Assembly: GCF_000332275.1 (NCBI RefSeq)
Contig: NZ_CM001776.1
Location: 4,338,008 to 4,402,007, forward strand
Origin: Synechococcus sp. PCC 7336
Lineage (GTDB): Bacteria > Cyanobacteriota > Cyanobacteriia > Thermostichales > PCC-7336
Length of the DNA: 64,000 bases
Direction: 5' to 3'
The translations under genes and the position numbers were made by a program. The first letter of the stretch is position 1. Every line of letters starts with the position of its first letter. Below the pieces are notes generated by a model. It had not been told where the DNA came from. It saw only the letters and a program-made list of their open reading frames with translations, and did no database searches. Positions 1-64,000 of this stretch are shown one piece after another.

Positions 1-1373
1 ACGATAAAGATCTCGAGATTACGCCTGGATCCGATATGACCTTGAATGGCCCAATCCATTCGAATGGTAATGTATTTCTCAATGCCCAAGGGGGCGATAC
101 ACTGACACTTTTAGGTCAGCTAACAATCGGACATTATAACGGGGCTGCATCAAATTTCTATAGAGGTCGAAAGCACAACTTTAATTGCAATAACAATTCG
201 GTTGCAATTGCCACTAACTCCAGTGGCACTACAACTGCCACCCTCGCGTGTAACAGCCATACACCATTCACTCAGACCGATCTCGAAGCTTGGGGCGATC
301 GCATTCAGCTCGGATTGGAGGAATTAGATATTCCCGATGCCGAGACATTTGAAGTTGGTGCGGGCAATCCTTATTGGGATTTAGCGGATTTAAGACTGGT
401 GTTGGATCTGAATGGCGCGACTCCCACAATTGAAGTTAGAAACCCGAGTGGAACGGTTAACACTGTTCTATCAAACTTGCTCGATGGCGGTGCGTGCGAT
501 GCAGCGGCAATGCATGCCGACGAAACTTTCTTCAATCTGCGCGAAAATACAGCGATTGAGATGCTCGACATCGATATGGTGGAGTTACTGAACTGCATAG
601 ACGACAATACTGGCAGTTTTGGATTTTCCCTCGATGACAATACGCAGAACGGGTTAGTTTTCTACCTGTCAGTACTCGGCCCCGACTCCGATACTGCTAA
701 TAACTACGGCACGAGACTCTTAAACGGAGATACTTTACTCAGTACGAATGCTGGTGCTCCTACCCCTGAGGGGCTAACGGTGGTTACCGATCAAGCTGTC
801 TACATCCAGGGAGACTACAACTCTCCAGCATTAGCCAACGATTGGATTCCTGCTGCCGTCATCTCCGACTCCCTCAACGTTCTGTCCAATGCTTGGAGTG
901 ATTTTGATAATGATGGAGACGGTTTTAATGATTCAGGTACTGGCTTGGCCTGTACGGCATCTAACGATGCTAACTGTCCATGGGAAGAGCGCTTGGCAAC
1001 CAGTACAACCATCCATACAGCGATTCTCACGGGCACAACGAGTACGGGCGGGGGTGAAGGAGGATTGAATACTGGAACTTATAACGGCGGCATGCACAAC
1101 CTACCCCGGTTCCACGAAGTTTGGGATAGCAATTCCAATACCATAGAGACAGATGCGACTCTGACCCTTCTCACTTCCTTCGTCAGTTTGAAACAGCCCG
1201 ACCACGTTGATGGTACGTGGCGGCAAACACAAGGTTCTCTCTGGTATTATCAGCAACCGATTCGGAACTGGTCGTTCGATACTAGATTTAGAGATCCCAC
1301 TCAACTGCCCCCGATGACTCCGTCGGTAGCTTACTTGAGGCAGGAGCTTTTTGTACGAGATTTCGATCGCTAG
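1..1373 (+). CDS. HpsA-like hormogonium polysaccharide/pilus-associated surface protein, C-terminal part
   Basis: The reading frame is open from the first base of the window (first complete codon at 3), so the N-terminus lies outside and about 456 residues are visible. Seen: repeated surface-type motifs such as NGPIHSNGNVFL near the visible N-terminus, YIQGDYN in the middle, PAAVISDSLNVLSNAW, and a C-terminal block ending SVAYLRQELFVRDFDR. These match, from memory, the C-terminal part of cyanobacterial HpsA-type proteins, related to PilX-like pilus proteins and linked to polysaccharide secretion and gliding. A DNDGDGFND stretch looks like a calcium-binding loop. The missing N-terminus would be expected to carry a pilin-like or signal segment. 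There is no operon partner downstream; panB starts 145 bp later. The family call is by recognition; the precise role is inferred. Confidence 0.72.
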   Translation, partial: DKDLEITPGSDMTLNGPIHSNGNVFLNAQGGDTLTLLGQLTIGHYNGAASNFYRGRKHNFNCNNNSVAIATNSSGTTTATLACNSHTPFTQTDLEAWGDRIQLGLEELDIPDAETFEVGAGNPYWDLADLRLVLDLNGATPTIEVRNPSGTVNTVLSNLLDGGACDAAAMHADETFFNLRENTAIEMLDIDMVELLNCIDDNTGSFGFSLDDNTQNGLVFYLSVLGPDSDTANNYGTRLLNGDTLLSTNAGAPTPEGLTVVTDQAVYIQGDYNSPALANDWIPAAVISDSLNVLSNAWSDFDNDGDGFNDSGTGLACTASNDANCPWEERLATSTTIHTAILTGTTSTGGGEGGLNTGTYNGGMHNLPRFHEVWDSNSNTIETDATLTLLTSFVSLKQPDHVDGTWRQTQGSLWYYQQPIRNWSFDTRFRDPTQLPPMTPSVAYLRQELFVRDFDR

Positions 1374-1518
1374 TCAGGAGAGCTTTTGTGCGAGTATCCC
1401 TACAAAGAGCTTGACGATCCCGACGTTACACAATGCAAGGCATCACACGCTTTGGCTGACCCCAATCTTTTAAGAGCGTGCGATGCGAGTAGGATCGAGA
1501 CGGTGATGCAACAGTGCA

Positions 1519-2316
1519 ATGGCCAAAATTCAGATTCACCATTTTGTGCAGTCCAAACAGGCTCGGCGGCGGCTAGTTGCTTTGACAGCAGCCGACTACA
1601 CGATCGCCCAGCTCCTCGATCGGAGCGAGATCGATCTCGTGTTGGTGGGAGACAGTCTGGCCATGACGGCATTGGGATATGCCAATACTCTGCCGCTGAC
1701 ACTAGATGAATTAATCCACCACTGTGCTGCAGTCGAGCGGGCGGTCGAGCGGGCCTTTTTAGTGGCCGATCTGCCATTTTTGACCTACCAAGTCAGCCGC
1801 GAACAGGCCCTATATTCAGCAGGACGATTGCTCAAAGAAGCAGGGGCTGCCGCCGTCAAGCTGGAAGGGGGCTATCCGGCAATGGCGGAGACTGTGGCGG
1901 CGTTAGTAGAGGCGGGAATCCCGGTCATGGGCCATATTGGCTTGACGCCACAGGCGGTGCATCAAATGGGTGGCTTTCGGCAACAAGGCACCACTCGCGA
2001 GGCGGCCGATCGCCTCCTGCACGAAGCTAAAGACTTGCAGCAAGCCGGCATCTTTGCTCTCGTTCTGGAACATATCCCGGCAGATCTAGCCCGATCGATC
2101 TCCGAACAACTGGTGGTGCCGACCTTCGGTATCGGTGCTGGTGAGGGGTGTGACGGCCAAATTTTAGTAACTCACGACCTCTTGGGCTTAACCGAACGCA
2201 TGCCCCCCTTTGCCAAATCCTATGTCAACCTGCGAGAGATCGTCGCTGAGGCGATCGCCCAATTTTGCGATGAGGTCAGAACGGGCCAGTTTCCGCTAGG
2301 GGATCGCGAGTCTTAA
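1519..2316 (+). CDS. panB: 3-methyl-2-oxobutanoate hydroxymethyltransferase (ketopantoate hydroxymethyltransferase)
   Basis: First committed step of pantothenate/CoA synthesis: transfers a hydroxymethyl group from 5,10-methylene-THF to 2-oxoisovalerate in the cytosol. The 265 residues match the usual family length. The VGDSL motif puts a Mg2+ ligand at Asp45, with Asp84 (VADLP) and Glu116 (KLEGG) as the other metal/substrate residues and Glu184 (LVLEH) in the place of the catalytic acid. GHIGLTPQ and [12 protein letters not shown] are family blocks. The ATG at 1519 lacks a good Shine-Dalgarno sequence but gives the normal N-terminus. The stop codon overlaps that of the convergent antiporter gene within TTAA at 2313-2316. 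No panC or panD is nearby. Confidence 0.95.
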
Positions 2317-3263
2317 GCGAAAGCCCGCACGATCAGCCACAGGGCATATCCCACATACAGCAAAATCATGACCGTTCCTTCCAGGCGGGAAATTTGCTTG
2401 TTGGTCATGACCAGAGGGAATAACAGCAATGTGGTGAGCACCATCCAGGGCAAATCAAACCGGGCCAGATCGGGGGCCACCTGTAGGGGGTGAATCAGTC
2501 CGGCGATGCCCAAAATCCCCAAGAGATTAAAAATATTACTGCCCAGAGCATTGCCGATCGCAATATCGCCCTCCCCTTTGATCGCTGCTACCGTTGAAGT
2601 CATCAACTCCGGCAAGGAGGTTCCTGTCGCCACCACGGTCAAGCCAATAATGGTTTGGGACACCCCCAAGGCGGCGGCGATCGTCGAAGCTCCCAATACC
2701 ACCAAACGAGCCCCCAGCATTAAGAGAACTATTCCTCCTGCCACCATGAATAGCGATCGCCCCGTGGGGGTTTCGGGGCCAATGCCTTCGTCGTATTCCT
2801 CGACAATTTGGTCGGGTTCGGCGCGGGCGGCCCAGTAGCTATAGCTAATAAACGAGATCAGTCCCAAACACAAGACAGCGGCTTCGGGGCGATTGAGTTG
2901 GTTGCCGATCCGTGCCAGAGCCGTCGCCACGATGGTCACGGTAAATAGAATTGGTAATTCTCGCGATAGCAAACTCATGGAGGTTTTGATGGATGTAATG
3001 GCAGCGGGGACACCGATCGCCACGAGCACATTAAAAATATTGCTGCCCACGACATTGGCGATCGCCAACTCGTCTTTCCCCTGCAGTCCTGCCAAAATAC
3101 TGACCCCTAGTTCGGGCGAAGAAGTGCCAAAGGCCACCACCGTCAACCCAATGATCAGGGGCGAAATCGAGAGTTTGCGCGCCAAACTAGCAGCACCCCG
3201 CACGACCCCTTCCCCTCCCGCCACCAAGAGAGCAAAGCCAATCGCCACCCACAGAATGCTCAC
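2313..3263 (-). CDS. K+-dependent Na+/Ca2+ exchanger-like antiporter (CaCA family, YrbG type)
   Basis: Inner-membrane cation antiporter of 316 residues. The two inverted alpha-repeats of the CaCA superfamily are plain: [10 protein letters not shown] with GSNIFNVL in the first half, and [10 protein letters not shown] with GSNIFNLLG in the second. The Glu in each GTSxPEL is the known ion-coordinating acid. About ten hydrophobic helices flank a short acidic cytoplasmic loop ([10 protein letters not shown]) between the halves. Family knowledge suggests Ca2+ (or Na+) extrusion; direction and ion cannot be told from sequence. It ends tail-to-tail with panB through a 4-bp stop overlap, so the two messages must overlap. 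Confidence 0.9.
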
Positions 3264-3604
3264 TGCAATTTCATCCAGACTTTTGTGCCAACGATCTCTA
3301 TCTTGATTGGTAACGGATACAACTCACAAGCACTTATTTGCGATCGACAACAATAGTCCCGCACCGCAGCTTCCCCCAAAATTTGTTTTGGAGATTCTGA
3401 TACGCTCGCTGCCGCCAGTCGAGATAGCTGATTGCTCTCAGCTCTATTTCAGCCCGAGCGATCGCCAAGTGCAATGAGAAAAGGCTCACATTCAACCCCA
3501 TCACTCGCCCTCGCTCCCCTCGATCTGCGATTTTTCTGCAATCGCGACAGCGGCTGGTCCAGGTGACAGGATACAATCTGCTTGGTTTTTGGGGTTGAGC
3601 AACA
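3264..3604. other. Intergenic region between antiporter and phosphatase genes
   Basis: This 341-bp divergent spacer must hold the promoters of the antiporter (minus strand) and the histidine phosphatase (plus strand). Short minus-strand frames reach in from the phosphatase start, but they overlap that gene and resemble nothing known. I see no RNA gene or clear hairpin here. Confidence 0.5.
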
Positions 3605-4969
3605 ATGGGGGAATCCATTCGCGTCGTCATTGTGAGGCATGGGGAGAGTACGTACAACCTCGAGCAACGCTTTCAGGGGCGACTCGATCGATCTGTCCTG
3701 ACGCAGCGGGGCCGCGAGCAAGCCGATTGCGTCGGTCGGGCACTGCGGGAGATTCCGTTTTCAGCTTGTTTTTCCAGTCCTTTGCAGCGGGCTCGCCAGA
3801 CAACCGATGTCATTGCCACTGCGCTATCTGCCCCCCTACAGATTGAAGACACTCCTTTATTGCGCGAGATCGCGCTGTATGACTGGGAAGGACTGAGGTT
3901 TGACGACGTTCGCGATCGCTTTCCCGCAGATTATCAACTGTGGCGCAGCCGTCCCCAAGACTTGCGCCTGGGCGATCGCTATCCCCTGCGCGATCTGTGG
4001 CAGCAGGCACGAGAGTTTTGGCAACTGTTGCAATCTAGGGAGTGGAGTACGCTCTCTACAGCGATCGGCAGCGACGAACCCAAGAGTTTTTTGGTCGTTG
4101 GCCACAGCGGTATCAATCGCGCTCTCATTGCAACCGCCTTGGGCCTTGACGAAACCGCCTATGCCCAATTGGGCATGAATAACTGCTCCATCAGCGTGCT
4201 CAACTTCGCCAACGGCCTAGGCTCGACAGCGCAGGTGGAATCTCTCAATCTCACCGGTCATCTAGGCGACTGTCTGCCCCCCACGAAAGGAGGCATCCGG
4301 CTATTATTGGTACGCCACGGCGAAACGGAATGGAATCGGCAAAAGCGCTTCCAGGGCCAGCGGGATATTCCCCTCAACGACAATGGCGAATTGCAGGCTC
4401 GTCAGGCGGCGGCTTTCTTGCGGGAACAACCCTTAGACTTGGCGTTCTCCAGCCCCCTGAAGCGGCCCTGGAGGACGGCTGAGATCGTTCTCGAAGAAAA
4501 CCTCAGTGCCCAAACGACCCCCCTAGAACTGCAGCCGGTGGAGGCTCTGCAAGAAATTAGCCACGGGCTCTGGGAAGGTTTGCTCGAACAGGAGATCGAG
4601 GCTAACTTTCCCGGCCAGTTGCCCATTTGGCAAACCACCCCCGCAAAGGTACAGATGCCGGAGGGGGAAAACCTGCAGCAGGTCTGGGATCGCTCGCTCT
4701 CAGCTTGGCAGCAGCTGGTGGAGCAGGTTAGAGCGCACAGCGAGACCGCAACGGCACTAGTGGTGGCTCACGATGCGGTGAATAAGGGAATTTTGTCCGG
4801 CTTGATGGGGTTGGGGCCAGAGGCGTTTTGGTTTTTTAAGCAGGGGAACGGTGCCGTGAGCGCGATCGACTACCCTTACGGTCCTAACGGGGCCCCTGTT
4901 TTGCGGGCTGTCAACATCACCAGTCACATTGGTGGGGTGCTGGATTGTACGGCAGCGGGAGCACTCTAG
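3605..4969 (+). CDS. Two-domain histidine phosphatase (phosphoglycerate mutase-like)
   Basis: The 454 residues hold two complete histidine-phosphatase (PGAM superfamily) domains in tandem. Domain 1 has RHGEST with the phospho-accepting His12, SSPLQRARQT and GHSGINRAL. Domain 2 has RHGETEWN with His238, SSPLKRPWRTAEI and VAHDAVNKG. Both keep the RHG catalytic His and a second His after the sheet, so both look catalytically competent. Cyanobacterial two-domain members are usually annotated as phosphoglycerate mutase or 2-carboxyarabinitol-1-phosphatase, the latter removing a Rubisco inhibitor; the substrate here is not decided by sequence. The ATG at 3605 is the natural start. The stop overlaps the protease stop in CTAG at 4966-4969. 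Confidence 0.88.
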   Translation: MGESIRVVIVRHGESTYNLEQRFQGRLDRSVLTQRGREQADCVGRALREIPFSACFSSPLQRARQTTDVIATALSAPLQIEDTPLLREIALYDWEGLRFDDVRDRFPADYQLWRSRPQDLRLGDRYPLRDLWQQAREFWQLLQSREWSTLSTAIGSDEPKSFLVVGHSGINRALIATALGLDETAYAQLGMNNCSISVLNFANGLGSTAQVESLNLTGHLGDCLPPTKGGIRLLLVRHGETEWNRQKRFQGQRDIPLNDNGELQARQAAAFLREQPLDLAFSSPLKRPWRTAEIVLEENLSAQTTPLELQPVEALQEISHGLWEGLLEQEIEANFPGQLPIWQTTPAKVQMPEGENLQQVWDRSLSAWQQLVEQVRAHSETATALVVAHDAVNKGILSGLMGLGPEAFWFFKQGNGAVSAIDYPYGPNGAPVLRAVNITSHIGGVLDCTAAGAL

Positions 4970-5709
4970 AAGCGATGGGGGGATGCATCAGTCCTGACTG
5001 ATGAACTGGCTGAGAGCGCTATTGTGCTACCTCTCTGCCTAGCAAACTGCCGCATCGTTTGTATTTGTCGATCGGTTAAAATCCAGCCCGTTGTCCCGCT
5101 GGCTTGTAAGTTGTTGGGGTCCCGGACGTGGACCAGCCCCAATTGATGGCCGATTTCGTGGGCGATCGTGCGGGCTTGCTCGACACGATCGCGATCGATC
5201 GCAATCCTGTCATGCGAAACCTCCCCCGGCCAATACCGTGGCAGCGAGAGAGGGGCTGGCGGACGGCGATCGTCAACTTTGTGCAAAGCGACATCATCGC
5301 GCACAAATACTTCTCTAGCGCCCCGGCGAAAACTCACCCCATTCAAGCTGCGACCCCAACGCCGAATGAACGGTACCAGGTATACATCAATATGCTCGGT
5401 TTCCCGCTCGGACTGAGCAAAGATGGGCTGAATCTCGATCTTGGCTTGGTCCAAAATTCGCTGAGTTTCGGCTATCACTTCCACCAGACTGTGGGGAGAT
5501 TGCCAGCGTTGGGAACCGCTGAGATGAAACACTACCGGTAAAACAATTGGGGCGGAGCTGGCGGCAACACACTCCGCTAATCCTGGCTGAGTGCATTCAA
5601 GCCGCTCCAACAGGTCAGATTCGGTTGCTCCTGCGCTTGCGGAGAAGGTCCAAGTGGAGATGGCGAAGAGGGCACAGAGACATGTCAGTTTTTGAGTCAA
5701 TCTCGTCAT
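4966..5709 (-). CDS. Secreted metzincin-type zinc metalloprotease
   Basis: A 247-residue protein with an N-terminal signal peptide (hydrophobic CLCALFAISTWTFSASAGA, cleavage near residue 28), so exported. HEIGHQLGLVH at 184-194 is a complete HExxHxxGxxH metzincin zinc site, with three His ligands and Glu185 as general base. The following NLQASGTTGWILTDRQIQTMR resembles the matrixin-like Met-turn region, but the position normally held by Met (NLM) is Gln202, which is unusual. The region before the active site (PVVFHLSG, IDVYLVPF) fits the beta-sheet of a small matrixin-like domain. A non-standard or inactive variant is possible. The gene is convergent with the phosphatase and shares 4 bp at the stop. 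Confidence 0.8.
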   Translation of the reverse strand: MTRLTQKLTCLCALFAISTWTFSASAGATESDLLERLECTQPGLAECVAASSAPIVLPVVFHLSGSQRWQSPHSLVEVIAETQRILDQAKIEIQPIFAQSERETEHIDVYLVPFIRRWGRSLNGVSFRRGAREVFVRDDVALHKVDDRRPPAPLSLPRYWPGEVSHDRIAIDRDRVEQARTIAHEIGHQLGLVHVRDPNNLQASGTTGWILTDRQIQTMRQFARQRGSTIALSASSSVRTDASPHRF

Positions 5710-5821
5710 GGCAGTGCCAATCTAGAGTGCTATTGTTGCCAAGCTACCCTATCTGGCACAAAGATCCATCTCTGTTTTGTCCCCAAAGCATCACTCGCGC
5801 ATTACAAATGACTCGCTCTAA

Positions 5822-5881
5822 AGACTGACAGTGCGATCGCCCTGTTGGGCAATCAATTCCTCCAACCCAGCCTCAGCTGGA
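5822..5881 (-). pseudogene. Degraded copy of the glsF 3' coding segment
   Basis: This 60-bp stretch, just beyond the glsF stop, aligns without gaps to 6021-6080 inside glsF (I count 47 of 60 identical). Read on the minus strand in its own frame it gives AEAGLEELIAQQGDRTVS, compared with AEAELRDLIALHRDRTGS in the intact enzyme. The 199-bp offset puts it out of frame with glsF and behind its stop, so it is not translated as part of the enzyme. It looks like a remnant of a duplication or recombination at the gene end. A shared HIP1 octamer explains only 8 of the matching bases. Confidence 0.6.
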
Positions 5882-5884
5882 AAT

Positions 5885-8800
5885 CTAAGCTTGAGGAACC
5901 GCTGCCGTTTCTGCAACTGCGGGTAAATGGGTGAGTTCGGTATTGTCTTCCGAGGGAGGAATCACTTGCCAGAATTGAGGCAGGTACTCATCCCAATTTT
6001 CTAGAATGCGCGCTGCCTTAGGACTGCCAGTGCGATCGCGGTGCAGGGCAATCAAATCCCGCAACTCAGCTTCAGCCGCAGGGGTTTGCACCCGCTGAAT
6101 GCGCACGATCTCCCCATTCACCTTGGCAGGAAAATTGCCTTCCTCGTCGAGGAAGTAAGCCAAACCGCCCGTCATCCCGGCACCGACATTGCGACCCACC
6201 TTGCCCAGTACAACCACGCGACCGCCGGTCATGTACTCGCAGCAGTGATCTCCTGCCCCTTCGATCGCGGCAGTTCCTTGCGAGTTACGTACGGCAAAGC
6301 GCTCGCCCGCCCGCCCGCTAGCCAGCAAAATACCGCCTGTTGCACCATACAGACAGGTGTTGCCGATAATGACGTTGCCTTCTGGGGGGCGATGGGCAGA
6401 AACGGGAGGGCGGATGGCGATCTCGCCACCGTTCATGCCTTTGCCGACATAATCGTTGGCCTCCCCCTCCAGCGTCAAACTCATCCCGGGCAAAGTGAAG
6501 GCACCAAAACTCTGACCGGCACTGCCACTGAAATGGAGGTGAATGCGGCCACCTTTGGCTGCAAAGTTATCGTTGCCGTAGCGCTTGGCAATTTGACCGG
6601 CAATGCGCGCGCCCACCGTGCGATCGGTGTTGGCGATTGGAGAATAGATGCGAGCGGTGCCAACGCGCTCGATCGCCACCTTGAGTTCGGGGTTTTCCAA
6701 GAGCTCGTCATCGAGCACCGCCCCATTACTGTGTACGTCTTCCCGATCCAACCAACTGCGGTCGTCCCGAGTATCGGGCAGATTCAGCAAACAACCGAGA
6801 TCGAGTGCATTCACTTTAGAGAGCCGAACCTGTTGGCGGGCGCTCAATAGATCGGCGCGGCCAATGACTTGTTTGAGGGAGCGATAGCCCAGGCGGGCCA
6901 AAATCTGACGCACCTCTTCGGCCACAAACGTGAAGAAGGTCACCACATCGCCAGGGACGCCAGAGAAGCGCTTGCGCAGCCGTTCCTGCTGGGTCGTGAC
7001 GCCCACCGGGCAATTGTTGGTGTGGCAGACGCGGGCCATAATGCAGCCGGTCGCAATCATCGCGACAGTCCCGAAGCCAAATTCCTCGGCTCCTAACATA
7101 GCTGCCACGACCACTTCCCAGCCGCTGCGAATGCCGCCATCCACCCGCAAGATCGAACGATCGCGCAAACCGTTATCCATCAGAGCGCGGTGAACCTCTG
7201 TAATGCCCAATTCCCAAGGACCGCCAGCGTGTTTGATCGAGCTGAGGGGGGAGGCTCCAGTGCCGCCGTCGTGGCCGGAAATTTGGATGATGTCGGCATT
7301 CGCTTTCGCCACCCCTGCAGCAACAGTGCCAATACCAATTTCTGCCACCAATTTGACAGAAACCTTGGCGGTGGGATTGATTTGGTGCAGGTCGAAGATC
7401 AGCTGAGCCAAATCTTCAATCGAATAAATATCGTGATGGGGAGGAGGAGAAATTAGCGGGACGCCAGGTTTAGAGCGGCGCAGACCGGCAATATAAGGAC
7501 TGACCTTGTGGCCGGGAAGTTGACCGCCTTCGCCGGGTTTTGCCCCTTGAGCCACTTTAATCTCAATTTGTCGGGCACTGAGCAGATATTCGGGGGTGAC
7601 GCCAAAGCGTCCCGAGGCCACCTGCTTGATGGCAGAGCTGACACTGTCCCCCGACTGCAATCCTTTCAGATGGGGAAAACCGGTCGATCGCCCATCGGCG
7701 CTGACATCAGTAATGGCGATAAAGCGGCTGGGATCTTCCCCCCCTTCGCCCGAGTTCGACTTGCCGCCAATCCGGTTCATGGCGATCGCCAAGGTTTCGT
7801 GGGCCTCTCGACTGAGGGCACCCAACGACATACCGCCCGTGGCAAACCGCTTGAAGATCTCTTCAACTGGCTCCACCTCGTCGATGGAGATGGACTCGCG
7901 ATCGCTGTCGAACTCCAATAAGTCTCGCAGGGCTGTGGGGGGGCGTTCGGCAATGCTGGCGCGGTAGATCTCGTACAGATCGGGTTCGCCGGACTGCAAT
8001 GCTTTGTGCAGTTTCTTGGCCATCAAGGGGCTATTGATATGATGCTCTCCCCGAGGCCGCGATTGAATAAAGCCGTAGTTTTCTAGCTTGCTGCCCCGCA
8101 ACTCGGGGAAGGCCCGCTGGTGGAAATCAATCACCTCCTGAGCCAAATCCTGCAAGGTCAGCCCCCCCACGCGGGAGACCGTGCCGCAGAAGGCCAAATC
8201 GACCAGCTTGCGATCGAGCCCAATCGCCTCGAAGATTTGTGCCCCTTGATAGCTAGTCAGCAGGGAGATGCCCATTTTCGACAAAATTTTCAGCAAACCC
8301 AGATCCACTGCCGCCCGATATTGCAACTGCACCTCTTCAAGCGTTTGCGGCTCTAGCTTGCCTTCTGACATTTGGGTTTGGGTTTTCGTTTTGCCCCACC
8401 ACTGACGCACCGTCTCGAAGGCCAGATAGGGACAGACAGCACTGGCACCGTAGCCAATTAGGCAGGCGTAGTGATGGGTGCTCCAACACTGGGCAGTTTC
8501 CACCACAATCGAGGCTTGCAGCCGCAAGCCAGCGCGAATTAAGTGGTGGTGGATGGCTCCAACCGCCAGCAGTGGAGGAATAAAGGCATGTTCGGCATCC
8601 AGATCGCGATCGCTCAAATGCAGGATCTCGACCCCCGCTCGCACGGCGGCCTCCGCCCGCTCGCAGAGGGATTTCACCGCTCTTTCCAATCCTGTCGGGC
8701 CATCGGCGATCGCAAACACCATCGGCAGCTTTGCAGTGGCGAATCCCCTGCTGGAGAGCGACTGCAACTCTGCTTCGTTAATGACCGGGCTCTTGAGATG

Positions 8801-10468
8801 CAGTAGGCGAGCAGCCTGGGGTTGCGGATCGAGCAGATTGCCCTTCCGACCCAAATACACATCGAGGGACATCACCAGACTTTCCCGCAGGGGGTCGATG
8901 GGGGGGTTCGTGACTTGGGCAAACCGCTGTTTGAAATAGTCGTAGAGGGGGTGCGGACGTTGGGAAAGAATCGCCAGAGGCGCATCGTCACCCATGCAGA
9001 AGATGGGCTCTTTGCCTTTGGCCGCCATCGCTTCGACGATCATCTCCACATCTTCTAGCGAGAAGCCAAAGGCCGTCTGCATTTGCACGAGCTCCCGTTC
9101 GGACAGTTCGGCTGCAGGCGCAAACCCTGCGGACTGCAGTTCGACCCGATACTCTTGCAGCCACTGACCGTAGGGATGCTGCGCCGCCACCTGCTGTTTG
9201 ATGTCCCAATTTTTCAGTACTTGGTTGCTGGAAAGATCCACCGCCAACATCTGACCGGGGCCGAGGCGACCTTTCTCGACAATACTATCTTCAGCAATCT
9301 CGACAACGCCTGCTTCCGACCCCACCAAAATCAGGCCGTCGCAGGTAATCACATAGCGGGCGGGGCGCAGCCCGTTGCGATCGAGCGCAGCCCCGACTGT
9401 CGTCCCATCACTAAACACAATCAGGGCAGGACCGTCCCAAGGCTCTTGTATTCCGCCAAAAAACTCGTAGAAGTCAGCAATTTCGGGATGGCCATTCAGT
9501 TCGGGCTGGTTGCAATAGGCTTCCGGCACCAACACCATCATGGCTTGGGTCGTGGGGTGTCCGGCCCGGACCATCAACTCCAAAGCATTATCCAGCGCCC
9601 CAGAATCGCTAGATCCCTCAGCCACAATGGGCTTGATTTCCTCGACAATCCCCTCTAGCTGTGGAGCGCTCAGGCTGCTTTCGCGAGCCGCCAACCAGTT
9701 CGCATTGCCCAAAAAGGTATTAATTTCACCGTTGTGGGCTAAGTAGCGCATGGGCTGAGCCAGCGGCCAGCGGGGGTAAGTATTGGTGCTGAAGCGGCGG
9801 TGGAAGGTGGCAAAGGGACTGATGAATAGGGGGTTCTGCAGGTCGAGATAGAACTGGCCCAACACAGCCGATCGCACCATGCCTTTATAAACAATGGTGC
9901 GGCTGGATAGAGACGCGGCGTAAAAAGCTTCGGGACCGAACTGGCTTGCCACCTGCTTTGTCAGTTGACGGCGCAATACATACAGCGAGCGCTCCAAGCG
10001 ATCGCCAGTCAAATCGGGGTGAGAGAGGACGAGCTGAGCGATAAACGGCTGATTGGCCTTGGCAACAGCCCCCAGCACATCGGGGCGAGTGGGAACATCC
10101 CGCCAGCCAATCTTGTTAAAATCACTCTGCTCTACAGACTCGTCAATACGGGCGCAGACTCGAGCCCGCTGGCTCTCATCTCGGGGCAGAAAGAACATGC
10201 CCACTGCGGTACGTTCTGGGGCAGGCAAATCGATCTTGTCAATCGCAGCCCATTCTCGAAATAGGTTCCAAGGGATGGCCGTCAAAATACCAGCGCCATC
10301 TCCGCTATCGCTGTCACTGCCGCAGCCACCCCGGTGTTCCATGCAGGTCAGTGCTTTGAGCGTTTGCTGGATTAGCAAATTCGTTGCCCGCCCCAATCGA
10401 TCTGCCAAAAAACCAACACCGCAAGCATCTCGTTCTTCCGTAAGCCAGCGCAGTGGGGATTCATTCAT
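5885..10468 (-). CDS. glsF: Ferredoxin-dependent glutamate synthase (Fd-GOGAT)
   Basis: Converts 2-oxoglutarate and glutamine to two glutamates with electrons from reduced ferredoxin; it is the second half of the GS-GOGAT ammonium assimilation cycle. The 1527 residues match cyanobacterial and plastid Fd-GOGAT. A short propeptide precedes Cys16 (DACGVGF), the expected N-terminal nucleophile of the class II glutaminase domain after maturation. The central and FMN synthase domains follow, with the [3Fe-4S] ligands Cys1142, Cys1148 and Cys1153 in CIMARVCHTNNC. The C-terminal beta-helix carries repeated Gly motifs (GGEIAIRPP, GATGGILLASGRAGERF). A petF ferredoxin gene lies 412 bp upstream on the same strand, a natural electron donor. 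No NADPH small subunit is present, as expected for the Fd type. Confidence 0.97.
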   Translation of the reverse strand: MNESPLRWLTEERDACGVGFLADRLGRATNLLIQQTLKALTCMEHRGGCGSDSDSGDGAGILTAIPWNLFREWAAIDKIDLPAPERTAVGMFFLPRDESQRARVCARIDESVEQSDFNKIGWRDVPTRPDVLGAVAKANQPFIAQLVLSHPDLTGDRLERSLYVLRRQLTKQVASQFGPEAFYAASLSSRTIVYKGMVRSAVLGQFYLDLQNPLFISPFATFHRRFSTNTYPRWPLAQPMRYLAHNGEINTFLGNANWLAARESSLSAPQLEGIVEEIKPIVAEGSSDSGALDNALELMVRAGHPTTQAMMVLVPEAYCNQPELNGHPEIADFYEFFGGIQEPWDGPALIVFSDGTTVGAALDRNGLRPARYVITCDGLILVGSEAGVVEIAEDSIVEKGRLGPGQMLAVDLSSNQVLKNWDIKQQVAAQHPYGQWLQEYRVELQSAGFAPAAELSERELVQMQTAFGFSLEDVEMIVEAMAAKGKEPIFCMGDDAPLAILSQRPHPLYDYFKQRFAQVTNPPIDPLRESLVMSLDVYLGRKGNLLDPQPQAARLLHLKSPVINEAELQSLSSRGFATAKLPMVFAIADGPTGLERAVKSLCERAEAAVRAGVEILHLSDRDLDAEHAFIPPLLAVGAIHHHLIRAGLRLQASIVVETAQCWSTHHYACLIGYGASAVCPYLAFETVRQWWGKTKTQTQMSEGKLEPQTLEEVQLQYRAAVDLGLLKILSKMGISLLTSYQGAQIFEAIGLDRKLVDLAFCGTVSRVGGLTLQDLAQEVIDFHQRAFPELRGSKLENYGFIQSRPRGEHHINSPLMAKKLHKALQSGEPDLYEIYRASIAERPPTALRDLLEFDSDRESISIDEVEPVEEIFKRFATGGMSLGALSREAHETLAIAMNRIGGKSNSGEGGEDPSRFIAITDVSADGRSTGFPHLKGLQSGDSVSSAIKQVASGRFGVTPEYLLSARQIEIKVAQGAKPGEGGQLPGHKVSPYIAGLRRSKPGVPLISPPPHHDIYSIEDLAQLIFDLHQINPTAKVSVKLVAEIGIGTVAAGVAKANADIIQISGHDGGTGASPLSSIKHAGGPWELGITEVHRALMDNGLRDRSILRVDGGIRSGWEVVVAAMLGAEEFGFGTVAMIATGCIMARVCHTNNCPVGVTTQQERLRKRFSGVPGDVVTFFTFVAEEVRQILARLGYRSLKQVIGRADLLSARQQVRLSKVNALDLGCLLNLPDTRDDRSWLDREDVHSNGAVLDDELLENPELKVAIERVGTARIYSPIANTDRTVGARIAGQIAKRYGNDNFAAKGGRIHLHFSGSAGQSFGAFTLPGMSLTLEGEANDYVGKGMNGGEIAIRPPVSAHRPPEGNVIIGNTCLYGATGGILLASGRAGERFAVRNSQGTAAIEGAGDHCCEYMTGGRVVVLGKVGRNVGAGMTGGLAYFLDEEGNFPAKVNGEIVRIQRVQTPAAEAELRDLIALHRDRTGSPKAARILENWDEYLPQFWQVIPPSEDNTELTHLPAVAETAAVPQA

Positions 10469-10880
10469 GGTAGTTCGCGGTGTCTAGTGAAAAGTAGAGC
10501 GTTCTAAGAAGTCCTATTCGGCATGGGGGCGAGCAGTTGGGCCGTTGAAGCGCGGCTGACGGTTCCCCATCGAGAAGAAGCTAAGGAAATCTAAAACATT
10601 TAGGCAGTGGATGCTGCTCGATCGAAAAAGGGTGGGTGATTAGCTTAACCTAACGAGTCATAAGAACTCAACTATTTCTTAACGATGTGTTGAAAACAGC
10701 TATGCGCGAGCGTCTTGGCGATCTAGCCAGACGCCATGCTTCCCTAGAAGAGAGGTCTGGGGGCTTCAGCGCGAGTACTCGGTCGAGCAGCGAGGTTCAG
10801 CAGAACTAGCAAAAATGCCCTCTCCCGGGTAGGAAGGGGCATTGAGACAACTGCAGTTAAAAGTTTTGCAATATTGAGAC
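10469..10880. other. petF-glsF intergenic region with leader hairpin
   Basis: This 412-bp gap holds the petF terminator at its petF end and presumably the glsF promoter. A hairpin lies at 10710-10734: GCGTCTTGGC pairs with GCCAGACGC around a GATCTA loop, with one bulged T. It lies about 240 bp upstream of the glsF start and has no T tract, so it is not a simple terminator. I found no perfect NtcA site (GTA-N8-TAC); the nearest is GTA-N8-TAA at 10495-10508. Confidence 0.45.
10811..10843 (-). terminator. Rho-independent terminator of petF
   Basis: On the minus strand, downstream of petF, AATGCCC pairs with GGGCATT. Three further base pairs form after a 2-base mismatch, and the loop is TACCCG. 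A run of five T (CATTTTTGCTAG) follows immediately on the transcript. The element sits about 40-70 bp after the petF stop codon and should separate petF from glsF transcription. Confidence 0.75.
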
Positions 10881-11180
10881 TTAGTACAGAGCTTCTTCTT
10901 GGTGGGTTTCGATTTTGCAGTCGGAGGTAGCGTAAGCGACGCAGGTCAGCACGTAGCCAGCTTCGATTTGGTCGTCGTCTAAGAAGGATTGATCGTCCTG
11001 GTTAATGGTGCCTGATTGCAGCTTGCCAGCACAGGTAGAGCAAGCGCCAGCACGGCAGGAGAAGGGCAGGTCAATGCCTTGCTCTTCAGCGACATCGAGA
11101 ATGTACTCGTCGTCGGGACAATCGATCGTGACATCGATGCCTTCGGCTGCATTAACGAGCTGTACTTTATAGGTCGCCAT
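10881..11180 (-). CDS. petF: Plant-type [2Fe-2S] ferredoxin I
   Basis: A soluble 99-residue electron carrier that takes electrons from photosystem I and passes them to FNR, Fd-GOGAT, nitrite reductase and others. The cluster ligands are Cys42, Cys47, Cys50 and Cys80 in the canonical CRAGACSTC...C arrangement. The chain is strongly acidic and ends in EEALY, as in photosynthetic petF products. GGAG lies 10 nt before the ATG at 11180. It stands directly upstream of glsF but has its own terminator, so it is probably a separate transcription unit. Length and sequence are those of the major photosynthetic ferredoxin rather than a heterocyst or adrenodoxin type. Confidence 0.96.
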
Positions 11181-11553
11181 TGATGGCAGTCTCCAGAAAT
11201 TACTCCAACACCCATCCTGCCACTTTTCAGTTAAAGAATTCCTGCGGATTGCGAGCCCCTCGCCCTCGCCACTTCAGACCTCGGGGCTGGCGATAAAACC
11301 GGTTTTCGATTGCTGGAGCGCTCTCTTTGCGCCTAGGAGTTATTGCCTACGGTCCTCAATTCTGTCTGGATGTCTTGCGGGCAAAGGTTTTGCCCGTGCG
11401 ATCGGGGGATGGTGAGAAGCAGGGGGGGAGGGCGATCGCCGCCTGCGATCTCCCGAAAATCAACCTGTTTCAGATTACCCAGCCTTATCACTTCAAGCTT
11501 TGGGATAAGTAGAAAAAATGGTTGGGGAGAGAGGAAATTATCGAGAGAGGGCA
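11181..11553. other. Intergenic region between tldD and petF
   Basis: This 373-bp region lies behind tldD and ahead of petF (both minus strand), so it should contain the petF promoter. A 12-bp perfect palindrome AAAACCGGTTTT is at 11295-11306. I see no coding frame of convincing composition and no RNA gene. Confidence 0.45.
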
Positions 11554-12972
11554 TTAATGAGCGGTCCCGCCCACCGCGACATTGCGGATGCGCAAGCTCG
11601 GACCTCCCACACCCACGGGCAAGCCATTTTGGCCCCCCTTGCCGCAGCCCCCCGATTCATCCCAGATAAAGTCGTCGCCAATCGCCTCGATATCCGCCAG
11701 CGTTTGAAACACGTTGCCCGACAGCGTGACATCCCGGACGGGTTCGGCCAGTTGACCGTTGCGAATCATGCGGGCTTCGCCCGCGCTGAAGGTAAATAGC
11801 TCGCCATTCGTACTGCCTCCCACCCAGTTGGCAGCATAGAGGCCGCGATCGATGCCGCGCCAGAGTTCGGCCACAGGGGTCTGGCCGCGATCGATCCAGG
11901 TGTTGGTCATGCGGACGATGGGGGCGTAGTGATAGTCGAGACAGCGGCTGTTGCCCGTGGGCGTCTCTGCTAAGACTCCGGCAGTTTCGCGCGAATGCAG
12001 GCGTCCGACTAAGCAACCCTCTCGGATCAGCTGAGTGGCGCTGGCAGGGGTGCCTTCGTCGTCGTAAGCGTAGCTACCTCGATGGCCGCTGGGGGCCGCC
12101 CCATCCCAGATTTGCAGGTTATCCGGGCCAAAGCGACGACCTAAGGTCATGACTTCGAGCAGGTCGGGGTTTTCGTAGATAGCATCGGCTTCTGATAAAT
12201 GTCCGAAGGCTTCGTGAACGAACAGACCCGCGAGAATGGGGTCGATGACGACAGTGTAGGTGTCCCCTCGGACGGGGGGGAGAGTTAGGGCGGCGATCGC
12301 CCGATCGGCGGCACCTGCAACCTGTGGTTCCAATCCTTCTAAATCTTCAAACCCTTGGCGCGAGCCAGTGGTTTCCCGACCCGTTTGGACGATATCCCCC
12401 TGTCGGGCGGTGGCGAAAAACCGCATTTCCAGATCGGTCCAGGTCTGTTCGATACGGCTGCCTTCGGAGGTGGCGATCCACACCTGCTGGGTGCTGTCGC
12501 TGTAGCGCACTCCGGTGGAGGCGATCGCCTCTCCCCCTTGTTGCAGCAGGCGGTTGTAGCGATCGCATAACTGTTTTTTGCGAACTAGGGGGACGTGGCG
12601 GGGATCGGTGCCACTCAAGTGGAGGGGAAGGGTAGTTTTGTGGATGGGGATGGGCGCTAATTGAGAAGTCTCGTCTCCTACCCAGCGGGCGGCAGAAATG
12701 GCAGTATCGATCTGGCGATCGAGATCGTCGAGGTCATTGAAGCTGGCAAAGCCCCATCCCCCTTTGTGGCAGGCACGGACGTGACCGCCGACGACAAGGG
12801 TTTCGCACAAGGTTTCGAGGCGATCGTCTTTGATGGCAATATCGGTGCTGTCGGCACTTTCGAGCCGGATGAGTAAGAAGTCAACGCGATCGCGATGGCG
12901 GTTGACCCGATCGTCGAGTCGATTGAGCCCGTCGAGATAAGTGGTAAGGGATCTCATGGATTTAAGGGGCAA
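11554..12972 (-). CDS. tldD: TldD/PmbA family metalloprotease subunit (TldD)
   Basis: TldD and its partner TldE (PmbA) form a cytosolic zinc protease that trims unfolded or modified peptides. The 472 residues carry the HEAFGHLSEAD signature, whose HExxxH supplies zinc ligands. The Cys-containing SGGCGKGGQ near the C-terminus supplies a further ligand, as known for TldD. GSYAYDDEGTPA and GRLHSRETA are further family blocks. The start is ambiguous between 12972 and an internal ATG at 12957 (MRSLTTY); neither has a strong Shine-Dalgarno sequence. The pmbA partner is not in the window. A small gene runs divergently from 13036, leaving only about 63-78 bp for two promoters. Confidence 0.9.
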   Translation of the reverse strand: MPLKSMRSLTTYLDGLNRLDDRVNRHRDRVDFLLIRLESADSTDIAIKDDRLETLCETLVVGGHVRACHKGGWGFASFNDLDDLDRQIDTAISAARWVGDETSQLAPIPIHKTTLPLHLSGTDPRHVPLVRKKQLCDRYNRLLQQGGEAIASTGVRYSDSTQQVWIATSEGSRIEQTWTDLEMRFFATARQGDIVQTGRETTGSRQGFEDLEGLEPQVAGAADRAIAALTLPPVRGDTYTVVIDPILAGLFVHEAFGHLSEADAIYENPDLLEVMTLGRRFGPDNLQIWDGAAPSGHRGSYAYDDEGTPASATQLIREGCLVGRLHSRETAGVLAETPTGNSRCLDYHYAPIVRMTNTWIDRGQTPVAELWRGIDRGLYAANWVGGSTNGELFTFSAGEARMIRNGQLAEPVRDVTLSGNVFQTLADIEAIGDDFIWDESGGCGKGGQNGLPVGVGGPSLRIRNVAVGGTAH

Positions 12973-13035
12973 TCCTCAGAAGTTTTTCCTACAATAGAAC
13001 CGCTGAGCCTAAAGTTGCAGACAAGTCGAGAATAG

Positions 13036-13347
13036 ATGAGAACCACACCTCGGGTAACAGCCCAGCAGGCGCAGGCAGTAGCCAATCATTTTTTGAGCGA
13101 TCGCCTTCCAGATCGCTTTACTGCCGATCTGGCTCGACAGAGTGATGCAAAGGATGTCTGGCTTGTGCCCGTCATACTGGCTTATCCCTTCATCGGCTCT
13201 CTGGGAAAAGTGGGAGAGATTCTAGTTGGCACTAGTTCGGCAGAGATTGTATCCTATACTTCGACTGAAAAAATGAAGCAAGTAGGACAAAGCATTTACG
13301 AAGCACGGCAGGATAAAGCAGATCTCAAGTGGTGTATTCCGCGTTGA
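13036..13347 (+). CDS. Small conserved hypothetical protein, PepSY-like pattern
   Basis: A 103-residue cytosolic-looking protein without signal peptide or membrane helix. The pattern VWLVPVILAYP...GKVGEILVGTSSAEIVSYTSTEKMKQ (residues about 41-80) recalls small PepSY-like domains, in which a beta-hairpin ends in a phrase like EILVD..TGEV. This is a weak resemblance, not a firm assignment. It starts with ATG just downstream of the divergent tldD start and overlaps the 3' end of argJ, which runs the other way, by 23 bp. Its codon use is like its neighbours and HIP1-like GCGATCGC occurs inside it. No toxin-antitoxin partner is adjacent. Confidence 0.7.
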   Translation: MRTTPRVTAQQAQAVANHFLSDRLPDRFTADLARQSDAKDVWLVPVILAYPFIGSLGKVGEILVGTSSAEIVSYTSTEKMKQVGQSIYEARQDKADLKWCIPR

Positions 13348-14554
13348 TGCGCACGTAGTCGTAACTGAGATCGCAGCCCCAAGCAACACCACTCGCTTCC
13401 CCCCGATGTAAATCGACACCGATCGCCACTGGATCTCCTTTGAGATAGTCGGAAGCCGCAGCGCGATCGAAGGGGAGGGGTTTACCCGCTTGCATCAGTT
13501 GGAACTTGCCCAGAAAGATATCGAGAGCGCGATCGTCAAAAGGCACGCCAGCTCGACCTGCGGCCATCGCAATGCGACCCCAATTGGGATCGTTGCCATA
13601 GGCTGCGGCTTTGACGAGGGGAGAACTGGCGATCGTGCGAGCGATCTGGCGAGCACTGGCGACATCCTCAGCCCCCCGCACGCAGACCTCCAGCAGTTTT
13701 GTGGCTCCTTCGCCATCGCGGGCGATCGCCTTAGCCAAGTGAATGCAAACCGCCTCCAACATGCCTGCCAAACCTTCAGCCTCTGGTGCATCGGCAACAA
13801 TCGGCAGACCTCCAGACTGGCCGTTGGCTAGCGCCAAGACCATATCGTTGGTGCTGGTATCGCAATCCACAGTGATTTGGTTAAAGCTGGCATCCACCGC
13901 CCCCGAGACCATCGTTTGCCAAGTCATGGGGTCTACCGCCGCATCGCAGGTGATAAAGGCCAACATCGTCGCCATATTGGGATGGATCATGCCCGAGCCT
14001 TTGGCCATGCCTCCCATGCGAATGACGCGATCGCCGAGCTGGGCTTCGAGGGCAACCGTCTTGTCGGTTAAGTCGGTGGTCAAAATCGCTTTGGCGGCGG
14101 TCGTTCCGCCGTCCAGATCTGCATCCGAGGCTACTCGGGCGGCTAGCGCTGGAATCGAGTGCTCCAGTTTAGTCAGATCGATCCGCTGGCCAATCACCCC
14201 AGTGGAAGCGGTAAATACCTGCATAGGCTCAACGCCGAGGGCTTGTGCCGCCAACTGGGCCATTTTGGCATTATCGCGATCGCCCTCTGCCCCCGTGCAA
14301 GCATTGGCCTGTCCCGCATTGCAAAGAATGGCCCGCACGGGCTTGCCGGCAGCCAGAATCGCCCGATCGTAGGTAACGCAAGCGGCTTTTACTGCATTTC
14401 GAGTCAAGGTACCGGCAGCGATCGCCTCCACCTCCGACACCACCAAGGCTAAATCCAGCCCCCCCGAAGGCTTCAGTCCGACTGCTGCCCCTGCCGCTCG
14501 AAACCCCCTCGGCGCAGTCACTCCCCCTGGAATCTCCGTCCACGACTGACCCAC
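13325..14554 (-). CDS. argJ: Bifunctional glutamate N-acetyltransferase / amino-acid N-acetyltransferase (ornithine acetyltransferase)
   Basis: Makes N-acetylglutamate and recycles the acetyl group from N-acetylornithine in cyclic arginine synthesis. The proenzyme cleaves itself before a Thr nucleophile; the motif KGSGMIHPNMATML is present, with this Thr at residue 196 from the chosen start. The longest frame begins at 14644, but the extra 30 residues (SVSSKSGNSRSY and so on) are unlike the family. A GTG at 14554, preceded by GGGGGAG at 8 nt spacing, gives VGQSWTEIPGGVTAPRGFRAAG, the normal N-terminus, and the usual length of about 409 residues. Catalytic-region Gly and Asn motifs (NDPNWGRI) are intact. 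The 3' end overlaps the convergent small gene by 23 bp. Confidence 0.93.
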   Translation of the reverse strand: MGQSWTEIPGGVTAPRGFRAAGAAVGLKPSGGLDLALVVSEVEAIAAGTLTRNAVKAACVTYDRAILAAGKPVRAILCNAGQANACTGAEGDRDNAKMAQLAAQALGVEPMQVFTASTGVIGQRIDLTKLEHSIPALAARVASDADLDGGTTAAKAILTTDLTDKTVALEAQLGDRVIRMGGMAKGSGMIHPNMATMLAFITCDAAVDPMTWQTMVSGAVDASFNQITVDCDTSTNDMVLALANGQSGGLPIVADAPEAEGLAGMLEAVCIHLAKAIARDGEGATKLLEVCVRGAEDVASARQIARTIASSPLVKAAAYGNDPNWGRIAMAAGRAGVPFDDRALDIFLGKFQLMQAGKPLPFDRAAASDYLKGDPVAIGVDLHRGEASGVAWGCDLSYDYVRINAEYTT

Positions 14555-14774
14555 AGCCTTTCTCCCCCAACCCCTTGAAATAAAAACATCATAACTGCGG
14601 CTGTTCCCAGACTTCGAGCTTACCGATCGATCCACAGGCCCCACTGGAGGCGGATGCGCGCAATGTGAGTGAATGGAACAGCCGAATCTGACAGCGCGAG
14701 GTTGGCGGGAGGGTTGCAGTCGTACCGTCGCTTGACAGCCAGCGAAATGTTTAAATTGAGGAGCGCTCGGGAGG

Positions 14775-15182
14775 ATGAACTGTTTGCCCTATCTGTTGCT
14801 AGTCATGTTGTTACAGATGGCGAATCTCGGATCGCAGCCGGTACTGGCTCAATCTGTGGAGGAATTGTCTCCCGAAAACTTGCCCTCCCTCTATTGGGCC
14901 TCCCAACGGTTCGGCCAAGGGGTGGTCGAGGAATGGAGGGTTCCGCCTCGCGGGCGACAGGTGCGGGTGCAGGTGTCTGAAGATTGGCAGCGCCTGCCTT
15001 ACCTCGATCGCTATCGGTTGGTTCAAGGGTTGGGGGATGTGGCGGCGCGGGAGGGATATTTGCTGGTTCTGGAAGAGGAAGGCACAATTCGCGCCACCTA
15101 CGGTTGCAGCCGCAGAGGGAATGGGAAAACTTGCCGGATGAACCTCACCCCCAGACTCAACTCTGTCAGAGATATTGAGTGA
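14775..15182 (+). CDS. Small secreted protein of unknown function
   Basis: A 135-residue protein with a clear N-terminal signal peptide (LLLVMLLQMANLG, cleavage likely after VLAQ near residue 26). The mature part is about 109 residues and charged. Two Cys (TYGCS and KTCRM) could form a disulphide. The region from GRQVRVQVSEDWQRLPYLDRYRLV onward has an alternating pattern that could be a small alpha/beta domain. I do not recognise the family. Codon use and reading-frame length support a real gene. It ends 10 bp before the 3' end of the convergent GH57 gene. Confidence 0.7.
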   Translation: MNCLPYLLLVMLLQMANLGSQPVLAQSVEELSPENLPSLYWASQRFGQGVVEEWRVPPRGRQVRVQVSEDWQRLPYLDRYRLVQGLGDVAAREGYLLVLEEEGTIRATYGCSRRGNGKTCRMNLTPRLNSVRDIE

Positions 15183-15192
15183 CCACAGGCAT

Positions 15193-17373
15193 TTAAGGTA
15201 CAACAACGGCGATCGCCGATTGCTCCGGCACGGCTTCTCGAAAAGCACGATCCGCAGCGGCGATCGCGACAAATTCAGCAGTTTGACCGGGGTCGAGGGC
15301 GAGGTCGTGCCAGGGAATGGCTAGCTCCAAACACCGATCTAGCCCCATCTGCACCTTGTGAGCAATGTCGTGCCAACTGGAGTGCTCCCCCGCCTGCTGC
15401 AGTTGCACCCGACGCTCGGGCAGATGCACCCTTAAACCGTGGCGGAAGTGGTAGTTGAGGGGGGGGTGCTCGGGCAGATTGTCTAAGGGGATGGGACTGT
15501 TCAGAGTCGTTTGATTGGGGTAATACCAATACACCTGCAACTGCTCTGGCGGCTGTAAGACCGAGCTGAAATCAAACCGCAGGTAGAGCTGAAAGTGATC
15601 GTAACCGTACCAGAACTGGCGGACGAGGGTGCTGCGGTTCATGGTGCCGCTGGCACCGCTGATTTCCAGCCGTCCGGCACAGTCCCATTCCCGTTCCTCC
15701 GGCTGACCGTTAATGGTGGGATGAACAAAGCCTTCCGGCAGGCGATCGCCCCCTGCGGCATGGTCTTCGAGGGGGAAACTCAAGGCGGTGGGGGCTGGTT
15801 CCCCCAAGGCACGATACAGCGATGCCAGATGCTCCCGAAACAGTTCGTCAAAGTAGGCATCGTGCAGCGAAGAGTGACCGGCCCCAAACCACCAGAACCA
15901 GTCCGAGCCTTCTGCCGCCAGTAAAGCCTCCCAAGCGCGATCGTCGGCGCGGGGGTGATCCTCGATCGTTTCGCGGGCCTGAGCGAGCAACTCCCAGGCC
16001 CGGTTCTTAACCGGATCGCCAATCCAAGTGGTGAAATCTGACTCGATCCAGGAGCCGCTGTGCAATTGCTCCGCAGGTAACGTCTTAGTGGGAGAGAATC
16101 GATCGAGATATTCCGACACCGTGACCAGCTGAATGCGATCGCTGCCACTCAAGCGGGAATAGAGGGTTTCTAAAAACTCAGCGCCATCGCCAGGATAATG
16201 GCTCCAACAATTTTCGCCATCCAGAGCAACGGTCACCAGCCAAGGGCGATCGCCCCCCAAGCGCTCCCGCACCGACTCTAGGTGACCGACAAAATCCGCC
16301 ACAGCCTCGCGAGCTGGCATCGAACTGTAACTAAAGCCAATCAGATCGGATAAGCGGCGATCGCGAAACACAATCGCTAACTCCCCCCAATCCCCCTGCA
16401 GGCGATAGGGCTGATAGAGGCGATCGGCTTCGTATACGTGACCGGCCTCATCCCGATGCCAGTGGGTGCCCAAACTCCAGCCCAACACCCCTTCATCCGA
16501 GGCAATCCACTCAAACCCTTCCGCCCGGATGTAAGGCAGGACAGCAGGGCTGACCGACTGTTCCGAGGGCCACAAGCCGCGCGGGTGGCAGTCGAAGCGC
16601 TCGCGATGAATCTGCTTACTCTTTTGTAAGTGCCGCGAAATATCCTTTTCCCAGCGAAACGGATAGCGGGGCAGGGGCAACCCCGGACGGGCCACCCGAG
16701 CAGCATGTTCGTTGGCCAACAGCGGCAAGATCGGGTGGGTATAGGGGGTGGTGGTCAACTCTAATTGACCGCTGGCCTGCATCTTGGCATGTTGCGGCAC
16801 GATCCGAGCCAGCAGTTCTCGCTGTTTGGTATAGATGCGCTGGCGATCGCCCGCCGTAAATCCCCGCTGCTGCTTCAGCCAGCCCTCAATCTCGGGCTCG
16901 TCGTGGAAGAGCGGATCGAACCAAGCCAGATTGTGCCAAGCCAATAAATCGCTAAAGTCCTGCAGTTCCCAGTGGCGCAAACACCACTCTCTTCCCCGCT
17001 GCTCCCGCTGATGGAACAGTTCTCGATAGCGGTCGTAGGGCTCGATTTCGGTGGGATAGTTGGCGTCGAAGAAGCGATCGACAATAAACTCTCGCTGGGG
17101 ACCGGACAGATGCTCCACCGGCATCAACATCAGTTCTAGATAGGGATCGAACGCCTGCCCGTCTACATAGTCTTGGATTTGCAGCAATAGGGAGGGTACT
17201 AAGTTGACCGTTTGATGCAGTTGAGGATAGCGCTCCATCCGCAACACCATATCTAAATAGTCTTTGGTGCCGTGCAGCCGCACCCACGGCAAACGATATT
17301 TACCGGCCACCGGACTTTTATAAAAGGGCTGATGTTGGTGCCAAATCAAGGCGACGTATAGCGGATGAGTCAT
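15193..17373 (-). CDS. Glycoside hydrolase family 57 protein (alpha-amylase/glucan-acting type)
   Basis: GH57 enzymes cleave or rearrange alpha-glucans with a retaining mechanism in a distorted TIM barrel. The start is set at the ATG at 17373, which gives MTHPLYVALIWHQHQPFYKS; the longer frame adds 35 unlikely residues. From this start, HQHQP is at 12-16 (conserved region 1). Later come GLWPSEQSV, EGFEWIASDEGVLGW and TVALDGENCWSHY, the last matching the conserved block with the acid/base Asp. The C-terminal third (HPTINGQPEEREWDCAGRL onward) looks like the beta-sandwich seen in bacterial GH57 amylase/pullulanase-like proteins. There is no signal peptide, so it is probably cytosolic and acts on glycogen. 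The exact activity is not decided. Confidence 0.88.
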   Translation of the reverse strand: MTHPLYVALIWHQHQPFYKSPVAGKYRLPWVRLHGTKDYLDMVLRMERYPQLHQTVNLVPSLLLQIQDYVDGQAFDPYLELMLMPVEHLSGPQREFIVDRFFDANYPTEIEPYDRYRELFHQREQRGREWCLRHWELQDFSDLLAWHNLAWFDPLFHDEPEIEGWLKQQRGFTAGDRQRIYTKQRELLARIVPQHAKMQASGQLELTTTPYTHPILPLLANEHAARVARPGLPLPRYPFRWEKDISRHLQKSKQIHRERFDCHPRGLWPSEQSVSPAVLPYIRAEGFEWIASDEGVLGWSLGTHWHRDEAGHVYEADRLYQPYRLQGDWGELAIVFRDRRLSDLIGFSYSSMPAREAVADFVGHLESVRERLGGDRPWLVTVALDGENCWSHYPGDGAEFLETLYSRLSGSDRIQLVTVSEYLDRFSPTKTLPAEQLHSGSWIESDFTTWIGDPVKNRAWELLAQARETIEDHPRADDRAWEALLAAEGSDWFWWFGAGHSSLHDAYFDELFREHLASLYRALGEPAPTALSFPLEDHAAGGDRLPEGFVHPTINGQPEEREWDCAGRLEISGASGTMNRSTLVRQFWYGYDHFQLYLRFDFSSVLQPPEQLQVYWYYPNQTTLNSPIPLDNLPEHPPLNYHFRHGLRVHLPERRVQLQQAGEHSSWHDIAHKVQMGLDRCLELAIPWHDLALDPGQTAEFVAIAAADRAFREAVPEQSAIAVVVP

Positions 17374-17778
17374 AAGGATTGCAGGCAAGCTAGCGGTTAG
17401 ACAGATTTCAGATAGATATGTCGATTGAAACAGGTCGAGTATTGGCGTGCAATGCGATCGCGACTGGCAGGCAGGCAAGCACGGCAGCGCGGAGCATCGA
17501 TCTGGGTCATTGCTGAGCCAATGGCCTCTTGGCTGAATTCTATGCGATCTCCATCGGGATACCTGTTCAATTTTCAGGACCGTATCCGTGTTTCTAAGGA
17601 CAAACGGCTGGTTCCAAAGTTAGAGGCGCTCGAAGGATACTGAGAAGATTCTCAGTGAAATCCTATCGTCAAACCAGATAACTCTCGGAAAGCCCGCGAG
17701 GCTACTCAGGCAGCCAGCCTAGAATAAGCCTGTGACAGTCATAATTCTGTCCGAACAATTGTCCGCCGGCCATCTGCG
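17374..17778. other. Divergent intergenic region between GH57 and histidine kinase genes
   Basis: This 405-bp region carries the promoters of two divergent genes. A perfect inverted repeat CTGAGAAGATTCTCAG lies at 17640-17655 (7-bp arms, 2-bp centre), about 125 bp before the kinase start. It could be an operator for either gene; no T tract follows, so a terminator is unlikely. The frames here look non-coding. Confidence 0.45.
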
Positions 17779-19272
17779 ATGGCTTTTGAGTTGAGTGTTG
17801 CAATGGTGAAGTTGCCAAAATTTTGCTCGTCTTTACAATGTCAGCTCATGAGTATCTCCATGGCGGCAACCGTGGCCGTGATGGGCTCTGCAGGTGGCAT
17901 TACCGCTTGGACCATGCATCGCCAAATCTTTGCTGGCGCAAAAATACAACAGCAAAACGAGCTCTCGCGAGCTTTCCAGGATGCCAACACTTACCAAGAA
18001 ATGATGCCTCCTGAGAAGTCTTTGCAGCGAGTGGTTGAGAAATATAGTGACAGTAATACCTGGCTGCAGGTCGAGAGTGAAAGCGGAGAGGTGCTCTTTC
18101 AATCCATCCCCCTCGCCGGAAACGGGCCAATGGCCGACACCGGCCCCAGCGAGCCGCACCTAATTCATATGGATGGAGAATATTGGATTGCCTGCAGCAA
18201 GTGGCTGGACTTGCAAGATGGCTCCCGCGTGTTGATTAGTATGATCGACGACGTGACGCTGTCCTACCACGCCTATTGGGGATTTATTCGGGCGCTGGCG
18301 CTGACGGGAGGGGGTGCGGTTGCGATTGTGACGGCGATCGGGGTGACTCTGATTCGGCGATCGCTCAGGCCGCTCAATACCCTCAGCCAAATGGCAGAAC
18401 AAGTGTCACTCGACCAGTTAGAAGATGCCCGTTTGAGCATGGATCGCGCTCCGGCTGAAGTGGAGCAATTGGTTTTGGCCTTTAACACCATGATCGATCG
18501 CCTCTCCGATTCTTGGGAAATGGAACAGCAGCTCTTGGGGGATATCTCCCACGAACTGCGCACCCCGCTGGCGATCGTGCAGGGCTATCTGGAAAGTACG
18601 CTGAGGCGCGGCCACAATCTCACTGACATTCAGCGGGAATCGTTGGATACAGCAGTGGAAGAAATTCAGCGGACGGTGCGGCTACTTAAAGAAATGATGG
18701 ATTTAGCCCGTGTAGAGGTGGGTGGCGCTCACCTGCGGCTGGAAGCAATTGAGATGGGCGAGTTTGCCAGCGATGTCGAAATGCTAGCCCATCAAATTGT
18801 CTCCAATCCGTTCGAGCTGGATGTGCCCGAGGCGCCCGTGTGGGCGCAAGCCGATCGCGATCGACTCAAGCAGGTGCTGTTCAACTTGATCGCCAATGCT
18901 AGCCGCTATTCTGCCTGCGACAGTCCCATCACGCTGCGAGTCAAGGCAAGCTCTACAGAGATTCTGCTCGAAGTGCAGGATCGGGGCATTGGCATCGCCC
19001 CCGAGCAGCAAACTCGCATCTTCGATCGATTCTTTCGTGCCGATGATTCCCGCTGCCGCGAGCGAGGTGGCGTTGGCTTGGGCCTGTCGATCGCCAGTGC
19101 CTTAATGGAACAGATGCGTGGCTCGATCTCAGTCGATTCGAAGCTGGATGAAGGCAGCATTTTTACCTTGCACCTCCCTAGGACATTAAGCGTCCCAAAG
19201 CTTCACCCCGACACGAGTAGCGCAGGTGGCACAACCCGCAAACCCCAACCAGTTCTGTCCGGCAGCCGCTAA
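17779..19272 (+). CDS. Orphan membrane sensor histidine kinase (HAMP-HisKA-HATPase)
   Basis: A 497-residue two-component sensor in the inner membrane. One helix lies near residues 24-46 and a second near 168-193, enclosing a periplasmic sensor loop of about 120 residues that I cannot assign to a named domain. A HAMP linker follows (LRPLNTLSQMAEQ). The HisKA domain has the phospho-accepting His258 in ISHELRTPLAIVQGY, and the ATPase domain has N, G1 (DRGIGIAPE), F and G2 (GVGLGLSIA) boxes. No response regulator is next to it, so the partner is unknown. An internal ATG at 17803 is an alternative start. The C-terminal 30 residues are Ser/Thr/Pro-rich and probably disordered. Confidence 0.9.
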   Translation: MAFELSVAMVKLPKFCSSLQCQLMSISMAATVAVMGSAGGITAWTMHRQIFAGAKIQQQNELSRAFQDANTYQEMMPPEKSLQRVVEKYSDSNTWLQVESESGEVLFQSIPLAGNGPMADTGPSEPHLIHMDGEYWIACSKWLDLQDGSRVLISMIDDVTLSYHAYWGFIRALALTGGGAVAIVTAIGVTLIRRSLRPLNTLSQMAEQVSLDQLEDARLSMDRAPAEVEQLVLAFNTMIDRLSDSWEMEQQLLGDISHELRTPLAIVQGYLESTLRRGHNLTDIQRESLDTAVEEIQRTVRLLKEMMDLARVEVGGAHLRLEAIEMGEFASDVEMLAHQIVSNPFELDVPEAPVWAQADRDRLKQVLFNLIANASRYSACDSPITLRVKASSTEILLEVQDRGIGIAPEQQTRIFDRFFRADDSRCRERGGVGLGLSIASALMEQMRGSISVDSKLDEGSIFTLHLPRTLSVPKLHPDTSSAGGTTRKPQPVLSGSR

Positions 19273-19648
19273 TCTCAACGCTAAAACTGCCGACCTAATG
19301 TCACAGACTTCGGACATTTGCCGAGCCAAATCTTTCTAAAGCTAAATTTTTTTGAATCTTTATCGCCGCACCCATTTGGCTGCTCGCTCGGGCAAACTAG
19401 TGCAATGGCACACTTTAATAGATAAATTCTCTCGATAAGGTACTGCCGATCGCAACAGAGTAGTAATAGTTTGGAAAACTTGGCTGGTCAATAGCGTTCG
19501 GAAAAACTGCAAGCGTTAAAACCGCATACGTTTCGCCAGACAAGGCATAGGTTAACGAGAATAGTTAAGTTTGCTTGGACTTCGTAGGCAAGTGAGACAA
19601 TTAAGTTCGACTACTGCTGCTCCAACTTTAAGACCACTGAAACCTTCT

Positions 19649-21136
19649 ATGGGCTCATCATCGAGATACTGGAGGTTCGTGCGGATTGATGCTGCTGGCG
19701 CGCGTAAAGTTGAAACCCTCACTCCCGCGAAGACCTTCTTCCTGCAGCAATTTGCCGATCCTACCCGCCAGCTCAACGTCGCCGACGCAGAAGTGCAGCA
19801 CCAGCTTGTAGAGTGGGTGCGCTCTGCCGATTCGGGTAGCGAGCTATCGGAGGCAGATCTCGGTCGCCGCGAGTTCGCCGAGATCTGCCTGCGCTGCTTT
19901 ATCTCGAATGTGATCGAGCAAGTGTGCGTGCAGCTTGAATCGCAATTCGGCACCAAGCACGGATTTTCCCGTTACGACCTGTTCCCGTTCGTTCTAGACG
20001 AAGGCAACCCGCTGAAGCGATCGCGCCAGTCCCGCAGTGGAACCTATCGCTCGTCGATCGGCGAGATTTTGCAAACCTTCGATCCCAGCCGTGGGGGCCT
20101 AGCGACCTGGACGGTGCGACTGGTGCGCCGCAATCGCTCTCTCAACGCCTATCTACTAGAATGTGGCGTTTATTTGATCAGTGACTGGGCCATCTTGAAC
20201 GACACCAGCCTGCCACAGGCTCGTCGCATTCTGTCGGAGTTTCACACCCTCACAGCGGTGGAGATTCGCGATGCCTGCCAGCTTTTGGAGAGCTATCACG
20301 CCGTCTACCGACGCGATCGCCTCGAACAGCGACGCACTGGCTCGGCGGGACGCTGCCAGCAGCCCAGCAACGCTCAGTTAGCAGAGATGGCCCGCTACGC
20401 GATCGGGCCAGGAGCACTCGGTCGAGCTGTCGAGCCCGAACGAGCGATCGCCTTACCTGCAAAGGTCGAGACCGATCCCGAGCGCCTGCTGAGTCAACTG
20501 CAACGACTGGCAGAGCGGTTGCGTCAGTACCGCATTTACGTGCGGGGTGGACCGGCCCCCGTCGAATCGCTCGATCGCGACTCCAGCCACAGCGGCAGGA
20601 GTGCGTTACAAGTGGCTGCTCCAGATGAGGACCTGCCGGAGCGAGAAGATCGGAATGAGTTTCTGACCTACTACCGGGCTCAGTTCTCGCGGTGTTTGGA
20701 TCGTGCCATCTCCGACACGGTCGAACGCTGGGTGACCCAGTTACAGCGCAAGAAAACCCCCAAGCACCAACCCTTCTTGCTCGGTCTATCGCTGTTTCAC
20801 TGTCAGGGGATGTCGATGGGAGACATTGCCCCCCATGTGGGACTGCGAGCTCAATATCAAGTGTCGCGCTTACTCAAGCTGAAAGAATTGCGAGCCGATA
20901 TTCGCCAAGCGCTGCTGCTCGAGTTACGCAACTGCATTCTCCAAAAACTGGAGAGCTATAAGGAGTTAGAGCAACTTCAAGAGTGGGATCGCAAGCTCGA
21001 TGCAGCACTGTCGGAACAAATCGACGAGATGCTGCAAGAAGCAGCCGCTGAAGCCAGCGTGGCCCAACATTCTCCCGCCCGCAGCCTTTATGCCCGCAGG
21101 CTTTGTCAGTACTTAGACTCCCGGGGTGCCGAATGA
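19649..21136 (+). CDS. Sigma-70-like protein at the head of the CHAT/CHASE2 operon
   Basis: About 495 residues. The middle section FDPSRGGLATWTVRLVRRN...LECGVYLISDWAILNDT (about 144-186) recalls sigma-70 region 2, where FDPxRG is followed by an aromatic DNA-melting helix. The segment LFHCQGMSMGDIAPHVGLRAQYQVSRLLKLKELR (about 383-416) reads like a region 4 helix-turn-helix. The resemblance is distant, the two parts are unusually far apart, and the linker (HSGRSALQVAAPDEDL) is probably disordered. The start is taken as the ATG at 19649; a TTG at 19571 would add 26 residues, and neither has a clear Shine-Dalgarno sequence. The stop overlaps the DUF1822 start as ATGA, so the two are translationally coupled. 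The role as an operon regulator is inferred. Confidence 0.7.
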   Translation: MGSSSRYWRFVRIDAAGARKVETLTPAKTFFLQQFADPTRQLNVADAEVQHQLVEWVRSADSGSELSEADLGRREFAEICLRCFISNVIEQVCVQLESQFGTKHGFSRYDLFPFVLDEGNPLKRSRQSRSGTYRSSIGEILQTFDPSRGGLATWTVRLVRRNRSLNAYLLECGVYLISDWAILNDTSLPQARRILSEFHTLTAVEIRDACQLLESYHAVYRRDRLEQRRTGSAGRCQQPSNAQLAEMARYAIGPGALGRAVEPERAIALPAKVETDPERLLSQLQRLAERLRQYRIYVRGGPAPVESLDRDSSHSGRSALQVAAPDEDLPEREDRNEFLTYYRAQFSRCLDRAISDTVERWVTQLQRKKTPKHQPFLLGLSLFHCQGMSMGDIAPHVGLRAQYQVSRLLKLKELRADIRQALLLELRNCILQKLESYKELEQLQEWDRKLDAALSEQIDEMLQEAAAEASVAQHSPARSLYARRLCQYLDSRGAE

Positions 21137-22542
21137 TGATCTATGACGCAACTGTGACTAACTTGATTCCCGACTTTGAAACCATGCCCCTCGGGGGGAT
21201 ATCCCTCTCGGAATTCCGCCTGCAGCAAGCGAGTCAGTTAGGCCAATCGGCCCTTCAGAATGCGCAGCAATGGTCGGCCTACCTTCAGGCACTGGCTGTT
21301 TTTGGGGTAGAAGAGTGGCTGGCCGAGCGCGGTTCGATCGCTCGCTACGATCGCTGTACCACTCTGCAACCGTCCTACGCCAGTTTCCTCTCGACGGCTT
21401 GCAACGTGCAGGTGGGTGAATTCAAGCTCTGTTTGATTCCCAGCGGTAGTTTGACGGACGAGTGGGTGAGCCTGTCGCGGGCAGCCGTAGAGTTAGCAGA
21501 GTTTGCCGCTCATTTCTACGTCATGGTTGACGTGCGAGAAGAAAACCTCTGGGTCAATGTCAAAGGCTGCGTTTCACGCGATCGCCTCTTGGAACGCTTA
21601 CAGGCGCAGCAACTGCAACCGCAGGTGGATTGGACCTACGACTGTCCGGTTGCATGGTTCGATAGCACGCCCGAAGACTTAGTATTGTGGCTGCAAGCGG
21701 CTTCCTCCAGCGCTGTCGATTTACCTGAGGTGGCTACTCCGTCGGTTACACAGCAGTTGCGCAATCGGCTAATTGAATTGCAGCCTTCTTTGGGATCGGC
21801 CCCCCTCTGGCAGGTGTTGAGCTGGGACGAGATGGCTGCCGTACTGGCAAATGCCGATTGGTCTAGCTGGCTGTACAGCACCCTCAGTGCGGCCCGCGAT
21901 CGCGCATTACAACCGGAGACACCAGCCTCGATCGCAGAACTAGAGGACTCGACAGAGAGAGAGGGACAAACCTCCAGCTCCAGTCGACCTGCGGTCTCGG
22001 ATCGAGCCATCAATGTCGGGCTGTGGCTGCAGGATAAGATGGATGCGGTCGCCCGAGAATTCGCTTGGGTATTGATGCCGCCGATGGAGAGCCAAATGCG
22101 TCTGGCTAGTGGGATGCGCACCACCGGAGAAGATGTCGATACCATCATTGGCGAATTAGAGCGGGAAGGGCTCGAAATTCCACCCCACGCTCGCGGCGCT
22201 TATCGCGACCTGCAATGGGCCGATACCTGTTTGAGGCTGTACGCGATCACTTGGCCCCATCTATCGTCTGCAAATGTACCGGAGTGGACGCTCTTAGTGG
22301 TGCTCGGACCTCAGACGGGTCGTTCGCTGCCGCCCTCCGCCCGCCTGTTGGTGCGCGATTCCGCCCAATTGTTGGTGGAGCAAACCACCACCCCCGATCG
22401 CAAAGACACCTATCTCTACGCCCGCGTTGTCGGCACTTGGGAAGAAAAATTCTGGGTGACCGTCGATCTCGATCTCAGTGCCCCCGGTTCTTCCATCTAT
22501 CTTCCGCCCTTTCAGTTTCATCCCGGCTCCACACAATTATGA
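21133..22542 (+). CDS. DUF1822 family protein
   Basis: A protein of 469 residues from the ATG at 21133, which overlaps the upstream stop (ATGA); a longer frame from 21103 lies inside the previous gene and is unlikely. The N-terminal pattern WSAYLQALAVFGVEEWLAERG is the recognisable core of DUF1822, a cyanobacterial family of unknown function. No signal peptide or membrane helix is seen, so it is likely cytosolic. The protein is rich in Trp in the pattern found in the family. The middle (about 270-310) is Ser/Thr/Glu-rich and probably a linker. Its stop again overlaps the next start (ATGA at 22539-22542), which implies coupled synthesis with the CHAT-CHASE2 protein. Confidence 0.85.
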   Translation: MMIYDATVTNLIPDFETMPLGGISLSEFRLQQASQLGQSALQNAQQWSAYLQALAVFGVEEWLAERGSIARYDRCTTLQPSYASFLSTACNVQVGEFKLCLIPSGSLTDEWVSLSRAAVELAEFAAHFYVMVDVREENLWVNVKGCVSRDRLLERLQAQQLQPQVDWTYDCPVAWFDSTPEDLVLWLQAASSSAVDLPEVATPSVTQQLRNRLIELQPSLGSAPLWQVLSWDEMAAVLANADWSSWLYSTLSAARDRALQPETPASIAELEDSTEREGQTSSSSRPAVSDRAINVGLWLQDKMDAVAREFAWVLMPPMESQMRLASGMRTTGEDVDTIIGELEREGLEIPPHARGAYRDLQWADTCLRLYAITWPHLSSANVPEWTLLVVLGPQTGRSLPPSARLLVRDSAQLLVEQTTTPDRKDTYLYARVVGTWEEKFWVTVDLDLSAPGSSIYLPPFQFHPGSTQL

Positions 22543-25160
22543 CCGTCCCGTTTGTTGCTTACCGACTGAAAGTGCAGCAGGTGGAGCGTGCCTGTCTCTT
22601 TCAGCTCTCTTGGGGGGTCAGCCAGCAACTGTCAGCGGCATTGCCTTACCCTCCAAAGCTAGCAGAAGCCTACGAGCACTGGCGACGGACCTATCTCAAT
22701 TTCTACGGTCAGTCCGCGATCGACAGGCCGCTCTCGCCGCCCAGCTCTAAACCCCCAATCTCTGGCGTTTCACCGAACTCGCTGCCCGTCCCTCCGCCAC
22801 TAGTTCCCCCTCCACCCGATCCGCCGCCCGAACCCCCCGATGCCCTGCGGGGCCGCGTTGTGGAAACTGGCAGCATGACCCCCGCTGCCAACGATTTACA
22901 CGCTCGACTGGCCAAAGCTGAAGCCACACTACTCCATCAATTTCATCGCTGGTTGCGCAGTTCGGAACTCTACGAAATTCGCTCGGAGATTGCTCGCGCC
23001 GCCTTGCGTGTCAATCGGGGTTTTGCCTTTGCTGACGAGGAACCCAGAGTCGATGTGTTTCTCACCTGTACTCCCTTCGAACTAGAACGCTTGCCCTGGG
23101 AAGCTTGGGAAATTGGCGAAGAATTTGCGGCAGCAAATAATATCCGCATTGCTCGCTACCCCGCGAACGTGCGGGAAGAACCGACTCAGCTCCCCCAACG
23201 GCGACACAATCGCATGCGGGTACTGGCGATTTTGGGGGACGATACCGGACTGGATTTCAAAGCCGATCGAGAAGCGGTGGAGCGGCTCGCTCCGGTTGCC
23301 GATGTGGAATTTATTGGCTACCAGCCGGAGCAGTCGGTGACAGAGCTCAAGCAGCAGATTGCTGAGGCTTTGGACGACGATCGCGGCTGGGACATCTTGT
23401 TTTTTGCCGGACACAGTAACGAAACGGAAGTGACGGGGGGAGAACTGGCGATCGCGCCTGGGGCGGCCCTCTCCATTCGCGAACTCACTCCCCATCTGAA
23501 ACGGGCTCGCCAGCAGGGACTCCAGTTTGCCATGTTCAATTCCTGCAGCGGTCTCAGCATTGCCAATGCCTCGATCGACTTGGGCTTGAGTCAAGTGGCG
23601 ATCGTGCGAGAGCCGATTCACAATCAGGTGGCTCAAGAGTTTTTGGTGCGGTTATTGCAAAATCTGGCAGACGGCCAAGATTCCCACGATGCCCTGCGCT
23701 CGGCCAGCAAATTTTTAAAGTCAGAAAAAAGTCTGACCTATCCTTCCTCCTACCTAATTCCGTCAATCTTTCGCCATCCCAATACCGAGCTGTTTCGCAT
23801 CGAGCGGCGGTCTTGGCGGCAGCGATTGCAGCAGGTATTGCCCAATCGGGCTCAGGCGATCGCCTTAGGAGCATTATCCCTGCTCAGTCTCTTGCCGGGG
23901 GTGCAAAATGCTCTATTGGAAGGTCGCACCTTCGGGCAGGCGATTTATCGAGATCTCACCGGTCAGCTACCCGAGACTGGAGAGCCGCCGGTTTTATTGG
24001 TGCAAATCGATCGCGAGTCGATCTTTCGCGAGGGCATCCCCGATCCCACGCCAATGGATCGGGGGTATTTAGCCAAGTTGGTGCGTGCCTTAAGCGAGCG
24101 ATCGGCTGTAACAGTCGGGATTGACTACCTGCTCGATCGCCAGCAACCCGATACCGATCCCGTGTTTGCAGCAGCGGTCGAAACAGCGATAGAAAAGTGC
24201 AGCATGTGGATGGTTTTAGCCTCCATCAGCGATCGATACCCTGCTGTGGAAGCTGCCGATATTGCCCCTTTGGAATGGACGTTGCGGGGGAATATCAATG
24301 GCAGTCATACGCATCTCAAATTGCCGCCACTACAGGGATATGACGGGCAAAACCTGCCATTTGGCTATCTGCTGGCGTTGGTTTGGGCGATCGAGGAGGA
24401 GCCCCTCGGAGCCGATCGGGTAGAGCCAGATTTAACCAGTGAGATGCTGTTGCAGGTGCAGCTCCTATCGACAGCATCGGCGATCGACGCGCCCGAGAGT
24501 CCCGTCAGCCATCTCAAGCGATTGCGATCTTCCCCAATTACCGAGGGGTCTACCTATTTCGGGCAGCGCTGGCTGCATCCCATTATTGATTTTTCGATTC
24601 CCCCCGATCGCGTCTACGAGCGCATGCCCGCTTGGCAACTTTTAGAAGGGCCTGCCCAACTTGCTGGCGATGGAGCAACCGATCGCCAGCAAATTGCGAT
24701 TGTTGCTCCTGGCGGATACGAAGAGGCAGGCATTGGTAAGGCTGACTATTTCCCCCTGCCTGCTGCCATGAGCTACTGGCGGGAGAAGGGGGCTGCAGGA
24801 GAGATCGAGTTTGAGGGGATAGGGCTCGAAAACGCTGCTGTTTATACCGGTGCCGAAGTTCACGCTTACAATATTCATCACTTTCTCAACCGCCATTTAG
24901 TCACTCCGGTACCAGATTTATGGTTGGTAGCACTATCGGCGGTGGGGGGTAAAACGATCGCGGTTTGGATGGAGAAGCAACAACGCCAATCCCCCACGCG
25001 GTGGCTGGCTGTGAAGCTGCTGGCGATCGGGACGGGTCTGTACGCGCTGATTAGCGTACAACTCTATATTTCTTCGACTGTGCTGCTGCCGGTGGTTTTG
25101 CCTGCGACAACGCTATGGACCTATGTATTGCTGTCTTGGAGGAGAACGAGTCGTGATTAA
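22539..25160 (+). CDS. CHAT (caspase-like) protease fused to a CHASE2 sensor domain, membrane protein
   Basis: 873 residues from the ATG at 22539; the frame extends 108 codons upstream but lies inside DUF1822. An N-terminal unit (MTVPFVAYRLKVQQ) is followed by a Pro-rich linker at about 64-104. The CHAT domain spans about 225-418, with the predicted catalytic dyad His292 (FAGHS) and Cys336 (FNSCSGL). A hydrophobic helix lies near 438-456. A CHASE2 domain follows (PVLLVQIDRESIFREG onward), and the protein ends in hydrophobic helices (WLAVKLLAIGTGLYALISVQ, STVLLPVVLPATTLW). CHASE2 is an extracytoplasmic sensor module and CHAT domains are caspase-like cysteine proteases, so this looks like a sensor-gated protease. 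Substrate and signal are unknown. It overlaps DUF1822 by 4 bp and DUF928 by 8 bp. Confidence 0.88.
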   Translation: MTVPFVAYRLKVQQVERACLFQLSWGVSQQLSAALPYPPKLAEAYEHWRRTYLNFYGQSAIDRPLSPPSSKPPISGVSPNSLPVPPPLVPPPPDPPPEPPDALRGRVVETGSMTPAANDLHARLAKAEATLLHQFHRWLRSSELYEIRSEIARAALRVNRGFAFADEEPRVDVFLTCTPFELERLPWEAWEIGEEFAAANNIRIARYPANVREEPTQLPQRRHNRMRVLAILGDDTGLDFKADREAVERLAPVADVEFIGYQPEQSVTELKQQIAEALDDDRGWDILFFAGHSNETEVTGGELAIAPGAALSIRELTPHLKRARQQGLQFAMFNSCSGLSIANASIDLGLSQVAIVREPIHNQVAQEFLVRLLQNLADGQDSHDALRSASKFLKSEKSLTYPSSYLIPSIFRHPNTELFRIERRSWRQRLQQVLPNRAQAIALGALSLLSLLPGVQNALLEGRTFGQAIYRDLTGQLPETGEPPVLLVQIDRESIFREGIPDPTPMDRGYLAKLVRALSERSAVTVGIDYLLDRQQPDTDPVFAAAVETAIEKCSMWMVLASISDRYPAVEAADIAPLEWTLRGNINGSHTHLKLPPLQGYDGQNLPFGYLLALVWAIEEEPLGADRVEPDLTSEMLLQVQLLSTASAIDAPESPVSHLKRLRSSPITEGSTYFGQRWLHPIIDFSIPPDRVYERMPAWQLLEGPAQLAGDGATDRQQIAIVAPGGYEEAGIGKADYFPLPAAMSYWREKGAAGEIEFEGIGLENAAVYTGAEVHAYNIHHFLNRHLVTPVPDLWLVALSAVGGKTIAVWMEKQQRQSPTRWLAVKLLAIGTGLYALISVQLYISSTVLLPVVLPATTLWTYVLLSWRRTSRD

Positions 25161-25935
25161 TCTACACAGACAGAGATCGATCGGTTGGGCGATCGCCGCC
25201 TCGATTGTTTTGACTGGGGGAGGATTGTATCGAGCCGTCTGGGCTCAAACCAATACCGCTGTATCAGTGCCGACAGCCACAGAGGCTGCTGGCCGTGCTG
25301 GCGATGTCTCGACCCGCGCTCGCACTTCCCCGTTGATTGCTGCTCTGAACACCTTGCGCAATAAATTGAGACAGGAGGAACGGCCTTTGGGCTCCCGCGC
25401 CTTGGCCTGTCCTTATACGCCGGGGTTGTTGGGGGAGGATGACAGCATTTGGAGCGATTTACCGGTTTTTATGTGGTATGCCTCGGTGCAGCAGGTGATG
25501 CTGTACGACTACGAAACGAATGAGTTGCTGTGGCAGCAGAGGGTGGAGGAGGGCGATCGCCGCGTTGACTACACTGGCGATCGACTGCAGCCCGGTCGCA
25601 TCTATCGCTGGAAGTTAACTCATCCCGATACGGCGGATTTTGAAGGTACGTTTGCGGTTTTGCCTGCAGAAGAGCGCGCTCGCATTGCGATCGAGTTAGA
25701 GCAATTGAAAGCGGAACTGGTTGGGGGGGGAGCGAATGATAGCGATCTTGCGGTAGCGCGGGCTAACTATTTTGGGGCGCGCCAGCTCTGGTCGGATGCC
25801 CTGAGCGAACTCCACGCGATCGGCGATGCTGACATGGAAGTGGCGGCGGCGGCGGAAGAAATGGCGAATTATCTCTGCAATCCGGGGGGATTGCAGGCGG
25901 ATGGCGAGGGTGGCCATTCCGAGGACAATAGCTAG
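25153..25935 (+). CDS. DUF928 family exported protein
   Basis: 260 residues from the GTG at 25153, chosen because GGAGGAG lies 8 nt upstream at 25138-25144; an ATG at 25123 inside the preceding gene lacks this. An N-terminal helix (WAIAASIVLTGGGLYRAVWA) looks like a signal peptide with cleavage near AQT. The central region (LPVFMWYASVQQVMLYDYETNELLWQQ) and GRIYRWKLTHPD fit DUF928, a cyanobacterial family often found near CHAT, CHASE2 and haemagglutinin-type genes. Cys occur at LACPY and YLCNP. The 3' half is helical, Ala-rich and acidic. It is the last gene of the operon, and its stop overlaps that of the convergent exoprotein in CTAG at 25932-25935. Confidence 0.83.
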   Translation: MINLHRQRSIGWAIAASIVLTGGGLYRAVWAQTNTAVSVPTATEAAGRAGDVSTRARTSPLIAALNTLRNKLRQEERPLGSRALACPYTPGLLGEDDSIWSDLPVFMWYASVQQVMLYDYETNELLWQQRVEEGDRRVDYTGDRLQPGRIYRWKLTHPDTADFEGTFAVLPAEERARIAIELEQLKAELVGGGANDSDLAVARANYFGARQLWSDALSELHAIGDADMEVAAAAEEMANYLCNPGGLQADGEGGHSEDNS

Positions 25936-28847
25936 CTAGGGCTGAGGCAGGTAGAAGGGGCAGCGCTGGTCACCACCTGACTGGAGACTTCAATCGGGTT
26001 TGCGGTCAGAACCACTTGCCCTGCCGCGTTAACGTACCATCCTTGAGCTTCGACGATGCGCTGTCTGGGTTCGGTTTGACGGATGGATTGATTCGGCGGT
26101 GGTGTTGAAAGGGTCGAGGTGCTGGCAAGGTTGTCGGGGCGGGTAACCCATTGACGTTCTATCAGGGCTTCGCCGGTCAGGGGTTCGTTGGGATCGGGGG
26201 ATAATCCGCCTCGTCCTGCCAAGATGAATTGGCTTTGTTCGTCGTCGGGACTGCCAAAGTTGCAGGTGGAGCCAATCAAGTTGGAGAGATCGCTGAATTG
26301 GACTTGGCGTTCTTCTAGACCTCGTGCGGGATCGGTGTCGAGCACGTCGATGATGATGTCTCCATCGACGCCAAGTTCCGAACTGGCACTGATGTTGTTG
26401 GCTTCTGCGGGGTCGGGACCGAGGGTAAAGCCCAAGACTGAGAAGGCGGTGAGGGTAATGTTGCCCCCATCCCCTTCAAAGGCATTGGCAATAATGTTGA
26501 CATCTTCGCCGGGGATACCGACGATAAAGTCTGCTTCGATGTCGATATCGCCGCCGTTACCGTCGTTTCCAGCTTCAGTCGTAATGTTGCTATTGCGGCG
26601 CAGCAGGAGTAGGTCGTGAATGTTGAAGCTCAGATCTCCTCCTTCTCCGCTGGCGGTGGCTGCCGAGATCGAAGATCCGGTATCTAGGGTTAGGTCGCCA
26701 GATACGATATGCAGTGCGCCTGCGTCTCCATCGCCCAGACTATCCACCGCAATGGAGGCTTGTTCGAATAGAGAGGTGTCTTCGGATTTGATAGATATAC
26801 TGCCTCCCGAACCGGTAGAACCAGCGGTGGTATTGGCAAAGATGCCGCTGGGGTTGCCTGCTGGGTCTGTGCCTCTGACGAGCAGATCTTCTTTGACGTG
26901 AATGCTAATATCGCCTGCGTCGCCTGCTGCCGATGTGCTGGTTTCAATGGTGCTGCCTCCTAAGAGAGCCAGTCTGTTACCGGTGAGGTTAATATCGCCT
27001 GCGTTGCTTGCTCCTGCGGTAGAGGCTGCGACGGTACTGTCTCCGGTTAGGCGGGTATTGGCAACGTCGATGTCGATGCTTCCTCCCAAGCCGCCGTTTT
27101 CTGATGTCGAACTGGTGATGGTGGAGCGATCGTTCAAGCGCAGCAGGTTGCCGTGCAGGTCAATTGTTCCGGCGTTTCCCGGCCCGGTGGTTTCTGCGGT
27201 AATGGTGCCATTCGTTAAGTCAATTCTGTCTACAGCTAGTGAGATATTTCCACCTTCTCCAGTACCAGTCTGAGTTTCACTAGAAATAACAGAATTTTCG
27301 GATAGAGACAGAGCATTTCCAGTAATGGATATTTCTCCAGCATCTCCAATGCCCGTTCCAGAGGTCCGTTGTGTGCTAATTTCACTGCCACCGCTCAAGC
27401 TGACATGATTTACCGAAATTTCAATATTTCCTGGCGTAATAGCATCGCCAGCTGTTTGACTAGAGATACTCGCTCCTTCTGTCAAGTTCAAACTTTTACC
27501 AAAGATCGAAATAGCTCCAGCCTGTTGAGCATTACCGATGGAGCTGGTATCAATATCAATGCCAGATAGAGTAACCTCTCTAGCTTGAATCGAGATTTCA
27601 CCAGCACTTGTACCTACTCCAGCGGCATTGGCAGATATTGTCACGCCATCTGTAATGATAATAGAGCCTGTTTCTAAAGATGTTTCAAAAGAAATTTCAC
27701 CACTATTACCTCCTCCAGAGCTATCAGCAGAAATGATTACGTTACCTTGCAAGAAAATCTCGTTACCAGCATAAAAGGAGATGCTTCCAGCATCATCCGT
27801 ATCACTAGCTATTGATGAAATATTAGTTTCAAGTCCTTGAGGAGAATCAATTATTGAAATTGAGTCGCGTGCATTCAGGTCGATATTACCTTCACTACTT
27901 TCACCTTGTGTGATTTGCACATCCATTACGTCAATAGAACCTCCAAAAACCACAACATCTCCTCCGAAGAACTCAGAAATATTAGAATTTAGCAACGAGA
28001 TATTTCCGCCATCGAGAACATTTTCAAATTGTGCAAACGGAGCAGTACCATAGTTGTTATCGCCAAACTGGCTTTGAAGTTCTACTCTTCCTCCTCCAGT
28101 TCCTATTGCTCCAAAGGCAATTTGTCCAGGAGCTTCAGAAGCAGAAGGACTAAGTGGTAGACGACTTATCAAAAGATTATTGTTTATATTAACCTCTCCA
28201 CCAATTAGCAGCAAACTGGAATCTGGATTTACAATCAATAAATTATTTTCAACATTGATCGAGCCTAGCTGAGGGCTCATACTTCCTACTTGAGGTAGCT
28301 GATTAAATATTAGTGCTGTCGGATTAATTGCTAGCATTGGTGCTGGTTCGCTAGAGTCCAAAGCACTAAAGACCCCTTGAGAGCCAAACTCAATTGCTGA
28401 GGCTGTAGTACCAACAAAAGCCCCTTGAACATTAAGCAAAGCATTAGGGCCAAATGAAATTCCGTTTGGATTAATTAAAAATAGATTAGCTGGTTGAGGA
28501 CCTATGGTTGAGATAGATCCATCAATATTTGAGACGCTGTTGCCCGTTACACGACTAATAATATTTTGGATGTTATTCATTATTCCAGCAGGAAGACTCG
28601 TGTCAAATACAACTGCCTCTCCAGTAGGCACTGAAAAATCTGTAAAGCTGTGGAATTGATTGATACCTATGACCGTATTGCCAGTAACTAAGCAACCTCC
28701 GACACAATTGCCTGCCATATTATCATCAACGTTTGTATAAGTTGAACCATCTGCCACGGGTTGTGATTGAGAAACCCTTGCTATGAAAATCATCGTGAGG
28801 GTTAAGCCAATACTGCGTGTAACCACACGCCAAAGAGAAAATCTCAT
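25932..28847 (-). CDS. Filamentous-haemagglutinin-type exoprotein (TPS domain, two-partner secretion)
   Basis: A 971-residue exported protein. The signal peptide MRFSLWRVVTRSIGLTLTM is followed by a haemagglutination/TPS secretion domain at about 35-160 (NQFHSFTDFSVPTGE, NLFLINPNGISFGPNALLNV). A long, repetitive right-handed beta-helix-like region (many NIS, GSI and GDI repeats) follows, then a C-terminal block with Cys and FILAGRGGLSPDPNEPL, a motif common in cyanobacterial members. No TpsB transporter is adjacent. The gene is a composition mosaic: the N-terminal coding half (about 27.25-28.85 kb) is AT-rich, the C-terminal half GC-rich. It converges on DUF928 with a 4-bp stop overlap. It is probably secreted or displayed at the surface; the role is unknown. 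Confidence 0.85.
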   Translation of the reverse strand: MRFSLWRVVTRSIGLTLTMIFIARVSQSQPVADGSTYTNVDDNMAGNCVGGCLVTGNTVIGINQFHSFTDFSVPTGEAVVFDTSLPAGIMNNIQNIISRVTGNSVSNIDGSISTIGPQPANLFLINPNGISFGPNALLNVQGAFVGTTASAIEFGSQGVFSALDSSEPAPMLAINPTALIFNQLPQVGSMSPQLGSINVENNLLIVNPDSSLLLIGGEVNINNNLLISRLPLSPSASEAPGQIAFGAIGTGGGRVELQSQFGDNNYGTAPFAQFENVLDGGNISLLNSNISEFFGGDVVVFGGSIDVMDVQITQGESSEGNIDLNARDSISIIDSPQGLETNISSIASDTDDAGSISFYAGNEIFLQGNVIISADSSGGGNSGEISFETSLETGSIIITDGVTISANAAGVGTSAGEISIQAREVTLSGIDIDTSSIGNAQQAGAISIFGKSLNLTEGASISSQTAGDAITPGNIEISVNHVSLSGGSEISTQRTSGTGIGDAGEISITGNALSLSENSVISSETQTGTGEGGNISLAVDRIDLTNGTITAETTGPGNAGTIDLHGNLLRLNDRSTITSSTSENGGLGGSIDIDVANTRLTGDSTVAASTAGASNAGDINLTGNRLALLGGSTIETSTSAAGDAGDISIHVKEDLLVRGTDPAGNPSGIFANTTAGSTGSGGSISIKSEDTSLFEQASIAVDSLGDGDAGALHIVSGDLTLDTGSSISAATASGEGGDLSFNIHDLLLLRRNSNITTEAGNDGNGGDIDIEADFIVGIPGEDVNIIANAFEGDGGNITLTAFSVLGFTLGPDPAEANNISASSELGVDGDIIIDVLDTDPARGLEERQVQFSDLSNLIGSTCNFGSPDDEQSQFILAGRGGLSPDPNEPLTGEALIERQWVTRPDNLASTSTLSTPPPNQSIRQTEPRQRIVEAQGWYVNAAGQVVLTANPIEVSSQVVTSAAPSTCLSPS

Positions 28848-29212
28848 AACAAGGTAGCCTCTGCAACTTCAATCACAAGAAGAGTTTTAATACCCTCCCT
28901 ATTAACACGCTCAGCTCAAGCAGATAAATACAGCTAACCCAAAGGGAATTAGTTGAGCTTTCTGTAGGAAGGCTAAAATTTAGTCCAGACTTCAATACAT
29001 ATTGAAGTCATTATACTACACTAAGATTTAATTTCTTGAAATTTTTTCACTTTAATAAAACGTAACACAAACTATGTGTATTCAGAAAAATGTAGCGTTA
29101 AAAATAGGGCCAAAGCACTTGCGGAGTAGTGGTTTCAGTCTCCAGCAACTGCCTCCAGAAAAATCCAGGTTTCTACGTGGACGAGGTCATAGTTAAATTT
29201 TCAAGATAAAGC
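28848..29212. other. AT-rich region upstream of the exoprotein gene
   Basis: This 365-bp region should hold the exoprotein promoter and the 3' end of the orphan gene's message. It is AT-rich and lacks HIP1 octamers. I see no coding frame or convincing terminator hairpin. Confidence 0.45.
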
Positions 29213-29587
29213 TTATGTATTCAACGCAACCGTGATTTCTACTTTTGCATGTGTGCAGAGGGCAATACCTGAATACCTTGCGACTGCATCTCGGATCAAT
29301 GTTCCAGGACTATCGAGGTGTATATTATCAATAGTAAATAGTATTCGATTACCATTACTAGGATCGACTATAAGCAAATCCACTAAATCATTAGGATCTA
29401 AATCCGTACTACATGGCGGGTTAGAGAAAGAATTCTTACCTGTTTTGGTTGAAAGTACTTGAGCAGCGTTTTCACTCACGAGTGTATCTTTGTTTGGACA
29501 GCAGAAGCAGATTGTGTCTGGCACAGCAGTGCAGTTAAATCCAAGAGTGAAGTCTAAATAGTTTACTGTTAGCGTTGTTGTTTGCAT
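29213..29587 (-). CDS. Cys-rich orphan protein of unknown function
   Basis: A 124-residue protein with six Cys (19, 27, 29, 30, 59, 111), three of them clustered as CFCCP. AAGGAG lies 7 nt before the ATG at 29587, which strongly supports translation. I see no signal peptide, helix-turn-helix or known catalytic motif. The second half (LVDLLIVDPSNGNRILFTIDN) looks beta-rich and could be a small sandwich domain. The gene is AT-rich and sits in an AT-rich, HIP1-poor patch between the exoprotein and apt, which suggests recent arrival. Disulphide formation or metal binding is possible but not shown. Confidence 0.65.
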   Translation of the reverse strand: MQTTTLTVNYLDFTLGFNCTAVPDTICFCCPNKDTLVSENAAQVLSTKTGKNSFSNPPCSTDLDPNDLVDLLIVDPSNGNRILFTIDNIHLDSPGTLIRDAVARYSGIALCTHAKVEITVALNT

Positions 29588-30365
29588 AATAAATCTCCTT
29601 ATATGGCCAGAAACAAATGAATTTATTTAACTCAAGTGCAAGACGAAACTTTATTGCCCTGCTGGCAGGTTGAGCAGTGGTTCGGACAGTTTTGGCATGG
29701 AGCCTGAAATTCTTGATTATTTCGTAGGCAGGGATAGAAAGCCAGAGGGATGAAACTTGCCTTTCTATAGCCAGAAGAACACTCTATCACTGAAAACCTT
29801 GCTTAGTCTAGAAACAGAAAAATCTTGGTTGTTCCATTAATCATCTTCGTAGTGAGATATCTGGATAATAGAATAAATAAAAGTCGGAACTTAAGAGCAT
29901 TTAGCACCCCGTCACTAAAGTCAAGCGAGAGAGTTGATGATTTAGTAGTAAGTAGACATTCAGAGTACCTTTGACTGCCATGTAATGAATAGCATCAAAT
30001 GAACATTACTCTTAGAACATATCCAAAATATTCCCGAGCATCTTATGCTCATCATCAAGCATGTTCAATAAACACAGATAAGTCGCAGTAGACTCATATT
30101 CTAATTAGACCATAAAGCAAATAGAACAATTGTGTTCGACCTTCAGCCAGACAATGGAGATAGCATACCTACAAGTAGGTTGTCTAGATCGTGAAAATCT
30201 TTAAATTATATTAAGACGCTGAATTGAGATAAGCACCGCTATCGCGATATCCAATGCCATACAAAAGGTTCCAGAGTATTAACTTGCACTATCACTCTTA
30301 TTGCTTGGGCGATAACTGTTTTGAGCTATCAGCATTTCCAGAGTGGTGAAAATCGAAGTAGTTGA
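29588..30365. other. 778-bp AT-rich gene-poor region
   Basis: No coding frame of reasonable length is seen in this 778-bp stretch. It is AT-rich and has no GCGATCGC octamers. An 8-bp inverted repeat ATAGAAAG/CTTTCTAT (29734-29741 and 29761-29768) could form a weak hairpin without a T tract. On the minus strand, near 29.66-29.70 kb, a 15-codon frame reads MPKLSEPLLNLPAGQ; I do not claim it as a gene. The region may contain a small RNA or the remains of an insertion. Confidence 0.45.
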
Positions 30366-30890
30366 TTACTCGCTAGGATAAGAAATCAAACTATGAATCG
30401 GCACATCATTAGGCAAAAGCTCGCGTCCATTCAAGAAACTCAGCTCTACCACAAAACCAAACCCACATAATTCAGCCCCCGCCTGCCGCACCAGATTAGC
30501 CGTTGCCAACGCCGTCCCCCCCGTAGCAATCAAATCATCCACGATCGCCACTCGACTCCCCGACTCAAACGCATCCACATGAATCTCCAAACAATCGGTC
30601 CCGTACTCCAGACTGTATTCCTCACTCAGAGTATCCGCCGGTAACTTCCCCGGCTTGCGCACCGGCACAAACCCCGCCCCCAACCGATACGCCAGCGGCG
30701 TCCCAAACATAAACCCCCGCGACTCGGCCCCCACCACATAATCCACCCGACTGTCAGCAAACCGCTCGTACAGCCGATCGATCGTCACCTGCAACCCCTG
30801 GGGATCGCTAAGCAGCGTGGTAATATCCCGAAACACAATCCCCGGCTTGGGAAAATCGGGAACACTGCGAATCAAGGATTTGAGATCCAT
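30366..30890 (-). CDS. apt: Adenine phosphoribosyltransferase
   Basis: Salvages adenine to AMP using PRPP in the cytosol. The ATG at 30890 gives [24 protein letters not shown], the standard N-terminus, and GAGG lies 10 nt upstream. The longer frame from 30908 adds six residues. The PRPP-binding motif [16 protein letters not shown] and the hood-region [10 protein letters not shown] are intact, and the 174-residue length is typical. It runs divergently from a membrane protein gene starting at 30935, so both promoters must lie within or around a 44-bp gap. The long AT-rich gap is on its 3' side. Confidence 0.95.
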
Positions 30891-30934
30891 CAGAGTCAGT
30901 CCTCGCAAGCCATACCAACGACAGCGATTCTAAT

Positions 30935-31591
30935 ATGAATGCCCTCATCCAAATCAGCCTGATGGCGCTGCTGGCCAGTTCAATCCGGCTCTGTGCCACA
31001 GCAGGCCAATGGATTCAGGTCGGCGCGATCGCCGCTATCTCCATCCCCCTCTGGCTCCTCCTCGACGGCCTCTGGCAAACTCCCTGGCTCTTCACAACCC
31101 TCGAACCCGCCCTACTCGCCGCCCTGCAAGTGGGAATCTTATTGGGCTACACCCGCTTCGGTCTCAAGTTTGCGCGGCAGGCGATCGCCACCTTTCTCCT
31201 CGCTGGTGCCGCGATCGCAGCAGCAGCCACAACCTGGGGATCGCCCAACACATATGGCATTGAGGAAACCTTCAATGCTGGCATCCCCATCCTAATCGCG
31301 GCGATCGCTACTGTATCGATCTATCAAGTGCTCGCCAGCTCTAGCCCAGCCAGACCCAGTTGGGCAGCAATGGCGATCGCACTGGCGAGCGGTCTGGCGA
31401 TCGACAGCTTTCTATACGTTGCCCTCAGCTCGGCAATCCCCCTCTGGCAAAGTGCGGCTTGGGTGAAGCCACTCGGCCTGAAACTGGCCGACAAACTCGT
31501 CCTCGCCATCGGCATAGCCGTCCCAATAGTGGCGATCGAAATGTCATCACTTGTTGATATTTTTCAGGACCTTCAGCCGCGCGATCGCTGA
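30935..31591 (+). CDS. Integral membrane protein of unknown function
   Basis: A very hydrophobic 218-residue protein with about six membrane segments (for example LLASSIRLCATA, VGAIAAISIPLWLLLDGLW, IATFLLAGAAIAAAATTW, AGIPILIAAIATVSIYQVLA, LADKLVLAIGIAVPIVAIE). The last cytoplasmic-looking tail is acidic. The overall layout, with a conserved-looking ASGLAIDSFLYVALSSAIPLW, faintly recalls vitamin or queuosine precursor transporters of the VUT type, but I would not assign it. It contains several GCGATCGC sites, so it is native in composition. It is divergent from apt. Confidence 0.75.
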   Translation: MNALIQISLMALLASSIRLCATAGQWIQVGAIAAISIPLWLLLDGLWQTPWLFTTLEPALLAALQVGILLGYTRFGLKFARQAIATFLLAGAAIAAAATTWGSPNTYGIEETFNAGIPILIAAIATVSIYQVLASSSPARPSWAAMAIALASGLAIDSFLYVALSSAIPLWQSAAWVKPLGLKLADKLVLAIGIAVPIVAIEMSSLVDIFQDLQPRDR

Positions 31592-31636
31592 CTGACCCCA
31601 AGGGGAACTTCAGATCTGAGATCTCATGCCGAGTGG

Positions 31637-33085
31637 TCAGAAGCGATCGCCCACCGAGAAATGAAAGTTGAAGTCACCGTTATCGCTCAAGGCAGGCTCC
31701 AATCGAAACAGCCCGAAAGCGGTGCGAAAGTGAAACCCCAAACCGTACCCCAACCCTTCGCCATCTTTGTCTCTCGCTTCGCCCGGTTGGCCAATGACTT
31801 CACCTTGGGTGCCGAGAGTATCGCCATAATCGACAAACACCGCTCCCCTGACCTTGATGTCAGAACCAAACACGGTGAAAGAAGAAATCGGATAGCGGTA
31901 TTCAACCGTAGCCTGAACGAAGCTGCTACTCGTCCCTGCATCGCCAGTATCGAATCCCCGTATCGTGCTATTGCCGCCCAAAGAAAAGGCCGCATAAGGG
32001 GGCACATCATTCAGAATCGTGCCCCCCTGAGCATTGAGAATTAGGATGTGTGGATTTTCAGACCCCAACAGAGGAATAAATTGAGAGACATTGGCGGCTA
32101 ACTGAGTCATCTCGATATCGGCATCGCCAATTGGAATCGATTGTTCGAGACTAAATCTCAACCGAGTGCCGCGAGTGGGAAAGGTGCGATCGTCCACTGC
32201 ATTTAAGACGGCGGCAAGATTGACCGACAAAAGGGGATCGATACCGTCATCACTCACAGTGACTGGGTTGCCCAGCTCGTCCACCGAGAAAACATCATTG
32301 GAAAACACGCCGTTGCGAACCGAGACCACTCGGTAGTTAATGCCCGAGGCAATATCGAATTGCGGTGTCAGGGCTTGAAAATATTCCAGTCCGCCCCCCC
32401 ATTGATTGACGTGAGGGTCGGCACCGCTCGGTAAGGAAACATTCGTATCCCCATTTTCAAACGCCCCCGCTAAATTACTCTGACTTTGCAGATTGAGGGA
32501 AAAAGTCCCTGGCAAGCCTGCTGGAGAAATGGAGTAAACCAAATCGGCAGCCACAGCATTGAGATCGAGATCCCCTAGCAACTCCAGCAAGAGTCTTTGA
32601 TTGGGTCCCAACCCCTGCTGGACATATCCTCTAACGGGGAAAAACAGGTCTCGTAGTGCTTCTGCTGAAACGGTCTGAATGCGGGTTCCTCCAAACAGAG
32701 CAGTCGGTTCCACCAGACGCGAGCCAAAGCCGTACCCAAACCCCCGAGGATCGTCGCTGCCAAAACCAAATTGGAGGCGATCGCCGCGATCTGACTGCGG
32801 GATCGAGCCATTGCCAGACTGGGGCGAAACCTCTGCGCCAGTTCCTTCGCCCTCGCCGCCCGCTTCACTCAGTAGAACGCTGCTGTGATTTTCTGGCATC
32901 TGCTCGGCATAGATGGCAGGGGGGTCGGCGATCGCCTCGCCAGAATTGCCAAGCCCAGAATTCCCAATCCAATCGGTAGAGGGTTGTCCCCAAGCGGCTG
33001 TTCCCGCCAGTTCGGGGCCGAACATCAGGGCCGCGATCGCTGCCCCCCAACCCGCCAGCAACACTGACTTATCCACGATTTGCAT
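31637..33085 (-). CDS. Omp85/BamA-type outer-membrane beta-barrel protein lacking POTRA domains
   Basis: The ATG at 33085 is chosen because AGGAG lies 8 nt upstream; the longer frame from 33136 is unlikely. The 482 residues begin with a signal peptide (LLAGWGAAIAALMFG, cleavage near AAWG). A low-complexity linker of about 90 residues follows, then a beta-barrel ending in an aromatic F (FHFSVGDRF), as expected for outer-membrane insertion. The Omp85 barrel motif appears as SLGGNSTIRGFDTGDAG, the (V/I)RG(F/Y) element of BamA, TamA and FhaC barrels. No POTRA-sized domain fits before the barrel, unlike true BamA or TpsB proteins. The function is unknown; transport or assembly is inferred. Confidence 0.82.
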   Translation of the reverse strand: MQIVDKSVLLAGWGAAIAALMFGPELAGTAAWGQPSTDWIGNSGLGNSGEAIADPPAIYAEQMPENHSSVLLSEAGGEGEGTGAEVSPQSGNGSIPQSDRGDRLQFGFGSDDPRGFGYGFGSRLVEPTALFGGTRIQTVSAEALRDLFFPVRGYVQQGLGPNQRLLLELLGDLDLNAVAADLVYSISPAGLPGTFSLNLQSQSNLAGAFENGDTNVSLPSGADPHVNQWGGGLEYFQALTPQFDIASGINYRVVSVRNGVFSNDVFSVDELGNPVTVSDDGIDPLLSVNLAAVLNAVDDRTFPTRGTRLRFSLEQSIPIGDADIEMTQLAANVSQFIPLLGSENPHILILNAQGGTILNDVPPYAAFSLGGNSTIRGFDTGDAGTSSSFVQATVEYRYPISSFTVFGSDIKVRGAVFVDYGDTLGTQGEVIGQPGEARDKDGEGLGYGLGFHFRTAFGLFRLEPALSDNGDFNFHFSVGDRF

Positions 33086-33288
33086 GCGATTGCTCCTTGT
33101 GACCCTCACCCTAGGCTCTAGCATGCCCAATGGCACACAATCCCCTCAGCCCGAACAATTCCGAGCAGCATTCATACGAAGCATCCTATACGCATGTGGC
33201 TGGGATGGCTCGCACTCGTGCGGGAGGGCAAGCTCCGTTCGATGCTTGAGGAAGACCCGATACAATCGTGCTCGACGACTGCGATCGC

Positions 33289-34410
33289 CTACTGCACTCG
33301 ATAAACCGGCAGGGTGAAGTGAAAGCTGCTGCCTTCCCCCGGTTCCGAATTGACCCAAATGCGACCGTAATGGGAGCGGATGATGCGGCGACAGAGGAAA
33401 AGACCGATGCCGTAGCCTTCGCTGTTGCGATCGCGCGCGAGACGGACCATATCGCTAAAGACTCGTTCTCGAGCCTCCGCCGGGATTCCCGGTCCTGTAT
33501 CGGTGACACTCACTTCGACTTTTTGGCTGGTGCGGTGTAAGGCCGCCAAGCAGATGGTGCCGTTCTCGGGAGTGTATTTAATCGCGTTGTCCAAGAGATT
33601 CATCAACACTTGCCGAATTTTGTCGCGATCGGCGTGGACGGTGGGCAATACATCTGGAATATCGGTTTTGAGGGTCAGTTTCTTGGCTGCAGCTCGCTGG
33701 GCAACTTCCTCGATCGCCTCTCGACAGAGGTCGGCAAATGGCAATTCAGCCGTGGACAAACTCAATTCGGAGGATGTCCCCCGCGCCGCCTCCAAAAGAT
33801 CGGCAATCATGCTCTCCATCACCCGAGTTTGAGTGCGGGCGTGACCGAATAACTGCTCGCTCAACTCGGGGGTGAGTTTGCCTTGGTTCTGTTCTAGAGT
33901 TTCGATCGCCATTGACGCGGCTGACAGTGGGTTGCGCAGGTCGTGGGCCAACATCGCCAAGATGCGATCTTTAAACAGCAATTGCTCTTTTAATTCCACT
34001 TGCTGCTGCCGCAACTTGAAGACTTCTTCAGAGAGTTGTAACAACTCCGCTGTCTGCTCCAGAACTTCCCCTCGCTCTTCGGCATCGCGATCTTCATCTA
34101 AAAGCTGCAGTTGCCCTTGCCAGCGGGGCCACCAAACCTCTAACTGCGAAGCTAAATCTTTGCCTGCCAAGACCTGGGCAGGAGTAGGATGGGTTTTGAC
34201 CAGAGCGGGGGTAGCCACGAGCTTGTAATGCTCGACTAAATAGGGACGCTCTCCTACCTCCACCAATTCAATCTGAGTGGGATAGTCACCGGACAAATGC
34301 TCCAGTTGCTGCCGAATGCGCTGAATCAACTCTCGGGCACCGGCACGGCGGTCTACAAACACCAAGAGTCGCAGGGTTAGTGCTGTCGAATAGTCTTCCG
34401 AAACCGCCAT
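33289..34410 (-). CDS. sasA: Circadian/adaptive-response histidine kinase SasA
   Basis: SasA reads the KaiC clock and phosphorylates RpaA to drive circadian gene expression. The N-terminal KaiB-like thioredoxin-fold domain (LTLRLLVFVDRRAGARELIQ, HYKLVATPALVKTHP) binds KaiC. A coiled linker (about 105-150) leads to HisKA with His156 in LAHDLRNPLSAASMAI and an HATPase with DTGPGIPAE and GYGIGLFLCRRI. The start is set at the ATG at 34410; a TTG at 34440 would add ten residues without a Shine-Dalgarno sequence. kaiA, kaiB, kaiC and rpaA are not in the window, which is usual since sasA is normally unlinked. Two HIP1-type octamers lie near the 3' end. Length and domain order match the family. Confidence 0.93.
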   Translation of the reverse strand: MAVSEDYSTALTLRLLVFVDRRAGARELIQRIRQQLEHLSGDYPTQIELVEVGERPYLVEHYKLVATPALVKTHPTPAQVLAGKDLASQLEVWWPRWQGQLQLLDEDRDAEERGEVLEQTAELLQLSEEVFKLRQQQVELKEQLLFKDRILAMLAHDLRNPLSAASMAIETLEQNQGKLTPELSEQLFGHARTQTRVMESMIADLLEAARGTSSELSLSTAELPFADLCREAIEEVAQRAAAKKLTLKTDIPDVLPTVHADRDKIRQVLMNLLDNAIKYTPENGTICLAALHRTSQKVEVSVTDTGPGIPAEARERVFSDMVRLARDRNSEGYGIGLFLCRRIIRSHYGRIWVNSEPGEGSSFHFTLPVYRVQ

Positions 34411-34639
34411 AACGCTGGGTTTAAGCTCAAAAACTTGCAATCATCTCAATCGGTCTCAAGTCATTCTACTTGGATATCTCAAGTTTTCTTAAGATTTTCT
34501 TCCAGTTTACGACAAGCTTACAAACCTGTCGGTCGAAGGTTCCTGTGGCTGTCATGTTTCGCAACACCTCGGCGTCGGCCTCCTCCTCGGCTACAGTATC
34601 GTCATAGAGCTTTGTGGATGGCGATCGCAGGTGGCAGTC

Positions 34640-35596
34640 ATGAATGGTCAAGCCTGGTTGGGGTGGGGGGTCTCTATCTGTCTGGCGAGTGCTGGAGGAT
34701 GGGCGGCGTTCGGGATAGAGCCAGCAGTTCTGGCTCGCGATCCTGCTGTCTTGTCCGCCGAGATTGCTGCCACTCCCAATACGCCTATCGCGGCCAATTC
34801 GATCGCGGCTACTGTTACTCCTCTTTCTCCTCAATTGGGCGATACGCTGACCGTGCGCATTCAAATTCCTACAGGCGGCGAGGTTCCTCAAGTGGCGATG
34901 GGCGATCGCCAGTTTCCTGTGTTTGTCGCTGTGGCTGCAGACGAGCGCGGACTGACGACCTATCGAGCGCTCGTTCCCACTTCTCCCCTCGATCGGCCCG
35001 GTGCCCGCAACATTGTAGTGACAGTCGCGGGACAGCAGCAGCAACTATCGACACTCCTGCGCGATCGCCAGTTTCCCACCCAGTCGATTACCGTGCGCGA
35101 AGGGGGTTTGCAGGCCACTCAATTGGAATGGGATGCGGTCAGTGCCTTTAAGGCGATTGTCTCGCCCGAGCAGCTTTGGCAGGGGTCGTTTTTGCGACCC
35201 ACCCAAGGGGCAGTGAGCAGCATTTACGGGGTGCGGCGCTACTACAATGGCGTCTTTGCCCGCGACTATTACCATCGCGGGGTCGATTATGCAGCAGCCA
35301 CGGGGACACCGGTCTACGCGCCTGCGGCCGGTCGCATTGCTCTAGTTGGGCGCGAGGCAGAGGGGTTTGCGATCCACGGCAATACCGTGGGCATCGATCA
35401 CGGGCAGGGGGTGGTCAGTATTTTTTTGCACTTAAATCGCATCAGCGTCAGCGAAGGGGAAAGGGTGACTGCTGGCACGCCCATCGGTCAGGTGGGTTCG
35501 ACTGGGGCGAGTACGGGCCCTCACTTGCACTGGGGCTTGTACGTCCATAACGTGGCTGTCGATCCGGTGCCCTGGCGCTATGGAAAAATTGAATGA
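34640..35596 (+). CDS. Exported M23 (LytM-type) peptidase
   Basis: Peptidoglycan-directed metallopeptidase family. From the ATG at 34640 (AGGTGG begins 11 nt upstream; a GTG at 34631 is an alternative), an N-terminal hydrophobic segment (WLGWGVSICLASAGGWAAFG) serves as signal peptide or anchor. A proline/alanine spacer follows, then a beta domain (VTPLSPQLGDTLTVRIQIP) typical before cyanobacterial M23 domains. The catalytic domain has HRGVD (His212, Asp216) and HLH (His295, His297) as zinc and catalytic residues. It should cut or modify peptidoglycan cross-links in the periplasm. Both HxxxD and HxH are intact, so an active enzyme is expected. tRNA-Leu follows about 100 bp downstream. Confidence 0.9.
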   Translation: MNGQAWLGWGVSICLASAGGWAAFGIEPAVLARDPAVLSAEIAATPNTPIAANSIAATVTPLSPQLGDTLTVRIQIPTGGEVPQVAMGDRQFPVFVAVAADERGLTTYRALVPTSPLDRPGARNIVVTVAGQQQQLSTLLRDRQFPTQSITVREGGLQATQLEWDAVSAFKAIVSPEQLWQGSFLRPTQGAVSSIYGVRRYYNGVFARDYYHRGVDYAAATGTPVYAPAAGRIALVGREAEGFAIHGNTVGIDHGQGVVSIFLHLNRISVSEGERVTAGTPIGQVGSTGASTGPHLHWGLYVHNVAVDPVPWRYGKIE

Positions 35597-35698
35597 CCTC
35601 TCGCTGGGATGGGGAACGGTTTTAGCGCCGATCGGCGATCGATTTATCGATTGGCTTGACAGCAGAACGGGCAATCCGGCATGTTTGAAAAGCGTCGG

Positions 35699-35783
35699 GC
35701 GGAACTGGCGGAATTGGTAGACGCGCTAGATTCAGGTTCTAGTGTCCTTTTCGGACTTCCGGGTTCAAGTCCCGGGTTCCGCA
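35699..35783 (+). tRNA. trnL-CAG: tRNA-Leu (anticodon CAG)
   Basis: An 85-nt class II tRNA. The acceptor stem GCGGAAC (35699-35705) pairs with GTTCCGC (35776-35782), followed by discriminator A at 35783. The anticodon stem CTAGA/TCTAG encloses the loop TTCAGGT with anticodon CAG at 35733-35735, reading CTG codons. A long variable arm forms GTCC/GGAC around TTTTC. The T arm is CCGGG-TTCAAGT-CCCGG. CCA is not encoded. There are no introns. Confidence 0.97.
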
Positions 35784-35838
35784 TCTCCATCGATATCTCG
35801 CTGCAAGTCGATCGTTCGGGTTGGCGATCGCCGATCTG

Positions 35839-36654
35839 TCATCGGTTGCGCGGCAAGCGGCTCATTAACGGACCGACAATTCCCGGCAAGAGTTGATAGG
35901 CGGCGGTGGCGACCTGCAGGGGACCGACCACCACATCTTTTTGGCCGGTCGTACTGGCACGGACGATCGCCTCGGCAATCTCTTCCGGTTGTTGGGCCAC
36001 CATGCTATCGAGCGTCGCTTCCATTTGCTGGCGAGCACTGCCGCCATTGCTGCTGGCCGCGTCCCCGACAAAGATGGCCCGCTCTAAGAAGCTCGTATTC
36101 ACCACCCCTGGATGCACGCCGATGATTTGAATTCCTTGGGGTTCGAGCTCCAATCGCAGTGTTTCTGTCAGCCCCGTTACGGCATATTTACTGGCGCAGT
36201 AGGCTGCCATGCGAGGGAGAGGCATTTTGCCGCCGAACGAGCCCACGTTGACGATTTGACCGTTGTTCTGCTGCAGCATGTGGGGCAAGACAGCTTGAAT
36301 GGTGTGGACGTAGCCCCAGAAATTAACCTCCATTAACTGCTGTAATTGCTCCAGCGACATTTCTGCAAACGGGCCGCTGGCGCAAATTCCGGCATTGTTG
36401 ACCAAAATGTCGATTGCCCCGTAGCGATCGCGCGTAGCCTCCACGAGCTGCCGAACTTGTTCTGGGTCGGTGACATCAGTGGGGATGGCTAGCACCTCGG
36501 CATTGAAGTCTTTTTCGAGGGCGATCGCCACTTCCTTGAGGGGGGCGGCAGTGCGGGCGGCGATCGCCAGTCGATATCCCCTCCGGGCAAATGCGGCAGC
36601 AGTTGCTTGTCCAATGCCAGCCGACGCGCCCGTAACCATCACAACTTTGGACAT
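35839..36654 (-). CDS. Short-chain dehydrogenase/reductase (SDR) oxidoreductase
   Basis: A 271-residue classical SDR from the ATG at 36654 (an upstream start at 36669 adds five residues). The Rossmann nucleotide motif is TGASAGIG at about 8-15, NNAG is present, and the catalytic residues are Ser139 (NVGSFGG), Tyr152 and Lys156 (YCASK). The GIQIIGVHPGVVNTSF segment is usual for the family. The cofactor is likely NADP(H) from the basic region AARTAAPLK. The substrate is unknown. A C-terminal hydrophobic stretch (ATAAYQLLPGIVGPLM) could associate with membranes. It is divergent from the 56-residue membrane protein. Confidence 0.9.
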   Translation of the reverse strand: MSKVVMVTGASAGIGQATAAAFARRGYRLAIAARTAAPLKEVAIALEKDFNAEVLAIPTDVTDPEQVRQLVEATRDRYGAIDILVNNAGICASGPFAEMSLEQLQQLMEVNFWGYVHTIQAVLPHMLQQNNGQIVNVGSFGGKMPLPRMAAYCASKYAVTGLTETLRLELEPQGIQIIGVHPGVVNTSFLERAIFVGDAASSNGGSARQQMEATLDSMVAQQPEEIAEAIVRASTTGQKDVVVGPLQVATAAYQLLPGIVGPLMSRLPRNR

Positions 36655-36818
36655 GAGCTCTCGTGCCAATGCAATCTCTTACCATTCTGCAGGATTGAGA
36701 GCTAGAAGAGCAGTCGGTGGGGCTGCGCGGGATAGATCCGTGACAGTCTAAAGATTCGTGACACACTATAGATACGTGGCACACTAGACACCCTTCACTC
36801 GATCGGGAACGCGGTTGG

Positions 36819-36989
36819 ATGACTTTTCTATTTCTGCTTTACATCGGCTTTACACTCTATCTCTACTTCACCCGCGACCCCATTCGCATGGAGGTCAATT
36901 TTGTGGTACGCCGCTGGTACGACCAAATTGCGTCCGGCATTCGTCGCATGCGGAAAAAGTCCACTTCGATCCGCCGCCGCCGTTACTGA
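36819..36989 (+). CDS. Small single-span membrane protein (56 residues)
   Basis: A short frame that predicts MTFLFLLYIGFTLYLYF followed by a mainly basic tail (FTRDPIRMEV, then RRWYDQIASGIRRMRKK and a terminal RRRRY). The N-terminal helix is strongly hydrophobic; the Arg/Lys tail would lie in the cytoplasm by the positive-inside rule. The frame is consistent in codon use, ends in TGA at 36987-36989 and lies alone in a gap of about 540 bp between the SDR and FecR genes. No strong Shine-Dalgarno sequence is seen. I know no named family, but this is a typical small regulatory or complex-associated membrane protein. The start could be off by one or two codons. Confidence 0.5.
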   Translation: MTFLFLLYIGFTLYLYFTRDPIRMEVNFVVRRWYDQIASGIRRMRKKSTSIRRRRY

Positions 36990-37193
36990 AGGTCGTTACT
37001 AAAGATTGAGCTCGAGTCACGACACTTCCCCGTTCGGTATAGTGACTAAATATGTTCTGGTACGCTTTGCACTTCAGTGGATTCCGCAGGATAAGGTCTG
37101 CAGATAGCACAGTAAGCAAATGTACGTATCGAACCTCGACAAAATCTTGCCCTCAAGACTCCCGGGTGTTGGGGGGCTGGTGGGAGTGATGGC

Positions 37194-38174
37194 ATGGACA
37201 AGCGGCTCGACGGTTTGAGGATAAATTTAGGGGCGGCGATCGCGCTAGCTGCCTGCCTACCTCTGGTATCCATCTCTGCAAATGCCCAAGAAGCCCTAAC
37301 GCAAGCTCGTGTCGATCGGATTGCCAATCAGGTCACGGTGGAATTGCAAGGGACTTCTCCTAGAGAGGCTCAAATTGACGACCAGTTGGTGGAGCGCGAT
37401 CGCCTAGCCACAGGAGTCGCTTCGCAGGCACAACTCATTTTTAATGACGATTCATTGGTGCGGGTCGGTCAAAATTCGCTGTTTCAATTTCAAGCGGGCG
37501 GACGGCAATTTTTATTAGAAGAGGGCGTCGCGGCAGTTGTGACGCCGCCAGGGGCGGGAGGAGGGCGCTTGAGTACGCCTGCAGCAGTCGCTGCGGTGCA
37601 AGGCAGCTTTTTCCTAACGATTTCGCGCAATCGAGATGGCAGCACCATCGATGTGTTTTTTAACTTCAATGCCAGACCCCTCATCCTGCTCAACTTGGCC
37701 GGAGCAGAAATTGGCCGACTGCCTCCAGGACATGTGGCCCTAGTGATTGATGGAGAATTAGTCAGTTTGGCTCGATTCGATCCGCTCTTCGTGATTGACA
37801 ATGCACCGCTCTTAGCCGATCTGTGCTCGGGTGCGTTTCCATCGTCGGCAGTAGAGCAGGAATGTCAGCAGGTGGTCTCGGTCAATGCGCCGGAGGACGC
37901 TAGAGAAGAATTTTTCCGATCGCTCGGTCCCGACCCCTTCGACAATCGAGAACAGTTAAACGAGTTCCTCTTCGAAACCAACAGCGTACCCTCTATTCCA
38001 CCAATCATCGATCCTGGGCCAATCGATCCCGGACCTATCGATCCCGGACCTATCGATCCCGGACCTATCGATAACGGACCCATCGATAACGGACCCATCG
38101 ATAACGGACCCATCGATAACGGGCCAATCGATAACGGGCAGTTAGATTCAGTGAATGGGCTTTCTGCACCATAA
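37194..38174 (+). CDS. Exported FecR-domain protein with a 15-bp tandem repeat
   Basis: 326 residues with a signal peptide (LGAAIALAACLPLVSISANA, cleavage near AQE). The next section (about 60-160: GTSPREAQIDDQLVERDRLA, SQAQLIFNDDSLVRVGQNSLFQF, LSTPAAVAAVQGSFF) matches FecR-type domains, known in cyanobacteria as stand-alone surface proteins as well as in sigma regulators. A C-terminal repeat of nine 15-bp units (38008-38142) encodes IDPGP four times and then IDNGP five times, a flexible spacer. The short tail is not recognised. No ECF sigma factor is adjacent, so classical FecI/FecR signalling is unlikely. The downstream gene encodes an outer-membrane-like protein. Confidence 0.8.
   Translation: MDKRLDGLRINLGAAIALAACLPLVSISANAQEALTQARVDRIANQVTVELQGTSPREAQIDDQLVERDRLATGVASQAQLIFNDDSLVRVGQNSLFQFQAGGRQFLLEEGVAAVVTPPGAGGGRLSTPAAVAAVQGSFFLTISRNRDGSTIDVFFNFNARPLILLNLAGAEIGRLPPGHVALVIDGELVSLARFDPLFVIDNAPLLADLCSGAFPSSAVEQECQQVVSVNAPEDAREEFFRSLGPDPFDNREQLNEFLFETNSVPSIPPIIDPGPIDPGPIDPGPIDPGPIDNGPIDNGPIDNGPIDNGPIDNGQLDSVNGLSAP
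38008..38142 (+). repeat. 15-bp coding minisatellite, nine units
   Basis: Nine contiguous 15-bp units, ATCGATCCCGGACCT-like for units 1-4 and ATCGATAACGGACCC-like for units 5-9. Units are near-identical within each subtype, so expansion was recent. The array encodes the IDPGP/IDNGP repeats of the FecR protein. The ATCGAT core is itself palindromic. Confidence 0.92.
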
Positions 38175-38297
38175 GTGGTCATTGCGGGTGCTCGTCTGCC
38201 AGCCTCGCTTGGAACTGTTCGGGATAGTCTTAACGATTTCTCACCTCCTCACACCTGCTCAATTCGTTCAATACCGTTTGCTCGTTCGAGGTGCGCT

Positions 38298-39296
38298 ATG
38301 CCCCAGTTCAATCAGTTCGAGATGCACTCCAGTCAGCTCATCCGCTCCTGGGTGGTTGGACTGGGGTGGGGACTCGCCCTTACTGTGGGAATTCACCCCA
38401 TCGCCTGGGCTCAATCGCCTCCAACAGCGATCGAGACTGAAGAGGAAGAAAGTGAGAATGGCGAGCGGGAGTCGGAAGCGATCGCGACGGGCGATCGCGG
38501 CCTGCAGCTGTTGCTAGAGGCATTGGAAGAAGAGCCCGATCTGGGACCAATCCCGCTGCAGCCCGTAGCCGAGGAACCGTCTGGACCGAGTCCGTTTCGA
38601 TTGTTTGTGGATATGGAGGTGCGCGGCTCCACCAATGCTGCTTTCGAGCCAGACCCCGATGCCGATCTAGTATTCTTGCCTAGCGTCACGTTTGTCGCCT
38701 CGCCATCGATCGCGCAAAACGCACAGTTGATCGCCAGCCTCAGCGGCGGCAATGGCTTTTATGCCGATCGCAACGATCTGGAGTTTGGCTTTATCAGCGG
38801 CTCGATTGGAGTGAACTGGGATTTTGCACCCTTTGCGTTTACCCGCGTGGAGCTGATCGGCCAACAGTTTTTCTCGTTTGACAATGACGATTTTCGCAGC
38901 TTGACGGCACGATTTCAGATTGGCAGCTTTCGCTTCTTTTTCGATAACGACTTATTTATACGCTATTTCTACCAATTGGATGGCAGCCTGACCAGTGAGA
39001 ACGATCTCGATCGCCTCGGCAATAGCATGAACGTATCGCTGTTGTATCCCTTGTCCAGCCGCCTGCAAGGACGCTTCAACTACCGGATACTGCTCAGTAG
39101 CTTCGAGGATGTCCCCCGCACCGATCTCAATAACCAAGTGCGAGGCGAGGTGAGATACGCCATCAATTCCGCCCTGACGGTGCGCGGGTTCGCGTCCTTT
39201 ACCAACAACCTTTCCACCGACAACGATCGCGATTACGACGAGTTCTCCTACGGACTGGGCTTGACCACCAGTCTGCCAGTGGGGGGAAGGCGTTAA
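38298..39296 (+). CDS. Predicted outer-membrane beta-barrel protein
   Basis: 332 residues from the ATG at 38298, where GAGG lies 6 nt upstream; the longer frame from 38175 adds 41 unlikely residues. The signal peptide (WVVGLGWGLALTVGIHPIAWA, cleavage near AQS) is followed by an acidic, low-complexity segment (ETEEEESENGERESE). Amphipathic beta-strands fill the C-terminal half (LFVDMEVRGSTN, FAFTRVELIGQQFF, RFRFNYRILL-like patterns with alternating aromatic residues), fitting an outer-membrane barrel. No named family is recognised. It begins about 120 bp after the FecR gene on the same strand and may be co-transcribed. The C-terminus GGRR lacks a terminal aromatic, which is unusual for a barrel. 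Confidence 0.72.
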   Translation: MPQFNQFEMHSSQLIRSWVVGLGWGLALTVGIHPIAWAQSPPTAIETEEEESENGERESEAIATGDRGLQLLLEALEEEPDLGPIPLQPVAEEPSGPSPFRLFVDMEVRGSTNAAFEPDPDADLVFLPSVTFVASPSIAQNAQLIASLSGGNGFYADRNDLEFGFISGSIGVNWDFAPFAFTRVELIGQQFFSFDNDDFRSLTARFQIGSFRFFFDNDLFIRYFYQLDGSLTSENDLDRLGNSMNVSLLYPLSSRLQGRFNYRILLSSFEDVPRTDLNNQVRGEVRYAINSALTVRGFASFTNNLSTDNDRDYDEFSYGLGLTTSLPVGGRR

Positions 39297-39391
39297 GGGG
39301 CTGGCATTTCAAGTTGCAAAGCCAAGCTGGCCCGAATGCTGTAGGTCAGCTCGGCCAGCAGAAGGATGACAGCGATTGGAATCGAAGGGAG

Positions 39392-40543
39392 CTAAACTGC
39401 GGCGATTGCCCTGGGCAACGCCTCCAGCACCCGATCCACATTCTCGCGGCTGCTGTTTGCGCCCATCAAACCAATTCGCCACACACGACCGGTCAAATCT
39501 CCCAAGCCATTGCCAATCTCGATATTGTCCTCATTCAACAGCTTGAGGAAAACAGCCTTGCCATCCACCCCGTCGGGAATGCGAACTGTTGTTAGGGTGG
39601 GCAGCCGATCCTGACGCTCGACATAACAATCCAAGCCAATCTCAGTCAAACCAGACCAGAGATATTCTGCCGTGTCTCGGTGGCGCTTCCAACGGGCTGC
39701 CAAGCCTTCATCGGCAATCAGGCGCAACCCTTCTCGCAGTGCGTAGGTCATGGAAATGGGGGCGGTGTGGTGGTAGGTGCGATCGTTGCCCCAATACTTG
39801 CTCACCAGCGACATATCCAAATACCAGTTGGCCACTTGGCTAGAGCGCCGATTCAACTTCTCGATCGCCCTGGGCCCCATCGTAAAGGGGGAAATACCGG
39901 GAGGGCAACTGAGGCATTTTTGGCTGCAACTATAGGCGAGATCGATGCCCCAATCGTCAATGTAAAGGGGCACGCCCCCCATGCTGGTGACGGTATCGAC
40001 CAGTAACAGACAATCGAACTCGCGACACAGGTCCCCCACCCCGTCTAGCGACTGACAGGCCCCCGTAGAGGTTTCTGCATGCACCAGCGCCAAAATCGCC
40101 GGACGGTGTTGCTCCAGCCCCTGACGAATCTCGGCCAGCGTAAACGTTTCGCCCCAAGGGCGTTGGATGGTCTGCACCTCTGCCCCGTAGCGACCCGCCA
40201 TATCCACCAAGCGCAGGCCGAAATAGCCGTTGACTCCTACCAACACCCGATCGCCCGGTTCGACTGAATTAGCCAAGGTGGCTTCCATCGCAGCACTGCC
40301 GGTGCCGCTAATCGGAATCGTCAATTGATTTTCGGTCTGCCAGACGTAGCGCAGCAGCGATTGAATTTCTGACATTCGAGCTAAAAACTCGGGATCTAGG
40401 TGACTGACCTGCCGGGTGGTCATGGCATTCAACACCGCCGGATCGGCATTCGACGGCCCCGGCCCCAACAGCAGCCGCTCGGGCATTTTGAGGGGATCGA
40501 GAGAGAGCTGGTGGCGGTTGTTGATGGCGAGGGTGGCTGTCAT
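39392..40543 (-). CDS. Class V aminotransferase (alanine/serine-glyoxylate type)
   Basis: PLP-dependent aminotransferase of the photorespiratory or related glyoxylate-handling type. The ATG at 40543 gives MTATLAINNRHQLSLDPL; the longer frame (from 40771) is unlikely. The PLP lysine is Lys209 (SCSQKCLSC), with LVDTVTSMGG carrying the Asp that binds the PLP ring. LGPGPSNADPAVL, HAETSTG and GLGDLTGRVWRIG are family blocks. The 383-residue length is normal. The likely donors and acceptors are alanine or serine with glyoxylate; sequence cannot separate them. An imperfect hairpin (GCTGGCC/GGCCAGC, 39326-39359) lies in the 95-bp gap at its 3' side, without a T tract. Confidence 0.9.
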   Translation of the reverse strand: MTATLAINNRHQLSLDPLKMPERLLLGPGPSNADPAVLNAMTTRQVSHLDPEFLARMSEIQSLLRYVWQTENQLTIPISGTGSAAMEATLANSVEPGDRVLVGVNGYFGLRLVDMAGRYGAEVQTIQRPWGETFTLAEIRQGLEQHRPAILALVHAETSTGACQSLDGVGDLCREFDCLLLVDTVTSMGGVPLYIDDWGIDLAYSCSQKCLSCPPGISPFTMGPRAIEKLNRRSSQVANWYLDMSLVSKYWGNDRTYHHTAPISMTYALREGLRLIADEGLAARWKRHRDTAEYLWSGLTEIGLDCYVERQDRLPTLTTVRIPDGVDGKAVFLKLLNEDNIEIGNGLGDLTGRVWRIGLMGANSSRENVDRVLEALPRAIAAV

Positions 40544-40792
40544 TTCAATCAGCAGAAATACGGCAGGTTGAGGTGTTTGGAGGGGTAGGCTGCTCCAGAC
40601 AAACCCAGGCTGAATTATCCCACATTCATGTCGGCAATGCTGGGTTTTGTAATATTCAATACACACTGAACCGCGAGAGCCTGTATCGAACCTGAGTTCG
40701 ATGGCTCTACATTGCGAGAAAGTCCTGTCCTTTGCCCCTGCTACTGGCATGGGTGCCGCTGGCGAATTCAATCAATCGTAATTATTGTGGGT

Positions 40793-41869
40793 TCAAATGT
40801 CAGAGTTGGCCGGAAAACATTGGGGGGCAAAGTCGGGCTTGAGCTCCAAACGAATGCGGGCACCTGTGGGAATGGGCTGAAGTTCGTCCAGTTGGCGTAC
40901 GTGCATCTCGCGACCGGACGGCAGTTGCAAGCAGTAAATCGCTTCGTGTCCCAGAAACTGACGCCCGCGTACGTAGACCTCGCTGGCCTCATCCGGCACT
41001 AGGCTGCAGTCCTCCTGCCGCACCATCACTTCAACCCGATCCTCAGGGCGATCTGAAGCCTCGTTCTCGCCCAACAGTCCAATCTCGGTTTGCCAGCCCC
41101 CATCCGTTCGACTGGCTGTGAGGAAATTGGCTTGGGTCACAAACTCTGCCACAAAGCGAGTGCGGGGAGCGCGATAAATAGTCTCGGGGCGATCGCATTG
41201 TTCTAGCCGACCTTTATGCAACACCGCTACGCGATCGGAAATGGAGAGAGCCTCCTCCTGATCGTGGGTGACAAAGACCCCAGCAATATTGGCCCGAGAC
41301 AAAATCTCGCGCACTTGCAGTCTCAGGCGATAGCGAATACCGGCATCTAGATTGCTAAAGGGTTCATCTAACAAAATAAGTTGCGGTTGTGGGGCCAAGG
41401 CTCGCGCCAGAGCCACCCGCTGCTGCTGTCCCCCCGATAGCTCGGCTGGATATCGGTCTTGAAAATCTTGCAACCCCACTAGCGCGATCGCCTCTTTCAC
41501 CTGCTGCCGAGCGACCTCTTTTGAGAGCGATTTGGCCGCAGCAGATTTTTTCAGGCCAAACGCGACATTTTCCTTCAGGGTTAGATGGGGAAAGAGGGCG
41601 TAGTCTTGAAACACCACCCCCACCTGTCGCTGCTCGGGGGGAACCCAATCGTGGGGACTGGCCACAACGCGATCGCGAATCAAAATCTGTCCCCGATTGG
41701 GCCGTTCAAAACCAGCAATTAATCGCAACAATGTAGTCTTGCCACTGCCAGAGATACCCAGCAAGCCCAACAACTCGCCTTCTTCTAGCTGTAACGAAAG
41801 ATCCTGTAAAACATCCCGACCTCGGAAATAGTGCTTCCAAATGCCGTCAATGATAAGAACTGGTGCCAT
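40793..41869 (-). CDS. ABC transporter ATP-binding protein, Fe3+ (FutC/FbpC-like) type
   Basis: The 358-residue cytoplasmic ATPase of an importer, from the ATG at 41869 (a longer frame from 41950 is unlikely). The Walker A motif GISGSGKTT is at 38-46, the Q-loop is FQDYALFP, the signature LSGGQ is at 144-148, Walker B with DEP is at 165-170, and the H-loop is in VTHDQEEAL. A C-terminal TOBE-like domain (LPSGREMHVRQLDELQPIPTGARI) marks the FbpC/PotA/MalK branch. The best guess is iron(III) uptake from the resemblance to FutC, but no permease or binding-protein gene is adjacent, so the substrate is not proved. The gene overlaps none of its neighbours. Confidence 0.85.
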   Translation of the reverse strand: MAPVLIIDGIWKHYFRGRDVLQDLSLQLEEGELLGLLGISGSGKTTLLRLIAGFERPNRGQILIRDRVVASPHDWVPPEQRQVGVVFQDYALFPHLTLKENVAFGLKKSAAAKSLSKEVARQQVKEAIALVGLQDFQDRYPAELSGGQQQRVALARALAPQPQLILLDEPFSNLDAGIRYRLRLQVREILSRANIAGVFVTHDQEEALSISDRVAVLHKGRLEQCDRPETIYRAPRTRFVAEFVTQANFLTASRTDGGWQTEIGLLGENEASDRPEDRVEVMVRQEDCSLVPDEASEVYVRGRQFLGHEAIYCLQLPSGREMHVRQLDELQPIPTGARIRLELKPDFAPQCFPANSDI

Positions 41870-42138
41870 GCAGTGGAATTGGACTCGACCGAGCGAGCTG
41901 TTAAGAATACTCAATCCATTCTCAAGCATACCCACACTAATTGCAAACAAATACCAATAACTCTGGCAGGTAGGGAGCCCGATCTAACGTCAGTTCGACG
42001 GCGATTGCAGCCGAGAAAAATGGCCGATATCTGGGTGAGTAACCTGAGCTGGAGTAAAGTGATGACCATCGCCATTGCCTTCCATGCGGGCGAGATGGGG
42101 GTGACTGAAAGAGACTGGGGTGCTAGTGCCAAGGAGAG

Positions 42139-43110
42139 TTGGGATTGAGCGTCTGCCCACAAGTGCTAGGAGAGGGAAAGCCCGTTCGCCCGCAGGCGAT
42201 CGCCATTCTTGGAGCGGGAGCTTGGGGCACGACCTTGGCCGGACTCGCTCGCTCTAACGGGGCTGATGTGCGCTTGTGGTCGCGGCGGGGGGAGCGATCC
42301 CTAGCTGAGGTGGCGGGCGAGGCTGGGATTGTCCTATCGGCGATCTCCATGCAGGGAGTTTCCAGCGTTATCGAACAGCTACAGCAGGGGCAGCTTGCCC
42401 CCGACTGCATTCTGGTCAGTGCCACCAAAGGGCTGGATGCAGCAACGTTGCAGACGCCCTCGCAACTCTGGCAGCAAGCATTTCCCGAACATCCCGCCGT
42501 CGTATTGTCGGGGCCGAATTTATCGCAAGAAATCGATCGCGGTTTACCTGCAGCTACCGTAGTGGCGAGCGATTCCGAATTGGCGGCAGCTACCGTACAG
42601 GTGGCCTTGGCCTCCGATCGCTTTCGGATTTACACCAATACCGATCCGATTGGCACCGAACTGGGGGGCAGCCTCAAAAATATTATGGCGATCGCCGTCG
42701 GTGTCTGCGACGGTCTGGACTTAGGGGCCAATGCCAAAGCAGCTCTGGTTACCCGAGGGTTGGCCGAAATGCTGCGCATTGGCCTGCATTTTGGCGCTCG
42801 GGCAGAAACCTTTAGCGGTTTGTCGGGGTTAGGGGATTTACTGGCCACTTGCAGCGGGCTGCTCAGTCGCAATTATCAGGTGGGATATTACTTGGCCGAG
42901 GGGCGATCGCTGGCAGAGGCTCTCGATCTCGTAGCAGGGACTGCGGAGGGGGTCAACACGACCCCGGTAATGCTGGAAATTGCCCATCGCGAGGGCATTC
43001 CCGTTCCGATTGTCCGTCAAGTCAACCGACTGCTGCAGGGGCTCGATACTCCAGTTGCAGCAGTCGAAGCACTGATGGACCGAGAACTAACATCGGAAGT
43101 CTCTAGCTGA
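42139..43110 (+). CDS. gpsA: Glycerol-3-phosphate dehydrogenase [NAD(P)+]
   Basis: Reduces dihydroxyacetone phosphate to sn-glycerol 3-phosphate, the backbone for membrane lipids. The NAD-binding motif is GAGAWGTTLAG, and the catalytic Lys is in GSLKNIMAIAVG. SGPNLSQEI and GLSGLGDLLATC are family blocks. The start is TTG: AAGGAG at 42131-42136 precedes TTG at 42139 (too close, 2 nt) and TTG at 42145 (8 nt), so 42145 is likely the actual start; a GTG at 42163 is also in frame. About 321-323 residues is normal. A small minus-strand gene overlaps the stop by 8 bp. No other lipid gene is nearby. Confidence 0.95.
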   Translation: MGLSVCPQVLGEGKPVRPQAIAILGAGAWGTTLAGLARSNGADVRLWSRRGERSLAEVAGEAGIVLSAISMQGVSSVIEQLQQGQLAPDCILVSATKGLDAATLQTPSQLWQQAFPEHPAVVLSGPNLSQEIDRGLPAATVVASDSELAAATVQVALASDRFRIYTNTDPIGTELGGSLKNIMAIAVGVCDGLDLGANAKAALVTRGLAEMLRIGLHFGARAETFSGLSGLGDLLATCSGLLSRNYQVGYYLAEGRSLAEALDLVAGTAEGVNTTPVMLEIAHREGIPVPIVRQVNRLLQGLDTPVAAVEALMDRELTSEVSS

Positions 43111-43273
43111 GCCGATCGGCTGCCTGTCGATCGACCCGCAAGCTGACTCGCACTATCGCGTCCTGGCGATCGCCTAACAACATCAGTTCGACAAGTGTCT
43201 GGCCCCCATCCCCTAGCCCCTTCCACCAACTCTGATGCTGCTGGCGAAATTCATATTCCGAAACATTGGCCAT
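43103..43273 (-). CDS. Small conserved-looking hypothetical protein (56 residues)
   Basis: A frame from the ATG at 43273 to TAG at 43103 predicts MANVSEYEFRQQHQSWWKGL followed by GDGGQTLVELMLLGDRQDAI and a basic C-terminus. The composition, with Trp pairs and a balanced charge pattern, looks coded rather than random. The longer frame runs back into a repeat and is not believable. No Shine-Dalgarno sequence is clear, and it overlaps the gpsA stop by 8 bp tail-to-tail. I do not recognise the protein. Absence of homologues would argue against it. Confidence 0.4.
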   Translation of the reverse strand: MANVSEYEFRQQHQSWWKGLGDGGQTLVELMLLGDRQDAIVRVSLRVDRQAADRLS

Positions 43274-43290
43274 TTGTCTAGATGCCTGTG

Positions 43291-43431
43291 GCCCCCTTCC
43301 CCTAACCCCTACCCCCAACTTTGGGGGCAGGGGAACAAGGCCCCGTAAGGATTTTCGGCTGTTTCTCCCCTCTCCCAAACTTACGGCTGACGCCACGCTT
43401 CGCGAGGGGAGAGGGGCCGGGGGTGAGGGCC
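43291..43431. repeat. Cyanobacterial palindromic GC-rich intergenic repeat
   Basis: This region contains an alternating block CCCCTAACCCCTACCCCCAAC, and then CCCCTCTCCC with a matching AGGGGAGAGGGG further on. The insert between carries GGCTGACGCCACGCTTCGCG, a piece of a motif I know from other cyanobacterial genomes. It is a nested palindromic, interspersed element rather than a gene. It can form strong hairpins downstream of the 56-residue frame and gpsA. Confidence 0.6.
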
Positions 43432-43454
43432 ATGCAGAGTCATCGAACTCAGAC

Positions 43455-43862
43455 CTAACAGCAGCCAGCGGCTAGCGGATCGAAGCCAGCGGGGAATTTG
43501 GTGTAGGAGTCGTAGGTTGCACCGGCTAGGCTAGCGCCATCGAGCTTCGCTTCCATGAACTTAGCCCCAGAGGTCAAGTCCGCCCGCTCTAGGTTGGCCC
43601 CGCTTAAATCAGCCCGTTCAAAACTGGATCGGCGCAGGCTAGAGCCTCGCAGATCGGCATTCTGGAGGGTGGTTTCAATCATATTGGCCCGCCGCAGATC
43701 GGCACCGCGCAGGTCAGCTTCAGTCAAATCGGAGCCGCGCAGGTTCACAAACCACAGCTTGGCCTTATACAGACTGGCTCCACGCAAGTTGGAGTTGCGA
43801 AAGTCTCGTTCGCCTGAGGCATATTGTTCGAGCAATTCTTCAACGCTGCTAACCGCGGCCAT
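43455..43862 (-). CDS. Pentapeptide-repeat protein (RfrA-like, cytosolic)
   Basis: 135 residues from the ATG at 43862, where GGGAGG lies about 7 nt upstream; a longer frame adds seven residues. After about 20 helical residues (SVEELLEQYASGERDF), pentapeptides of the form A(D/N)LxG and their variants run from about 25 to 110 (NSNLRGASLYKAKL, GSDLTEADLRGADL, ANLERADLTSGAKF). The chain ends TYDSYTKFPAGFDPLAAGCC. The fold is a right-handed quadrilateral beta-helix. No signal peptide is seen, so cytosolic. The function of most cyanobacterial members is unknown. The C-terminal tail matches that of the second pentapeptide protein at 44.9 kb. Confidence 0.88.
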   Translation of the reverse strand: MAAVSSVEELLEQYASGERDFRNSNLRGASLYKAKLWFVNLRGSDLTEADLRGADLRRANMIETTLQNADLRGSSLRRSSFERADLSGANLERADLTSGAKFMEAKLDGASLAGATYDSYTKFPAGFDPLAAGCC

Positions 43863-43999
43863 TCGGACCCTCCCAAAAGGCATTTAATATATTGTCAGAG
43901 ACCGGCTGGATAAGGCCCAGCACTGCTCTTTATTAAATCACCAAGCGGTCCCTTCTCCAGTTCTGGGGCTGACGAGGAGATGGGATTTGTTCGATCGGG

Positions 44000-44710
44000 C
44001 TAATCAGCCCCTTTCGAGGCTCGATCCCGCCACTGTTGCATTAACTGCACCCCTCGCGACGTGCCCAATCTCGTGGCCCCAGCTTCAATCAATGCGATCG
44101 CCCCCTCCACCGTCTTAATGCCCCCCGACGCCTTAATGCCCACCTGCCCCCCCGTCACCTCCTGCAACAGAGCTACATCTGCCAGCGTGGCTCCGCCGCG
44201 CCAGCCCGTCGATGTTTTTAAATAGGCCACCCCAGCATCCGCACACAACTCCGCTGCCAAGCGCTTTTCCGCCTCCGTCAGCACGGTCATTTCCAAAATG
44301 GCTTTAACGGTCAGCCCCGTCTCCTCGACAATGCGAGCGATTTCAGCGTGAACGCGATCGCTCTTGCCCGCTTTGAGCCAGCCCAAGTTCAGAACCACAT
44401 CCAATTCCTGCGCCCCGGCCTCTTTAGCCTCTAGAGCTTCGTAGAGTTTAACGGCGGTGGTGGAAGCCCCCAATGGAAAACTAATCACAGTGGAGACTTT
44501 AGGTCGACAGTTGTGCAGGAGTTCGACGGCTCGCGAGACGTGGCAGGGCAGAATGCAGACGCTGGCAAAGCCAAATCGGTCCGCCTGTCGGCAGAGGTCG
44601 TCGATGCGTTCGGGGGGGGCGATCGGATCGAGCAAAGAGTGATCGATGTAGGGGGCGAGATCGATCTCGGAGGGGCGATCGGGCACGGCAGTTAGGGAGC
44701 GCAGATACAC
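44000..44710 (-). CDS. deoC: Deoxyribose-phosphate aldolase
   Basis: Cleaves 2-deoxyribose 5-phosphate to glyceraldehyde 3-phosphate and acetaldehyde in nucleoside breakdown. The class I aldolase Schiff-base lysine is Lys165 in YLKTSTGW, and the second catalytic lysine is Lys193 in GIKASGGI. Asp104 (ELDVVLN) completes the proton relay. The 236 residues match the family. The start at 44710 is reasonable, since [27 protein letters not shown] carries the normal core. No other nucleoside catabolic gene is adjacent; it lies between two pentapeptide-repeat genes on the same strand. Confidence 0.95.
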
Positions 44711-44874
44711 CGATTACTGTAACGAAGATCGACCGGAGTATTGGGATAGAGCAATTTTCAGGTGGACAACGTACGCTCTAATTTTCAAACCTAGAATCTC
44801 CAATTTCCTTCGGTACAGAAGGTATACCACCAACCTGGAAAATGCTCTAAGTGACAGTTCTGGCAGGATCTCCA

Positions 44875-45513
44875 CTAAGGTTCTAGGCGCATTCCTGCAG
44901 CGACGGGATCGAACCCTGCGGGAAACTGAGTGAATGCGTTGTAAACTGCCCCTTGCAGCGAGACCTGTAAAGTGGGAGCGCGTTCCAGAGATGTTTGCAG
45001 TTGCCAGCCGCCCACATCGTTAGACGCCACGATCGCCCTCGGGCGAGAGGGCGCGATCTCCGATACAACCTCCGAAGAGTCTTCGGCAAACACCAACGCC
45101 TGCGATAAATTCGCTCCGCGCAAATCAGCTCCCGCCAACTGGGTACCCCGCAGATCGGCCGCAAACAAGTTTGCCCTCCGCAAGTTGGCAGCCTGTAGAT
45201 TGGTGCCGCGCAAATTGACCAACCGCAAATCGGCATCCCTCAGATCGGCCCCTTCTAGATCGCTGCCCTCCAAACTGGCTGGAAGCGGGCCGCCTCCATA
45301 AAACTTGGCTCCGCGCAGATCGGCACCGGTTAACTTGACGTAACTCAAATCGGCCCCCTGAAAGTTGGCTTGCTGGAGCTGACAGGTCTGGCACTGGCCG
45401 GTAACCTGCAATTGACGGATGGCATCGAACTCTCCAGCACGAACGGCTGCCCCTGTCGCGATCGCCGCGATTGCGATCGCTGCACCCCAGTCATACCGCA
45501 ATGGCACAAACAC
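44875..45513 (-). CDS. Pentapeptide-repeat protein with an N-terminal signal/anchor
   Basis: 212 residues from a GTG at 45513 (MFVPLRYDWGAAIA). A hydrophobic helix (AAIAIAAIATGAAVRAG) acts as signal peptide or anchor. A short CxxC pair (GQCQTCQLQQANF) and then pentapeptides of ADLRG type (LSYVKLTGADLRGAKF, GADLRDADLRLVNL, GTNLQAANLRRANLF) follow from about 47 to 140. The tail reads VYNAFTQFPAGFDPVAAG, as in the pentapeptide protein at 43.5 kb. The CQTC pair before the repeats is of interest for a secreted protein. It is probably located in the lumen or periplasm. The function is unknown. Confidence 0.85.
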   Translation of the reverse strand: MFVPLRYDWGAAIAIAAIATGAAVRAGEFDAIRQLQVTGQCQTCQLQQANFQGADLSYVKLTGADLRGAKFYGGGPLPASLEGSDLEGADLRDADLRLVNLRGTNLQAANLRRANLFAADLRGTQLAGADLRGANLSQALVFAEDSSEVVSEIAPSRPRAIVASNDVGGWQLQTSLERAPTLQVSLQGAVYNAFTQFPAGFDPVAAGMRLEP

Positions 45514-45618
45514 ATTACCCCCTGCTGCAAACGCAGAATCATCTGGGTGACCCCGCAGGATTCAGATCGGCAGAGTCCGAGTCTGAAACCACGTATATAG
45601 TGGATTGGCTACCCTTCA

Positions 45619-45678
45619 ATCTCGATTGTACTCAATATGTAGTGTAAAATCTCGATTGTACTCAATATGTAGTGTAAA
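45619..45678. repeat. Perfect tandem duplication of a 30-bp unit
   Basis: Two exact copies of a 30-bp unit that begins ATCTCGATTGTACTC and ends AATATGTAGTGTAAA, at 45619-45648 and 45649-45678, lie just beyond the 3' end of the ABC exporter gene. A partial TGTAGTG follows. The unit is AT-rich, unlike its surroundings. It is a recent slippage or insertion event. Confidence 0.9.
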
Positions 45679-45691
45679 TGTAGTGCGATTG

Positions 45692-47515
45692 TTACCTGTG
45701 TTGCGGATTGGCTAACCGCTTCTCGGCCATCTGCAATTTGTGCAGGCGTTGGTAGAGCCCTAAATTCGAGCGCATCAGTTCCTGGTGGGTACCCCGTTCC
45801 ACAATCCTCCCCCCTTCCATCACCACAATGATGTCGGCTTCGCGGATGGTAGAGAGGCGATGGGCAATGACGATGACGGTGCAAGTGCCTAGCAAATTGC
45901 GCAATGCCTGCTGAATCAGGTGCTCCGATTCCGAATCGAGATTGGAGGTGGCTTCATCCAAAATTAGCACCGCCGGTCGCATCAAAATGGCGCGAGCAAT
46001 GCCTAACCGCTGCCGCTGTCCTCCCGACAGACGCACTCCCCGTTCACCCACATTGGTGTGATAGCCCCGAGGCAATTCCACAATGAAGTCGTGGGCGCGG
46101 GCCAATTTAGCGGCTGCGACCGCTTGTTCTGGGGAGAACTTGGGGCGACCGTAGAGGAGATTGTGCATGACTGTCCCGTTGAATACCTCCACTTCCTGCG
46201 GCACCATGGCCAAGCGCGATCGATAGAGCTGCAAATGGAACTGCCGAATATCTTTTCCATCCCATAGAATCCTTCCTCGGGTAGGGTCTGCAAATCGATA
46301 GAGCAGCTTGGTCAAGGTGGATTTGCCCGAGCCCGACGGCCCCACTAAAGCCACAGTGGCATAGGGGGGAACGTCGAGGGAGAGATCGATCAAGGTGGGG
46401 GGAAGCTCGGGTCGGTAGCGAAAGTAGATGTGATGGAGGGAGAGGCGTCCGGGAGTTCTAGGGAGGCGAGTTTGGCTGCGGTTGGAGGGTTCTTTGAGGG
46501 GTAAGTGGAGAAATTCGTGCAACCAGACGATTGCGCTCACGCTAGTGGTTAAGAGTTCTGTCGGTTCTTGCAGGCGACTCACATCTGCCCGCACAATTTG
46601 GGCAATGGTAATGGCAGTAATCATGCCTCCCACAGAAATCTCGTTTTGGATCGCCAGATAGGCACTCAGGCCGACGATCGCACTCAAGGATAAATTGAGA
46701 AACATCCACATGACGGTTTCAGTGGCAAACAGTCGCACGAATGTTTTGCGAGCCATAAAGCGCTCGTAGCGATCGAGCCAGTGTTGTCCCCGCTTGTATT
46801 CCCGCACCTCTTGAGTAAATGCTTTCACAGTTTTGATATTCAGCACCACCTCGGCCAGACGGCTCATACTGCGGTCGAGCAAGCGTTCGCTAAACGCCAC
46901 ATAAGGCTGTAAAAAGGTAAATAGCTTGAAGATGATAGTGGCACACAGCGCGATCGATAAGGTGAAAACCCAGCCCAATCGCACGTCGATAATAAAGAAC
47001 ATGGCGATCGCAATAGTGAGGGTGGAGACCACTAAAATGCCACTTTGCACCAGGCTGATGTAGAGCAATTGCAGTTTAGAAATTGCCCGCTCCAAGCGCG
47101 AGACCAACAAGCCACTGTTATGGCTTTCGAAATAGCTCAGGGGGAGGGTTAGCACCTTGCGATAGGCGGCTTGGTTCAGTTGCGAAACCATATGCAAGGC
47201 CACCATTCGCTTGGGTAAGTGGGAAAACAGATCCTCAAACGGCGAGATTAAATTGAGACTAAAAAATAGCAGGCAGACCGTGGCGATCGCCAGATGTCGG
47301 GGCTCCCATCCCTCCAGGAGGGGAGATAGGAGCTGAATGCCGGGTTCTAAATATCCTGGAATGGGCTCGGACTGCGCGAGCAGGTTGGCAAACAGACCTA
47401 ATAGATAGGGTCTGAGCAAATTGATGAACGCGAATAACAAGCCCCCCAATGAAATGGCAATGGTTGCCAGCGTATAGGGAGCAAAGAAGGACAGCACGCG
47501 TTGGATGGAGTTCAT
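45692..47515 (-). CDS. ABC exporter (MsbA/lipid-A-flippase-like, fused permease and ATPase)
   Basis: 607 residues from the ATG at 47515; the longer frame from 47575 is unlikely. The N-terminal half has six membrane helices, and an intracellular-loop LERAISKLQ segment is recognisable. The C-terminal nucleotide-binding domain has Walker A GPSGSGKST at 392-400, signature LSGGQ at 496-500, Walker B with the catalytic Glu at 521 (LILDEATSNLD) and H-loop IVIAHRLST. It forms a homodimer or pairs with a homologue. MsbA-like exporters move lipids, polysaccharides or drugs; the substrate is not clear. No partner gene is adjacent. A tandem 30-bp repeat lies 14 bp past its stop. Confidence 0.92.
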   Translation of the reverse strand: MNSIQRVLSFFAPYTLATIAISLGGLLFAFINLLRPYLLGLFANLLAQSEPIPGYLEPGIQLLSPLLEGWEPRHLAIATVCLLFFSLNLISPFEDLFSHLPKRMVALHMVSQLNQAAYRKVLTLPLSYFESHNSGLLVSRLERAISKLQLLYISLVQSGILVVSTLTIAIAMFFIIDVRLGWVFTLSIALCATIIFKLFTFLQPYVAFSERLLDRSMSRLAEVVLNIKTVKAFTQEVREYKRGQHWLDRYERFMARKTFVRLFATETVMWMFLNLSLSAIVGLSAYLAIQNEISVGGMITAITIAQIVRADVSRLQEPTELLTTSVSAIVWLHEFLHLPLKEPSNRSQTRLPRTPGRLSLHHIYFRYRPELPPTLIDLSLDVPPYATVALVGPSGSGKSTLTKLLYRFADPTRGRILWDGKDIRQFHLQLYRSRLAMVPQEVEVFNGTVMHNLLYGRPKFSPEQAVAAAKLARAHDFIVELPRGYHTNVGERGVRLSGGQRQRLGIARAILMRPAVLILDEATSNLDSESEHLIQQALRNLLGTCTVIVIAHRLSTIREADIIVVMEGGRIVERGTHQELMRSNLGLYQRLHKLQMAEKRLANPQHR

Positions 47516-47776
47516 GCTGTGGCTCGATCGACATTGTGGAGAGGGCAAGCTGCTGCCGATTGGCTGGCTCCACAACTTATCGAGACAGCAGCAGAGATTT
47601 AAGTCTGAACGTCAACCCGGTCTAGTCATACCATTCTTATCTGACTTTACGCTCAATCCTCTAAAATTCACACTGTCTGGATTGCTGAGACGAGATTTCA
47701 AGCAGTCTAGGGGTGAAGGATCGAGCACAGCCTCAGCTCGGTTGGGTCTCGACCCATCGAAGCGGCGATCGCCTTG

Positions 47777-48760
47777 TCAGTCCTCGTTTGTCGGTGCGGG
47801 CAGACTCACGGCAGGAGTCGAAAGGGCTTGGCGATTGACGCTAGAGAGCTCTGTTTGCAGTCGTTTCAGCTTGCGCAGCGCTCGTCGCTCGATTTGCCGA
47901 ACCCGCTCTCGCGATAGACCGATATGCTCGCCAATCTCGCGCAGGGTCAGCCCGTTACTGCCATCTAAGCCGTAGCGAGCCACAATCACCTCCCGCTCGC
48001 GCTCGCCCAGATGCTCCACTAGCATGTGAACTTCCTCGCGATGGGCCACCTGGTTCAGGTAGTCCACCGGATCGCTATCTTCATCTTGAATGAAATGCTG
48101 CAATTCGGTCCCATCTTCATCTCCTACGACCAAATTGAGCGATCGCATTTCGGACATGTGGCGAGTGATCAGATCGCGATAGTTATCGCCAATTTCGAGG
48201 GAGTCGAAGACATCGTTAACGGGGGGACGGATGCCGGATGTGGCAGAGAGTTCCCGGTACTTGCGCTTGACTTTCGAGACTTTCTCGTACATGTGAGCGG
48301 GCAGGCGGATCATGCGCCCTTTATTCTGAATGCCGCGATTGACGCTCTGGCGAATCCACCAAGTGGCATAGGTGGAAAACTTATAGCCGCGAGTGGGGTC
48401 AAATTTCTCCACTGCCCGCGTCAGACCAATCGTGCCTTCCTGGATCAGATCGAGGAAAGGGAGGCCGCGATTGCGATACCGCTTAGCGATGGACACCACC
48501 AAACGCAGGTTACATTCCACCATGCGCCGTTTGGCAATCTTGCCCTCTTCCAACTGCCGTTGCAGATCGGCCAACTCCAGATTCATATCAATGGCCCACT
48601 GCTCGTGAGTCGCACCGGGTTTGCGCTGCTCTTCTAGCGCGATCGCCCGCTGGACTTGATGGGCCAATAGCAGCTCTTCATCGGGAGCCAATAGTCTATA
48701 GCGACCAATGGTTTTGAGGAAGCGGCCTACAGCATCTTGGTGTTGGACTGTGCTTTCCAT
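47777..48760 (-). CDS. Group 2 RNA polymerase sigma factor (SigB/SigC/SigD-like)
   Basis: A 327-residue sigma-70 protein related to the primary factor, of the non-essential group 2 type used for stress and light or dark responses. Region 1.2 starts at about 10 ([16 protein letters not shown]). Region 2 at 84-148 has [26 protein letters not shown] and [19 protein letters not shown]. Region 3 follows, and region 4 at 248-302 has the helix-turn-helix [25 protein letters not shown]. There is no long region 1.1, unlike the primary factor. It could be any of SigB to SigE; sequence alone does not decide. The gene has a long upstream region of about 400 bp. Confidence 0.93.
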
Positions 48761-49097
48761 AAGACTGCTCTAAGTGGGTATGGCACCTTATTAATAACAA
48801 TCTTTGTTTATTTCGTAAAGCCTTTTCTAAGCTTTTTGCTAGTACTTTTTCAGAATTTTGTGTAATAAAAGTTAAGATCCGCAGTTGAGGTCACCTACTA
48901 CAGGTAGTGTCTACCATCGAAAAACAACGATCTACACCCCTGTATAGAGGTTCTGGAGAACCTTCGCAACATTCTGGAAAACTCATGCTGAGCATGGTTT
49001 ACAGCGAAACTTAAGAATCTAAAATCTTTGTAAAATCGTCCCAAAGACAACTTCTTTAGCCGGAGGGGGACCCTCCGATCGAGCTTCGCAACAAAAC
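48761..49097. other. Upstream region of the group 2 sigma gene
   Basis: This 337-bp region contains the sigma-factor promoter. It is AT-rich near 48.8-48.9 kb. CTAC and GTAG arms enclose TACAG near 48.9 kb. A perfect 7-bp hairpin CGGAGGG/CCCTCCG with a GGA loop is at 49061-49077, with no T tract. No coding frame is seen. Confidence 0.45.
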
Positions 49098-49120
49098 TTT
49101 CTCCCCGGTTTGGGGAGAAA
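49098..49120 (-). terminator. Intrinsic terminator of the Pro/Thr-repeat lipoprotein gene
   Basis: On the minus strand TTTCTCCCC pairs perfectly with GGGGAGAAA around a 5-base loop, followed shortly by GTTTTGTT on the transcript. The stem is 9 bp without mismatches and lies 38 bp past the stop codon. A-rich sequence on the other side suggests it may also work in the opposite direction. Confidence 0.78.
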
Positions 49121-49132
49121 AAGTGCAGATGA

Positions 49133-49155
49133 GCGATCGCATCGCTGGCGATCGC
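49133..49155. repeat. Two HIP1 octamers in close tandem
   Basis: GCGATCGC occurs at 49133-49140 and again at 49148-49155. This octamer (HIP1) is spread over the whole window inside and between genes and marks cyanobacterial DNA. This pair lies between the lipoprotein stop codon and its terminator. Confidence 0.9.
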
Positions 49156-49157
49156 TC

Positions 49158-50687
49158 TTAGGAGGCGTCTCTCACCCCAGGAGGCACTAGGCGCAGTGGC
49201 TCCAGACGGCGGCGAGGCGCTGGGGCCGGTGTTGTCTGAGTCCCAATGCTGCGATCGGCGGCTGGGGTCGGTTCTGGCATTGGCGTTGGAGTGGGTCTGG
49301 GTGTCGGGGTTGGCGTCGGTCTGGAGGTTGGCGTTGGAGTGGGTCTGGGTGTCGGGGTTGGAGTGGGCCTGGGGGTTGGCGTTGGCGTCGGCGCTGCTTT
49401 AGGGGTTGGCGAGGGTTCGGGTGGTGTCACTGCTTGCCGATCGCCTTGAAAGCGCTCGATCCAACTGCTAATCCTTTTGGATAAGGGTGTAACTTCAGGC
49501 TCGGCGATCGGTGGGGCTACGGATTCAGCTTCGGGGGTAGGGGTGGAGATTGGTGTTGGCGTTGATGGGGGAGTTGGCGGGACGGTAGGAGTTGTTTTGG
49601 GGGTCGAGGTCGGTGTGGGCGTCGGCTTGGGCGTCGGCGTCGGGGTTGGCCTGGGGGTCGGCGTGGGAGTCGGCGTGGGAGTCGGGGTCGGCGTGGGAGT
49701 CGGCGTCGGAGTCGGCGTAGGAGTCGGTGTCGGTGTCGGTGTGGGAGTCGGTGTGGGAGTCGGCGTCGGTTCGGGAACGGCACCGACAATGGCTAGGGCA
49801 TCTGTGGCTTTTAGATCTCCCCGCACCAGACGGGAGAGGGTATCTGAGCCCCCTGGCTGGTAAGTGACAATACGGGCTGCGCTGTTGAACAGATTGCGGA
49901 TAGACTGCCCTCGGCCATCCACCAGCTCGACCACCACGACATTTTGACCGGGCTTAAGTCCTTCGAGGTAAATCGGCTCCCATTCAGCCAATATCGCGCT
50001 GGCATCGTTGAGGGTGTAGCGGACGCGCCAGTCTTTCGGTGCATTGGGCAGGAGTGATTCGCGAATAGGGGCATTGGCCAGCCAAAAATCCAACAGGATC
50101 GGTTCAGCTCCGTAGGCTTTGACGGGACGACTGTAGGTTAAGACTGGCAAATCTGGCTGGGGAGCATATTCGGGGGTTTTGGCCAAGACGTGAAAGGTGA
50201 CTTGGGCGTAGGCATCGGAGTTTTTAAAACTTTCGTGCCAGGGACGAGAGGCAAACACCCGCAGAGTATGGGTGCCCGGCGCCAAATTCTCCAGCACCAG
50301 AGGCTTATCGGCATCGTAATGGGCGATGTAGGGATCGTTATCGAGGATGACGTGCAGGTGAGGGCCTAGGCCCAATTCTTCATCTTTGAATAGCGGATAG
50401 CCTTCGACCTCAAACCGCACGGACAGCGACGAGCGAGTCAGCACTTCATCCGGTCGGGGACTGAGAATACTGACGTGAGGGGTATAGCGCTCCAGATAGC
50501 GATCGAGCTTGGCAATTTCGGGGGGTGTGGGAACAACGGCGATCGCCTTTCCTCTCGACCCCGAAGCGAGGTCTGGTTGCGAGGGTTGCGAGCAGCCAGT
50601 CAAGGCGATCGCCACAATCAGCATTAGCCCCACAAATAGCTTCCAGATGGGCCGAACCGTCAACGAATACCGCAGTTGCTTCGCCAT
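49158..50687 (-). CDS. Lipoprotein with Ig-like region and long Pro/Thr repeats
   Basis: A 509-residue lipoprotein. The signal peptide ([16 protein letters not shown]) ends in a lipobox with Cys32 as lipidation site, so it is anchored in a membrane facing the periplasm or outside. The region about 65-200 ([41 protein letters not shown]) is beta-rich and probably an Ig-like domain. The second half is low-complexity: a first run of PT dipeptides, a short non-repeat segment ([17 protein letters not shown]), then a second PT/RPTPTP run. The repeat DNA is short-period and prone to slippage. Such repeats form stiff cell-wall spacers. No sortase motif is seen, and the function is unknown. Confidence 0.85.
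49230..49790. repeat. Short-period coding repeats (Pro-Thr dipeptides)
   Basis: Two long low-complexity blocks inside the lipoprotein gene, built of 6-base CCGACN-like units on the coding strand. The block around 49.62-49.77 kb is almost pure. The second, around 49.26-49.40 kb, carries Arg every few residues. On the plus strand these appear as long GVGVGV frames that are not real genes. Confidence 0.8.
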
Positions 50688-51054
50688 GTCAGCTCACCAC
50701 ACCTCATCATTTTGCTTCGCTTGACGGGCCGGCAGCAAACCAGCCCAGATCACTTAAAAGCGTAAAGCGGCAGGCGCACATTTGGGAGCGAAGCAGCCCT
50801 CCAGATCGAACCTCGACACATTTTTTCATCTAGCCTCTCAACTGCCGTGCCCGCGATCCGGTAACGGGGTTAGCAATTTCACGAGATAACGGCACATGCC
50901 TGTTTACAATCGTTCGTAAGCATCAAGATCGGCTCCGAGGCTCGGAGAGTCACGGTATTGCAGTATTTCCCCCAAATTCCTCTACAGAAGCGATCGCATC
51001 AAAGGCATGGCGAGACTGCAAAGAGCGAAGCAATTAAAGCCCTAGCAGGCTAGA
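50688..51054. other. Intergenic region upstream of the lipoprotein gene
   Basis: This 367-bp region must hold the lipoprotein promoter and the 3' flank of the TPR-like gene. I see no convincing coding frame, RNA gene or terminator. Confidence 0.4.
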
Positions 51055-51618
51055 TTAATCTGGCTGATAGACAGGCAAATTCAGAAATTGATTGAGTTCG
51101 TCAATAAAGTACTCAACTGCCTTGTAAGCCCATTCAATTCCCTGCATATCTCCATGCAGCCGATAGAGAGATAAAGATAGACTCATCAATTCAAATGCCT
51201 TGCGACGGGCAGTTAATTTGCCTCTCATCACAAGCGTACAAAGTCCAGTAAGATAAGTGACATCAGCATCATAACAGCAGTCAGAGATCGCAGCATATTG
51301 CCGACATATCTCACTCCATCGCCCCAAGCTAAAGAGCAATTTAATATACATTTGCCGCCACAAGATTGTGGTATCCTGAGGAGATTTAAAAATAGCCTTT
51401 CGAATATGTTGTTCCGCTTCAGTGAGGCGGTTGATGCTAAAGTACATCACACCCAAATTATATTGTTCTACTGGGCTGATAGCACCTATTTTTGCTTGTT
51501 TTTTAAGACGAGCGAGAACCTCATGAAAACAGCTCCCATGACAGCAGATTAAGCTCATATCCTTTCGACTAGGCGCAATCCGACTTAAATCGAAGAATTG
51601 GAACAATTCAATTTCCAT
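51055..51618 (-). CDS. TPR-like protein of unknown function
   Basis: 187 residues, AT-rich in coding composition. The region about 50-115 (VEQYNLGVMYFSINRLTEAEQHIRKAIFKSP) matches the tetratricopeptide pattern, and a second imperfect repeat follows. Cys residues are concentrated near the N-terminus (MSLICCHGSCFHEV). No signal peptide is seen, so cytosolic and probably a protein-binding scaffold. The gene is flanked by long gaps and lies in an AT-rich segment with the next gene and the first PatA gene. I do not recognise a specific family. Confidence 0.65.
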   Translation of the reverse strand: MEIELFQFFDLSRIAPSRKDMSLICCHGSCFHEVLARLKKQAKIGAISPVEQYNLGVMYFSINRLTEAEQHIRKAIFKSPQDTTILWRQMYIKLLFSLGRWSEICRQYAAISDCCYDADVTYLTGLCTLVMRGKLTARRKAFELMSLSLSLYRLHGDMQGIEWAYKAVEYFIDELNQFLNLPVYQPD

Positions 51619-52086
51619 AGGGATCTATATCCTTTTGAACTGGCAGGTTTTAGACCGAACAAATACCTCAGGCTAAGTTGATGACTAGCTCGGCATTTTT
51701 TATTCAGTCAATACTTCATCAGAAGGTGTTCTTATATATAGACAGTAAAATGTGAACTACTTGTGATTATTGGTTTGTTCTAAGATACTTCTCTAGATGT
51801 AAAGCCCAACTACAGAGCTTGCAGTCATGCCATCAATTAGACTAGCGATTTCGAACTACGATCGCCATAAGATCTGGGACTATCAGACTTAGAAAACTGT
51901 TAGCAGGATTCTTATTAAAGCTTTGCAAAGAAGCTAGCAACCTCAAACAAGTCCCCCATTGCTGGAGGACTAGGGGGCAAATGGAGGCCGACAGTACTAG
52001 CAAGATCGATCGAGCTACTTACATTTCAGGCTGGAGTATTTCAGAGAAAGTCCTGAAAATCTTAGAGTTTTTGTTCTGAAAGATGC
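51619..52086. other. AT-rich intergenic region with degenerate palindromic repeat
   Basis: This 468-bp gap has no reasonable coding frame. It contains, at 51951-51980, a degenerate relative of the CCCCCTAAATC palindrome found intact at 55.7 kb. The AT-rich composition continues from the TPR gene. No RNA gene is recognised. Confidence 0.45.
51951..51980. repeat. Degenerate copy of the CCCCCTAAATC-type palindrome
   Basis: The sequence GTCCCCCATTGCTGGAGGAC and the following TAGGGGGCAA match the layout of the perfect palindrome at 55720-55758 with several substitutions. It is an eroded copy of the same interspersed repeat. Confidence 0.5.
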
Positions 52087-52509
52087 TTAGGTATCTCTCC
52101 AAAATATAGTTTTCAAGCTGGCATGGTTGACACCTAATCTTGATGATTTAGAAGAGTCACCACTATTGCTGGATTTACGATTTTTGGATGAGCCACCAAA
52201 TTTACACGAATAACGCAATAATGACTTGTTAAGTTTCTTCAGTTTTCGTAATTCCTGATTTAAGTCAGATTTTTTTCTAAGCTTTAATGACAGGAGCATT
52301 GCATGATAGGTAGATAATGGACCAATCGCTGAAACGGCTATTTTTGCTGCAATATTCCCCGAGCCAACAAACAAAGTCAAATAGCATAGAACGCTGGCAG
52401 ATAGAGACTCTAGAATCCGTTTCGGCAGATTCTTTTTGATAGCCTTCAATTTTTTGATGCCACCTTCAACTTCTTGTCTCAGAAGATGTGTATCGCTAAA
52501 GCTCTTCAT
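52087..52509 (-). CDS. Small basic protein with one hydrophobic region
   Basis: 140 residues from the ATG at 52509, where AAGG lies 6 nt upstream; the ATG at 52515 is too close to that site. A hydrophobic region (ILESLSASVLCYLTLFVGSG and IAAKIAVSAIGPLSTYHAML) could span the membrane once or twice. It is flanked by strongly Lys-rich segments (GIKKLKAIKKNLPKRI, LRKKSDLNQELRKLKKLNK), and the C-terminus is Ser/Asn-rich. I do not recognise the family. The gene is AT-rich and probably foreign or fast evolving. The function is unknown. Confidence 0.55.
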   Translation of the reverse strand: MKSFSDTHLLRQEVEGGIKKLKAIKKNLPKRILESLSASVLCYLTLFVGSGNIAAKIAVSAIGPLSTYHAMLLSLKLRKKSDLNQELRKLKKLNKSLLRYSCKFGGSSKNRKSSNSGDSSKSSRLGVNHASLKTIFWRDT

Positions 52510-52718
52510 AGTCATCCTTTAAATTACAAACAGATCGTTTTATATGTATACTCTGCCTCCATTACTTAAGGTGAAGTGAATCGGGCCGATCGGATTAATA
52601 GTCCAAACCATAGCACCCATGTGTAACAGAAATTGTGTCACAGGCAGAGTGTAAAATATTACCAAACCTTATATTGAATCGCAGAGCTTGCGAGAAATAA
52701 TTTTAATGTAGGAAACTT

Positions 52719-53990
52719 TTAGGCAGAGGCAAGTCCAGTCAACGGCACAAGCTTTGAGGGCGCGATATATAAATATTGCTGTAAAATATCAGCAACTATA
52801 TCTTTCGCAATTGGCTTAGCAATGAATCCGTCAGCTCCAACTAACTTAGCCCTCACGCGATCGATAACGCCGTCACTACTAGTGACAATAATAATCGGAG
52901 TATTTTTGAATTTAGAAGTTCGGCGTAGCTGAGCGCAAATTTCATATCCATTTGCTACTGGCATTACTAGATCTAAAAAAATCAAGCTTGGAGATATCTC
53001 TAGCAAGGTAGGAATTGCATTGACTGTATCGCTGATTAGAAATGGGTTCAAATTATGCTCTATTAATATTTGCTTCATAGTTTTGGAATCGATCGGGCTA
53101 TCATCGATATACGCAACATTTAGCTTCCCATTCTGCTTGGGCTTTCGTGCTGATGATTTGTTTTTTGAGCCTAAGGAGCCAATTGCCTGAGTTACCCCCT
53201 GCGATCTCGAGCTCTGAGCCTTTAGGTCAGAAGTTTTGAAAGCTAGATCGTCTGGTTGCTCAATCAGATCGATTTCGCCAGAACGAACATAAGGCTTGAA
53301 CAGTCTTGCTACAGAAACTACATCTTTACCGATCGCAAGCGATATATCGCGCAAAGTACTCTTCTCCTTTAGGAGTGTAGATAGATGAGCAAAGCTTGTC
53401 TCAGAAAGTCTTTGCTGCAGTTGTTCGCGATTGGTGATGATGGGAGCTAAGTTGGGATGATAGGGATCTAGCTCTGCACCAAACCATGCTTGAACTTGGC
53501 GCTCGACATTCTCCCAGAGATAGTCCACTTTAAGAGGAAATACTTGAGTGTGCTGTAAAGCTAGATCGTCTTCTGGAAATATTGAGTACGATAGCGGCGC
53601 TAAATTAGCGTGTCTTTTTGTAGACTCTTGCTCTGCGAGATCGAATAGAACCTCGATCGCGCTTCCTCGGATCATTGCGATCGCTTGCCTCCGATTAATG
53701 ACTTTTTGTTCTAGAAGAATACTAACCAACTGATAGCTCCACATCTGATTTGAACCCAGATTGAGACTTTCTAAATAATTTGGATTTAGATCGGGAGCAT
53801 ACTGGCGTAACTGTCTTCGCCAACGCTTATAAGGATGACATCCGCCTGAATCACCAATGAGTCTGCCGAACAAAAAACGTAGGTTCCACTGGCAACCGTT
53901 TAAACCGTCAAACACAAAGAGACCTGTAAATTGACTTTGGCTGCAAGTTGTGATGTATTGTTCTAGGTTTCTATGCTGGAGAGAACTCAT
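52719..53990 (-). CDS. PatA-family response regulator, first paralogue
   Basis: A 423-residue cyanobacterial PatA/PixG/PilG-type response regulator. The N-terminal PATAN-type region (about 1-240) has LEQYITTCSQSQFTGLFVFD, the WNLRFLFGRLIGD block and HPYKRWRRQL. A Lys/Ser-rich linker (about 255-290) is followed by a receiver domain at about 291-410, with acidic pair Asp296/297, phospho-acceptor Asp340 (IFLDLVMP) and Lys392 (AKPIAK). There is no DNA-binding domain, so it acts through protein contacts. Members control heterocyst spacing, phototaxis or pili. It is AT-rich and has no adjacent kinase or CheA. The second paralogue begins 345 bp away on the same strand. Confidence 0.9.
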   Translation of the reverse strand: MSSLQHRNLEQYITTCSQSQFTGLFVFDGLNGCQWNLRFLFGRLIGDSGGCHPYKRWRRQLRQYAPDLNPNYLESLNLGSNQMWSYQLVSILLEQKVINRRQAIAMIRGSAIEVLFDLAEQESTKRHANLAPLSYSIFPEDDLALQHTQVFPLKVDYLWENVERQVQAWFGAELDPYHPNLAPIITNREQLQQRLSETSFAHLSTLLKEKSTLRDISLAIGKDVVSVARLFKPYVRSGEIDLIEQPDDLAFKTSDLKAQSSRSQGVTQAIGSLGSKNKSSARKPKQNGKLNVAYIDDSPIDSKTMKQILIEHNLNPFLISDTVNAIPTLLEISPSLIFLDLVMPVANGYEICAQLRRTSKFKNTPIIIVTSSDGVIDRVRAKLVGADGFIAKPIAKDIVADILQQYLYIAPSKLVPLTGLASA

Positions 53991-54334
53991 GGATTTTGCC
54001 GCTATCTAAAATTTTTATTTACTAGAACACGAACACATTTAAATTATCTCTGTTTTCTATATATAAATCATCAGTATTAATGCGTAAAATTTGCTTGACA
54101 AAAGATAAAATTAGGCAATAATTTGAGCTTCACAATATAGCTTTCAGAAAACATGGATTACTTTATTTTGTCCGAGCTCAATGCAGAGAAATAACTTTAT
54201 TCAAACAGCTCGATTGACTGAGATATCTCGATCGGGTCTTCATATTTCCCATACTCTCAAGCTCGAGTGGCAAGGGAATAAGTTACCCTGCCACATCCTT
54301 CCATAAGACTTAAACGTCTTGGAGGGAAGAATCC
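53991..54334. other. AT-rich gap between the two PatA genes
   Basis: This 344-bp gap contains the promoter of the first PatA gene. At 54301-54322 an imperfect hairpin (CCATAAGAC paired with GTCTTGG) lies just past the second PatA stop, without a T tract. No coding frame is seen. Confidence 0.4.
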
Positions 54335-55507
54335 TTAGGCCGTGGCGATTTGCTGTTGTTTGAGAGCTCGTACAATCTTATCTCGGGCAATTGGTTTAGA
54401 AATGAATCCGTTAGCTCCGCTTAGATTGGCACGCATGCGATCGACAACGCCGTCATGACTGGTCACAATAATAATGGGAACGTCTTTAAATTTAGACACC
54501 TGGCGTAGCTGAGTGCAAATTTCATAGCCACTTGCTACAGACATGATTAGATCGAGGAAGATTGCATCGGGCTGGTATTCCAAGAGTGCTGTTACAGCTG
54601 TCATGGCTGAATTGATGCCCATGAAAGGATGTCCTGAATCTTCCAACAGGCGCCTCATCCTTTGAGTTTCAGCGATACTATCGTCCAAATAGGCAATTTT
54701 GGCAAGCGGGCGATCGCTATGTGACGGCTGACTAACTTCACCGATGCCTTTGTTTGAGATAGCCAGTAATTCATCACTCCCCAGAATCAGTCGAATTCCC
54801 CCAGAACGCACATAAGGAGCAATGCCCTTGGCTACCACGGAGAGGGGGCGTTTCAGGTAAAGGGCCACATCCCATAAGGTACGCTGGCCATCAAGTGCCC
54901 GATTGAGGAGACTAATCTTACTGTCAGTAACGGTTTGACTGAGTTTTTCTGGATGCTGAATTACAGGTATAAAGCGGGGATGAAAATCAGCTAGGTCTTC
55001 TGAGATCCAGTACTGGATTTGCTGTTTGATGGGTTGCCACTGTTTGTCTGTATTGATATTCAGTAGGGGAACCGTCTCAAAGTCTAAGAGCTTCTCTGGC
55101 GATATTGAGTAGGAGGGAAACTCAGAACTACACTTTCCGCCTAATTGCTCTTCCCAAGCCATCTGAAATAGGACTTCACGAATACTTCCTTCCAAAATGG
55201 CTTGCATTTGCTGCTGAGAGATTTTTCCGTTTCGCAGCAGAGGTTCTAGGAGTAGATAGTTCCATCGATCGCAGTCTGGGGCAGAGATCTGTGTGAGGTC
55301 GACCTCGGGAGCAAAGCGCATAAACTGACGCTGCCAACGTCGGATGGGGTGAAATCCACCGGCATCTCCGACGATTCGCCCGAGGAAAAACCGAAGTTTC
55401 CAAGCTTGTCCGTCAACTCCACTAGATTCGAGGGTGCCTGTAAAATTGTTCCGAATGCAAGTATCGAGATGTTGCTCTAACGAAGTCATTTGGGGTCGGC
55501 CGTTCAT
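54335..55507 (-). CDS. PatA-family response regulator, second paralogue
   Basis: 390 residues from the ATG at 55507; a TTG at 55531 and an ATG at 55489 are alternatives, none with a strong Shine-Dalgarno sequence. It has the same layout as the first paralogue: N-terminal LEQHLDTCIRNNFTGTLE, WKLRFFLGRIVGDAGGFHPIRRWQRQF, linker, then a receiver with LDDS, phospho-acceptor Asp319 (IFLDLIM) and SKPIA. The receiver motif reads LIMS instead of the usual MP at the loop, which is slightly atypical. It is less AT-rich than the first paralogue, so the pair are not a recent duplication. The output is unknown; motility or pattern control is inferred from the family. Confidence 0.9.
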   Translation of the reverse strand: MNGRPQMTSLEQHLDTCIRNNFTGTLESSGVDGQAWKLRFFLGRIVGDAGGFHPIRRWQRQFMRFAPEVDLTQISAPDCDRWNYLLLEPLLRNGKISQQQMQAILEGSIREVLFQMAWEEQLGGKCSSEFPSYSISPEKLLDFETVPLLNINTDKQWQPIKQQIQYWISEDLADFHPRFIPVIQHPEKLSQTVTDSKISLLNRALDGQRTLWDVALYLKRPLSVVAKGIAPYVRSGGIRLILGSDELLAISNKGIGEVSQPSHSDRPLAKIAYLDDSIAETQRMRRLLEDSGHPFMGINSAMTAVTALLEYQPDAIFLDLIMSVASGYEICTQLRQVSKFKDVPIIIVTSHDGVVDRMRANLSGANGFISKPIARDKIVRALKQQQIATA

Positions 55508-56051
55508 GGAGCAATAAAACCTAAAGTGCAACCTAGTGACAAGTCAGCCTGAGTCGAGCTAATTTTGTGCCGTATTTGCGTTCCTTCAATAGAATGGCTG
55601 CACTTTGTGAATTCGTTGTGAATTAAAAATGACCAGGCTAAACCCCGTCTAAGCAGAGACCCGCAGTTTTGAGAATGTGTCTATTAGACCCTCTCACTAG
55701 CGCTGTGGTTCGCTGCATTAGCCCCCTAAATCCCCCACTGATGGGGGATTTAGGGGGCCGAGTGCAATGCCTGAAAACTCCAGAAAGAGCTCATCAATGA
55801 ACTTCTACTTGCGCTTGAATATCTCCACGTGCGACGCTTTAAACTTGCCTCTTCTGTGAATTGCGGAAACTATGGCTGCTCCCACTCCAAAAATTCTGAC
55901 CGTTTGAATGAGCGGTTATGAAAAGAGTTAATTTCGAGAGGAAGCGTAGATATTGATACGGCTGTCATAAAAAATACCTCTGCTGCCACCCGGCATTGCA
56001 GAGATTCAGCCAAGGCTAAAGCCTGACAATCCTTGTAGGGGAAGCTACCGG
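55508..56051. other. Intergenic region with palindromic repeat
   Basis: A gap of 544 bp with no plausible coding frame. A strong palindrome is at 55720-55758 (separate entry). The rest is ordinary, moderately AT-rich. It may hold the promoter of the second PatA gene near 55.5-55.6 kb. Confidence 0.4.
55720..55758. repeat. Near-perfect 17-bp-stem palindrome (CCCCCTAAATC repeat)
   Basis: The arms GCCCCCTAAATCCCCC and GGGGGATTTAGGGGGC pair perfectly over 16 bp, extended by one A-T pair, around a 4-base loop CTGA. This unit is familiar as a dispersed repeat in cyanobacterial genomes. It could act as a bidirectional structure at transcript ends, but is more likely a mobile or MITE-like remnant. 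Confidence 0.75.
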
Positions 56052-56339
56052 TTACAGACTGGGTTGCAGATCGTCGTCTCCCGAGTCCGAATCCCCCCGA
56101 TAAAGGGCATCGAGGCGTTCGCGAGCTTCTTCCAAATTGGTCGAGCGAATGACCAATAGGGGCTCATCCGTGACATTGCCGTCTTCATCCAACAATTCCG
56201 GGTGCAGGTTCGCTTTTCGCTTCCGGGCCGAAGGGGGTTGCATTTCACTACGACTCAAAGCAATCAGATTCATCGCAAGATTGCGAATCACTAAAAAGCT
56301 AACGATAGCAAATGCGGTGAGATAGAGAACTTGTAGCAT
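56052..56339 (-). CDS. DUF2973 family small membrane protein
   Basis: 95 residues from the ATG at 56339 (the longer frame from 56489 is unlikely, as the added 50 residues have no family features). The N-terminal helix LQVLYLTAFAIVSFLVIRNL is followed by a basic stretch (PPSARKRKANL) and an acidic tail; HPELLDEDGNVTDEPLLVIR and ARERLDALYRG match DUF2973. The family is limited to cyanobacteria and usually sits beside DUF2605, as here. The function is unknown. The single helix suggests a thylakoid or plasma-membrane anchored protein. Confidence 0.85.
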   Translation of the reverse strand: MLQVLYLTAFAIVSFLVIRNLAMNLIALSRSEMQPPSARKRKANLHPELLDEDGNVTDEPLLVIRSTNLEEARERLDALYRGDSDSGDDDLQPSL

Positions 56340-56430
56340 CGAACAATCCGTAGGGAAACCGAGGTGATGGCAAGGAAACTGGGGAAATAACCGTCGCGTG
56401 GGGAGAGAGCTAGTGTACGGGAAGGGAGGC

Positions 56431-56763
56431 TTAAGGAGTCGAGTCGGGCTCCACTCGCGGGTGTAGTTGGCGATAGCGACGTCCGACATTGCCGCATTCC
56501 AAGAGCAAACGGTGCCACTTCACCACTAACTGAGGATCGATCCCCACTTCATTCTCTGACAAATTATAGAGTAGCTCGGCAGATTGAAGCTCCGCTTGCG
56601 CGGTAAGAATCCGCTGCAATAGATCGGACTGCTCGCTGGAGGTCATGAAATCAATGCGATGGCCTTCGAGCAACGTGGCCGATCGCCCAAACCAGTATCG
56701 AAAGTCATCGATGAGGGGATCGAGCAGATCTTTGAGGAGAGATTGAGGATTGGGGCCTGACAT
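56431..56763 (-). CDS. DUF2605 family protein
   Basis: A 110-residue helical cytosolic protein. LLKDLLDPLIDDFRYWFGRSATLLE and SEQSDLLQRILTAQAELQSAELL are the signature parts of DUF2605, a cyanobacterial family of unknown function. It lies 91 bp upstream of DUF2973 on the same strand, a usual pairing. There are no catalytic motifs. It may interact with the DUF2973 product. The short C-terminus (HPRVEPDSTP) is flexible. Confidence 0.85.
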   Translation of the reverse strand: MSGPNPQSLLKDLLDPLIDDFRYWFGRSATLLEGHRIDFMTSSEQSDLLQRILTAQAELQSAELLYNLSENEVGIDPQLVVKWHRLLLECGNVGRRYRQLHPRVEPDSTP

Positions 56764-56920
56764 AAAGTTTGGCTTGCCTTAGCGATCGGGGCTGGGGGAG
56801 GTACTACTAGCGTAGCTTGGGCTTCAATATCGGATCTTCACCGAAACAATCTTGCAATCGATGGCGTCTCGAAACGTGCAGGGACTGCTGTTGAAGTTCA
56901 ATTTCAAGACAGGCTCGATT

Positions 56921-57109
56921 TCAGGACATAGACGAAAACGTACGGTCGAATTCCTCTAGCAAGTCATCAATTTCTTCAAGTGCTTGATTGACATCCACCC
57001 GCAGCGTGCCTAAATCAGTGCGATCCAACAGTTGTGCCACTGACGGGCGACGGCTGCGAATGTCTTCTATGCGGGCTTTGAGCGCCTGTACGGCAGCTTC
57101 ATCCATCAT
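56921..57109 (-). CDS. Small acidic helical protein of unknown function
   Basis: 62 residues, MMDEAAVQALKARIEDIR onward, with heptad-like spacing and a strongly acidic second half (ALEEIDDLLEEFDRTF). AAGG lies 8 nt before the ATG at 57109. It is predicted to be a coiled coil or helical hairpin. I do not recognise the family, but it sits between hemW and the DUF2605/DUF2973 pair on the same strand. It may be part of the same transcription unit. Confidence 0.65.
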   Translation of the reverse strand: MMDEAAVQALKARIEDIRSRRPSVAQLLDRTDLGTLRVDVNQALEEIDDLLEEFDRTFSSMS

Positions 57110-57180
57110 CTCGCCATCCTTGCAAGTTAGGTTTCTATTCTAGATTGTATCAAAACGTTAAGACAGTGCTTCCCTTCCCC

Positions 57181-58362
57181 TCAGTCCGAGAGGGCAGCCA
57201 TCAACTCCACCAAAATGGTGTTGGAAAATAGCCACCCCTCGGGCGGAACGAGCTGCAACCGCCCCTGGCTGACGCTTGCCCAACCGCGATCGCCGTAAGA
57301 CTGGAGGATCTCTAGCACTATGGCGATCGCCTCAGAACCAAATAGGTTTTCCAATTGAGAGATGCTTAACCCTTCCCGCAGCCGCAAGCCCAACATCAAA
57401 GTATCCACCAGCCGGTCGGCAGATGGTGTGACGGGAGCTGTGGGGAGTTGTCCCGTTGTTACTACCTGAAAATAATCGGCCAGATTGCGCGGCTGCTCGT
57501 AGCGCCTGCCATTCACATAGCCGGTGGCTCCCATCCCCAAGCCGTGATAGCTGCGGTTTTCCCAATAGACGCGGTTGTGGCGGCATTGGGCTCCCGCTCG
57601 GGCAAAGTTGGAAATTTCGTAATGGTCGTATCCCGCTATTGCGAGGGTGGCGATCGCCATGCGGTACATCTGCACCGTCTCCGCATCGCTGGGGAGAGGG
57701 GCATCACCGGGCTGGTAGAGGCGACCGAAGCGAGTGCCCGCTTCGATGGTGAGATCGTAGAGAGAAACGTGACGGGGAGCGATCGCCACAACGGCATCGA
57801 GGGAAGCTTGCCACTGTTCTAAGGTCTGTTCGGGCAAGCCAAACATCAGATCGAGGCTGAAATTCTCGAAGCCTGCCGCCCGCAAATCTTCAATCGCTCG
57901 AAAGACCTCCTCCACCCCGTGCAGGCGTCCGCAGGCAGCTAATAATTCCGCTTGAAAGGCTTGGACCCCCAAGCTAATGCGATTGACCCCCGCCTCTCGA
58001 TAGCCAGCCAATTGGGGGCGATCGACGGTGCCGGGATTGGCTTCTAAAGAAATTTCGATGTCGGGGGCAAAGGGTTGTCTCTGTTCGAGCACGCGCAAAA
58101 TCTGCTGCAGTTGTTGGGGAGATAAAAGCGAGGGGGTGCCGCCGCCAAAAAAAATAGTTTGCAGGGGAAGGGAACTGCAGGAGAGCTGTTGGATTTGGCG
58201 ACAGAGAGCTCGGACATAGCGTTCGATTAACTCTGGGGTGCCCCGCCCGGTGGCGAAATCACAGTAGTGGCAGCGGCGGCGACAAAAGGGAATGTGCAGG
58301 TATGCGGCCTCTGGGGGCGCAAAGGGGGAAGGGGCGATCGCCGTTTGGGAGGGAAAGTTCAA
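57181..58362 (-). CDS. hemW: Radical SAM heme chaperone HemW (HemN-like)
   Basis: A 393-residue radical SAM protein of the HemW group. The [4Fe-4S]/SAM cluster ligands are Cys27, Cys31 and Cys34 in FCRRRCHYCDF. It lacks the fourth Cys that follows in true coproporphyrinogen oxidase HemN (Phe36 is present), which supports HemW, a heme-binding chaperone, over HemN. FFGGGTPSLL and ALEANPG-like (ISLEANPGTV) are family blocks. The start codon is TTG at 58362 without a clear Shine-Dalgarno sequence; no better ATG exists before the cluster motif. The C-terminal domain (LMLGLRLREGLSISQLEN) is typical. Confidence 0.88.
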   Translation of the reverse strand: MNFPSQTAIAPSPFAPPEAAYLHIPFCRRRCHYCDFATGRGTPELIERYVRALCRQIQQLSCSSLPLQTIFFGGGTPSLLSPQQLQQILRVLEQRQPFAPDIEISLEANPGTVDRPQLAGYREAGVNRISLGVQAFQAELLAACGRLHGVEEVFRAIEDLRAAGFENFSLDLMFGLPEQTLEQWQASLDAVVAIAPRHVSLYDLTIEAGTRFGRLYQPGDAPLPSDAETVQMYRMAIATLAIAGYDHYEISNFARAGAQCRHNRVYWENRSYHGLGMGATGYVNGRRYEQPRNLADYFQVVTTGQLPTAPVTPSADRLVDTLMLGLRLREGLSISQLENLFGSEAIAIVLEILQSYGDRGWASVSQGRLQLVPPEGWLFSNTILVELMAALSD

Positions 58363-58494
58363 CAGTTATAATTCTTAAGAGCGGGCGGGAGCGCAGTTGC
58401 ACAGCCATTCGGTAGGGTTATAGCAATCGTCGCTGCCCTCGACTCGGGAGTCATACGGCCGATTTTCGAACGTCTTTTGGAAGCGATCTTCTCA

Positions 58495-59592
58495 ATGCTA
58501 GACGTCTTACTCATCTTAATTTTCATCCTAGCAGGTGCGGGGGTGGGGACTTATGGCCTGGACTTTCTGCCCCAGGCAGTTTTGGCCAATGCCAATGTTG
58601 CAGGAGCGCGGTTTGTGACCGGCGGCTTTGGCGCTCTAACCGGCTTGCTGCTGGGGGCGATCGTGCGCTGGGGCTACCGCCGCTTCGAGCGGACTGTGCG
58701 ATCGCTGCCCGCCGATGTCTTGGTCACGCGATCGATTGGTCTGGTGGTGGGGCTGCTATTGGCCAATCTAGCGATGGGGCCAGTGTACCTTTTGCCGTTG
58801 CCCAAAGAACTCAACTTTATCGAACCCCTCACATCGGTTTTCTTTAGCCTCTGCTTTGCCTATCTGGGGGTGAGTTTGGGGGATACCCACGGGCGATCGC
58901 TTTTACGCCTATTCAATCCAAATCTCGCCATGCAGGCCACTCTGATGGCAGAAGGATCGGTCCAACCCGCCTCCGCCAAGATTGTGGATACGAGCTGCAT
59001 TATTGACGGTCGCATTGTCAAGCTGATCGAGACTGGCTTTGTGGAGGGCACGATTGTGGTGCCTCGGTTCGTCTTGCTGGAGCTGCAAGCAATTGCCGAT
59101 AAGGCCGATCCTCAAAAGCGAGAACGAGGCCGTCGCGGTTTGGATATGCTCAAGCAGTTGCAGGAAACCTACCTCGATCGGATTGTGGTTCACGAAGCGG
59201 ATTATCCCGAGTTGACGACTGTGGATGAAAAGCTCGTGCGGCTGACACAGATTAGTAATGGAGCGTTACTGACCACCGATTTCAACCTCAATAAAGTGGC
59301 CTCGCTGCAGAATGTTGCAGTCCTGAATGTGAATGAACTGGCAGAGGCCATGCGTCCAGCTTATCTGCCGGGAGACAATATCGAGCTGAAAATCGTACGG
59401 GAGGGCACGGAACCCGGCCAAGGGGTGGGCTATCTCGAAGACGGCACGATGGTGGTGGTGGAGGAAGGGGTGAAGTTAGTAGGCAAGAAACGCCCCGTTG
59501 AAGTGACTAGCGCTTTGCAAACGGCTGCAGGTCGGATGATTTTTGCCAAGTTAGTGAAAAGAAAGAAGGCTGAACCCGTTCAGTCATCATAG
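58495..59592 (+). CDS. Membrane-anchored PIN/TRAM domain protein (YacL-like)
   Basis: 365 residues from the ATG at 58495 (a TTG at 58477 is the longer alternative). The N-terminal half has four hydrophobic segments (LLILIFILAGAGVGTYGL, SIGLVVGLLLANLAM, LTSVFFSLCFAYLGVSLG). The cytosolic PIN domain follows with acidic metal-site residues (VDTSCIIDGR, LLELQAIADK, LLTTDFNLNK). A C-terminal TRAM domain (GTEPGQGVGYLEDGTMVVVEEG) binds RNA. This layout matches the YacL-like proteins found in cyanobacteria and Firmicutes; nuclease activity is expected from family knowledge but the target is unknown. It runs divergently from hemW. Confidence 0.9.
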   Translation: MLDVLLILIFILAGAGVGTYGLDFLPQAVLANANVAGARFVTGGFGALTGLLLGAIVRWGYRRFERTVRSLPADVLVTRSIGLVVGLLLANLAMGPVYLLPLPKELNFIEPLTSVFFSLCFAYLGVSLGDTHGRSLLRLFNPNLAMQATLMAEGSVQPASAKIVDTSCIIDGRIVKLIETGFVEGTIVVPRFVLLELQAIADKADPQKRERGRRGLDMLKQLQETYLDRIVVHEADYPELTTVDEKLVRLTQISNGALLTTDFNLNKVASLQNVAVLNVNELAEAMRPAYLPGDNIELKIVREGTEPGQGVGYLEDGTMVVVEEGVKLVGKKRPVEVTSALQTAAGRMIFAKLVKRKKAEPVQSS

Positions 59593-59809
59593 GATCTCAG
59601 TCTCGAACGCGACATGCTGGCCGCCCTCAGATACTGCTATGGTGATACCGAGGAGGCACTCGCAGTGGTTCCTTTTGGTACTGTACCATTGCTTTAAATG
59701 GATAGAACGAGTCCGTTCATCCCAGCGCTTTTCGACCTAACGTCTAAAGCCCGATATGACAACTTAGCCAGCACGGCCTTAGTTTGCTGCCAAGGCAATT
59801 TGAATTTCA

Positions 59810-62383
59810 ATGTTCGGACTTAAGTACAACCTTGGCATTCGCACTACGATTGTTCTTGCAATTGTCGTGCCCATTGCTGCAGCTGTGGGGATAAGTGGGT
59901 GGCTCAGCATTCGGAATGGACGGAGAGCCGTTGAGGATCTAGCGAATCAGCTCATCAACGAGGTTAGCGATCGCGTCGAACAAAAGCTAGAGAGTCATCT
60001 GGAAATCCCCCATCTGATTAATCAGCTAACGGCGAATGCATTTGAGAATCGTTTATTGGATATCGACGATCCGAATGAGATCGAGCGCCATCTGTTCGGG
60101 CAGGTCAAGACGTTTGAATGGGTGAGCTATGTCTACATGGGAAGTGCTGGCGGCGGACTGATCTCCCCCGGACGCAGACTCGATGGCACCTATGCCATCG
60201 AAGTCACACCCGAGTTCCAATCCCCTGGCACTTATTTCATCTATACTGCCGATCGTCAGGGCAATCGGGGCGAACGGCAGCAGAGCTTTCCAGATTACGA
60301 TGCGCGGGTGCGGCCTTGGTACAGGGCGGCAGTGGAGCATCGAGGCGCGACTTGGGGCGAACCCTATATTTACTTCGGTCAAGGGGGAATTGCCCTACCC
60401 GCCGTGCAACCCCTTTACAGTGACGATGGCGAGTTTTTGGGAGTACTCGCCGCAGATTTGCTTTTGGATGCCCTCAGCAGATTTCTCAAAACGTTTGAGA
60501 TTGGCCGAACCGGACAGGTGTTTGCGATCGAACGTTCGGGATTGTTAGTGGCGACTTCCACAGGCGAAGCCATGGCGGTCTCAGCAGAGAACGGGACCGA
60601 ACGAAGGGTAGAGGCAGTAAACAGTCAGAATCCGCTGACCCAAAGCGTGACTCAACGCTTGCTCGAACAGACCAATGGCATGGCGGAGATTGAGAGTCCG
60701 CAGTCTTTTCGGCTGATGGCCGACAACCAACGTCAATTTGTTCGGGTGACCCCCTGGCAGGATGCCTACGGCCTCGATTGGTTGATTGTCATCGCAGTAC
60801 CGGAGACTGACTTTTTTGCTCAGATCGATGCCAATCAGCGAAACACTGTTGCGGCGATCGGCATTGCACTCGTGGCAGCCACGCTGGTGGGCGTTACCAC
60901 CTCTCGATGGATTGCGGTACCGATCGTGCGGCTCAGTCGCTCGGCAGAGGCGATCGCCCGTGGGAATCTCAGCCAAACAGTTGCAGTCGCTGGTGTGGGC
61001 GAGGTTGATGCTTTGGCAGATGCGTTCAATCAAATGTCCCAAAAACTGCAAGAGTCGTTTGCGGAGTTGGCGCGAGCCAATCGGGAGCTGGAGCAGCGGG
61101 TGGAAGAACGTACCGCAGCACTCAAACAGGCCAGAGATACGGCGACTGCCGCAAATCGGGCGAAAAGCGAATTTCTCGCTACGATGAGCCACGAAATTCG
61201 CACCCCCATGAATGCCATCATCGGCATGACAGGATTGCTACTCGATGAAACGCTTACCCCGAAACAGCAAGAATTTGCCAGAACCATTCGCACTGGTAGC
61301 GAAACCCTGCTGGCAATCGTGAACGACATTCTGGACTTTTCCAAAATTGAGGCGGGGCGGCTGGAACTGGAGCGGCATTCATTCAATTTACGTCAGTGCG
61401 CAGAAGATTCGCTGGAGTTTGTCTCGCCCCAAGCCGCTGCCCGACAGCTCAATCTGATCGGCGAGATCGATCCGCAGGTACCCCAAACTGTTTTAGGAGA
61501 TGCCACCCGCATTCAGCAAATTGTGGTCAATCTGCTATCCAATGCGGTCAAATTCACCCACCAGGGGGAGGTGATGCTATCGGTCTTTGCTCGTCCGCTA
61601 GATGCGGCAGCGAATTGGGAGCTGCATTTCGCGGTGAAAGATACCGGGATTGGCATTCCGCCGGAGCGCATGAATTGTCTGTTTGAGCCCTTCGTGCAGG
61701 TGGATGCGTCAATGACGCGGGAATATGGCGGCACTGGCTTGGGCCTAGCGATCTGCCACCGCCTGACGACGGCAATGGGCGGCAGGATATGGGTTGAGAG
61801 TGAGGTGGATCGGGGCTCGACCTTCTCCTTTACCGTGCCCGTGCAGTCAGTGAACGACGGACAGGTGGACAACGCGCTGCAAGCAAGCAAGAGCGGGCAG
61901 ATTGCGAATCGCACGCTCCCGACTGCTCTGGGTAGCGAGTTGCCCCCTCAGGAGTCAGCTTCTGCGACTCCATTTGCTTTTGATGAAACATTGGCGCAAC
62001 AGCTTCCCCTGAAGATTTTGCTAGCGGAAGATGTGGCGGTGAATCAAAAGGTGATGCTCAGAATTTTGCAACGATTGGGGTATCGTGCCGATGTGGCCAG
62101 CAATGGACGAGAGGTGCTGGAGGCATTACAGCGCCAGCGCTACGATGTGATTTTGATGGACGTACAGATGCCCGAGCTAGACGGTTTGGAAACCGCTCGC
62201 TGTATTTGCGCTCAGACAGTGGCTGAAGATGCCCCCTGGATCGTCGCATTAACTGCCAATGCAACTCCAGGCGATCGCCAAGCCTGTTTAGAGGCGGGTA
62301 TGAACGATTACATCAGCAAGCCCATTCGCACCGAAAAACTGATTCAAGCCCTGAAAAACTATCGATCGGACCGATCCGCATAG
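59810..62383 (+). CDS. dCache-HAMP hybrid histidine kinase, predicted amino-acid sensor
   Basis: 857 residues. The membrane helices are near 12-31 and 346-368, and the periplasmic double Cache (dCACHE_1) domain lies between them. The motif Tyr163, Arg168, Trp170, Tyr171, Tyr186, Asp216 reproduces the spacing known for amino-acid-binding Cache domains. A HAMP and coiled-coil linker ([21 protein letters not shown]) follows. The HisKA domain has His461 in [14 protein letters not shown], and HATPase boxes are DTGIGIPPE and [10 protein letters not shown]-terminal receiver starts near 740 ([10 protein letters not shown], phospho-acceptor in ILMDVQMP). It is an orphan, with no response regulator or HPt gene adjacent. 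Confidence 0.93.
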
Positions 62384-62563
62384 GAGCGTTCGAGCTCGGT
62401 CTCAGGTCTCATTAAGAATTGTAAACAATATGTAACGAAAAGTCAAATATACTTGACAAATTCATTTTGTTTGCCTTTCTTCAATTGGCATAGAGGTTGA
62501 GAGTGACGAGCTGCACAGAACTCCAGCAGGTAAGATCCCTATTGATGGCGCAATACCGGATCT

Positions 62564-63601
62564 GTGCCCCAACCCCTTCCCCTACAAGATTTTCTCCATG
62601 CCGACGGCATCATCCTGGACGTGCGCAGTCCGGGGGAATTCGAGCAGGCCCACATTCCGGGGGCGATGAATTTGCCGCTGTTTAGCAATGAAGAGCGAGC
62701 ACGGGTGGGCACTTGCTACAAACGACAGGGACGAGATGCCGCCGTCGAGTTGGGCTTTGAGATTGCCGGTCCCAAGTTTGTCAGTTTTGTGCGGCGGGCC
62801 AAGCAGTTAGTCGGCGATCGCCCCATCCGCTTGCATTGCTGGCGGGGGGGATTGCGCAGCGAAACGATGGCCTGGGTGTTGCGCACTGCAGGGCTCTCGG
62901 TGGAGGTTTTAGAGGGGGGATATAAAGCGTTTCGGCGCTGGTGTTTATCGACGTTTGCAGAAACTCGTCCCATCGCCATCTTGGGAGGAATGACCGGTAC
63001 GGGAAAAACCTATACGTTGCATGCTTTAGCAGCTCGGGGAGAGCAAATTCTCGATTTAGAGGGGTTAGCCAACCATCGAGGCAGTAGTTATGGCGCTTTG
63101 GGCTTGCCGCCGCAGCCGTCCACCGAACAGTACGAAAATGCGATCGCGATGCAGTGGGCTGCTCTAGATCCGCACAAACTGGTGTGGATCGAGGCTGAAA
63201 GTCGAACGGTGGGGTGCTGTCGGGTGCCGCAGGCAGTGTTTGCTCAAATGGAACGGGCTGTCGTTTTTCGCATTCAACGGACTCGTCAAGAACGGATTGA
63301 CTCGATCGTCGATGTATATGGCAGCGAGGATCGGAGGGGATTGATTGAAGCAACGCAACGAATTCGCAAGCGCTTGGGAGGGGAAAGAACTCAAGCGGCG
63401 ATCGCCTTGCTCGAACAGGGCAAATTGGCCGAAGCATTCGATATCGTATTGCACTATTACGACAAGACCTATACCTACGATCTGGAACGACGCAGTTCGG
63501 ATAGTTACACCATTGATGTGTCTGGGTTGTTGTATGAAGAAGCGGCAGGAATACTCATTGAAAAAGCTCGGTTTTTCCTGTCGGAATCAGGGTTGGGTTA
63601 A
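62564..63601 (+). CDS. mnmH: tRNA 2-selenouridine synthase (MnmH/SelU)
   Basis: Replaces sulfur with selenium (or geranylates) at the wobble 2-thiouridine of tRNAs. The 345 residues have an N-terminal rhodanese domain with Cys92 (LHCWRGG) and a P-loop domain with GGMTGTGKT at 141-149. ANHRGSSYGALG is a family block. The start is GTG at 62564 without a Shine-Dalgarno sequence, so the N-terminus is uncertain, though MPQPLPLQDFLH fits. No selD (selenophosphate synthetase) is present in the window. The 3' end overlaps the convergent partial gene by 15 bp. Confidence 0.9.
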   Translation: MPQPLPLQDFLHADGIILDVRSPGEFEQAHIPGAMNLPLFSNEERARVGTCYKRQGRDAAVELGFEIAGPKFVSFVRRAKQLVGDRPIRLHCWRGGLRSETMAWVLRTAGLSVEVLEGGYKAFRRWCLSTFAETRPIAILGGMTGTGKTYTLHALAARGEQILDLEGLANHRGSSYGALGLPPQPSTEQYENAIAMQWAALDPHKLVWIEAESRTVGCCRVPQAVFAQMERAVVFRIQRTRQERIDSIVDVYGSEDRRGLIEATQRIRKRLGGERTQAAIALLEQGKLAEAFDIVLHYYDKTYTYDLERRSSDSYTIDVSGLLYEEAAGILIEKARFFLSESGLG

Positions 63602-64000
63602 TGCGGGCTCCTCTGTCTCGCCAGAGTCAGTCGAATCAGAGTCAGTCGAATCGGACAAGCGGTTTTCCTCTGTTAATTCGGACTCCACCGGCAGGGGCAC
63701 TTCCGGCCTGAATTCAACCAGTTGCCAAACGGGTCGATCGCCCTGCTGGGATTGTGGATAGGCCAGTCTCCAGATGGGGCGATCGTCCGTGTCGTTCTGC
63801 AATTGCGCCAGCGTCAGTTGAAAGGGTTCTCCGCGTCGCTTGTATCGGGTCTTTCGATAGGGAAGGCGAACCGCCAGAGTATAGCTTCCAGAAATGTCAT
63901 AGCCGGGATAGATTTCTTCCCGGACAGTGGGAAGTCTAACGAAATGCTGCGATCGCACCTCAATATCCTGCACTTCCGTCCACTGCTCTAGCAATTCGTG
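63587..64000 (-). CDS. Hypothetical protein, partial (continues beyond the window)
   Basis: The frame is open to the right edge of the window, so the real start lies beyond base 64000; the codons nearest the edge read HELLEQWTEVQD. About 137 residues are visible. The part up to about residue 95 is beta-rich (YTLAVRLPYRKTRYKRRGEPFQLTL), and the C-terminus is low-complexity with Ser/Asp/Glu (DSTDSDSTDSGETEE). No family is recognised. It overlaps the convergent mnmH by 15 bp at the 3' end. The acidic tail could be disordered. Confidence 0.6.
   Translation of the reverse strand, partial: HELLEQWTEVQDIEVRSQHFVRLPTVREEIYPGYDISGSYTLAVRLPYRKTRYKRRGEPFQLTLAQLQNDTDDRPIWRLAYPQSQQGDRPVWQLVEFRPEVPLPVESELTEENRLSDSTDSDSTDSGETEEPALTQP

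Follow-up and report, generated by a model that had tools for sequence, protein, structure and literature searches.

We analysed a stretch of 64,000 nucleotides of the chromosome of Synechococcus sp. PCC 7336, which we call the window. It holds a four-gene operon that we explain as a signalling module linking the membrane to transcription through regulated proteolysis, in which a freed sigma factor would drive its own operon and local targets; we put about even confidence in this explanation. The evidence that we established computationally is the conservation of the operon, the fold and homology of the sigma factor, the intact protease dyad, a promoter class with local targets in relatives, and the covariation of that promoter with the sigma4 region.

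In the mechanism that we propose, a CHASE2 domain and an exported DUF928-like partner would sense something outside the inner membrane, and the signal would gate a cytoplasmic CHAT protease. CHAT may then inactivate the DUF1822 protein and so release the co-encoded sigma factor, a step that we take by analogy with Craspase. Using AAAAYTGCATAAG-N9-YCAGAAATA promoters, the freed sigma factor would transcribe its own operon along with local targets, which may include TPR-CHAT proteases, TPR proteins, subtilases and caspases, with TPS exoproteins added in some lineages.

Gene organization

The unit opens with the gene for a divergent sigma-70-family factor (495 aa; 19649..21136, + strand; ATG at 19649, stop TGA at 21136), whose frame is already open from a TTG at 19571. 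On the same strand follow a DUF1822 gene (469 aa; 21133..22542; ATG at 21133; PF08852, E 4.2e-38), the gene for a CHAT-CHASE2 membrane protease (873 aa; 22539..25160; ATG at 22539, TAA at 25160; Pfam CHAT and CHASE2) and the gene for a DUF928-like exported protein (260 aa; 25153..25935; GTG at 25153), which we assigned by profile comparison. The sigma and DUF1822 genes overlap by 4 bp (ATGA), as do the DUF1822 and CHAT-CHASE2 genes (again ATGA), and the CHAT-CHASE2 and DUF928-like genes overlap by 8 bp. A GGAGGAG Shine-Dalgarno sequence (25138..25144, + strand) sits in the 3' end of the CHAT-CHASE2 gene, 8 nt 5' of the DUF928-like GTG.

These coordinates bear out the original prediction, made from the DNA sequence, that overlaps tie the four genes together and that a fifth gene shares a 4-bp stop overlap from the opposite strand. 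The fifth gene (971 aa; 25932..28847, - strand) is convergent on the four-gene unit and shares that overlap with the DUF928-like gene. It had been called a haemagglutinin-type exoprotein, and its product does have a TPS domain of the filamentous haemagglutinin type (PF05860, E 3.7e-34; TIGR01901, 7e-22). Beside it lies a 124-aa ORF (window 29213-29587, - strand) with a good ribosome site and a product outside the Pfam families.

Pfam recognized DUF1822 (E 4e-38), CHASE2 (4.5e-13), CHAT (2.3e-9) and TPS (3.7e-34) among the window proteins. The sigma-like and DUF928-like proteins had no Pfam match of their own, so these two labels required further evidence. The source genome, a single 5.07-Mb chromosome, contains one DUF1822 gene and five CHASE2 regions. 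Its one TPS-domain gene is the window gene at 25932-28847.

The sigma factor and the DUF1822 protein

The combined profile and fold evidence leads us to read the first gene as encoding a divergent sigma-70 factor, with the predicted sigma2 and sigma4 folds following in order. Sequence searches of Pfam, NCBIfam and the PDB did not give this assignment; there was no sigma match to the window protein in Pfam at E up to 1 or in NCBIfam at E up to 0.01, and the link came through homologues found by neighbourhood. Sigma homologues encoded directly 5' of DUF1822 genes at paralogous loci reach TIGR02937 (sigma70-ECF) with E values near 1e-31, and the window sigma family aligns with these DUF1822-linked homologues in hhalign with a probability of 99.3 (E 2e-20). 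When the family was compared directly, profile to profile, with the short ECF-like proteins (~220 aa) found at other DUF1822 loci, only 18 columns aligned.

The window protein has a sigma2-like region at about residues 15-173, a long middle insertion, and a sigma4-like HTH at about 373-427. Its AF2 model has a pLDDT of 87. The 50 best VIA-align rows for this model are all sigma-factor or RNA-polymerase-complex chains, with Z of 8.7-7.5, a level that on its own is modest for a helical protein; the sigma2 region superposes at an rmsd of 3.3 Å over 114 residues (Z 8.7). With Foldseek on its own, neither the sigma nor the DUF1822 model reached a match with E below 0.001. What had been predicted to be transcription-factor-like can thus be named more closely through its homologues, the profile comparison and the fold, and standard annotation overlooks this sigma factor.

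The AF2 model of the DUF1822 protein (pLDDT 86.7) consists of mixed alpha/beta domains and has no TPR array, whereas the passage of PMC8195603 that deals with such proteins terms DUF1822 a TPR protein. The N-terminal part resembles PD-(D/E)XK nucleases (Z up to 7.3) and the C-terminal part Ig-like domains (Z up to 6.2). Both resemblances are weak, and because the best matches reach Z 7.3 at most, a confident fold is not assignable. We presume that the protein inhibits the co-encoded sigma factor or serves as its adaptor.

Conservation among cyanobacteria

Orthologues of the window CHAT-CHASE2 protein, at 40-49% identity, are found in many cyanobacterial families. We surveyed 80 orthologous loci, and the denominators of the next two counts are the loci with enough flank. 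A DUF928-like gene lies 3' of CHAT-CHASE2 in 63/77 loci. Sigma and DUF1822 genes are both present upstream in 46/66, and in about a third of the loci with enough flank there is no recognizable sigma/DUF1822 pair upstream. The CHAT-CHASE2 and DUF928-like genes overlap by exactly 8 bp in 33 of 63 loci, and another 7 have a 4-bp overlap; with this recurrence the overlaps are not chance. The original prediction had asked whether the gene order would prove unconserved in a neighbourhood survey. We found the order kept across the phylum, and together with the overlaps in the orthologous loci it supports the claim of one conserved co-translated unit. DUF1822 itself was found in 188 of the 292 genomes that we sampled.

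Some loci vary the arrangement. L144 (4361-9919), L159 (6445-9930) and similar Nostocales loci have an inserted TPR-CHAT gene (~850-1850 aa) that separates DUF1822 from CHAT-CHASE2, often with a TGCATA promoter of its own. In Okeania loci that lack sigma and DUF1822, the gene ahead of CHAT-CHASE2 is a beta-lactamase-like one (PF13354; e.g., L129:2382-3794).

A promoter class in relatives

The regions upstream of the sigma gene relatives have a fixed-spacing element in common, TGCATAAG...CAGAAATA, with the full form given above for the orthologous loci. The distance from TGCATA to AGA is 20 bp in 26 of 29 training sites. We trained a matrix solely on the regions upstream of sigma genes in the orthologous loci, and it found 176 matches in 1.41 Mb (~8 expected). 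There were 39 matches before sigma genes and 65 before a cluster of TPR-CHAT and TPR genes, with further ones before subtilase (9), CHAT-CHASE2 (7), DUF1822 (5), TPS (4) and caspase (2) genes; the sites are most often 40-60 bp from the start of these target genes. ORFs of more than 150 aa make up 82% of the sequence, yet 159 of the 176 matches lie outside them.

Spacing matters for these counts. Column-shuffled matrices gave 3-10 matches against 127 at the true spacing, and TGCATA-N14/15-AGAAATA occurred 54 times, with no occurrence at N8-13 or N16-20 and none for scrambled words. We also compared the orthologous loci with paralogous DUF1822 loci, many of them from the same genomes. The former had 49 matches in 0.52 Mb and the latter 4 in 0.74 Mb; because some loci share species, this comparison retains some dependence on the training set.

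The -35 element comes in classes that are never mixed within a locus: 10 loci have TGAATA sites only (one TGTATA) and 76 have TGCATA only. The base changes from C to A at all sites of one sigma clade, and the sigma residues differ along with it. The TGAATA-class sigmas form this one clade with support of 100/99. Five alignment columns separate TGAATA from TGCATA sigmas fully, three of them (401, 403, 413) in or beside the predicted sigma4 HTH, and since all of the former come from a single clade these columns count as one evolutionary change. The sigma4 region is the part of a sigma factor that reads -35 elements. That all sites of a locus change together is what one would expect of a single trans-acting factor reading them, and we infer that the co-encoded sigma factor is probably what reads the TGCATAAG...CAGAAATA promoters.

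One could instead suppose that another regulator reads this element and that the sigma protein acts elsewhere, as the lack of a clear site at the window copy might suggest. We consider this improbable, because the fixed spacing of the two blocks is promoter-like, the sites accompany the sigma locus rather than paralogous DUF1822 loci, and the -35 base covaries with both the sigma clade and the sigma4 residues.

When we counted the exact promoter pattern in 292 genomes, the counts were near background in most and the genomes were not clearly separated, so we take the regulon to be local or small and claim no genome-wide regulon.

Sites in the window and its genome

No match of the promoter matrix reaches the threshold in the window. 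There is a degenerate candidate for a sigma-dependent promoter (AAAACCGCATACG...AGGCATA; 19518..19549, + strand) about 100 bp 5' of the sigma ATG. Its spacing is like that of the orthologues; the left half scores 9.7 bits and the right half -8.7 bits, which is not significant alone. We rejected a second promoter pattern for the window genome as circular, since it was drawn from this site itself. The window sigma factor carries the TGCATA-type residues A401, Y403 and E413. With the degenerate candidate being all that the window has, we regard the promoter class as established for the relatives and as predicted for the window organism.

Elsewhere in the source genome there are two good sites in all. 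One is perfect (C1:2515311) and lies 39 bp before a 189-aa ORF (L208:8710-9279, - strand) whose product has no family assignment. The other has a single mismatch (C1:4412665) and lies in L222 (C1:4402000-4421000), about 10 kb past the window, upstream of genes for small proteins in which FRGR motifs recur.

The protease and its DUF928-like partner

In the 873-aa protein, CHAT spans about residues 178-397 and CHASE2 about 448-803. Hydropathy gives a membrane segment at 441-459 and two C-terminal ones at 822-840 and 847-865. The catalytic dyad had been numbered correctly as His292 and Cys336; both residues are in the CHAT domain and are intact in 81/81 sequences. The predicted caspase-like protease joined to a sensor is therefore well founded, with CHAT and CHASE2 in one protein by Pfam and an invariant dyad. 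CHAT precedes the first membrane segment, and with the usual topology of CHASE2 this places CHASE2 outside and makes it probable that the CHAT domain faces the cytoplasm. Residues 1-100 are conserved among orthologues, and no model came up for EACC2, the N-terminal domain that precedes the caspase domain in EACC2-caspase systems.

For the last gene, the gathering score of Pfam DUF928 (PF06051) was not reached: the window copy had no match, and 6 of 16 orthologues matched weakly, the best at 4e-4. Comparison with the Pfam-DUF928 set in hhalign gave a probability of 95.5 (E 1.4e-8). Because of these two results we use the label DUF928-like, and the exported DUF928 protein of the original prediction is kept under that name, by profile comparison only. 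All 47 of the DUF928-like proteins have an N-terminal hydrophobic segment and 46/47 keep both cysteines (86 and 242 in the window copy), features as expected for an exported, disulfide-bonded protein.

A second pair in the same genome consists of an AAA_35-CHASE2 gene and a true DUF928 gene (Pfam 6.7e-33), convergent at C1:3367801-3371451 (L038:5802-9452). Among the 30 best DUF928 matches, at least 22 have a CHASE2 or CHAT-CHASE2 match no more than about 3 kb away, as counted by eye. From this pair and these matches we conclude that DUF928 accompanies CHASE2 whatever the cytoplasmic module. DUF928 genes beside CHASE2 genes of other architectures thus support a role for the DUF928-like protein as the likely CHASE2 partner.

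The neighbouring exoprotein

Most of the orthologous loci have no TPS gene nearby, and we rejected the TPS gene as a core member of the operon. The window gene shares its TPS domain with the TpsA two-partner-secretion exoproteins. In one Nostocales group, TPS genes lie on the same strand directly 3' of the DUF928-like gene, and the promoter motif precedes four of them. Convergent TPS genes near the operon end are found in the window and in two other lineages (L099 and L103). There is no significant promoter motif upstream of the window TPS gene. Given this and the many loci with no TPS gene, we treat the exoprotein as an optional neighbour and, most plausibly, as one optional output among several. 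The idea that the pathway controls a surface protein thus holds in part, for those Nostocales TPS genes that carry the motif beside the operon and with the convergent arrangement recurring in other lineages, and does not extend to the window gene or to most loci.

The original prediction also raised proteolytic maturation of the exoprotein. It is very unlikely, in our judgement, that the CHAT protease matures or releases it. The gene does adjoin the operon and is the sole TPS gene of its genome, and the convergent genes of L099 and L103 fit the same idea. However, TPS proteins leave the cell through the periplasm, and CHAT, lying before the first membrane segment, is probably cytoplasmic; the lack of a nearby TPS gene at most orthologous loci also speaks against it. 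Our literature search for a link between CHAT and haemagglutinin in cyanobacteria found none.

Relation to known systems

Parts of this arrangement have been described. An in silico survey (Kaur et al. 2021, PMC8195603) reports, in its passage on these systems, caspase-domain proteins, including a CHASE2 type, beside ECF sigma and DUF1822 genes, and proposes sensing, autoproteolysis and sigma output for EACC2-caspase/ECF/DUF1822 systems. Like the systems of that passage, the window has a caspase-superfamily protease with a C-terminal CHASE2, an adjoining DUF1822 in an overlapping gene, and an adjoining ECF sigma, recognized in the window by profile and fold and not by Pfam. The description of the operon as an undescribed system was therefore too strong. 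The EACC2-caspase passage makes no mention of DUF928, TPS exoproteins, conserved translational coupling or a promoter class, and the window sigma is set apart further by being long and invisible to Pfam. In the literature covered by our search (most subscription papers were outside its scope), we found neither the DUF928 member and the conserved overlap reported nor the promoter class with its coevolution, and no mention of TPR-CHAT, subtilase or TPS genes as targets. What appears to be new is the DUF928 member, together with the promoter class and its regulon.

The same survey bears on a different purpose for these genes. The operon could be a conflict or cell-death module, in which a CHASE2-gated CHAT protease and sigma-controlled TPR-CHAT proteases and caspases form an immunity or suicide cascade with the sigma factor as amplifier. 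We hold this to be possible and rather unlikely. The relevant passage of PMC8195603 has such neighbourhoods and proposes autopeptidase activation and sigma-mediated transcription for them, and the predicted regulon is rich in proteases; against this, the TPS exoproteins and the exported DUF928 point to the envelope. The wiring would be alike in the cell-death module and in the signalling module that we favor, and the two differ mainly in biological purpose.

The RseA/DegS/sigma-E pathway runs from an extracytoplasmic signal through a protease and an inhibitor to an ECF sigma. The window protease differs from that scheme in being caspase-like and fused to its own sensor. Craspase (Csx29/Csx30/CASP-sigma) shares a CHAT protease and a sigma factor with the window operon. 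In this type III-E CRISPR system the CHAT protease cleaves Csx30 and relieves sigma inhibition, as found experimentally, and its own locus has predicted sigma sites (PMC10028731, which also names RseA/DegS/sigma-E regulated proteolysis as a parallel). Craspase is activated by target RNA via Cas7-11, whereas we propose that the window operon would be activated by its membrane sensor. The analogy itself does not require a Cas7-11 effector or a CRISPR array. Our proposal sets DUF1822 in the role of a Csx30-type inhibitor. That DUF1822 would inhibit the sigma factor and that CHAT would cleave DUF1822, we infer by this analogy.

Implications

Taken at its widest, our explanation is a CRISPR-independent, phylum-wide CHAT-protease/sigma pathway, in which a membrane sensor-protease would control a sigma factor with a coevolving promoter class and thereby drive the operon and local proteases, subtilases and exoproteins; we judge the chances for and against it to be roughly balanced. 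The promoter sequence is directly testable in a reporter, for example as AAAACTGCATAAG-N9-CCAGAAATATA. CHAT, CHASE2, DUF1822 and DUF928 proteins are abundant in cyanobacteria and mostly have no assignment, and our result would join them in one pathway with a transcription output. It also suggests that the Craspase type of protease-to-sigma logic is a wider theme, driven here by an envelope sensor instead of RNA. The presence of the same DNA switch before the operon and before neighbouring protease and surface-protein genes in relatives suggests a new envelope-to-gene signalling pathway.
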